From Candidatus Moraniibacteriota bacterium (lineage in GTDB: Bacteria; Patescibacteriota; Minisyncoccia; Moranbacterales; UBA1568), in the NCBI GenBank assembly GCA_008012175.1, contig SSEF01000025.1, positions 1-38,891 on the forward strand: 38,891 nt of DNA. Reading direction: 5' to 3'. The notes beneath the pieces are model-generated. The model did not search any database. It saw nothing but the letters and a program-made list of their open reading frames with translations, and was not told the origin of the DNA. The position numbers and the translations under genes were made by a program. Below, one piece after another: positions 1-38,891 of this stretch. How positions within the stretch are numbered: position 1 is the first letter of the stretch; every line of letters begins with the position of its first letter.

Positions 1-1
1 G

Positions 2-1609
2 GCGCTAGAGGGACTTGAGTCTGCAGGCGAGCTTGCCTTGCCGCCAGAAATCAAGTCGCTACTCGAAACGAGGTCTGATTCGCCGATGGCTGAGACGGCA
101 CATCCAGGGGCATCGGTCGGGCCGAGTGGTGACCCGGTAGTTACCGAGCGATCGGAGGTCTTGGTGAGTAAGAATCAGCCTGAGGCAGAGAAGCGGCCGT
201 ACGCGAGCTTTGACACCGAAGAGCTCCATGCGCTCTGGCGGAGGCAGTCGCCATCTGAGCGCATCGATATGGTGACTGATCAGATCAAGGAATGGCGGAC
301 ATTTGATGAAGCTATTCGCCGGTTCAAGGATGAGGAACGGTTCAAAGAGGATCTCAAGGCACGCGGTCTCGGCGAAAAATACGATCAGGTGCTCCGGCTT
401 ACCGGACGGAACGACACGATTAGTGATCGGGTAGCGGAAATCCGCGAGGCACTCGAGAAGAATGGGAAACTCGATCAGAAAGAAGCGGCATTCCTGACGG
501 CAATTTTTTTCGATTACCATGAACTGCTCGTCGTGGCTGAGGCTATCGTGGCTGAGCGCGACCGGGAAACGCCGATCGTCGAGGCAGGAAAAGCAGCTCG
601 TGCCGCCAAGAAGGCTGAGGTATCTGATCCTGTTTCAGTAGAGAAGGTACAGAAAAGACTGGCTTTCGCTGAAAAAGTACCTCAGTTGAGAGATCTTCTT
701 GAGGCTTGGGAGAAGCTTGAACGTGAATTTGGTGACCAGGCACTCCGACAGGCTATCCGCCGGCTCCGCCAGCTGGAGAGAGGAAAGCCACTTCCGCCGA
801 CGGGGAAAATCGCCAAGTGGTTTGCTGAACACGATGGCCCGAATGCGTGGCAGGGAAGGGGCGCAGCAGCCGATCGTGCGCTCCTCATGGATGATGCGTT
901 GCCGAGCATGGAGGGCATGGTGCGGGACGGCCTGATCGTGGCCGAGAAGCTTCGAGCGGAGCGCGTGGTTGCTGAGACCGCTCCAGCCCCCGCTCCAGTA
1001 GCTCCAGAGGCCAGGCCAGAGGGAGTGGAGCCGATTGTTCGCGGCGATATCTGGACTGCGCCAGCTGCTAACGAGAAGAATGCTACAACTGTCGGAAGAA
1101 GAGTGATTGTTACCGGGATCAATAATGGGAAAGTCGAATATCGTTTTTTTGATGTAGATGATATCGGCAATGCTGCCAATATGGGATTCGGGTCCGCAGC
1201 GGACGAATCCGCCTTGCGAGAGTGGCTAGCCGAGGAGGGCTTCGCCTACGATGGAAGGCGTGAAGATGAGGTCGGCCCGCCAGCAGCGCAGGTCTTGGGT
1301 CTGGACGGCCGGGTCATTGAGCGCGACAAGAGCGGTGAACTGAACCAAACAGAGTGGCAGCGGATGAACCCGGTCGAGCAGAACCGGCTTCGTCGCGAAT
1401 TGTTTTCTCGCAAGGATAGATTTGTTACTGGACTTAACGAGCAATTGAAACGAGCCGGAGTGAATGATGCTGATCGCCGGAATACAGTCATCAAGTATCT
1501 CGATGAATACCTGCCACAGATGATATCGCTCGTTGTGAAAGTTCCGCTTCAGGAAACGGATCGGGAATCGCTCCTCAGGGATTTGAAAAAAGAAATCGCC
1601 ATCGCATAA
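2..1609 (+). CDS. Hypothetical protein, 5'-truncated by the window edge; charged, coiled-coil-like
   Basis: Frame is open to base 2 (A L E G L E S A G E L A before the listed TTG start at 38). Long ORF followed closely by the next co-directional gene. Confidence 0.75.
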   Translation, partial: ALEGLESAGELALPPEIKSLLETRSDSPMAETAHPGASVGPSGDPVVTERSEVLVSKNQPEAEKRPYASFDTEELHALWRRQSPSERIDMVTDQIKEWRTFDEAIRRFKDEERFKEDLKARGLGEKYDQVLRLTGRNDTISDRVAEIREALEKNGKLDQKEAAFLTAIFFDYHELLVVAEAIVAERDRETPIVEAGKAARAAKKAEVSDPVSVEKVQKRLAFAEKVPQLRDLLEAWEKLEREFGDQALRQAIRRLRQLERGKPLPPTGKIAKWFAEHDGPNAWQGRGAAADRALLMDDALPSMEGMVRDGLIVAEKLRAERVVAETAPAPAPVAPEARPEGVEPIVRGDIWTAPAANEKNATTVGRRVIVTGINNGKVEYRFFDVDDIGNAANMGFGSAADESALREWLAEEGFAYDGRREDEVGPPAAQVLGLDGRVIERDKSGELNQTEWQRMNPVEQNRLRRELFSRKDRFVTGLNEQLKRAGVNDADRRNTVIKYLDEYLPQMISLVVKVPLQETDRESLLRDLKKEIAIA

Positions 1610-1649
1610 TAGGGATATGGTACGAAGAACACATCCGAAAGAGGGGGGA

Positions 1650-4600
1650 ATGGAGACGCCACCGGATCCCGATGCTATTGCTCGGGCATTCATGGAGGCC
1701 GAGCTCGCCAAGGATCGGCCAAAGACGATTGCTTCTACTGAGACGCATCCTGAGCCGGCCTCCAGTGCCTCTTCGCAGGCGGAAGTCGATGCCTACCTGT
1801 CGAGCCTCGATGTTCAGGTAGCAGAAGGGAATCTCCTCACCCCGTTCACTCGGCGCAATCCGAGGCGTGCCGAGGAATTGAGTCAGCCCTTTACTCTCCC
1901 GGAAACAGCTGTTGAAGGCGCTCCAGTTGCTAGCCCAGCCCCAATGGCCGCAGAAAAATCTCCAGTTGAGCCAAAGCCGTCTGATACGACTTCTCCCGAA
2001 TCGGAGTCTTTCGTATTTACACTCCCTCGGCTCGGGCAGGGTAAGAGTATCCGCTATCAGGCTGTTGATGGCAGCGTATATGAAATCACGAAAAAGCCGG
2101 GAGGATATCGCATAGCCAAGAGTAGCGATGGTTTTGCCGCGATTGCGAGTATTTCACGGACGGAAATTATGCGGCGTGGCCAGTCTGAAGGCTGGCAGCT
2201 CGTCCAAGAAGAAGCCTCTCCCGAAAGCGCGCCCGCCGTCGCTCCGACAGCCCCTGAGTCTGTTGTGCCGAAAACGCCCGAATCCGTTGCTGAGCTCGGG
2301 CTATCGGTCGGCGAAGTGTGGTCAGCCAGCGAAGACGGTCATGACGTCGATATCGAAATACTCGAATTTTTTGATGGGTCGGCCAAAGAGGGGAATGCTC
2401 GCATGGCGCGGATCCGGAGGACGGTTGCTGGTCCACGTAGAAACGAGAATTACAGGATGGAAACCCCGCTCTATAAACTGGCTGAGCAATTGAAGTCGTA
2501 TACGAAAAAGCGCGAAGCGCCGAAGCTAAGAGAGCGTCAGGATCCACCACTCGAGGCGCCATCGGTAGAAGCGGGTGCTGAGTCGGTCCCAGCAGCTGAG
2601 TCTAATCCCGGTGCGCCCACTGGCGAGACAGTCCGGGTGCCCGAAGCTGATGCCCCAGTTGTGCCTCCGGCGAATGCTGAGACGGTAGCATCCGATCTTG
2701 ATCAGAAGATTGCCAAGCTCAGGGAAGAGGTTGCGAGCGAACGGGCGGCATTTATCGCAGTAGAGGAATCGCAGCGCAGCGCGTGGAAGAATCTGACCCG
2801 GATCTTTCGCGGACTGTCGCACAAGGACAGTGATGACGCGGAGCTCATGAAATATCGGGCATTTTACGATGAGAAAGTCATCGCTCTCCAAGAGGCCGAA
2901 CTCGAGAGGCTGAAGCGTTCTGGCAAGACCGTAAAAGAACTTCGACCGGAGATGGCTGCGCTTATCCGGGAGTTCGAGTTCGATGAGGCCGATCGGATTT
3001 ATGATGCGCGACAAGCGATGCGCCTTGCCAAGACCAATCAGCCCATGCTGGAGAAGATGAAAGCCCTGTGGGCGGATGCAAATGAAGGTATAAACGGCCC
3101 GACTGCCAAGGGTGAAGTGAAGGCGTGGATCAAGCTCTTTGCCGGGGCGGCTGGCACAGTTGGGACCTCAGCTCTTCAAGGAATCGAGAAGGGTGGCGCT
3201 GCCTATAATAAGCTGATGCGGGGAAAATACGGGAAACTGATTCTCGCAGCGAGTGTCAGCACGGCGGCGGTCGGCATTGCGACTGGCGGCATCGGCACGA
3301 CGGCGGTCGGTCTCTTGGCGCTGAAGCGGCTCGCGGCTGGTGCTGGGGTCGCGGTCACGATCGAGGATGTATCGGAGCGGGTCGCTCGGGCACGGCGAGA
3401 AAAGCGCCGCGCGAATGTGGAAAACGAACATCAGGTCCGCTTCGATGCGATGGAGAGTGAGGAAGACCTCGAAGTTGCACTCGGCAATAAAGCGGAGATC
3501 AGTTTCGCGAAACTCGAGAAATACCTGAAGGAAGTCGCGGCGAAGACGCGGGCCGGGGAAGGAGCACGGCGGCGCGGCAACCTGTATCGAAAGTCAGGCG
3601 CAATTTTCGCTGGCGCAGTCCTCGGATCAGGTGCTGCAGCGCACTTTGCGAACGAGTATATCGGTGGCGTGAGCCGGGCGCATGCGGCGCCGATTCCTGA
3701 TGCAGACACGGTCGTTTCCGGAGGACCTGGAGCCGGCCCATCCCTCGAGAGTCCGTCCGCGAATACGGCGGGATCTGCTGTCCCAGAGTCGCTGAGAGAC
3801 ACTCGTGCTATCCCGATGCCTGCGGAATCCGCATCGGGCATCGGCGGGAGTGAAGGGGTGAAATCATTCCTCGGCGCCCATGAAGTGAAGCGCGGCGAAA
3901 GTGTCTGGAAGCTCGCCGAACGGGCGATCCAAGATGCTCCAGATGTCGACAAGCGAGTTTCCGGCCGTTTTGCCAAGCTTGTCGAGCTCCGGCTCCAGGA
4001 AAAGCTTGATGCGAATCCTGACCTTGCTCGTGCGGCTGGTTTTGTCGCCGATGCTGATGGAAAATTCAGCCCGCACCAGATCCAGAAGGGGGCATCGCTC
4101 GAGCTCGGCAAACTCTTTTCAGCCGATGAAATCGCGAAGCTCTTTGAAGAAGCGAAGGCTGACGCGCCTATCGAAGCCCCATCTGTTCCTGTTCCTGATA
4201 CGCCGGTCCGCGAAATTGTTTCGCCGCTTCCGTCTCCGGATGCATCGTCAGTTGCCGAGAGTGAGGCTGAGCGGATAGCTCGTGAAGAGGCGCGCATCGC
4301 CGAGCGTATTCCCCCTATCAGTCCCGATGAACGCGCGGCCATCGTTGCTACCTTCCCTGAGAGCCCGACGACCGAGCTCATCAAACCGGATGGTAACGTG
4401 ATGCGGTACGTCGAGACCCTTCCTCGGGAAGAGCAAGAGAAGCTCTTTAGGAATTTCAAGCGGATATCAACCGCGCTTTTTCAGACGAACGAGGTGATGG
4501 GCGGGGAAACGTATGATATGCGCTATGATCCGACGATTCATCCGGGGCTCACCAAGACCAAGCTCGCGACCGTGCTTGCCGACCATAAGCTCCTCGGGAA

Positions 4601-4814
4601 GAATCCGTTCACGACCTATGGCCGTATAGCCAACCCGCTCCATGGATCCCAAATGCAGGAGGTAGCGAATTTCTCAAAAGCAGTAACCAAGGCCTTTGGC
4701 GAGTCGGTTGCCCGTCCGAAAGCCGCCGAATCGGTTCAGGAGTACGTCCTCCGAATGGTTGCAATCGCCCGCAATCAAGGAGTGAATATCCCGGGGGTTC
4801 GTATGGTAGACTAA
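1650..4814 (+). CDS. Large hypothetical protein with Gly/Ala-rich hydrophobic segments and a LysM-like stretch
   Basis: ORF 1617-4814. ATG at 1650 preceded by gaggggg. Hydrophobic segments LILAASVSTAAVGIATGGIGTTAVGLLAL and AIFAGAVLGSGAAAHFA; LysM-like HEVKRGESVWKLAERAI. Confidence 0.75.
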   Translation: METPPDPDAIARAFMEAELAKDRPKTIASTETHPEPASSASSQAEVDAYLSSLDVQVAEGNLLTPFTRRNPRRAEELSQPFTLPETAVEGAPVASPAPMAAEKSPVEPKPSDTTSPESESFVFTLPRLGQGKSIRYQAVDGSVYEITKKPGGYRIAKSSDGFAAIASISRTEIMRRGQSEGWQLVQEEASPESAPAVAPTAPESVVPKTPESVAELGLSVGEVWSASEDGHDVDIEILEFFDGSAKEGNARMARIRRTVAGPRRNENYRMETPLYKLAEQLKSYTKKREAPKLRERQDPPLEAPSVEAGAESVPAAESNPGAPTGETVRVPEADAPVVPPANAETVASDLDQKIAKLREEVASERAAFIAVEESQRSAWKNLTRIFRGLSHKDSDDAELMKYRAFYDEKVIALQEAELERLKRSGKTVKELRPEMAALIREFEFDEADRIYDARQAMRLAKTNQPMLEKMKALWADANEGINGPTAKGEVKAWIKLFAGAAGTVGTSALQGIEKGGAAYNKLMRGKYGKLILAASVSTAAVGIATGGIGTTAVGLLALKRLAAGAGVAVTIEDVSERVARARREKRRANVENEHQVRFDAMESEEDLEVALGNKAEISFAKLEKYLKEVAAKTRAGEGARRRGNLYRKSGAIFAGAVLGSGAAAHFANEYIGGVSRAHAAPIPDADTVVSGGPGAGPSLESPSANTAGSAVPESLRDTRAIPMPAESASGIGGSEGVKSFLGAHEVKRGESVWKLAERAIQDAPDVDKRVSGRFAKLVELRLQEKLDANPDLARAAGFVADADGKFSPHQIQKGASLELGKLFSADEIAKLFEEAKADAPIEAPSVPVPDTPVREIVSPLPSPDASSVAESEAERIAREEARIAERIPPISPDERAAIVATFPESPTTELIKPDGNVMRYVETLPREEQEKLFRNFKRISTALFQTNEVMGGETYDMRYDPTIHPGLTKTKLATVLADHKLLGKNPFTTYGRIANPLHGSQMQEVANFSKAVTKAFGESVARPKAAESVQEYVLRMVAIARNQGVNIPGVRMVD

Positions 4815-4833
4815 GGTAAACACATATATCGTT

Positions 4834-5139
4834 ATGGACATCGACTATTCGAAAATCGAAGCCGAACTCGTTGAGGAGCTGGCACTCGCCGGGTTGCCGC
4901 AGCCGAAGCGCGAAGAACTGCTCGGAAAGATGCTCGAAGCGCTCCTTAAGCGGATTTTCATGGACACGATGGAGCGGCTAGGCGAAAAGGGGATGACGGA
5001 GTATGAGTCTCTCATCGAGACGGAACCGTCTGAGGCAGCGGTTGGCAAGTTTCTTGAAGAGCACATTCCGAATTATGGGGCCTTCGTTCAGGACATCGTC
5101 GATCAATTCAAAAAAGACATCAAGGCTGTTGCCGCCTAA
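4834..5139 (+). CDS. Small acidic helical protein, DUF5663-like
   Basis: 101-aa ORF in a co-directional cluster. Pattern LPQPKREELLGKMLEALLKRIFMDTMERL resembles the CPR-associated DUF5663 family (recognised by eye). Confidence 0.65.
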   Translation: MDIDYSKIEAELVEELALAGLPQPKREELLGKMLEALLKRIFMDTMERLGEKGMTEYESLIETEPSEAAVGKFLEEHIPNYGAFVQDIVDQFKKDIKAVAA

Positions 5140-5148
5140 GTAAATCCT

Positions 5149-5559
5149 ATGTGGGAATTTTTTACCCGAAAGAAAGAGTCTCCATCTCCTCCGGCCTCCG
5201 AAGCGGCGCCTGTAGCGCGTCCCGAGACAGTTCCTGCGGCTGTAGAGCAGTCGGCTGAACACAGTGGCGAAGGTGCAAGCGAAAGATACGCCGCTATTCT
5301 CACGCAGGCTGGACCAGCCAATCAGGTGGCTTTGCCAGAGGCCGATGTCCATGCCGACGCGACAGCGGTCGGGAGTGCGGTCGATGCGGCGAGCCGCGTG
5401 AATCAGCTCGTCGAATTGGCTCAAGTAAAGGGGGTTGCGCATGCGGTCGAAGTCGCGCGGAAGATGAATGATCTGTACGTCCTCGATACGATGCATGATG
5501 AGCTGGCCGACAGGCTGTACGATGCGCTCAAAGCCAAAGGTTTGATACAAGGGGAATAG
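5149..5559 (+). CDS. Hypothetical protein with disordered N-terminus
   Basis: 136-aa ORF tightly packed between its neighbours. Confidence 0.6.
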   Translation: MWEFFTRKKESPSPPASEAAPVARPETVPAAVEQSAEHSGEGASERYAAILTQAGPANQVALPEADVHADATAVGSAVDAASRVNQLVELAQVKGVAHAVEVARKMNDLYVLDTMHDELADRLYDALKAKGLIQGE

Positions 5560-5577
5560 TTTCAAAAATAAAAATTC

Positions 5578-8070
5578 ATGCTCTCGGAGTTCGATCTGAA
5601 TGTCGTCTTGGTTCCGCTTGCGTACCTGTCCGGCGCGCTCGCATTTGTTTCGGGTGCCTTTCTCCTCGTGAAGGCGTTCCTTCTCGTCCGTTTCGAGGTC
5701 TCCCAGTCTCTCAATCTCGACCTCGAGGTGGTCCAGGTGAGCAAGAAGAAACCGGCCGACGGGGCCCAGCGCACTCCCGAAGAGTGGCGCGAAGAAATCC
5801 GGGCGATGGAGCAGCTCTTGACTTCGCTCGCCTCGCTCAAGCGGCATTTCCCGTGGTGGAAGCATCTGTTCTTCGAGCCGCCGCATATCGTATTTGAGAT
5901 CGCCAACCCGTCCTCTCGGGAGGAAATCTTCTTCTATCTCTCCGTACCGAAACATTATCGTGAGAGCGTCGAAAAACAGATCCATAGCTTTTTCCCGCAG
6001 TCAGCGATTGAGAAGGTGCCAGACTACACGATATTTTCTCCGACCGGCGAGACAGCTGTTTCGCTGCTCGAGCTCTCGGCGGGCCACGCGCTCCCGCTCA
6101 AGACGTACAAGAATCTCTCGGTCGATCCGTTGAATGAAATCTCGAATGCGCTCTCGAAACTCGAGACAGTCGCAGAGGGGGCGGCGATCCAGATCGTGCT
6201 CGCTCCGGCGCCGGCCGGCTGGCGCAAGGGGAGTCGCCAGATCGCGCAGCGGATGCAGGAGGGGAAGCGGCTGAAAGACGCTCATCCGGAGAGCTTTACT
6301 TCGATGGTGGGGAAATCGGCCCTGAAGGGCGTCGGGCATGTTGTTCTTCCCAAGGGCGCCCAGTCAGTCAGTCCAGAAGAGAAGAAGGCCGTTGTCCTGA
6401 CCCCGGAGGAGCAGGAGCTTGTGAAGAATATCGATGCCAAGGCGAGCCTAGCGGCCTTTTCGGTGAACATCCGCCTTCTCGCTTCGGCTGCGACCAAGGA
6501 GCGGGCCGAAGGTATCCTGAGTCATCTCGAAAACGCATTTTCTCAATTCGAGAATCCCGAAGTGAACAGTTTCCGGGTGAAGAAACGTATTTCTTCAAAG
6601 CGTGCCGCATATCATTACATCTTCCGGAACTTCGATCCGGATTCCGCCATGGTGCTCACGTCGGACGAGGTGGCGAGCTTCTTTCATTTTCCGATCTCGA
6701 CGACCGAAACGCCCAAGATCAAGTGGCTGAAAGCCGGCGCTGCGCCGCCGCCGATCAATGTGCCAAAAGAAGGCATTCTCCTCGGCTACAATGACTATCG
6801 GAATACGAAGACGGAGATTCGGATCACTGACAATGATCGCCGACGCCACATGTATGTCATCGGTCAGACGGGTGTCGGGAAGTCGAACTATCTCCAGGAG
6901 ATGGCGAAGAAGGACGCGCAAAGCGGCAAGGGTTTCTGCTTCATTGATCCTCATGGCGACGCGATCGAGGATATCCTGACCGCGATTCCGAAAGAACGCG
7001 CCGAGGATGTCATCGTGTTCGATCCGGCGGACATCGCTCGGCCGATCGGCATCAACATGCTGGAATACGATCCGAGCCACCCAGAGCAGAAGACATTCGT
7101 CATCAATGAGATGATCGGTATCTTCGACCAGCTCTATGATATGAAGGCGACTGGGGGGCCGATGTTTGAGCAGTACATGCGGAACGCCATGCTTCTCATC
7201 ATGGAACATCCAGAGAGTGGCTCGACCATCATGGAGATCCCGAAAGTGCTCGCAGATGAGGAATTCCGCCGCTACAAGCTCGCGCACTGCAATAATCCGA
7301 TTGTTCGTGACTTCTGGTTGAAGGAAGCGGAGAAGGCCGGCGGTGAAGCGGCTTTGGCGAACATGGTTCCATACATCACGTCGAAACTGACGACCTTCAT
7401 ATCGAACGACATGATGCGGCCGATCATCGCCCAGCAGAAGAGCGCGCTCAATTTCCGTGAGCTGATGGATCAGGGGAAGATCGTCCTCATCAATCTCTCG
7501 AAGGGGAAGATCGGCGAGATCAATGCCCGACTCCTCGGCATGGTCGTCGTCGGGAAGATCCTGATGGCCGCGCTCTCCCGCGTCGATCAGCCAGAGTCCG
7601 AGCGCCGCGACTTCTACCTGTATCTCGACGAGTTCCAGAACGTGACCACGACCTCGATCGCGCAGATCCTCTCCGAGGCGCGCAAGTACAAGCTTGTCCT
7701 CATTCTGGCGCACCAGTTCATCGGTCAGCTGAAAGAAGAGATTTCAAAGGCAGTCTTTGGCAATGTCGGTTCGCTCGTCTCCTTCCGCGTCGGCCCTGAG
7801 GACGCGGAATTCCTTGAGAAACAGTTTGCTCCGGTTTTTTCGGCCCAAGATATCGTGAACGTGGACAACTACCAGGCATTTGCTCGACTCCTCATGAACA
7901 ATGAACTCACCAAGCCGTTCAATATGAAGACGTATCCGCCGACCTCGGGCGACCAAGAGGTGGCCAATGCCTTGAAAGAACTCTCCCGGCTCCGCTATGG
8001 CCGTGACGCCCGTATCGTGAACCAAGAGATTATGTCGCGCATCCAGCTCGCCGAAGGCGCGAGAGTGTAG
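5578..8070 (+). CDS. Type IV secretion / conjugation coupling-like ATPase (VirD4/TraD-like, DUF87-type)
   Basis: 830 aa. N-terminal TM segment; Walker A GQTGVGKSN, FIDPHGDAIEDIL, Walker B FYLYLDEFQNV, AHQFIGQL. Confidence 0.85.
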   Translation: MLSEFDLNVVLVPLAYLSGALAFVSGAFLLVKAFLLVRFEVSQSLNLDLEVVQVSKKKPADGAQRTPEEWREEIRAMEQLLTSLASLKRHFPWWKHLFFEPPHIVFEIANPSSREEIFFYLSVPKHYRESVEKQIHSFFPQSAIEKVPDYTIFSPTGETAVSLLELSAGHALPLKTYKNLSVDPLNEISNALSKLETVAEGAAIQIVLAPAPAGWRKGSRQIAQRMQEGKRLKDAHPESFTSMVGKSALKGVGHVVLPKGAQSVSPEEKKAVVLTPEEQELVKNIDAKASLAAFSVNIRLLASAATKERAEGILSHLENAFSQFENPEVNSFRVKKRISSKRAAYHYIFRNFDPDSAMVLTSDEVASFFHFPISTTETPKIKWLKAGAAPPPINVPKEGILLGYNDYRNTKTEIRITDNDRRRHMYVIGQTGVGKSNYLQEMAKKDAQSGKGFCFIDPHGDAIEDILTAIPKERAEDVIVFDPADIARPIGINMLEYDPSHPEQKTFVINEMIGIFDQLYDMKATGGPMFEQYMRNAMLLIMEHPESGSTIMEIPKVLADEEFRRYKLAHCNNPIVRDFWLKEAEKAGGEAALANMVPYITSKLTTFISNDMMRPIIAQQKSALNFRELMDQGKIVLINLSKGKIGEINARLLGMVVVGKILMAALSRVDQPESERRDFYLYLDEFQNVTTTSIAQILSEARKYKLVLILAHQFIGQLKEEISKAVFGNVGSLVSFRVGPEDAEFLEKQFAPVFSAQDIVNVDNYQAFARLLMNNELTKPFNMKTYPPTSGDQEVANALKELSRLRYGRDARIVNQEIMSRIQLAEGARV

Positions 8071-8080
8071 ATCAAAAAAC

Positions 8081-8128
8081 GAATAGCAAAATAAAAAGCA
8101 GGGTTATGAAGCCCTGTTTTTGCTATTT
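8081..8128. terminator. Bidirectional terminator between convergent genes
   Basis: aatagcaaaataaaaagCAGGGTTatgaAGCCCTGtttttgctatttt; T runs on both strands. Confidence 0.8.
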
Positions 8129-8139
8129 TCTCGTTACTC

Positions 8140-10611
8140 CTACTGTATCCGCCAGGCGGTGGTGGCGCCTTGTTTCGAGACGAGGAGTTCGGATCCGTCG
8201 GCTGAGACCGAGAGCGTTTCGATATCCCCGAAAGATTCATGGTAGTACTGTCCGAGGAGCGTACCGGTAGCGGACCAGCGGATGATGCGCTTCTCTTGTC
8301 GATCGAGGGCGATGATATCACCCGACCGAGTGTCAAAAGCGAGAGCATCGGTTGAGAGGCTGGTCTTCGGCATGGAGAAGGCGACATTGGCATTCCGGCC
8401 GCGCGTGTAGAGCGCTGGTTTTCCAGCATCGTCAGAGACGAGGATATTCTCATATACCGCAAAGGCGGGTGATTCATCCGTTTTGACGGATTCTTTGGAC
8501 CAGGTCGTGGCCGTCCCGAAGCCACCTTCGGCCCGCGGGAAGCGATAGATGGCTCCTGATTTCTGGTCCAAGACGTATAGGTAGGTCAGGTACGTCCCGA
8601 TCGCCGATATGTTCGCTCCGGTCGGAAGCGGGAGAGTATTCTTTTCGAATTTCTCCGTGACGGCGCTCCAGAGGTAGAGTGTGTCTGATTCGCCGACTGC
8701 GAAGATGGCATCGAGATCGTCCATGCCGGCCGCGAGGCGGAGCTTCTCCGGCGTCGTAACTGACTTCTGTGTAGTGAGATTCACAACTGCTCGTTCCGTG
8801 CAGAGGATGGCGGCGTCATTGATGGTTGCGAGCACGACTGATCGAGAGTTATTTGTCGGGAACACGATCCGATTCCCAGAGAGGAGCGTGGCAAGGGGCT
8901 CGTCGGCAGGTGGAAAAACAGTCGTTACAGGCTTCTCTTCGGGAGTGGCCGGGGCATCCTGGATTGCCAATGGAGCATCCTCGGTCCGTATGATTGCGAT
9001 GATGCCGATGGCGGCTACTATGCTGGCTACCCCGATGACGGACCATTTTTCTTTCGGTGAAAGTGCCTGCCAGAGACCGGAAACCCAGGAAGCGAGAAAG
9101 AGCGCGACTCGGCGTATCTGGTCTGCGCGGCCCCGAACAGCGCTATTGATTCGCTGGGTGGAAGCGCTGAGTGCCGGCCTCAACCTGTCCAGATGTTTGC
9201 CGAACTCATTCAAGCGTTCCTTCGCTTCGGTGCCAAAAGTCATTTCTGGCTGGGCTTCGCGCTGAAAGAAGCGGCGAACGCGATCTGACGCCGGCGTCGC
9301 CAGGTCTGATTCCTCAGACGGTATGCTGGTCGCCGCCGCTCGCTCGATAGTTTCAGCCGGGGCGGTGATTATTGGTTTCGCTTCGGGCTCCGGCTGACGG
9401 AGCAAGGCTTCGACAGCCCGGACACGCTCGGCTTCTTCTTTGGCCCGGCGCTTGGCCGCCTGATTCTCTTCGAATGTTCGCTTCAGACTTCGAGCCTTGC
9501 GGGCGGCCGCTCGCCGGAGGAGCGAGAGCCGCGCGCCGGCCGCTCCGAAAGCGAGAGCACTTTCTTTGCCGATGCGGCGCGAAGCTTTCCGGGAAGCGAT
9601 ATTCCAAGCGCGCAGTCTCGTCTCGAATCCATGCTGGAAAAGCATCCAGCGCTCCTTCCAATGGTTATCAGCTGGTTCAAAAGCTTCATCTGGGGAGGCT
9701 TGAACATAGATATGCCCGGTCTTTTGATCAGTGTATCCACCGCGCTTCTCCTCGACCGATGGAGCAGCATCGATCGCAGCTTTGACCGATTGCTTGGCCT
9801 CGCGGGCCGCATTGAACGGCGCATCGCTCCAGACATTGTCGAGCGCCGGTGACGGTTTAGCGGGTACTGCCTTTACCTCTTTTGATCGTTGGAGTTCGAC
9901 TGGAGCGGAACAGGTGATGAGCGCAACCGCTGCGACCGGGAGCTCGTTGACGAGTGCGGTGCGGAGGAATTGTTCGAAGCCAGCCGGCCCGAGGCGATTG
10001 AGGCTGCGCCGGAGGTCTTCAGGAGAAAAGAGCGACCAGACGGCCGGGGAGAGTGCGAAAACGAGGTCGCCATCGAAAAGCTCGCCGCTTGAAACCTCCG
10101 TGAAGGTTTTCAGGGGGTGGGGTTCGCTTTCGGTATCAGCGAGGCCCTCACTGATCGAGCGAAGCGTTTCGTTTCGGGCCAGATAGATTTCGCCTTCGCC
10201 AGTCACGGAGAAGTTGAGCGTATTCTGACTGACCGCGCCGAGCGCTCCGTGCAGGTGTCCGAGCCAAGAGACGTTGCCATGCTTAACGATCTCAGCGAGG
10301 GCGACGTTGATTTTGTGGAGGGCGGTCTCAAAGCTCTCGACGGCACTACGCCGGGGGTTGGCGAAGTATTCTTTCTTGGCGACCGAGGCGAGGAAGTTCA
10401 CGATATAGGCGGCATCAGCATCGTGAATCTCGACTTCAAAGAAGCCGAAAAGCGTCCCGAGGCTTTGACCGGAGACATTGTCGCTCGCATAATGGAACGC
10501 AATGATATACGGCTCCTGGGAACGGCCGCTTCCTACGACGATCTCTCTGAAATTTTTCTCGAGCGGTGCCGGGGCGGTCTTTCCGGACCGGCTGTCGGTG
10601 CGTGAACGCAT
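8140..10611 (-). CDS. Membrane protein with degenerate PP2C-like N-terminal domain and C-terminal beta-propeller-like domain
   Basis: 823-aa ORF. N-terminal fold-like pattern (LFGFFEVEIHDADAAYIVNFL, SVTGEGEIYLAR, GDLVFALSPAVW); TM segment VIGVASIVAAIGIIAII; C-terminal repeats such as SADGSELLVSKQG. Confidence 0.7.
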   Translation of the reverse strand: MRSRTDSRSGKTAPAPLEKNFREIVVGSGRSQEPYIIAFHYASDNVSGQSLGTLFGFFEVEIHDADAAYIVNFLASVAKKEYFANPRRSAVESFETALHKINVALAEIVKHGNVSWLGHLHGALGAVSQNTLNFSVTGEGEIYLARNETLRSISEGLADTESEPHPLKTFTEVSSGELFDGDLVFALSPAVWSLFSPEDLRRSLNRLGPAGFEQFLRTALVNELPVAAVALITCSAPVELQRSKEVKAVPAKPSPALDNVWSDAPFNAAREAKQSVKAAIDAAPSVEEKRGGYTDQKTGHIYVQASPDEAFEPADNHWKERWMLFQHGFETRLRAWNIASRKASRRIGKESALAFGAAGARLSLLRRAAARKARSLKRTFEENQAAKRRAKEEAERVRAVEALLRQPEPEAKPIITAPAETIERAAATSIPSEESDLATPASDRVRRFFQREAQPEMTFGTEAKERLNEFGKHLDRLRPALSASTQRINSAVRGRADQIRRVALFLASWVSGLWQALSPKEKWSVIGVASIVAAIGIIAIIRTEDAPLAIQDAPATPEEKPVTTVFPPADEPLATLLSGNRIVFPTNNSRSVVLATINDAAILCTERAVVNLTTQKSVTTPEKLRLAAGMDDLDAIFAVGESDTLYLWSAVTEKFEKNTLPLPTGANISAIGTYLTYLYVLDQKSGAIYRFPRAEGGFGTATTWSKESVKTDESPAFAVYENILVSDDAGKPALYTRGRNANVAFSMPKTSLSTDALAFDTRSGDIIALDRQEKRIIRWSATGTLLGQYYHESFGDIETLSVSADGSELLVSKQGATTAWRIQ

Positions 10612-10691
10612 ACCCTATAGTATACCACAATTCCCTTGGGGAAAGTGTCATTTTGTCCCTCAATCAAGCCCTAAAGGTTAAAAAATGAGCT

Positions 10692-10720
10692 TTGACTTTT
10701 TCGAGGGCCGTTCGTATACT
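10692..10720 (+). promoter_or_regulatory. Sigma70-type promoter
   Basis: TTGACT-N17-TATACT upstream of the ATG at 10764. Confidence 0.7.
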
Positions 10721-10763
10721 GGGGCTATCGCACCTAACTCATGTAACGGCTGATTTCTCCACT

Positions 10764-11369
10764 ATGTCTGTTGCGCTCTTCGAAGCGCTCTTTGGATCCC
10801 GCCCGAGAGCCCGTCTCATCCGTTTCTTTACGATGAATCCTGAGGTCGAATTTTCGGTCACCGACATATCGGAGAAGACTTTCCTTTCCCGTAATGATGT
10901 CTTGCGTGAGGTAAAGCGTCTCGCCAAGATGAAGTTCGTCACGGAGAAATCGCGCCAGGGAAAGAAGGTGTACGTGAGCAATACGGATTTTCCGTTCTAC
11001 CTCGAGATGAAGACGCTCGCATCGAAGCTGAACGTGAACGCCCAATCCCAGGTCTTTCGCAAGCTGAAGACGGTTGGCGAGGTAAAGCTTATCCTCATCA
11101 GCGGACTGTTCCTAAACTACCCGAAGGCCAAGGTCGACATGGTGCTAGTGGTGAACAATATTAACCGGGCCAAGCTCCGGCAAGCAATCAGCTACCTCGA
11201 GGCGGAGGTAGGGAAGGAGATCCGCTTCGTCCTCATGAATAGCGAGGAGCTCCACTATCGTTTGAATATGCTCGACCGCTTCTTCATCGAATTTCTCGAG
11301 GGCCCGTACGAGGTGGTCGTGAACAAAGTGGCCGAACTGAAGCGCTTTATCGCTGGAATGCGCAAATAA
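10764..11369 (+). CDS. Winged-helix transcriptional regulator-like protein with nucleotidyltransferase-like C-terminus
   Basis: MSVALFEALFGSRPRARLIRFFTMNPEVEFSVTDISEKTFLSRNDVLREVKRL. The ORF-track start at 10692 lies inside the promoter, so ATG 10764 is preferred. Confidence 0.75.
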   Translation: MSVALFEALFGSRPRARLIRFFTMNPEVEFSVTDISEKTFLSRNDVLREVKRLAKMKFVTEKSRQGKKVYVSNTDFPFYLEMKTLASKLNVNAQSQVFRKLKTVGEVKLILISGLFLNYPKAKVDMVLVVNNINRAKLRQAISYLEAEVGKEIRFVLMNSEELHYRLNMLDRFFIEFLEGPYEVVVNKVAELKRFIAGMRK

Positions 11370-11372
11370 GCC

Positions 11373-12470
11373 ATGGATTTGACTGCCATTATTATTGCTG
11401 TCGCCCTTCTCCTTGTTGGTGGAGCGGCATTTTTTGCGGTCTCGTTCTTCCAATCGCGCCTTCGCGCGCTCGAGGAGAAACGCACCCTCCTCGAACGTCA
11501 GGTCGCTGACCTGGGTCAGGGGATGCGCCAGGACATGCATCAGTTTTCGACGACGCTTTTCCAACAGTTTCACAATATGCAGACGACGCTCGATAAGCGC
11601 CTGAACGACAATACGGCGCGTCTCGACCAGCGTCTCGAAAATGCTGGGAAACAGTTTCTCGATGTTCGGGAACGACTTGCTGAGATGAACAAGACGAATG
11701 AGCAGATCTTGGAGGTGACCAAGGATGTGGCATCCCTTCAGGACATCCTGAAGGCGCCGAAGATCCGGGGCGGGTTCGGCGAAGCGATGCTTGGCGATAT
11801 CCTCTCTCAGATGCTACCGGCCGACTGCTATACGCTTCAGCACATGTTCAAGACGGGGGAGACAGTCGATGCGCTCATTACCTTGCGGGGTGGTTCGATC
11901 AGTGTCGACTCAAAGTTTCCGCTCGAGAACTTCAAGCGCGTCATTTCACTCGAGAACGAAGCCGATCGTGCTGCTGCACGCCGCCAGTTCATCGCTGATG
12001 TCAAGAAACATGTCGATGCTATATCGTCGAAGTACATCTTGCCGAGCGAGGGGACGCTCGATTGGGCGCTCATGTACATACCGGCTGAAAACGTTTATTA
12101 CGAGATCATCATCAAGGACGAGGATCATCAGGGGTTGTACGAGTATTTCAACAAGAAACGCGTGATCCCTGTCTCGCCGAACTCGTTCTATGCTTACCTG
12201 AAGACGATTATGTTCGGCCTCCAGGGGATGCAGATCGAAAAGCGTGCCAAGGAGATGTTCGTCCAACTGGAGCGGCTTGGACAGGAGTTCGGGAGATTCA
12301 ATGAAGAGTTTGAGCTCGTCGGTAAGCACCTCGGCAATGCCAATAAGAAGTACGAGGATGCCGAGAAACGGCTCATGAAGTTCGATGATCAGATGAGGCG
12401 GACGAGGCTCGCGGCGCCGGAGGAAGATCGGTCATTGGACGAGTCGAAGCAGGCAACTTTAGGCGTATGA
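11373..12470 (+). CDS. rmuC: DNA recombination protein RmuC
   Basis: N-terminal TM plus coiled coil; core motifs GGFGEAMLGDILSQMLP, VDSKFPLENFKR, YIPAENVYYEII, VIPVSPNSFYAYL. Confidence 0.9.
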   Translation: MDLTAIIIAVALLLVGGAAFFAVSFFQSRLRALEEKRTLLERQVADLGQGMRQDMHQFSTTLFQQFHNMQTTLDKRLNDNTARLDQRLENAGKQFLDVRERLAEMNKTNEQILEVTKDVASLQDILKAPKIRGGFGEAMLGDILSQMLPADCYTLQHMFKTGETVDALITLRGGSISVDSKFPLENFKRVISLENEADRAAARRQFIADVKKHVDAISSKYILPSEGTLDWALMYIPAENVYYEIIIKDEDHQGLYEYFNKKRVIPVSPNSFYAYLKTIMFGLQGMQIEKRAKEMFVQLERLGQEFGRFNEEFELVGKHLGNANKKYEDAEKRLMKFDDQMRRTRLAAPEEDRSLDESKQATLGV

Positions 12471-12835
12471 CGGATATGGAATCGGCCTTGTCTCCGGAAA
12501 AGCTGTACCGCACGAGTCGGGTCTGGATCTGGCGTGCGGGCCTCATCATCCAGGTCGGGCTGCTTGGGATCATCGCTTTCTTTATACGTCCATCATCCGA
12601 CCCGCTTATCCTCAGATACAACGCTTTTTTTGGCGTCGATTTGCTCGGGACTTGGTGGCAAGTGTATCTTATCCCGGGTATCAGTCTCCTTTTCTTCATC
12701 GGGAATCTTGGTCTCGCGGCTCTTTTGGCGCGGCGGTCGGCGTATCTTGCAGCGACTATCCTTTGTTATGGGTCGCTGCTCATTATTTTTTCTGGGGCGA
12801 TTGCGGTAGCGGCGCTCGTTTCGATCAACTCCTGA
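12467..12835 (+). CDS. Small multi-pass membrane protein
   Basis: 122 aa with three hydrophobic segments; ATGA overlap with the rmuC stop. Confidence 0.65.
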   Translation: MTDMESALSPEKLYRTSRVWIWRAGLIIQVGLLGIIAFFIRPSSDPLILRYNAFFGVDLLGTWWQVYLIPGISLLFFIGNLGLAALLARRSAYLAATILCYGSLLIIFSGAIAVAALVSINS

Positions 12836-12847
12836 TACACCTCGGGT

Positions 12848-13876
12848 ATGTTTCATGGGCCGGACTTCTATCTCGTTTCCTGGGGAGCGGCGCTTATTTC
12901 GGCCGTGATCGCTTTTTTCCTTGTTACTCGTGTCTCATGGCTACAGCGTCTGATCGTTCGGAACGAAACGGGGCGAAGCGCTCTCTCGCCCGCGTACTAT
13001 CGGCTAGGCGGAGCAGTGCTTGCCATTCTCTTTCTCACCATCCTCTTTGCTGACATCCGGCTTGAGCGAAGCGCCCCTTTTATGGCGCTTTGCATCGGTT
13101 CATTGGCGATCATTGTTTTTTCGATTGCTGATGATTTTAGCCATGTTCCGTGGCCATGGCATATCTTGTTTCAGACGCTTCTTGGCGGACTCGTCTTCTC
13201 ATCAGGGATGCAGCCTGATTTCGGACTTCATGTTTCGTGGCTTCCAGACCACTGGCTGACGATATCGGCTCTGGTCGGTATTGTTGCCTGGGTCATCCTT
13301 ATCATGAATGCGCTCAACTGGGTTGATGGGACGGATGGTCTGATGCCGGGTATTGCGGCATTTTCCTTCGCTACTATTTTCCTGCTGGCGCTCAGGCCCG
13401 AGGTAAATCAACCAGCCATCGCCATCCTCTCTCTGACACTCCTCGGACTTTCGCTCGGCCTCCTTTTTTTCAATTGGTATCCGGCCAAGATCATCGCTGG
13501 TACAGGCGGAGCGTACTTCCTCGGTTTCGCTCTCGCCACGCTCGCCTTGTATGCTGGTACGAAAGTCGCGACGCTGCTCATGGTGCTGGCGATCCCGGTC
13601 TTTGATGCGCTGTTTGTCCTGGTTCGGCGCCTCATCGGAGGACGATCGTTATTTCTCCCTGACAAGGCTCATTTGCATCACCTCCTGTTGGCTCGCGGAT
13701 GGCAGCCGGCAACGGTCGCATCGGTATACCTTTCGTTTACTGCCTGCCTCGGACTTCTCGCCCTCATGCTCCGGGATATGGGGAAGGTATTTGCATTCAG
13801 TCTCGTCGGGCTCCTGATCGCCGCGGCGACCATGCTCCTTCACTGGTCTCTCCGAAACACCCAAAAAGTTAGCTAA
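12848..13876 (+). CDS. Glycosyltransferase family 4 (MraY/WecA-like undecaprenyl-phosphate sugar-1-phosphate transferase)
   Basis: Multi-pass membrane protein; motifs NALNWVDGTDGLMPG, GGAYFLGFAL, DALFVLVRRLIGGRSLFLPDKAHLHHLLL. Confidence 0.9.
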   Translation: MFHGPDFYLVSWGAALISAVIAFFLVTRVSWLQRLIVRNETGRSALSPAYYRLGGAVLAILFLTILFADIRLERSAPFMALCIGSLAIIVFSIADDFSHVPWPWHILFQTLLGGLVFSSGMQPDFGLHVSWLPDHWLTISALVGIVAWVILIMNALNWVDGTDGLMPGIAAFSFATIFLLALRPEVNQPAIAILSLTLLGLSLGLLFFNWYPAKIIAGTGGAYFLGFALATLALYAGTKVATLLMVLAIPVFDALFVLVRRLIGGRSLFLPDKAHLHHLLLARGWQPATVASVYLSFTACLGLLALMLRDMGKVFAFSLVGLLIAAATMLLHWSLRNTQKVS

Positions 13877-13887
13877 AATTATCAATT

Positions 13888-14361
13888 ATGACTGTTTCTC
13901 CAACCACCCGACGCCGGGGAGTGATCGCTGCGGTAATACTTGCTTTCATCGCCGCACTGTTTGTCCAATCCAGGCTCGATTCGGCGATTGACTCGACGGA
14001 TCGCGATCTCCCGACCCATGCGGTGACATATGGTGACGTCTGGCCGCTCGATGTCGCCAACACGGATGCACTCCGTTCGCTCGGACTCGGGGAGCGCGAC
14101 AGTTATCCGGCCGGCCGGGGCATGCTTTTTGTCTTTGATAGGCCGTACCCGTACGGATTCTGGATGAAAGGCATGCGATTTTCGATCGATATGGTTTTTC
14201 TTTCCCGGGGCCGGGTTGTTTTCATCGAACGCGGTATCGGTCCGGAAGATAGGAGAATCGTAACGCCTCCGGTCCCGGTTGATCAGGTGATCGAATTCAA
14301 TGCGGGCGAGGCTCAGGATATCTCGCTTGGCGATAGGATTTGGTATTGGCAGGGGTTCTGA
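13888..14361 (+). CDS. DUF192 family protein with N-terminal membrane anchor
   Basis: GMLFVFDRPYPYGFWMKGMRFSIDMVFLSRGRVVFIE is the classic DUF192 signature. Confidence 0.88.
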   Translation: MTVSPTTRRRGVIAAVILAFIAALFVQSRLDSAIDSTDRDLPTHAVTYGDVWPLDVANTDALRSLGLGERDSYPAGRGMLFVFDRPYPYGFWMKGMRFSIDMVFLSRGRVVFIERGIGPEDRRIVTPPVPVDQVIEFNAGEAQDISLGDRIWYWQGF

Positions 14362-14386
14362 ATTTCGAAAAATCCCCTCTGAAAAG

Positions 14387-14415
14387 CCAAAAACCCCGGA
14401 GTCCGGGGTTTTTGG
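14387..14415. terminator. Rho-independent terminator
   Basis: Perfect 13-bp hairpin CCAAAAACCCCGG-agt-CCGGGGTTTTTGG. Confidence 0.85.
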
Positions 14416-14464
14416 TGCAATTGCGGAAGGTACAGCAGTACTGCGTTTCTAGCAGAGCGAGTGT

Positions 14465-15046
14465 TTACGATCGGTAGGCTGCGACACGGCTCGAGTACTT
14501 TTTCAAGTTCTGGAGCTGCTTGTCGGAGAGCTGCTTCGAGTGGTCGATGGCCTGGCGGATCATGTCCTTGGAAAATTCCGCAGACTGTCCGACGGCGAGC
14601 GGCCCACGTTCCTTGAGCTGCTTTCGGAGATAGTCCTCGACGTAGACCTTGTGTTCACCGGTAAGCGATGAATCCGGAGACTTCTCGAGATAGTTCGCGA
14701 GAGCGCGTCGGGCGAGGTGGGTTGTCCCATCGCCTTTGGTTGCGGTCTCAATAAACGAACCCTCAGTCTCGCGGCTCAGCTCTTTCGGAGTGGTTACGGT
14801 TTTCGACTGATCGTTGGCCTTTACGTCAGCCGTCTTGATCGAATCCATCGTTTCGGATTCCGTCGCGACGGTCATGTCGTCGGCGCTGTCGATAGTCTCG
14901 TCCGCACGCTGCGAGTAGGAGTAAATGCCGAGTGCGATCGCTGCTACGATAAAGAAGCTGACGATGACGCGGAGATTCTCCTGGAGCCAGGCTTTCGCCT
15001 GATCAGTGACACGTTCTTCTTCGTTCATGTTCATGTTTTCATCCAT
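14465..15046 (-). CDS. Membrane-anchored hypothetical protein
   Basis: MDENMNMNEEERVTDQAKAWLQENLRVIVSFFIVAAIALGIYSY. ATG at 15046 preceded by agagaggtgact. Confidence 0.7.
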   Translation of the reverse strand: MDENMNMNEEERVTDQAKAWLQENLRVIVSFFIVAAIALGIYSYSQRADETIDSADDMTVATESETMDSIKTADVKANDQSKTVTTPKELSRETEGSFIETATKGDGTTHLARRALANYLEKSPDSSLTGEHKVYVEDYLRKQLKERGPLAVGQSAEFSKDMIRQAIDHSKQLSDKQLQNLKKYSSRVAAYRS

Positions 15047-15165
15047 AAGAGTCACCTCTCTTCCTAGCTTTACAGATTATCTTGTGAATGTGCCGCTTGC
15101 GTTGAAGCTCCAATGGGAGCCCTTTTCCTTTGAGAAAAGAGCCTCATTCGCCCATTTCTTCCCTC

Positions 15166-15194
15166 ATAGTACGGTGCGGGTGGAGGGGTGTCAA
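15166..15194 (-). promoter_or_regulatory. Sigma70-type promoter for the 14465-15046 gene
   Basis: Minus strand TTGACA-N17-TACTAT. Confidence 0.65.
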
Positions 15195-15288
15195 TCTACA
15201 CAACAAACTAGCTTTTCAGCTTAATGAAGCCTGAAAATGACGCTATTTCCAGTCTCGACCGTGAGAAGTCGCTTTCCTTGCCCTGTTA

Positions 15289-15317
15289 GCTCATGCTGAA
15301 TTTTATTCAGCATGAGC
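15289..15317. repeat. Perfect stem-loop in an AT-rich intergenic region
   Basis: GCTCATGCTGAA-tttta-TTCAGCATGAGC (12-bp arms, no T tract). Confidence 0.7.
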
Positions 15318-15654
15318 GCGATGTGGAGCGTTATTTTTTCTTGCGAAATTTTTGATCGATGCATGAAGTGCATCATTGATTCAGGAATAAAAAAATTCGA
15401 GAGTAGTAAAAAATAATACGATCAATTTTTTTTTTAAAAAACTTACAGTGAGTAGTAGTCATAATCTGATCTGATAACGTTCGATGCTCTTGACATTTGT
15501 ACTATGCAAATTTTTCGAAAAGAGTATAATGAAAGTGTGTGAGAAACTTCACACGTGCGTGAAACAAAATTGTTTCACAAACAAAGAGAAAAATAACATC
15601 GTGACCGTAAACATACGGAAGCGAAAACAAAATTTTGGAAGGAGGTGACCTATC

Positions 15655-15741
15655 ATGGCAACAAAGAAAAAGAAGGTAGCCAAGAAGAAGAAGGTGACCA
15701 AGAAGAAGGCTGCTAAGAAGACCTCGAAGCGCCGCGCCTAA
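15655..15741 (+). CDS. 28-aa lysine-rich basic protein (MATKKKKVAKKKKVTKKKAAKKTSKRRA)
   Basis: Below the ORF-track cutoff. Strong SD ggaaggaggtgacc 4 nt before the ATG; followed by a perfect terminator hairpin. Confidence 0.8.
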   Translation: MATKKKKVAKKKKVTKKKAAKKTSKRRA

Positions 15742-15760
15742 TTGGCACGTTTCACTTCTT

Positions 15761-15790
15761 ACAAAAGCTCCGCTTAGGCGGAGCTTTTGT
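15761..15790. terminator. Bidirectional terminator between the 28-aa gene (+) and prmC (-)
   Basis: Perfect 13-bp hairpin ACAAAAGCTCCGC-ttag-GCGGAGCTTTTGT. Confidence 0.85.
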
Positions 15791-16676
15791 TTTGTGTTTT
15801 TTCAATAACGCCGATGACGAGGCGGGATTTTCCGGCAAGGTCGGGGACGATCTCGAGCGATGAAAGCGTGGTGATATCAGCGAAGAGAGCAGGGAGTTTT
15901 TTTGCCTGTTCAGGGCTTATTTCAAGGAAAAAATTGACTCTTGCTCCCGCTCTATTGATAGCGCGGAGCTCGGCCACAAGGCGGCGATAGTGGTCGAGTC
16001 CGTCTTTCCCTGATACGAGCGCGCTCTTGGGCTCGTAGCGTTTCACATTCGGCGCCGCCGATCGGTAGATCGTGTCCGAAAGATAGGGGAGATTGGCGAG
16101 AACAAATAATTCATCGTAGCTCGTGAGTCGTTTCGATAGTCGCGCGAGCAGGTCGCTCTTCAGGAATCGGATCGTACTGATCTGCTGATGCTTCGCATTT
16201 TTGCGAGCAGAGCGGAGCGCAGCCGCTTCGCTATCGACTGCAAACCAAGAAATATTTTTTCGCACGACCGATGATCCGAGCGAGAGGAAAACGCTTTCTA
16301 TGATTGCGCCAGTACCCGTACCGACATCGATGACAGCGCATTTCTTTTTCGCGTGCGCGTGTTCTGAGATTTTTTTTATCGCGATATCGACCAGTAATTC
16401 CGTTTCCGGCCGCGGGATGAGGACGCCTGGACCGACGAAAAAATCTCGGCCATAGAATTCGCGCGTACCAGTGATGTAGGCGACCGGTTCATGCTTCATC
16501 GCGCGCGCGATGAATGCCCGATAGCGTCTCAATTGAGCGAGTGTCAATTTGGTTTCGCCATAGGCCATGAGAAAGACCCGATCTCGGCCGATCGCATGGG
16601 AAAGCAAGACCTCCCGGTCGAGCCGCGGGAGAGAGGGGGGGGGTTTGAGGGCTTCAGCGATGGTCAAATCCGGCAT
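15774..16676 (-). CDS. prmC: Peptide chain release factor N5-glutamine methyltransferase
   Basis: HemK-type motifs: YITGTREFYGRDFFVGPGVLIPRPETELLVD, VIDVGTGTGAI, ANLPYL. Lies downstream of prfA on the same strand. Confidence 0.88.
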   Translation of the reverse strand: MPDLTIAEALKPPPSLPRLDREVLLSHAIGRDRVFLMAYGETKLTLAQLRRYRAFIARAMKHEPVAYITGTREFYGRDFFVGPGVLIPRPETELLVDIAIKKISEHAHAKKKCAVIDVGTGTGAIIESVFLSLGSSVVRKNISWFAVDSEAAALRSARKNAKHQQISTIRFLKSDLLARLSKRLTSYDELFVLANLPYLSDTIYRSAAPNVKRYEPKSALVSGKDGLDHYRRLVAELRAINRAGARVNFFLEISPEQAKKLPALFADITTLSSLEIVPDLAGKSRLVIGVIEKTQNKSSA

Positions 16677-16707
16677 ATTTGTGGCTCATTTAAGCCGTAT
16701 CTAACAG

Positions 16708-16736
16708 TTGACTAAATTTAAATTTTATGCTAATAT
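16708..16736 (+). promoter_or_regulatory. Sigma70-type promoter with extended -10
   Basis: TTGACT-N17-TAATAT with TGC before the -10. Confidence 0.55.
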
Positions 16737-16800
16737 AGTATTTCGTTCGTTCCCATTTCAACCCGCCGTTCTGTCGGCATACAACCTGGAGTAGAAGATA

Positions 16801-17163
16801 ATGTTGAAATTCATTTTGCGTGCGTTTCTGGCGACCATGTGGCTTGTGGCTGCGTTACCTGCGATGTACTTCTTCGGTGATCCGGCAGCAAGACTGTTGA
16901 TGTACCTGATCGACCAGATTCCAATCGTGTCGAGCAACGTGATGTGGCTGAAGATCATGCTGATGGTTGCGGTCAGTTGTCTCGCCTTGTTCATGCTCGG
17001 AGGGGTGATCGTTCTGACCTTCAGTTTGTCGTTCAGGATACTGACTCGCTATGCTGACTTGCCTAGCTTTCAGGAGATAGCAGCATTCTTCGGGTCCAAT
17101 CTGAAGAGTCCAACGGAAACGACGACTTCACACCAGACGAAGGGTGAAGTTCAGAAAGCTTGA
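16801..17163 (+). CDS. Small membrane protein, hypothetical
   Basis: 120 aa with two hydrophobic segments; own promoter; opposite strand to the flanking prmC and prfA. Confidence 0.65.
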   Translation: MLKFILRAFLATMWLVAALPAMYFFGDPAARLLMYLIDQIPIVSSNVMWLKIMLMVAVSCLALFMLGGVIVLTFSLSFRILTRYADLPSFQEIAAFFGSNLKSPTETTTSHQTKGEVQKA

Positions 17164-17244
17164 AGCTTCAGTTCTTATGTTCACAAGGCAGTTTGCGTAT
17201 TACGCGAGCTGCCTTGAATCATTTTTATACGAACATCTGTGACT

Positions 17245-18333
17245 TTATTCCTTCTTTCCCTCGGCTTCGAGCTTCATCCGCACATCCTCATTCTCGAGGA
17301 GGTCGAGGATAGGGCCGAGCCCGCCGGCGAGGATGCCGGGGATATTGCTCCAGTTCTCTTTGATGCGGTGGTCCGTGATGCGGTCCTGGGGGAAATTGTA
17401 GGTGCGGATTTTCTCGCTCCGGTCGCCGGTGCCGACCTGGCTCTTCCGCGCGTCGCCCTGTTCTTTGCGCTGGCGCTCTTCTTCCTGTTCCCAGAGTCGG
17501 GCGCGGAGCACTTTCATCGCTTTCTCGCGGTTCTTGATCTGCGACTTCTCATCCTGGCAGGAGACGACCAGACCGGTCGGGAGGTGGGTGATACGTACGG
17601 CCGAGTACGTCGTGTTTACTGATTGTCCGCCCGGGCCCGACGAGCAGAAGGTATCGATACGGAGATCTTCTGGTTTTACGACGATCTCGATGTCGTCGAC
17701 CTGCGGGAGGACAGCGACGGTCACGGTCGAGGTGTGGACGCGCCCCATTTTTTCCGTCTCGGGAATGCGTTGGACACGATGAACTCCGGACTCATACTTG
17801 AATTTCTGGTACACCGAGGTATCGCTTCGGCCGCGATTCACTTCGAAGGTGACCTCTTTATACCCGCCGACTTCGCTGGCATGGCTGTTGAGGAGTGTAG
17901 TCTGCCAGCCCATCGTCTCGGCATAGCGGGCATACATCCGGAAGAGCTCAGCAGCGAAGAGGCTCGCCTCGTCGCCGCCCGCACCGGCGCGGATTTCGAC
18001 GATGATATCCTTCGCATCATTCTTGTCCTTGGGAAGGAGGAGGCGTTTCAGCTCTATTTCGAGCGCCTCTTTCTCGGCTGAGAGCGCGATGTTTTCTTCG
18101 AGCGCCAGGGACTTCAGTTCATCATCAACTTCGCTTTGGGTAATTTCGGCATTGCCGCGGAGATTCTTTTCGATCGCTCGGAGCCGACTGACCCGCTCCA
18201 TGATGGTGTCGAGTTCAGCCTTGCGCCGGCCCAGTGCCATGAGCTTTTCGGGCGCATTCAAAACAGCCGCTGAGGAGAGTTCCGCCTCGACCTGGCTTGC
18301 TTCAGCTTCAATTTTTTCAATCAGATCCTGCAT
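17245..18333 (-). CDS. prfA: Peptide chain release factor 1
   Basis: GGQ motif [20 protein letters not shown]; PxT-type motif [14 protein letters not shown]. Confidence 0.96.
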
Positions 18334-18376
18334 AGGAGAGGTGTTGGGATAGACTCAGGCTAGCGTCCTTATGAGC

Positions 18377-18403
18377 AAAAAACAATCCCTAACCAGGATT
18401 GTT
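18377..18403 (-). terminator. Terminator downstream of rpmE
   Basis: Minus-strand AACAATCC-loop-GGATTGTT followed by a T run. Confidence 0.65.
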
Positions 18404-18427
18404 TTCAGTATACGGTATATAGAGGAG

Positions 18428-18736
18428 CTAGGCTGACTTCTCAGTCTTCTCTTCCTTGGCAGTAGCCTTCTTCTCCGTCTCGGCTTTGGTGGCGCGCTTC
18501 TTCTTTACTTCGGCATGGGCAGCCTTGGTCTTTTCGGCCCGCTCAGAGAGTTTCTTGAATCGATCAACGCGGCCAGTGGTATCGACGAATTTCTTCTTGC
18601 CGGTATAGAACGGATGGCACTGCGAGCAGATCTCCGTATTGATCGTTTCATTGGTCGAGCCCGTGACGAACTTGTTGCCGCAGACGCAAGCGACCTGGAC
18701 TTTTTCGTGATATGTCGGGTGGATGCCGGTCTTCAT
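18428..18736 (-). CDS. rpmE: 50S ribosomal protein bL31 with K/A/E-rich C-terminal extension
   Basis: [60 protein letters not shown] with CxC...CxxC. Confidence 0.95.
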
Positions 18737-18788
18737 AGACTAATATAAGAGAAATATGCACAGCGGAGTCTATCACGCGAATCGAAAA

Positions 18789-18817
18789 TTGACAAGTATC
18801 GCGACCTCGCGTATCCT
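18789..18817 (+). promoter_or_regulatory. Sigma70-type promoter for rpsB-tsf
   Basis: TTGACA-N17-TATCCT. Confidence 0.7.
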
Positions 18818-18956
18818 AGGGACGCTTTGCTACGGCCTGTCTAGGGTCAGTACGCGAATCACACATATCCGTCGGAGCGCCCATTCCTGCCTCTTTTGCG
18901 AGGTTCGGGCGAGATCATCCCGGGGATAGAGGTAAATCATTTTAAGGATAAAGTAT

Positions 18957-19757
18957 ATGTCAGATGTGACAGCGGCCCCGAAGGCCGATGCGGCTCTCGT
19001 ACTCGAAGGGACAGTGGAGTATTTTGCCGAGTTCGATTTCAGCCGTCTGGACGATTCACTCGAATCGCTCCTCAAGGCAGGTGTTCATTTCGGCCATCTG
19101 AAGAGCCGTCGCCATCCGCGGATGGAGCCCTATATCTTCACAACTCGGAAGAACATCAATATTCTCAATCTGGAAAAGACAAAAGAGTGCCTGGAGCGAG
19201 CTTCCGAGTTTCTTGCTGCGACCGCTAAGGCGGGGAAACCAATTCTCTTTGTCGGGGTGAAGAAGCAGACGCATGATGCGGTGAAATCGCTCGCGAAGCG
19301 GCTTTCCATGCCGTATGTCATCGATCGCTGGCTGGGTGGGACGCTTACCAACTATGCTCAGATCCGCGGCCGCGCAAAGTATCTCGTCGAGAGCGAGGCG
19401 CTCTTTGAGGCTGGCGAATTCAAGAAATATACGAAGCTTGAGCAGCAGAAGAAGCAGGAAGAGCTCGAGAAGCTCGAACACAAAGTCGGGGGATTGCGCG
19501 TCATGCAGGAATTGCCGGGTGCGATCGTGATCGCTGACGCCAAGGAGGCGGGTCTCGTCATCAAGGAAGCAACACGTCTCGGCGTGCCTCTTGTTGCGAT
19601 TGTTGATACGAATGCCGACCCTTCCGTTATTGATTATCCCGTGCCGGGGAATGATGACGCTCTCTCATCGCTCCGTCTCCTTCTTGGACTTCTTGGTCGT
19701 GCTGTCGAGCGCGGCAGTTCTGCGAAGGTAGCGACAACGGCTGAAAAGAAGGCGTAA
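18957..19757 (+). CDS. rpsB: 30S ribosomal protein uS2
   Basis: LLKAGVHFGHLKSRRHPRMEPYIF, VDTNADPSVIDYPVPGNDDA. Confidence 0.97.
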   Translation: MSDVTAAPKADAALVLEGTVEYFAEFDFSRLDDSLESLLKAGVHFGHLKSRRHPRMEPYIFTTRKNINILNLEKTKECLERASEFLAATAKAGKPILFVGVKKQTHDAVKSLAKRLSMPYVIDRWLGGTLTNYAQIRGRAKYLVESEALFEAGEFKKYTKLEQQKKQEELEKLEHKVGGLRVMQELPGAIVIADAKEAGLVIKEATRLGVPLVAIVDTNADPSVIDYPVPGNDDALSSLRLLLGLLGRAVERGSSAKVATTAEKKA

Positions 19758-19805
19758 ATTTCCGGGTTTTTCAGTTTTCTTCTAGAATAAAAATAGAGTT
19801 GCACT

Positions 19806-20390
19806 ATGAGCACTATGGAACAAGTCAAAGCCCTCCGTGAGAAGACCGGCGGAGGCATCGTCGAGGTGAAGAAGGCGCTCGATGAAGCGAATGGTGATGA
19901 GGCCAGGGCGATCGAAATCCTCAAGAAGCGTGGCGAAGCGAAAGCGCTCAAGAAGACCGATCGGACGGCTGGCGAGGGGATTGTCGCCTCCTATATCCAC
20001 TCGAACCAGCGTGTTGGCACGCTCCTCACTCTTCTCTGCGAGACTGATTTTGTTGGCCGCAACGAAGAGTTCCAGGAGCTCGCTCGCGATCTCGCTATGC
20101 ACGTGACGGCGATGGCGCCGCGCTATGTCCGTCCTGAAGACGTCCCAGCCGAGCTCGTCCTCGGTGAGCGCAGGATCTGGGAGGAACAGGTAGCAGCGGA
20201 AGGCAAGCCGGCAGAAATCGCTGAGAAGATCCTCCTTGGCAAGGAGAAGAAGTTCCGCGAGGACCTTGCGCTTCTTACGCAGCCATTCGTGAAGGACCCA
20301 TCAAAGACTGTTCAGGCTCTTATCACAGAAAAGATCCATCGCATCGGAGAAAACATCCAGGTTGGTAGCTTCACCCGGTTTGAAATCTAA
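19806..20390 (+). CDS. tsf: Elongation factor Ts
   Basis: VKALREKTGGGIVEVKKALDEANGD, LCETDFVGRNEEFQELARDLAMHV. Confidence 0.96.
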   Translation: MSTMEQVKALREKTGGGIVEVKKALDEANGDEARAIEILKKRGEAKALKKTDRTAGEGIVASYIHSNQRVGTLLTLLCETDFVGRNEEFQELARDLAMHVTAMAPRYVRPEDVPAELVLGERRIWEEQVAAEGKPAEIAEKILLGKEKKFREDLALLTQPFVKDPSKTVQALITEKIHRIGENIQVGSFTRFEI

Positions 20391-20424
20391 GCCCCGCTTC
20401 TGTTAGTGGGCTAACGCAATCGCC

Positions 20425-21234
20425 ATGTGGTATCTCGTCATCCCGCCCATCGTCTTTGTTCTCTCGCTCGGCCTTCTCTTCTGGTTTCTCTCGAAGAAAT
20501 CGAACGATCCGGCAGTGCTCGGCCGGATGTCGGACAGCGAGATCATTCCGCCGCCGCGGCGTATCTTCTTTATCAGAGAGGAAACCTATATCCGCATTCT
20601 CGAGAAGCTGACCAAGCGGCTCAATCTCCTGTCGCTCAAGTTCCATAATCGTTTCAGTCAGTTTTCTGGTTCGCTCCGGATGCGCCGAGAGAAAATGCGA
20701 GAGCAGCACGAGGCGGCTTCGCTCGCTGCGGAAAAGAACCGGTTCTGGGAGCGCTGGCAGCGTCGCCATGGTCGCGATGAAGAGGGGGTGCTGGCAGCGG
20801 AAGAGGCGACGCTCCCTCTTTCGGCTAGTCCAGATCCGGAGCGCGTCATCGTGAAGCAGGCCCCTAAGGAGGATTCGCTTGCCGATGTCGCTCTCGGAAA
20901 GGCGGGTCGTCTCCGCGAAGCCAGCAAGAGCCTCGGCGACTCTCTTATTTCAAAGGGCGGGGAGACGGTGCGCGTGTTTCGCCGCCGCCGGATGACACCG
21001 TCAGGTGAAAAGCAGCTTTCCGAGGAAGATCTCATCGATCGGATCGCCCGGAACCCTAAGGATGCTCCAGCGTATGAGCAGCTTGGAGACTTTTACATGG
21101 AGGGCGGCAATCTATCAGATGCCAAGGCTTGCTATCGCCAAGTGATCAAGCTCTCGCCCCTCAATCGTGAAGTGAAAGAGAAGGTTCGGCGGCTGGAGCG
21201 GCTCCTGGTACAGAAGGAAAAGCATCGTGGTTGA
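20425..21234 (+). CDS. Membrane-anchored protein with C-terminal TPR-like repeat
   Basis: N-terminal TM IPPIVFVLSLGLLFWFLS; YEQLGDFYMEGGNLSDAKACYRQVIKLSPLN. Confidence 0.75.
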   Translation: MWYLVIPPIVFVLSLGLLFWFLSKKSNDPAVLGRMSDSEIIPPPRRIFFIREETYIRILEKLTKRLNLLSLKFHNRFSQFSGSLRMRREKMREQHEAASLAAEKNRFWERWQRRHGRDEEGVLAAEEATLPLSASPDPERVIVKQAPKEDSLADVALGKAGRLREASKSLGDSLISKGGETVRVFRRRRMTPSGEKQLSEEDLIDRIARNPKDAPAYEQLGDFYMEGGNLSDAKACYRQVIKLSPLNREVKEKVRRLERLLVQKEKHRG

Positions 21235-21259
21235 TAGTCCGGGCGTTCTTGGCTAAGAT
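21231..21259 (+). promoter_or_regulatory. Promoter for the tRNA-Thr/tRNA-Tyr group
   Basis: TTGATA-N17-TAAGAT just upstream of the tRNA genes. Confidence 0.55.
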
Positions 21260-21289
21260 ACAAAAGCTGTCTCGACAGACGTGTCGTAT

Positions 21290-21362
21290 GCCGAAGTAGC
21301 TCAGTTGGTAGAGCAACGGTTTTGTAAACCGTGGGTCGCCGGTTCGAGCCCGGCCTTCGGCT
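21290..21362 (+). tRNA. tRNA-Thr (TGT)
   Basis: Complete cloverleaf: acceptor GCCGAAG/CTTCGGC, anticodon loop TTTGTAA. Confidence 0.95.
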
Positions 21363-21380
21363 CAGAGGAATTGGCAATAT

Positions 21381-21463
21381 GGGTAGGTGGCGGAGTGGTC
21401 AATCGCAGCAGACTGTAAATCTGTCGCCTTCGGGCTTCGGGGGTTCGAATCCCTCCCTACCCA
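21381..21463 (+). tRNA. tRNA-Tyr (GTA), class II long variable arm
   Basis: Acceptor GGGTAGG/CCTACCC, anticodon loop CTGTAAA, long variable arm. Confidence 0.93.
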
Positions 21464-21470
21464 CAACAGT

Positions 21471-21872
21471 ATGATTCATATAAATTTCGCTCTCCACGGG
21501 GAAGTGCTCTACATTTTTGCGGCGATGTTTTCGTCTACGATTCTCGGGCTGTCGGCGCGCTATATTTTTTGGACTGGCGCGAAGCGGGAAGATGAAAAGG
21601 CTGCGTACGGCTGGCCCGGTATGGCCTATCAGTTCTGGTTTAATTTCCTAGGCTCAGCCATTGGATGGGTGTGTTTTGCTGTATTTCTGAGGGCTTTTTT
21701 TGAGCTGAAGATAGACAAACTTACGTTTGTTCACTACATTTATTTAATGACCGGAGGGATGGGTATGGCAGGATTGTTGCCGCAGGCACTCTCGATCGTG
21801 AGTAGTGCCACGGGAGATATCCTGCAGAGGATGGTAAGGGCAGCGCTTCCAGATAATAAAATGCCGTTGTAG
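21471..21872 (+). CDS. Small multi-pass membrane protein, hypothetical
   Basis: ATG at 21471 (the ORF-track start at 21387 lies in tRNA-Tyr); hydrophobic segments; stop TAG at 21870-21872 inside the next tRNA. Confidence 0.7.
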   Translation: MIHINFALHGEVLYIFAAMFSSTILGLSARYIFWTGAKREDEKAAYGWPGMAYQFWFNFLGSAIGWVCFAVFLRAFFELKIDKLTFVHYIYLMTGGMGMAGLLPQALSIVSSATGDILQRMVRAALPDNKMPL

Positions 21873-21935
21873 CTCAGTCGGTAGAGCAACGCCATGGTAA
21901 GGCGTAGGTCACCGGTTCAAATCCGGTCAACGGCT
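21863..21935 (+). tRNA. tRNA-Thr (GGT)
   Basis: Acceptor GCCGTTG/CAACGGC, anticodon loop ATGGTAA. Confidence 0.95.
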
Positions 21936-21949
21936 CAAGAGGGGGCGTA

Positions 21950-21978
21950 TTGACGAAGAGTGTGTTTTCGCGTAGAGT
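21950..21978 (+). promoter_or_regulatory. Promoter for rpmG
   Basis: TTGACG-N17-TAGAGT. Confidence 0.5.
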
Positions 21979-22037
21979 GCAACCATTATTTTGAAGCCAA
22001 TAAAGATCGAACGAGTATGGGCAGGATCAAGGAGAAC

Positions 22038-22178
22038 ATGGCAAAGCTGAAATGCAGCGAATGCAATCGCATTTCTCGAGAGACCTCGCGTAACAAGAAG
22101 AAGGTGAAGGAGAAATTGTCGCTTTCGAAGTATTGCCGTTTCTGCCGGAAGAATACCGTGCACAACGAATCGAAGTAG
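22038..22178 (+). CDS. rpmG: 50S ribosomal protein bL33
   Basis: MAKLKCSECNRISRETSRNKKKVKEKLSLSKYCRFCRKNTVHNESK; aaggag 3 nt before the ATG; two CxxC pairs. Confidence 0.9.
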   Translation: MAKLKCSECNRISRETSRNKKKVKEKLSLSKYCRFCRKNTVHNESK

Positions 22179-22207
22179 TTCTCTCCCCGGACGGAGGGAG
22201 GTTGGAG

Positions 22208-22278
22208 AGGGGCGTCGTATAATGGTAGTACAAAGGTCTCCAAAACCTTTAGCGCGGGTCCGATTCCTGCCGCCCCTG
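22208..22278 (+). tRNA. tRNA-Trp (CCA)
   Basis: Acceptor AGGGGCG/CGCCCCT, anticodon loop CTCCAAA. Confidence 0.93.
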
Positions 22279-22351
22279 CAAGTTGGCTCTCGGCTTATGG
22301 CTTCTAGGATTTCTCTAAAAGCTATGCGCTAACAGCTAACCGCTGTTCTTG

Positions 22352-22423
22352 GGCCCCATCGTCTAGCGGCTAGGACATCTCCCTCTCACGGAGAAAACAG
22401 GGGTTCGATTCCCCTTGGGGCTA
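22352..22423 (+). tRNA. tRNA-Glu (CTC)
   Basis: Acceptor GGCCCCA/TGGGGCT, anticodon loop CTCTCAC, T-arm GGGGTTCGATTCCCC. Confidence 0.93.
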
Positions 22424-22431
22424 CAGATATA

Positions 22432-22463
22432 CAAAAGGACCGCTCATTTGAGTGGTCCTTTTG
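22432..22463 (+). terminator. Terminator after tRNA-Glu
   Basis: CAAAAGGACCGCTC-attt-GAGTGGTCCTTTTG. Confidence 0.75.
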
Positions 22464-22494
22464 GTATTTGCATCTAAGGGGAATCGAAGGGTAT

Positions 22495-22524
22495 TTCAAA
22501 AAGCCAACTGCTTGGCTTTTTGAA
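22495..22524. terminator. Second terminator-like hairpin before pyrF
   Basis: TTCAAAAAGCCAA-ctgc-TTGGCTTTTTGAA perfect hairpin. Confidence 0.65.
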
Positions 22525-22599
22525 AACCCGGGTTCTGGGTGATTCGCAGGCGCCTCTGGCGAGGCGATGAAGGAAGAGGATTCCTCTTGGGGCTACATT

Positions 22600-22628
22600 T
22601 TGACAAAACCCCTCCCGCGTCCTATCCT
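22600..22628 (+). promoter_or_regulatory. Promoter for pyrF
   Basis: TTGACA-N17-TATCCT. Confidence 0.65.
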
Positions 22629-22688
22629 GCGGACCAGTCCTCGGGCTGGTCTTTGTACGTTAACAACCGAAAGAAAGGAAGGTGTGAG

Positions 22689-23636
22689 GTGGCGACATTC
22701 AATGAAAAGCTGCAAGCGAAGTGGGATGAAGGGAAGTTCGTCTGCGTCGGGCTTGATAGCGAGCTCGGCAAGATTCCGAAGTCGGCACGAGCGGTCATCG
22801 AAGAAGATCTGTCCGATATGGATCGGTTCGATGCCAGGGTGCTGTACACGATGGTCAACTTCAACAAGCGGATAGTGGATGCGACTCAGCACCTCGTCTG
22901 TGCCTACAAGCTGAACGCTGCGTTCTACGAAGCAGAGGGGAATATCGGTCTGGAAGTTTTGCGGGAGACCATTCTCTATATCAATCAGATCGCACCGCAT
23001 GTGCCGGTGATTCTTGATGCCAAGCGTGCTGATATCAGCAACACCAATGTCGGTTACGCAGAGATGGCTTTCAATTACTGCAAGGCGGACGCAATCACGG
23101 TACATCCATATCTCGGCCGAGAAACTTTGCAACCATTTCTTGATCAGAAGGACAAGGGTGTTATCGTGCTCTGCCGTACGTCGAACAAGGGTGGCGGCGA
23201 GTTCCAGGATTGCAAGATTCAACTCCCCACTTTGTATCCAGGGGGTAAGCATGAAGAGTTTCTCCAATTTGAACGGAGAATTGGCTATCAACTGTCCGAA
23301 ACCTGTGTTCCGTTGTATCAGTACGTCGCTTTTCGTGTTGCCGAGCATTGGAACACGAGCGGCAACTGTGCGCTCGTCGTCGGTGCCACGTATCCGGAAG
23401 AACTCGCGCAGGTGCGGCGGATCGTCGGTGATATGCCGATCCTCATCCCGGGCATCGGGGCGCAGGGCGGCGACGTCGAAGCGACCGTGAAGGCCGGTAT
23501 GGATAGTCGCGGCCAGGGAATGATCATCAATTCCTCGCGCGGCATCATTTTCGCGTCGGACGGCCCGGACTTTGCCGAAGCCGCCCGACGCGAGACTCTG
23601 AAGCTTCACAACCTCATCAACCAGTATCGCAACTGA
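22689..23636 (+). CDS. pyrF: Orotidine 5'-phosphate decarboxylase (long PyrF family)
   Basis: VCVGLDSELGKIP, VILDAKRADISNTNVGYAE, DAITVHPYLGRETLQPF, LIPGIGAQGGDVEATV. GTG start at 22689 preferred over 22539, which lies upstream of the promoter. Confidence 0.88.
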   Translation: MATFNEKLQAKWDEGKFVCVGLDSELGKIPKSARAVIEEDLSDMDRFDARVLYTMVNFNKRIVDATQHLVCAYKLNAAFYEAEGNIGLEVLRETILYINQIAPHVPVILDAKRADISNTNVGYAEMAFNYCKADAITVHPYLGRETLQPFLDQKDKGVIVLCRTSNKGGGEFQDCKIQLPTLYPGGKHEEFLQFERRIGYQLSETCVPLYQYVAFRVAEHWNTSGNCALVVGATYPEELAQVRRIVGDMPILIPGIGAQGGDVEATVKAGMDSRGQGMIINSSRGIIFASDGPDFAEAARRETLKLHNLINQYRN

Positions 23637-23648
23637 AAGGAGAGGGTC

Positions 23649-24128
23649 ATGGATAAACATGCGCTTGCACGAAGCAATCATCTTTTTTTCTACGTCGAAC
23701 TGACGCAAGGCTGTCTCTTAACGGAGGCGTTTGAAGAAGCATGTCGTGCCGGAGCGCGGGAGGCGGCATACCGGAAGAAATATCCGGAGCCCGATATGCT
23801 CTATGACGGATGGCAACAAGCCCCGTTTGTGTGTCGGAACGGCGAACTCGGATACCTCCGATTTTCCGACGATACCGCGCAGCTGTTCATGGAGAAGCAG
23901 GTGGACGCCTTCTTGCTGGCATCGAGGATCCCGTCATCCATCCAGGGCGAATACAACGAACGGTGCGAGTTCGTCTTGGATGGCGGTCTCCGGGTCACAT
24001 TCAAGATCGTCGACTACGAAGGTGGCATTGACGACCACGGATGCGTGGAAATCAAAGACCCTGTCCTTGATTGCCCGACAGATGACATTCCGTTTGGACG
24101 CAGGGTGGAGATGACCATTAGCGTCTAA
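23649..24128 (+). CDS. Hypothetical protein
   Basis: 159 aa; aaggagagggtcATG; immediately downstream of pyrF. Confidence 0.6.
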   Translation: MDKHALARSNHLFFYVELTQGCLLTEAFEEACRAGAREAAYRKKYPEPDMLYDGWQQAPFVCRNGELGYLRFSDDTAQLFMEKQVDAFLLASRIPSSIQGEYNERCEFVLDGGLRVTFKIVDYEGGIDDHGCVEIKDPVLDCPTDDIPFGRRVEMTISV

Positions 24129-24247
24129 TCGAACATCTGATGCCATCACGCCGCACGAACTTTCAGCTCGCATTGTTACGCGTAAGCGTCGCAGGCGGGC
24201 TTTTTCTTTTGTGCTAAAATCTACTCATTATCAGCTGCTTACTGCCT

Positions 24248-24967
24248 ATGCCCACGCTCATCTTCGATATCGAAACCGTCGGCGAAGACTTCTCCGCGCT
24301 CGATGAAACGACGAAGGAAAGCCTGACGCGCTGGATCAGGCGCGAATCAAATGACGATGAAGCGTATCAGGTAGCGCTCCGGGACCTGGAGGACGGACTT
24401 GGGTTTTCGCCGCTGACCGGGCAGATCGTTGCCATCGGCGTCCTTGATGCCGAACGGAAGAAATCCGCTGTCTACTATCAGCCCGCCAATGCGAGTGATA
24501 CCGACTTCGAGGAGGACGACTGCAAGTTCGAAGCGCTCTCGGAAAAGGCGATGCTTGCCAAGTTTTGGGATATCGCGACCAAGTATGATACTTTTGTCAC
24601 GTTCAACGGGCGGCAGTTCGATGTCCCCTTCCTCATGGTGCGCTCGGCCATTCATGGCGTGAAGCCCTCAAAAAACCTCCTGGCTAACCGCTATCTCTCC
24701 TATCAGCCATGGAATGCGAAGCATGTTGACCTCCTTGATCAGCTGTCGTTCTATGGGGCGATGCGACGGAAGGGGAGTCTGCATCTCTGGACGCGCGCGT
24801 TCGGTATTGAAAGTCCCAAGGCGCAGGGCGTGACCGGTGACGATGTGCGTGGGCTTTTCAAGGAAGGACGGTACAAAGAGATCGCCCGTTACAATGCGCG
24901 CGATCTCGTCGCAACCCTTGCCTTGTATGATCGCTACCAGACGTACCTCGTCTTTCCGGAGAAATGA
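24248..24967 (+). CDS. DnaQ-like (PolB-like) 3'-5' exonuclease
   Basis: TLIFDIETVG, FVTFNGRQFDVPFL, YNARDLVATLALYDRY. Confidence 0.85.
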   Translation: MPTLIFDIETVGEDFSALDETTKESLTRWIRRESNDDEAYQVALRDLEDGLGFSPLTGQIVAIGVLDAERKKSAVYYQPANASDTDFEEDDCKFEALSEKAMLAKFWDIATKYDTFVTFNGRQFDVPFLMVRSAIHGVKPSKNLLANRYLSYQPWNAKHVDLLDQLSFYGAMRRKGSLHLWTRAFGIESPKAQGVTGDDVRGLFKEGRYKEIARYNARDLVATLALYDRYQTYLVFPEK

Positions 24968-25098
24968 ACCCCTTTTTACCGGATACATTCCTGTCCTTGG
25001 AAGAGAAGCCGTCGAGTGTGCTAGAAAAATATCCCCCGAACGCGTATCGGTTGCTACGGGGAGGGCATGGATACCGTGATATCGCTTTTGAAAGATAG
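24964..25098 (+). CDS. 44-aa small ORF coupled to the exonuclease gene
   Basis: ATGA stop/start overlap; MNPFLPDTFLSLEEKPSSVLEKYPPNAYRLLRGGHGYRDIAFER*. Confidence 0.45.
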   Translation: MNPFLPDTFLSLEEKPSSVLEKYPPNAYRLLRGGHGYRDIAFER

Positions 25099-25179
25099 TC
25101 AGTTTTTTGATGAAGCCTGGCTCTTGAACCGAACTGATAATAATGGTACAAATGACGGGCGTATTTTTTGAGAATCAAC

Positions 25180-26256
25180 ATGGATATTCAAAGGGCATTG
25201 AAGGACTTCAAGGCGCAGCTCGATCCCAGGATCGCTGCGTATTTTGAAGAGGTCCTTAGGGACGCGAGAAAAGAAGATGATCTCATCTGTCAGGCTCTTG
25301 AGCATGTGAAAAAAATGACTTTGGCCGGTGGGAAGCGTCTTCGTCCGGCATTCATGCGTTACGGTTATCTTGCGGCCGGTGGCACAGATCGTGAGCGGAT
25401 CCTTGACACGGCGGTCGCCGTGGAGCTTATCCACATGTTTCTCCTCATTCACGATGACATCATTGACCGTGATGCGCTCCGACACGGAGAACCGACCCTG
25501 CATGAGCGTTATCGTGCATGGGGAAAGAGATACCTGAATCTCGAGAGCCCCGAGCATTTCGGGGATTCGATAGCCCTTATCGTCGGCGATATGCTGTTCG
25601 CTTTGGGGAATGATATCATCTTTACTTCGGGTTTCCCTGAGAAGAATATCTACGCAGCGCTTTCTCGTATGCAGCGAATCGTATCACACACGGTCGTTGG
25701 CCAGGCCCGTGATATCTATATTGAATACAAGGGGAAGGCGACACAGGCCGAGATTCTCAGCATGTACGAGAAGAAAACCGCCCGATATACAGTCGAGGGC
25801 CCGCTCCATCTGGGAGCCCTCCTTGCCGGTGGAACGCCAGAACTTGCAGCCGAGCTTTCTCGTTATGCGATCCCAATCGGTATCGCCTTTCAGATCCAGG
25901 ACGATATCCTCGGTATCTATGGCGATGAAGATCGGATTGGCAAGCCGGTCGGATCGGATATCCGCGAAGGGAAGATCACGCTTCTTGTTTCGCATGCTTT
26001 TAACCATGCCGATCGAGCGACCAGGAAGGAACTCGATCATATCCTCAAGAAAGGCCAGACGCTTACCCGGCATGATATTGACCAGTTTCGCCGTATTATC
26101 CGCAAGACCGGAGCGCTTGCAGCAGCGAAGGAGCTCGCCTTTCGTTCGATTGAAGACGGGAAGCGGGCGCTTGCCGGCATGCAAACTTCGATTGCACCGG
26201 AGGCTCGGGAGTTCCTGGAAGGGGTAGCTGATTATATGGCCAAACGCGAATATTGA
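25180..26256 (+). CDS. Polyprenyl (geranylgeranyl-type) diphosphate synthase
   Basis: GGKRLRPAFM, FLLIHDDIIDRDALRHGEPTLHERY, FQIQDDILGIYGDEDRIGKPVGSDIREGKIT (two Asp-rich motifs). Confidence 0.93.
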   Translation: MDIQRALKDFKAQLDPRIAAYFEEVLRDARKEDDLICQALEHVKKMTLAGGKRLRPAFMRYGYLAAGGTDRERILDTAVAVELIHMFLLIHDDIIDRDALRHGEPTLHERYRAWGKRYLNLESPEHFGDSIALIVGDMLFALGNDIIFTSGFPEKNIYAALSRMQRIVSHTVVGQARDIYIEYKGKATQAEILSMYEKKTARYTVEGPLHLGALLAGGTPELAAELSRYAIPIGIAFQIQDDILGIYGDEDRIGKPVGSDIREGKITLLVSHAFNHADRATRKELDHILKKGQTLTRHDIDQFRRIIRKTGALAAAKELAFRSIEDGKRALAGMQTSIAPEAREFLEGVADYMAKREY

Positions 26257-26272
26257 TGTCAGAATCTCTCTT

Positions 26273-26989
26273 ATGAGCGAACTTGATAAAAAATTTCTTC
26301 CGCGGCATGTCGCGATCATCCCTGATGGTAATCGCCGCTGGGCGAAGGCCCATGGCCTTGAAGGCTGGGAGGGCCACGAAGAGGGTGCGAAGCGGATTGA
26401 GGAAATCGTCCGCGAGGCTCGAGAAATTGGAGTTTCCGAGATCTCGTTTTGGGGATCGTCACTCGAGAACCTCACGAAGCGTCCAATGAAAGAACGGCAG
26501 GAGCTTTTACGAATCTACGCTACCTATTTTGAGAAGCTCATGAATGAGGAGAGTCTTCATACCGATGCGGTGCGTGTCCGTTGCATTGGCCGTTGGGAGG
26601 ATCAGTTCCCAGATCGGCTCAAAGACATCCTTCATCGTGGTATCGAAGCGACCAAGCACTACGATCGGCATTTCCTAAATTTTTTCCTTGCCTACAGCGG
26701 GGATGACGATATGCTCCAGGCGGTGAAACGGATCGCGGGCGAAGGGTTAGCGCCTGGGATGGTGACGAGTCAGGTCTTGAAAAAGCATCTCATGACAGCC
26801 GAGCTCCCGGACGTCGACCTTCTCATCCGGACGGGGAATGATCCTCATCTTTCTGCTGGATTCATGATGTGGGAGACGCGAGACGCCCAGCTCTCTTTTC
26901 CGGCGCTGCACTTTCCGGATTATGGCCCCGAAGCTTTTCGCGCTTCTTTGGCTGAATATGCGGAGCGCGAACGGCGCTTTGGGAAATAG
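26273..26989 (+). CDS. uppS: Isoprenyl (undecaprenyl) diphosphate synthase
   Basis: HVAIIPDGNRRWAKAHGLEGWEGHEEGAKRIEEI, SFWGSSLENLTKRP, DLLIRTGNDPHLSAGFMMWET. Confidence 0.92.
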   Translation: MSELDKKFLPRHVAIIPDGNRRWAKAHGLEGWEGHEEGAKRIEEIVREAREIGVSEISFWGSSLENLTKRPMKERQELLRIYATYFEKLMNEESLHTDAVRVRCIGRWEDQFPDRLKDILHRGIEATKHYDRHFLNFFLAYSGDDDMLQAVKRIAGEGLAPGMVTSQVLKKHLMTAELPDVDLLIRTGNDPHLSAGFMMWETRDAQLSFPALHFPDYGPEAFRASLAEYAERERRFGK

Positions 26990-27050
26990 GCATTTTTTGA
27001 CCAAAGCACGTTTTAGCGCCTCACCTCTTGGCGGGCTTTCCCGGGGCTTG

Positions 27051-27079
27051 TTGACAACATTTTTCCTTTCCAGTACACT
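27051..27079 (+). promoter_or_regulatory. Promoter of the infA ribosomal operon
   Basis: TTGACA-N17-TACACT. Confidence 0.75.
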
Positions 27080-27223
27080 GTGAGCACATTTGAAAAGTGC
27101 ATACGGATCCCGTGAGAGAGGGCATACTGAGGTGACGCAGGACTGAGGAACGCGCGGATTGATACAACCATCTCTCTTTTTGTGTTGGCAAAGTATTTGC
27201 TCTTGCTGGATCTGGTGCAATAT

Positions 27224-27448
27224 ATGGGAAATAACAAAGAACTCATCCGTTTCGAGGGGGAAGTCATAGAGTCTCTCCCGAATACCACCTTCAAAGTCCG
27301 TCTCGATAACGGGCATGAGGTGCTCGCTCATATTTCGGGCAAGATGCGAGTGCACTACATCCGCCTCCTTCCGGGAGATCGCGTCATCGTCGATATGAGC
27401 CCGTATGATCTCACCAAGGGACGGATTGTCCAGCGTTTGAAAGTCTGA
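27224..27448 (+). CDS. infA: Translation initiation factor IF-1
   Basis: [70 protein letters not shown]. Confidence 0.96.
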
Positions 27449-27459
27449 TACTGCATTTT

Positions 27460-27573
27460 ATGAAAGTTCGCGCCTCCGTAAAGAAGATCTGTGCCCATTG
27501 CAAGATTGTACGCCGCCACCGCGTCGTTCATGTCGTATGCAAAACTCCAAAGCACAAACAGCGTCAAGGATAA
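27460..27573 (+). CDS. rpmJ: 50S ribosomal protein bL36 (37 aa, below ORF-track cutoff)
   Basis: [37 protein letters not shown] between infA and rpsM. Confidence 0.95.
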
Positions 27574-27579
27574 AAACCT

Positions 27580-27969
27580 ATGCTCCGTATCGCCAGTGTC
27601 AACCTGCCAGACAATAAGCGCATTGAAATTGCGCTCACGTATCTGTATGGGATCGGCCGTCCAACGAGCCGCAAGATTCTCGAGTCCCTCAGTATCAATC
27701 TCGATACCCGAACCAAGGATCTTTCGGAAAAGGATGCCAATCGTCTCCGTGAGACTATCGAGAAGAGCCACCGTATCGAAGGTGAGCTCCGTCATCAGGT
27801 GAAGATGAATATCAAGCGCCTGAAGGAAATCGGTAGTTATCGTGGTGTCCGTCACGCCAAGAGCCTTCCGGTTCGCGGCCAGCGCACGAAGACTAATACT
27901 CGCACCGTCCGTGGAAACGTGAGAAAGACGATGGGCAGCGGCCGCAAAAAGTCAGACGCTAAGACCTAG
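27580..27969 (+). CDS. rpsM: 30S ribosomal protein uS13
   Basis: [51 protein letters not shown]. Confidence 0.97.
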
Positions 27970-27976
27970 AAGAACT

Positions 27977-28417
27977 ATGGCAGAAGAGATCATAACTGAG
28001 GATGCAAAGATGGACGCGCCGGCCGTTGAGGAGACGGATGCTAAGAAGCGCGTGAAAAAATCCAAGAGGCTCATTCAAAAGGGTCGTGCGAGCATCCAGT
28101 GCACCTACAACAATACCATCGTGACCCTCGCCGACATGAACGGCGGGGTGCTCGCCTGGTCGAGCTCTGGCCATCTCGGGTTCAAAGGCGCTAAAAAGTC
28201 GACGCCGTATGCCGCGACCCAGGTTGTCGCCGAAGTTTCCGAGAAGGTGAAGAAGTACGGCCTCCAGGACCTCGAGGTATTCGTAAAGGGTGTTGGAAAT
28301 GGGCGGGAGGCATCGATCAGGGCACTTGCGAACAACGGGTTCAACCTGGTCTCTATCAAAGACATCACCCCAGTTCCGCATAATGGCTGCCGCCCGCGCC
28401 GTCCGCGCCGAATCTAA
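27977..28417 (+). CDS. rpsK: 30S ribosomal protein uS11
   Basis: ASIQCTYNNTIVTLADMNGGVLAWSSSGHLGFKGAKKSTPYAAT, DITPVPHNGCRPRRPRR. Confidence 0.97.
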   Translation: MAEEIITEDAKMDAPAVEETDAKKRVKKSKRLIQKGRASIQCTYNNTIVTLADMNGGVLAWSSSGHLGFKGAKKSTPYAATQVVAEVSEKVKKYGLQDLEVFVKGVGNGREASIRALANNGFNLVSIKDITPVPHNGCRPRRPRRI

Positions 28418-28432
28418 ACTGACCGAAACGCT

Positions 28433-29065
28433 ATGGCTAATACAATCGACTCCAAATGCAAACTCTGTCGCCGGGCTGGCGAAAAGCTCTTTCTTAAGGG
28501 TGATCGCTGTTTGTCGCCGAAGTGTGCCATGGTGCGCCGCCCGTACGCTCCTGGCGTGCATGGCCAGAACCCGTCGCGTGGCCGGAGTGAGTTTGGCCGC
28601 CAGCTCTCGATGAAGCAGAAGATCAAGCGAATCTATGGCGTCATGGAGCGTCAATTTCGCCATCATTTTGAAGAGAGTAAGCTGCGTCAGGGAGCGACCG
28701 GCGATCTTTTGCTCCAGCGTCTCGAGTGCCGATTGGACAACGTGGTGTATCGCCTCGGTTTTGCCGCATCGCGTGTTGCAGCTCGTCAGCTCGTTGGCCA
28801 TAAATTTTTCACGGTGAACGGCAAGCGGATGAATATTCCGTCCTATGAGGTGAAGATTGGCGACGTGATCGCACTTAAAGGAATCAAGGAAAACAAGACT
28901 GTCACGAAGAACCGGATGGAAGTATTGAAGAACAAGAACGATGTGCCGCACTGGCTCGCGCTTGATGCTCCGAAGCTCGAAGGCAAGATCCTCGCGCTTC
29001 CGTCTCGCGAAGATGTCGGCATCTCGGTCGATGCCCAGATGGTCGTCGAGTATTATTCGAAATAA
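28433..29065 (+). CDS. rpsD: 30S ribosomal protein uS4 (zinc-motif form)
   Basis: CKLCRRAGEKLFLKGDRCLSPKC; RLDNVVYRLGFAASRVAARQLVGHKFFTVNGKRMNIPSY. Confidence 0.97.
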   Translation: MANTIDSKCKLCRRAGEKLFLKGDRCLSPKCAMVRRPYAPGVHGQNPSRGRSEFGRQLSMKQKIKRIYGVMERQFRHHFEESKLRQGATGDLLLQRLECRLDNVVYRLGFAASRVAARQLVGHKFFTVNGKRMNIPSYEVKIGDVIALKGIKENKTVTKNRMEVLKNKNDVPHWLALDAPKLEGKILALPSREDVGISVDAQMVVEYYSK

Positions 29066-29108
29066 TTTCAACTGGTAATCTCGCTTGCTCCGGCAGGCGC
29101 CACATCAT

Positions 29109-29891
29109 ATGCAAAATATCACCGCACCGTACCAGCCGAACTACACAGAGCTGGGAAAGAATCACGGCAAGCTTGAAATCGGCGGCTGCTATCCCGGTTA
29201 TGGGGCGACTTTGGGCAATGCGCTTCGTCGGGTTCTGCTCTCCTCGCTTCCAGGCGCGGCGGCTCGTTCGGTGAAGCTCAAAGGCGTGTCCCATGAGTTT
29301 TCGACGATTCCTGGCGTCATGGAAGATGTCGTTCAGATCATTCTCAATATGAAGCAGGTCCGCTTCCGCTCGCATGCTGACGAGGCGGTTACCGTTACGG
29401 TGAAGGCAAAGGGTGAGGGTGTCGTCACAGCCTCAGCCATCAAGTGCCCGAGCTCGATCGAGGTTGTCAATGGTGATCAGGTCATCGCAACCCTGACTGA
29501 TAAGAAAGCCGAGTTTGAGATGGATATTATCGTCGATCGCGGCCTTGGCTATATTCCAGTAGAAGCCCGTGAAGAGGAAGAGCGCGAGATTGGCGAGATC
29601 GCGATTGATGCCATCTATACCCCGATCAAGCGCGTGAATTATGAAGTCGAGAACATGCGCGTCGGAAAGCGGACGGATTATGACAAGATCACACTCGAGA
29701 TCGTAACGGACGGTACGCTCACCCCGATGGAAGCTTTCAACCAGGCGGTAGCCATCCTTGTCGCTCAGTTCTCGGTCCTCTCAGCTGAAACCAAGACTGA
29801 AGAGGCAGCCTCCTCCTCGGTCGAGGCTGAAAAGGAGAAGAAGCCGGCCAAGAAAGCTAAGAAAGAAGCCGCTGAAGAGGCTGCGGAGTAA
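29109..29891 (+). CDS. rpoA: DNA-directed RNA polymerase subunit alpha, apparently lacking alpha-CTD
   Basis: GYGATLGNALRRVLLSSLPGAAARSVKLKGVSHEFSTIPGVMEDV; N-terminal domain complete to QAVAILVAQFSVLS, then a K/A/E tail. Confidence 0.95.
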   Translation: MQNITAPYQPNYTELGKNHGKLEIGGCYPGYGATLGNALRRVLLSSLPGAAARSVKLKGVSHEFSTIPGVMEDVVQIILNMKQVRFRSHADEAVTVTVKAKGEGVVTASAIKCPSSIEVVNGDQVIATLTDKKAEFEMDIIVDRGLGYIPVEAREEEEREIGEIAIDAIYTPIKRVNYEVENMRVGKRTDYDKITLEIVTDGTLTPMEAFNQAVAILVAQFSVLSAETKTEEAASSSVEAEKEKKPAKKAKKEAAEEAAE

Positions 29892-29919
29892 TTTTGAATC
29901 AGTTTTTTAGTCCAAGGAT

Positions 29920-30285
29920 ATGCAGCATCGGAACAAAGGTCGAATCCTCAGTCGAAAATCGGGCCCGCGGCGCGCTCTCTTGAAGACGCTTCTCGGGAGC
30001 CTTATCATGCGCGAGAAGGTTACGACGACCTTGGCCAAGGCCCGCGAAATGAAGAATCATATCGACCAGCTTGTGAACAAGGGCAAGCGCGCCGAGGCAA
30101 GCAAGGATCATCGTCAGGCAGAGCTCCGGCTTCTCCGTCAGCATCTCTCGCTCGAAGCGACTAAGAAGATCTCGAGCGATTTCGTGAAGCGTTTCGAGAC
30201 CAGAAAGAGCGGCTATACCCGTATCACCAAGCTGGAGCGTCGTCAGGGTGATGGGGCTGAGATGGCGGTCATTGAATTTGTCTAA
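29920..30285 (+). CDS. rplQ: 50S ribosomal protein bL17
   Basis: MQHRNKGRILSRKSGPRRALLKTLLGSLIMREKVTTTLAKAREM. Confidence 0.96.
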   Translation: MQHRNKGRILSRKSGPRRALLKTLLGSLIMREKVTTTLAKAREMKNHIDQLVNKGKRAEASKDHRQAELRLLRQHLSLEATKKISSDFVKRFETRKSGYTRITKLERRQGDGAEMAVIEFV

Positions 30286-30295
30286 GCTGTCTCCT

Positions 30296-30724
30296 ATGAA
30301 GAATACTGAAGCGACAATCAAGGGAAGGAAGGGAATCGTCCGCGCAACGCACCTCTTTGATGCACAAGGTCAGGTACTCGGTCGTCTCGCAACCGAGATC
30401 GTGAAGGTGCTCTCCGGCAAGGGGAAGACGACCTATGCACCGCATATCGATGCGGGCGATGTCGTCATCGTGACGAATACCGACGGCATCGAGGTCACTG
30501 GTAACAAGCGGAACGACAAAGTCTACCACCGTTTCTCTGGTTACCCGGGCGGTATCACATCCATTTCTTTCAAGGATCAGCGCGAGAAAGATTCGACTAA
30601 GCTCATCTGGCAGGCGGTCTACGGTATGCTTCCAAAAAATTCGCTCCGTGCCAAAATGCTTACGCGACTCCGTCTCTTCAAAGATGCCGAGTACGGCAAC
30701 CGGAAGATCGATGTGACTCACTAA
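30296..30724 (+). CDS. rplM: 50S ribosomal protein uL13
   Basis: HLFDAQGQVLGRLATEIVKVLSGKGKTTYAPHIDAGDVVIVTN, AVYGMLPKNSLRAKMLTRL. Confidence 0.96.
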   Translation: MKNTEATIKGRKGIVRATHLFDAQGQVLGRLATEIVKVLSGKGKTTYAPHIDAGDVVIVTNTDGIEVTGNKRNDKVYHRFSGYPGGITSISFKDQREKDSTKLIWQAVYGMLPKNSLRAKMLTRLRLFKDAEYGNRKIDVTH

Positions 30725-30738
30725 TTTTCAAAACCGTT

Positions 30739-31203
30739 ATGGCGACAGCGATTAAGAAGACAACCAAGACGAAAGAAGTGACTCGGAAGCCTCTTGCGGC
30801 TGAGGGTCGCTATGTCTACGCGGTCGGCCGTCGCAAGACGGCGGTCGCCCAGGTTCGTTACTATGCCGATGCAAAAGCCGAAACGCTCGAGATCGTCGTG
30901 AACGATCGTCCATACGCCGAATACTTCAATACTTTCGAGCAGCGTGAAGCGTGTGTCGCACCGCTCAAGGTCGTCGGCAAATCCGAAGCGGCCAAGATTT
31001 CCGTTCTCGTTTCTGGCGGTGGACTCTCTGGTCAGGCTGATGCGGTGAAGCTCGGTATCGCTCGCGCTCTCGTGGAGCACGACGCGCTCGTTCGTCCGGC
31101 GCTCAAGGCTGAGAAGCTCCTCACGCGCGACCCGCGCGCGGTCGAGCGCAAGAAGCCTGGTCTCAAGAAGGCCCGCCGGGCTCCGCAGTGGGCAAAACGG
31201 TAG
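30739..31203 (+). CDS. rpsI: 30S ribosomal protein uS9
   Basis: YAVGRRKTAVAQVRYY, SGGGLSGQADAVKLGIARALVEHD, ERKKPGLKKARRAPQWAKR. Confidence 0.97.
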   Translation: MATAIKKTTKTKEVTRKPLAAEGRYVYAVGRRKTAVAQVRYYADAKAETLEIVVNDRPYAEYFNTFEQREACVAPLKVVGKSEAAKISVLVSGGGLSGQADAVKLGIARALVEHDALVRPALKAEKLLTRDPRAVERKKPGLKKARRAPQWAKR

Positions 31204-31236
31204 AGACGTCCCATTCTCGGTTTTTTTGCTTCCTCC

Positions 31237-31273
31237 AAAAAGGCCCGCCATCTGTCAGGCGGGCCTTTTTTTT
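31237..31273 (+). terminator. Rho-independent terminator after rpsI
   Basis: AAAAAGGCCCGCC-atctgtca-GGCGGGCCTTTTTttt. Confidence 0.85.
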
Positions 31274-31349
31274 ATAAAAAAACAGGGAACACGAACGTGG
31301 CAGTGTTCCCTGTGAGGAGGTACGGATCAGACAAGGGGTGCTGATGCAG

Positions 31350-32405
31350 CTAATGCGAACACCCTGCGACCAACAAATTGATAGGGCGATTGGCGCTTCT
31401 GTCATGATGTAGCTGATCGGTTACGAAGGCTCTGGTAAGCGCGGGATCGATAGCGTGTCTTTCCGTTTCCTGGACAATGATGCCGAGGGCATCGCAGAGA
31501 TCGAACCTGCCTTTGTAGGTCCTGAATCCAGACATCAACGCTTCGAATGTGTCAGCGAGGTACAAGCACTGCATAACCGCGATCCGAAGTGCCGAAGTTG
31601 CGATCGGATACCGTTCGCTATCAATTGTTTTCGTCCGGGATGGATGATGCCAGGCAGCGATTTCTGCCACCTGCCCCATATCCGGATACGCTTCAAGGAG
31701 TAGGCCGGTCCCAGCTTCGTGGAGCTCGATCACCTCACGAAACGTCAGAGAGGAGGGGATGCCACGCCGAGAGAGTGTAGCGAGCGCTGTCTCTGGGAAT
31801 GCCTGCTCGATCGGTACGATGTTTATTGGATCTCCGATAGCGTGCAGGTAGATATCCAGCGCTGGGTCAGGCAGCCCGCCTTCCTCAACGGGTCGGATGA
31901 ATTCCTCAGCAAAGAGTTCATCGCCGCTGGTCTTGTTTGCCAGCAGGGCCCATTCACGCTTTGTCCGCTTATCGTGAACGACATCGATTATGAGACGTTT
32001 TCCGATATCGTGCAGCAGAGCGGCCGCAAAGAGTACGCCAGGCGAGACATCTTCTCGTTGATCACCGAGAGTTTGCGCGAGATAGGCTGCAGTCTCTCCG
32101 TGCCCGGTCCACATCCAGTGGAGTATATGGGCGACGCCAAGTGCATGGGTGAAGGTGCGTAGATCGGTAGCGCAGGTAATAGAGAGCTCTTCCCAGAAGG
32201 TCTTTTCCCAGGATTCTCGGCTGATATCTGAATCAATGAGGCCGAGGAAACTGCGAGGGTTTTCCCTTAGACGCCGGATATGATCCTGGGCCTCTCTCCA
32301 GGCATTGGATCGAAAGAGGATCGTTCGCTGCTCTATGGACTCGAGGCGGATGTATTCAAGATCAAAGACCGACCGTCCTCGATCCGTGATGGATGAGGCG
32401 TTCAT
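31350..32405 (-). CDS. HD / HD-GYP-like phosphohydrolase-domain protein
   Basis: FTHALGVAHIL, LFAAALLHDIGKRL, IAAWHHP, LADTFEALMSGFRTYKGRFD; aaaggagaactatcATG. Confidence 0.75.
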   Translation of the reverse strand: MNASSITDRGRSVFDLEYIRLESIEQRTILFRSNAWREAQDHIRRLRENPRSFLGLIDSDISRESWEKTFWEELSITCATDLRTFTHALGVAHILHWMWTGHGETAAYLAQTLGDQREDVSPGVLFAAALLHDIGKRLIIDVVHDKRTKREWALLANKTSGDELFAEEFIRPVEEGGLPDPALDIYLHAIGDPINIVPIEQAFPETALATLSRRGIPSSLTFREVIELHEAGTGLLLEAYPDMGQVAEIAAWHHPSRTKTIDSERYPIATSALRIAVMQCLYLADTFEALMSGFRTYKGRFDLCDALGIIVQETERHAIDPALTRAFVTDQLHHDRSANRPINLLVAGCSH

Positions 32406-32654
32406 GATAGTTCTCCTTTTGAGTTGTTAAGTTACGGAGTGCGGTGATGTTGTAGTGCTTATGAAAACAAAAAAACACCACCCAACCAACGGATGTCCGT
32501 CTGTCAGCACTATACTCTTTTTCTAGAAATGCACAAGAAAATCCATAATGTGCAGGATTCCGAAAGGGGCAGTAACGATAATAAATAATACTGCATCTCC
32601 CGATCAAGAAGATGCAAGAACTCACCCAAGCACCAATCGTCAGTTTGGGCGCGG

Positions 32655-34127
32655 CTAGTCACCGAAGAGACCCTGAGGCTCGGGGAAGACTATAGAATCG
32701 ATGTCCATTCCAGGGACGACGATGTAAAGCCGATTTTGGGAAAAGAGTGGAAAGATCTGGCTCGGATCGGCGACGAAGGATTTGATATCGCTGCTCATGC
32801 GGCCGCTTCGGCCATCGAGCTCTACGACTTTCAAGGTGCTGCCACGGGTGAAGAGGATGTGTTCATAGTCTTCGCTCCATGAGACATTGGCAATTGGCTC
32901 AGAGAACCGAGCGATTTGAAGCGTCTCATTTTCGGCTCGCCGCGGCTGAACGTCCCACTCCCTAGTGAAGTAGACGCCGATCTCATTTGTGCTGGAAAAA
33001 AGAAGCTTCTTGCCATCATTAGAGAATTGGAACGACTCGACACCGGTTGCAATCTCTTGGAAGCCGTAGTTCTTTCGCGGTGCCCGATTATATGCAAAAA
33101 GGCGCTTGTGTCCGCCTTGCTCGAGAAGAGCCATTCGTTCCTCATCGTAGACATCGAGGACGATTGGGTATGCTCCAAAATCGGTGCTAATCGGTTGCGT
33201 TATCTCGGTCTGATTTTCTCCATTGCTAGCATTCCGAAATCGAGAGATGACCCCTGTTTCGCTGTGCATAACATAAATGAAGTCATCGGCGATTTCATAA
33301 GCACGGATGTGCTGGGCAAGAAGGACAGGGGTGCGGCTGCCAGTTATTTCAAACCGGTAGAGCGAATCCTGGGCGAGGAAGAGGAGTGCCTCATCATCGG
33401 TCGAATTCCAGCGGACATGTGTTGGAACGAGTCCGGGTACGATATCAGACAATTTTTCAACGGTGCCACCGTCTGTCGCGACGAGGAAATAGGAGCGCTG
33501 TCCATTCTCAAGGAGCGGGAGGAGAATCGTCTTGCCATTTGGGGACCATTCGAAATTTTCGCCAGCGTCGAAATCGAAGGCGGTGCCGTTTCTTGCAAAA
33601 ACCTCTCGTCCTGACTGCGTATTGCGGTCGTAGAGAACGACGCTCGTTTCGTTGAAGTGTTCTTTGGCGAGGGCAAAGAGATCGGAATCCGGATGCGGGT
33701 AGATACGAGTTGTGCCGGCTGTATCGGCCAAAGTGACTCCCGGATAGTCGGTACGAGTCAGTATGACGTTCCAGTATTCGCTTGAGACACCGCTTTGGAT
33801 GTTTACTTTCTTTGACCAGGGAGAATAGCCGGGGGCGGAAATAGTGAGTGTATGCTCGCCGGGCATGAGGCCGGTCACATGAATCGTCTCGTTGAGGATC
33901 CCGTAATGGTCTGCAGAAACCGGCTTGTCATCAATTTCGAGGTCGACTGTCTTCGGGAGGGAGCTTATGGTGATCGATCCGGAATAAACGAAAACACCGC
34001 GTTCCAAACTGTAGCGATAGCCAAGCGCAAAGAAAATGATAAGACTCGCCGTCACGAGGAAGGAGAGTGTAAATGCCAGAAAAATGAATCCGCGAAAACG
34101 GGAAAGTCCCATAGATACCACTATCAT
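32655..34127 (-). CDS. Membrane-anchored protein with PEGA domain and TolB/propeller-like repeats
   Basis: N-terminal TM; VDLEIDDKPVSADHYGILNETIHVTGLMPGEHTLTISAPGYSPWSKKVNI (PEGA-like); repeats such as FQFSNDGKKLLFSSTNEIGVY. Confidence 0.78.
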   Translation of the reverse strand: MIVVSMGLSRFRGFIFLAFTLSFLVTASLIIFFALGYRYSLERGVFVYSGSITISSLPKTVDLEIDDKPVSADHYGILNETIHVTGLMPGEHTLTISAPGYSPWSKKVNIQSGVSSEYWNVILTRTDYPGVTLADTAGTTRIYPHPDSDLFALAKEHFNETSVVLYDRNTQSGREVFARNGTAFDFDAGENFEWSPNGKTILLPLLENGQRSYFLVATDGGTVEKLSDIVPGLVPTHVRWNSTDDEALLFLAQDSLYRFEITGSRTPVLLAQHIRAYEIADDFIYVMHSETGVISRFRNASNGENQTEITQPISTDFGAYPIVLDVYDEERMALLEQGGHKRLFAYNRAPRKNYGFQEIATGVESFQFSNDGKKLLFSSTNEIGVYFTREWDVQPRRAENETLQIARFSEPIANVSWSEDYEHILFTRGSTLKVVELDGRSGRMSSDIKSFVADPSQIFPLFSQNRLYIVVPGMDIDSIVFPEPQGLFGD

Positions 34128-34227
34128 AACATAGAAAATGGCTTAGTAAAGGGTAAAAGTATGATATTTTCTCGTTTTGCCTCGCATCGCAGCCAGTGCT
34201 AGACTATCGTCACAATCCGATCCCTCT

Positions 34228-34725
34228 ATGCTCGACCGACTAGCGAGCTCGCTCGCGATCCCTAAGAATATCGCTGGCGATCTCTCGCTCATCCTTCTTT
34301 TCATCGGCGCCTCGCTCTTCGTCGGCTTTATTTTTGGTCGATGGAAACTCGTCAATATCCTCATCAATGTCTATATTGCTGTCGCTTTGGTCGGTGTCAT
34401 GCCCGAGAGCTGGTTTGTGGTTTCTGCGTATGCCAAAGCCGGGCTGTTCGTCGTCCTTTTGACCGCGCTCACTATGTTTGATGAGCGGCTGTTCGATATC
34501 CACATCACGAGCGCCGGGACGGATTTCTTCTGGCGCTTCTTTGTGACCTCATTCCTCGTGACCGGCTCCGTCCTCTCGAGCATCTTCTCCTTTCTTCCGA
34601 AATCCGTCGCGTTGTCCTGGGTAACGCCAGACCTCTATTTCTATATCGCCTCACCCTGGGCGCTCCTCTTCTGGCTTGCGGTGCCGATTTTCGCCCTTTT
34701 TTTTATCAATACGCGTCTGCGCTAA
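34228..34725 (+). CDS. Multi-pass membrane protein, hypothetical
   Basis: MLDRLASSLAIPKNIAGDLSLILLFIGASLFVGFIFG and further hydrophobic segments. Confidence 0.7.
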   Translation: MLDRLASSLAIPKNIAGDLSLILLFIGASLFVGFIFGRWKLVNILINVYIAVALVGVMPESWFVVSAYAKAGLFVVLLTALTMFDERLFDIHITSAGTDFFWRFFVTSFLVTGSVLSSIFSFLPKSVALSWVTPDLYFYIASPWALLFWLAVPIFALFFINTRLR

Positions 34726-34798
34726 TTTCATGGAAAGCCGCCCAAAGCCCGCGCCTTCATGGTCTCGAGGCTTGCGCGCAAGTTTAAATATAAAAAAT

Positions 34799-34829
34799 GC
34801 GCACTAGTCTTTTGAGGGGACTGGTGCGC
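34799..34829 (-). terminator. Terminator for the minus-strand gene 34857-35174
   Basis: GCGCACTAGTC-loop-GACTGGTGCGC; on the minus strand followed by ATTTTTTATA. Confidence 0.75.
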
Positions 34830-34856
34830 GTAAGTGAGAATAGCCCTTCTCTGGTG

Positions 34857-35174
34857 TTAAGAAGGAACGGAAACGACTGGTCGATCATATCGCTTCCGCC
34901 AGGTTTCGATGTCAGCCCGGGTGTAGCCGCAGTGAGCGAGGGCTTGCTCGAGCATATCCGGATCGGCCGAGTCCAACCGGTCGAGGTAAGACTCTCCGGA
35001 GAGGCTCGAGGACACGCCCCGACCGAGCTGGGCGACTGCGGAACGTATATCGCTGAACTCAGCGAGGGCTGGGCAGTCTTCGCGCGTACTGCTTTCGACG
35101 AGCCGGACGAGTCCGCGGCCAAGCGATCGCAGGATTTCGATCAGGGCCAAAGCATATTGGCGGAGGCTTTTCAT
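34857..35174 (-). CDS. Small hypothetical protein
   Basis: MKSLRQYALALIEILRSLGRGLVRL...GYTRADIETWRKRYDRPVVSVPS; SD gaggag before the ATG; terminator downstream and -10-like element upstream on the same strand. Confidence 0.6.
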   Translation of the reverse strand: MKSLRQYALALIEILRSLGRGLVRLVESSTREDCPALAEFSDIRSAVAQLGRGVSSSLSGESYLDRLDSADPDMLEQALAHCGYTRADIETWRKRYDRPVVSVPS

Positions 35175-35362
35175 GGCGATCTCCTCGGGATGCAAAGGAC
35201 AGGATGGGACGGTTATCCTGACGAGTCAGGATGCCAATAGTATATAGTACGCAGGGTATCGCGTGGAAGAGGTAATCATGGTGCGGTTCTAGCGTTCAAA
35301 ATGACCCTTGTTCGTGGAAAAATCGGCTTTCCCAGCGTTTTTTCGAGCGCCGTGCCGGGGCC

Positions 35363-35391
35363 TTGACAAGCCGAAAATGGGTGCGTATACT
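35363..35391 (+). promoter_or_regulatory. rRNA promoter
   Basis: TTGACA-N17-TATACT about 270 bp upstream of 16S. Confidence 0.75.
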
Positions 35392-35664
35392 GCTGAGGCA
35401 ATAAGAGGAATTCGTCCTCTTTTGTTTTCCTTAAAAATCAGGTTACATGAGTCAGCTAATCACAGTTTTCTGTGGTTAGTCCTAAACTGTCCTGTCTTCC
35501 CGTGCGGGTTGGCAGGATAGACATCAGTCCTTCAAAAAGACTGACAACTCTTCTATTCCGATCATGACCGAAGTCGCAAGACCGAAGCATGATCAACCCG
35601 AGTGAAATATCGTGCGAGCGAGATGCTCTCGCGCGAGCGGCTTCGGCCGTCTCAATACATCTAT

Positions 35665-37195
<1,531 letters not shown>

Positions 37196-37408
37196 CTAGG
37201 GAGATAATGGTGTACAAACAAACAGTGTCTTCGGATACTGTGCGTTCAAGAGTTGATGGTCAACATCAAATTCTTAACCAATATGGTCGCTCATTGTATT
37301 ATTCGGTGCCGACGTCTAGGCGGGAGCACTGCTAGCAATGAAACATATATCAGAGTAGAGAACTTCGTACAGAACTAACCACAAAAGGTTTTGATTATTG
37401 TTTACCCA

Positions 37409-37450
37409 GTGAAATTGCTCTTTAATGAGCACCCGCTTGCGGGATTTCAC
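37409..37450 (+). ncRNA. Perfect three-way-junction RNA element in the 16S 3' spacer
   Basis: GTGAAAT [TGCTC-tttaat-GAGCA] [CCCGC-tt-GCGGG] ATTTCAC, no unpaired junction bases. Confidence 0.5.
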
Positions 37451-37646
37451 GGGGTTTGCTCAAAGTATTTGGTAGAGAGCTCTTCAGTGAGTACTTTTCT
37501 GCGAAGAAAGTCTACCAAGTATTAATCAGGCTCTACGCACGCTACCCCAGGATAAAGCCTGCCTGTCGACAGACAGGGAATTTCCTCTGGTAGTTGTGTA
37601 AGTTTACCCGACTCACTATGCCTTAGCATTGTGGGCGGGACACGGG

Positions 37647-37671
37647 ACCCGCTCACAAGGCGGGTTTTTTG
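37647..37671 (+). terminator. Rho-independent terminator ending the 16S transcript
   Basis: ACCCGC-tcacaag-GCGGGT followed by TTTTT. Confidence 0.7.
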
Positions 37672-37716
37672 TATTTTTGTGCTAAAATTTAAATGTTGAT
37701 TCTATCCGTATTCTAA

Positions 37717-38595
37717 TCAATACCTTTGCATCACCTCTCTTGGGGTTCGGTACTCAATCCCCATGTGCAGTCTCTCTTCGTTGTAATACGGAAGGTACTC
37801 CTTTAGTGCTTTCCGAAACGTCTGTATCCCATACGAGACCTGATCCAAACACTCTTCCTGTACCGTCCGATTGAACCGCTCTACATGAGCCTGGTCATTC
37901 GACTTCCGTACCCGGGAATGACGATGTCCCACCCCATACCGTTTGAGAGCATGCGTAAACCCAATCGAAAACTCTGATCCATTGTCACTTTGTACCATGA
38001 GGATTGGAAAGGGAGCTTTTCTCAGAACCTTCTTCAAAAAACAGATACTGGGTTCTGCCCCAATCTTCTCTACTACCTCGGCGTACGCCCATCTGGAATG
38101 GACATCAATCAGGGTATATACGTAGATCCTCCCTCCTAAGGGGTTCATGAGATGGATGGTATCTACCTCGACAAAAGCCCCAGGGAAAGCCGCATCCGGA
38201 CGAGGAGTGGCATCATGAGGCCTCTTCCAGGGACTTCGCTTCTTCGTCAGTCCACAGCGATCAAGCGTTCTCTGAACAGAGGAGAGGGAGACAGAGACTC
38301 CCTCTCGTAACAAGGCCTGATGGACTACCTGACCACAACGATTTCTCTCTAACCGTTTGGAAATGATGGCACTCACGGTCTCCTCCGGGAGAGCCAGAGG
38401 AGAGACGTGGGGACGAGAGGAGAGGGTGGGGATCGGTCCAGTATTCAACAGACGGGATTTCCTCTCCCAGCGAGCTACTGTGGACTGGTTGTACCCAAAA
38501 TACCGGGCTACTTCCCTGGTGCTTTTCCCTGAGCGAAGCATCTTCACGGCCTGCCACCTCACTTGAGGAGCCTTTGGATTGGTTGTGTATGCCAT
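37717..38595 (-). CDS. IS481-like DDE transposase (HTH + rve integrase core)
   Basis: MAYTTNPKAPQVRWQAVKMLRSGKSTREVARYFGYNQSTVARWE; FVEVDTIHL, YTLIDVHSRWAYAEVV, VQSDNGSEF, NDQAHVERFNRTVQEECLD. Confidence 0.9.
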   Translation of the reverse strand: MAYTTNPKAPQVRWQAVKMLRSGKSTREVARYFGYNQSTVARWERKSRLLNTGPIPTLSSRPHVSPLALPEETVSAIISKRLERNRCGQVVHQALLREGVSVSLSSVQRTLDRCGLTKKRSPWKRPHDATPRPDAAFPGAFVEVDTIHLMNPLGGRIYVYTLIDVHSRWAYAEVVEKIGAEPSICFLKKVLRKAPFPILMVQSDNGSEFSIGFTHALKRYGVGHRHSRVRKSNDQAHVERFNRTVQEECLDQVSYGIQTFRKALKEYLPYYNEERLHMGIEYRTPREVMQRY

Positions 38596-38643
38596 ATCTT
38601 TGCGGTTAAACACCTGAGTATACAGGTGATGCAAAGGTATTGA
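37717..38643 (-). mobile_element. IS481-like insertion sequence (927 bp)
   Basis: Perfect 20-bp terminal inverted repeats TCAATACCTTTGCATCACCT (37717-37736) and AGGTGATGCAAAGGTATTGA (38624-38643) flanking a DDE transposase. Confidence 0.88.
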
Positions 38644-38676
38644 AACATTACGCTATCTTGTTGAAACAAATATACT

Positions 38677-38891
38677 ATGACGAAGCAAAAACTTCTCCTC
38701 ATTGGGACCGTAGTCCTTGTTTCATGGTCTTTTGTGGCCTATTCATTTTTTAAAGTCAAGACTGAGGATAACGTTCAAAAAGTAGTCCCTGGCCTTGCTC
38801 TGAATGAGCAATTCAAGGAAAGTGGTATTATTTCCCATTCGGCACAAAACAAAGGGATTGAGTTTAGGCCAAATTTCAATGAGTTTAGTGA
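38677..38891 (+). CDS. Hypothetical membrane-anchored protein, 3'-truncated by the window edge
   Basis: MTKQKLLLIGTVVLVSWSFVAYSFFKVKTEDNVQKVVPGLALNEQFKESG..., open to the last base. Confidence 0.6.
   Translation, partial: MTKQKLLLIGTVVLVSWSFVAYSFFKVKTEDNVQKVVPGLALNEQFKESGIISHSAQNKGIEFRPNFNEFS

What the first reader, a model, noticed from the sequence alone, without database searches (positions are those of the whole stretch)
15655..15741. Unannotated 28-aa lysine-rich protein (MATKKKKVAKKKKVTKKKAAKKTSKRRA)
More than half the residues are Lys/Arg, resembling histone H1/AlgP-type tails. It has one of the strongest SD sequences in the window, a dedicated intergenic leader and a perfect terminator, so it is probably an abundantly expressed stand-alone gene that length cutoffs miss. 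Plausible roles are nucleoid condensation, polyphosphate or RNA binding, or a ribosome-associated peptide.
Basis: partly seen in the sequence, partly recalled or inferred. Interest (0 to 1): 0.72.

Follow-up and report, generated by a model that had tools for sequence, protein, structure and literature searches.

The report
Conserved stand-alone lysine-rich mini-protein
A 28-residue protein that is half lysine is a real gene, kept at the same chromosomal spot with its own structured RNA leader throughout one family of tiny uncultivated bacteria (Moranbacteria), and it most likely coats DNA or RNA the way the tail of histone H1 does.

Summary
ORF 15655-15741(+) encodes MATKKKKVAKKKKVTKKKAAKKTSKRRA (14 K, 2 R, no acidic residue). 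It has a 10/10 Shine-Dalgarno, the strongest in the window, and a 13-bp terminator. BLAST finds no homolog, but anchoring on prmC shows a K-rich ORF (23-64 aa) in 26 of 28 genomes of the family, including all 24 near-complete ones, nearly always convergent with prmC. Patterns find it in at least 69 of 132 genomes of the order. Fifty copies (2,244 residues) hold no acidic, aromatic or Cys residue. Lysine codon choice follows local GC while K+R content does not, so selection acts on the protein. New here: a conserved promoter region and a structured leader (about 125-155 nt) with covarying hairpins, the first at the predicted mRNA 5' end; in a congeneric contig the leader is nearly invariant (135 identical nt) while flanking DNA is 76-89% identical. 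HU is encoded separately without a lysine tail; PPK1 is absent. Best reading: a monocistronic, probably highly expressed polycation that works like a detached histone H1/Hc2 tail and compacts nucleic acid, most likely nucleoid DNA. Function is inferred, not shown. No Pfam or NCBIfam family matches.

The parts
15655..15741 (+). ORF for the 28-aa lysine-rich protein MATKKKKVAKKKKVTKKKAAKKTSKRRA
   Evidence: relatives at the same locus; codon evidence
15639..15648 (+). Shine-Dalgarno AAGGAGGTGA, 6 nt before ATG
   Evidence: 10 consecutive matches; 5 or fewer at the other 25 gene starts checked; same motif in relatives
15531..15638 (+). structured 5' leader of the mRNA, three hairpins
   Evidence: fold z -3.8 and -4.5; RNA model R1 built from a different genus hits it at 49.9 bits; nearly invariant in congeneric contig C14
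15537..15554 (+). hairpin 1 GTGTGAG-AAAC-TTCACAC, starts 6 nt after the -10 box, i.e. about the mRNA 5' end
   Evidence: hairpin near this position in 24 of 25 family genomes
15559..15578 (+). hairpin 2 GTGAAACA-AAAT-TGTTTCAC
15599..15624 (+). hairpin 3 (CCGTA-AACA-TACGG with outer stem)
   Evidence: counterpart in genus g3 covaries
15525..15530 (+). TATAAT, probable -10 box
   Evidence: present (TATAAT, TATACT or TACAAT) in all 25 family genomes examined
15490..15495 (+). conserved TTGACA element 29 nt upstream of TATAAT (28-38 nt in relatives); not at canonical -35 spacing
15761..15790 (+). intrinsic terminator, overlapping the 3' end of convergent prmC
15774..16676 (-). convergent neighbour PrmC (release factor glutamine methyltransferase), the synteny anchor
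   Evidence: Pfam PrmC_N 2.4e-15
14465..15055 (-). divergent neighbour, conserved protein of 196 aa with an apparent membrane segment and no Pfam match, the other synteny anchor

Best explanation
This is a genuine protein-coding gene of Moranbacteria (Patescibacteria). It makes a minimal, probably highly expressed polycation that behaves like a free-standing histone-H1/Hc2-type tail. Steps shown by computation: a conserved, monocistronic locus between a divergent 196-aa protein gene and convergent prmC; a conserved promoter region and structured leader with a hairpin at the predicted mRNA 5' end; a near-perfect SD; a terminator; and selection on a composition of Lys/Arg with small residues (mostly Ala, Val, Thr) with freely varying length. 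Steps inferred: the 5' hairpin and strong SD give a stable, heavily translated message; the peptide is disordered in solution; it binds nucleic-acid phosphates electrostatically and without sequence specificity; its main job is to help compact the nucleoid alongside the separate, tail-less HU protein. Variable repeat number would tune charge, not a fold.
For: Family: K-rich ORF in 26 of 28 genomes and all 24 near-complete ones; convergent with prmC in 24 of the 25 where both were placed (20 within about 0.4 kb). Order: strict pattern 45/132 genomes with no control hit, relaxed pattern 69/132 against 3 genomes with control hits. The same gene order (prmC convergent, 196-aa protein divergent) occurs in other families. 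50 copies, 2,244 residues, 0 acidic, 0 aromatic, 0 Cys; AAG share of Lys codons follows flanking GC (rho 0.83, p 1e-13) while K+R share does not (rho -0.13, p 0.37). pN/pS 0.15-0.21 within six genera. Leader: covariation score reached by 0/500 shuffles and far above slid controls; 5'-most 44 nt mean fold z -3.3 against -0.3 upstream of the promoter; nearly invariant in a congener while flanks are 76-89% identical. HU present in 27 of 28 genomes and tail-less where read.
Against: No binding, expression or localisation data exist here. Composition alone cannot separate DNA from RNA, ribosome or membrane targets. Nearby genes on the chromosome are translation genes (prmC, prfA, rpmE, rpsB, tsf), which could hint at ribosomes, although they are not co-transcribed with it. 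Pairwise alignment of low-complexity repeats pushes pN/pS down. Some forms are only 10-14 aa, short for a chromatin protein. One order family (f10, 10 genomes) shows no copy by these patterns.
Confidence: 0.5

Rival explanations
1. The peptide is an RNA or ribosome-associated polycation (a non-universal ribosomal accessory peptide like bTHX, or an RNA counter-ion), not a DNA compactor.
For: Very strong SD and structured leader; chromosomal neighbourhood of translation genes; Lys-rich peptides bind rRNA as well as DNA (general knowledge; chlamydial Hc2 is reported to bind RNA with higher affinity than Hc1, PMC2848022).
Against: Length ranges from about 13 to 104 aa in the order with no fixed residues, unlike ribosomal peptides that fill a defined site; not in an operon with ribosomal genes; no Pfam or NCBIfam ribosomal match.
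Confidence: 0.25
2. A genetically encoded polycation that replaces polyamines as a general nucleic-acid counter-ion in a streamlined cell, binding DNA and RNA alike, with its level set by the leader RNA.
For: Composition of Lys/Arg plus small residues and freely varying length; similar tiny proteins in unrelated phyla.
Against: Polyamine pathways were not tested here; most of these phyla are not streamlined.
Confidence: 0.12
3. The structured transcript is the functional product (a small RNA) and the ORF is secondary.
For: Leader is under strong constraint, nearly invariant between congeners, with covarying hairpins.
Against: Protein composition is held while codons drift with GC; SD and start codon are conserved; leader sequence changes largely between genera and families while the ORF stays.
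Confidence: 0.05
4. Polyphosphate-binding protein, as AlgP associates with polyphosphate granules.
For: AlgP has a Lys-rich H1-like tail and localises to polyphosphate granules (PMC9239181).
Against: Polyphosphate kinase PF02503 absent from all 28 family genomes while 7 of 14 control genomes ring. PPK2 (PF03976) not tested.
Confidence: 0.03
5. Leader or attenuator peptide that senses lysine supply for a downstream gene.
For: A short Lys-run ORF with hairpins nearby recalls classical attenuators.
Against: It is followed by its own terminator and a convergent gene, so nothing is downstream to regulate; copies reach 104 aa.
Confidence: 0.01
6. Spurious ORF in a low-complexity stretch.
For: Very short and repetitive; no BLAST relatives.
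Against: Conservation, synteny, codon behaviour and expression signals.
Confidence: 0.01

Closest known systems
Chlamydial Hc2 (HctB) and Bordetella BpH1 histone H1-like proteins
   Same: Lys with Ala/Val/Thr repeats; size variation through repeat number (PMC2848022)
   Different: Hc2 is 165-237 aa with Lys/Arg pentamers and conserved flanking regions; here 23-64 aa in the family, KKxx tetrad spacing, nothing else in the protein; no Pfam HC2 match
Chlamydial Hc1 (HctA)
   Same: small, highly basic; subject to post-transcriptional control (sRNA IhtA acts at the hctA start codon, PMC8343073), a loose parallel to the conserved leader here
   Different: Hc1 has a conserved N-terminal dimerisation domain (PMC2848022); this protein has none
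AlgP (AlgR3) and PhaF C-terminal KPAA tails
   Same: H1-like Lys/Ala tail thought to bind DNA (PMC9239181)
   Different: tail of a larger protein, Pro-rich repeat, linked to polyphosphate or PHA granules; here Pro is rare and PPK1 absent
HU with a lysine-rich tail (mycobacterial HupB/MDP1)
   Same: same kind of basic disordered segment (own knowledge; abstracts)
   Different: here HU is separate and tail-less; the tail exists alone
bTHX (Thx) ribosomal peptide
   Same: about 25 aa and very basic (own knowledge)
   Different: Thx has a conserved, non-repetitive sequence (own knowledge); not compared by alignment here

Membership tests
Histone H1-like Hc2 (Pfam HC2) | match to the family profile | tested here: not met
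   no HC2 or Hc1 hit up to E 10 for the window protein and three longer relatives (HMMER filters may drop weak low-complexity hits)
Histone H1-like Hc2 (Pfam HC2) | Lys-rich short tandem repeats with length variation | tested here: met
   KKAV/KKVA/KKAT units, 23-64 aa in the family, to 104 aa in the order
Histone H1-like proteins in general | DNA binding and condensation | not testable with these tools
   needs gel shift or nucleoid imaging
Hc1 | conserved N-terminal dimerisation domain | tested here: not met
   no sequence besides the Lys-rich stretch
HU with lysine-rich tail | HU core fused to the basic tail | tested here: not met
   no HU core; HU is a separate tail-less gene
AlgP-type polyphosphate-associated protein | polyphosphate made in the cell (PPK1) | tested here: not met
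   PF02503 absent in 28 of 28 genomes; PPK2 not tested
Leader/attenuator peptide | a regulated gene downstream on the same strand | tested here: not met
   terminator then convergent prmC
Ribosomal peptide bTHX | conserved non-repetitive sequence at a fixed rRNA site | tested here: inconclusive
   length and sequence vary freely, against a fixed site; no ribosome data

The most novel reading that the evidence does not exclude
A previously undescribed class of stand-alone, gene-encoded polycations (about 10-130 aa; no acidic, aromatic or Cys residues in the Moranbacteria copies) replaces or complements chromatin proteins or polyamines as nucleic-acid counter-ion in many uncultivated phyla, and in Moranbacteria its level is set by a conserved structured leader RNA, possibly by the peptide binding its own message.
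Probability: 0.15. Interest if true: 0.75.

Novelty: new variant of a known kind. Interest (0 to 1): 0.52.

Why it matters
Genes this short and repetitive fall below annotation length cut-offs and are masked by low-complexity filters, so a conserved and probably abundant basic protein of a whole bacterial order may have gone unseen. A bare H1-like tail without any folded domain, with a conserved leader RNA, gives a simple test case for how bacteria compact nucleic acids in very small cells. The same anatomy in Planctomycetota, Omnitrophota, Rokubacteria and others suggests repeated use.

Tried and rejected
Plain BLAST of the 28-mer in relatives: no hit, misleading because of low complexity; anchoring on prmC and DNA patterns solved it. 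The first collection scan failed because the machine was busy and was repeated. Idea that the SD tracks a changed anti-SD: rejected, because relatives with SD variants AAGGAAGGTGA or AAGGATGGTGA have the canonical anti-SD; only the window's 16S differs. Polyphosphate role: disfavoured. Attenuator peptide: excluded by gene order. Pfam and NCBIfam: only weak chance-level matches. RNAalifold on the mixed g4+g6 leader alignment gave a poor consensus, so covariation rests on genus g3. Literature: no paper in the library joins Patescibacteria with lysine-rich nucleoid proteins or Moranbacteria with histones; the library is open-access only. No structure prediction was run, since a low-complexity peptide would give an uninformative model.

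Full report
OBSERVATION. The ORF at 15655-15741(+) exists as described. It encodes 14 Lys and 2 Arg in 28 residues and no acidic residue. The SD AAGGAGGTGA matches the canonical sequence over ten consecutive bases; the other 25 gene starts checked in the window reach five or fewer. A 13-bp terminator lies at 15761-15790. No ORF of 20-80 aa with at least 40% lysine appeared in 200 Markov-shuffled windows.

SETTING. Upstream and divergent is a 196-aa protein without a Pfam match; downstream and convergent is prmC, followed by prfA, rpmE (L31), rpsB and tsf (rpsB and tsf named from sequence).

CONSERVATION. BLAST with the peptide finds nothing. Reading the DNA next to prmC in relatives shows a K-rich ORF behind GGAGGTGA. 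It was placed in 25 family genomes and a 26th by pattern and RNA model (G041). The two genomes without it are 76% and 81% complete. In 24 of the 25 it is convergent with prmC, 20 within about 0.4 kb and four at about 1.1-1.8 kb. In the order, a strict SD-plus-Lys pattern hits 45 of 132 genomes with no hit of the reversed control; a relaxed one hits 69 of 132, control hits in 3 genomes. Of 30 order genomes negative by the strict pattern, 12 still carry a K-rich ORF near prmC. Both flanking genes are conserved around the ORF in several other families of the order, so this is one ancestral locus. Lengths run from about 13 to 104 aa.

SELECTION ON PROTEIN. Within six genera pN/pS is 0.15-0.21 with third-position excess in most; alignment of repeats biases this downwards, so an independent test was made. 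Over 50 copies the AAG share of lysine codons follows flanking GC (rho 0.83, p 1e-13) but the K+R share does not (rho -0.13, p 0.37), and 2,244 residues include no acidic, aromatic or cysteine residue. Copies were chosen for Lys above one third, which does not by itself exclude those residues. The copies are related by descent, so these p values are not from independent points.

LEADER. All 25 genomes share TTGACA, 28-38 nt of AT-rich DNA, a TATAAT-like box, and a leader of 123-155 nt. The leader folds into hairpins (window z -3.8 by tool; 25 of 25 genomes negative). In genus g3, the 24 pairs are kept in 95% of cells, seven pairs show two-sided changes, and the covariation score exceeds all 500 shuffles and every slid control. 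The first hairpin begins 2-8 nt after the -10 box, so at about the transcript's 5' end, in 24 of 25 genomes; the first 44 nt have mean z -3.3 against -0.3 for a control stretch. In the window itself this first hairpin alone is not significant (z -0.5). A covariance model built only from g3 finds this locus as best hit in nearly all family genomes, including the window at 49.9 bits, although part of that score comes from the SD and start region included in the model.

CONGENER. A second contig of the same assembly (C14) ends inside a second copy. The 135 nt from 15543 to 15677 are identical, while the neighbouring 196-aa gene is 89% identical, the DUF192 gene 76%, and the intergenic DNA 82% with many indels. 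The contig end may lie there because assembly graphs break in shared sequence, so this region was not sampled at random; the identity itself should be real. It also means the assembly mixes at least two related genomes.

OTHER PHYLA. Most encode 10-130 aa proteins such as MAKKKAAKKKVAKKK with near-perfect SDs, in Planctomycetota (many Phycisphaerae), Omnitrophota, Rokubacteria/Methylomirabilota, Nitrospirota, Brocadiales and Patescibacteria. The pattern fixes the start of the protein and the SD, so this shows existence, not frequency; outside the order only scattered Patescibacteria match (20 of 384 genomes drawn across the phylum). Common descent across phyla is not claimed.

FUNCTION. HU is present in 27 of 28 family genomes and ends without a lysine tail where read, so the basic segment is supplied in trans. 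PPK1 is absent from the family, which disfavours an AlgP-like polyphosphate role. No profile family matches. The best-supported mechanism is electrostatic, sequence-independent binding of nucleic acid, most likely to compact DNA, as for chlamydial Hc2 and the AlgP tail (PMC2848022, PMC9239181). RNA or ribosome binding is the main rival and cannot be excluded by sequence. The 5' hairpin, A-rich unpaired stretches and SD suggest a stable, heavily translated message; control of hctA translation by the sRNA IhtA (PMC8343073) is a loose precedent for post-transcriptional control of such proteins.

VERDICT. Real, conserved and probably important gene; a stand-alone variant of the H1-like tail theme; function inferred. 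Interest 0.52.

Noticed in passing
window 37186-37192 (16S rRNA 3' end): Anti-SD reads CACATCC (A at 37189) where relatives with a readable 16S 3' end and the second 16S fragment of the same assembly read CACCTCC. Either a sequence error or a real variant that would mismatch this gene's SD.
   Followed up: partly
G000 contigs C22 and C14: The assembly holds a second partial 16S (88% identical to the window's) and a second copy of the start of this locus at a contig end, so it mixes related organisms.
   Followed up: partly
window 15490-15530 and relatives: Conserved TTGACA lies 28-38 nt before TATAAT, not 17; the spacers fall near 28-29 or 35-38 nt, about one or two helical turns beyond the canonical spacing. 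Unexplained promoter layout.
   Followed up: partly
L037-L050 (another family of the order): The same gene has an unrelated long leader with a large stem such as CTCGCACCG...CGGTGCGAG, so the leader is replaced between families while the ORF stays.
   Followed up: no
L065-L183: Tiny MAKKK-type proteins with near-perfect SD in Planctomycetota, Omnitrophota, Rokubacteria and others.
   Followed up: partly
L068, L069, L083, L152: Two or three tiny Lys-rich ORFs close together, each with its own SD, about 90-170 nt apart.
   Followed up: no
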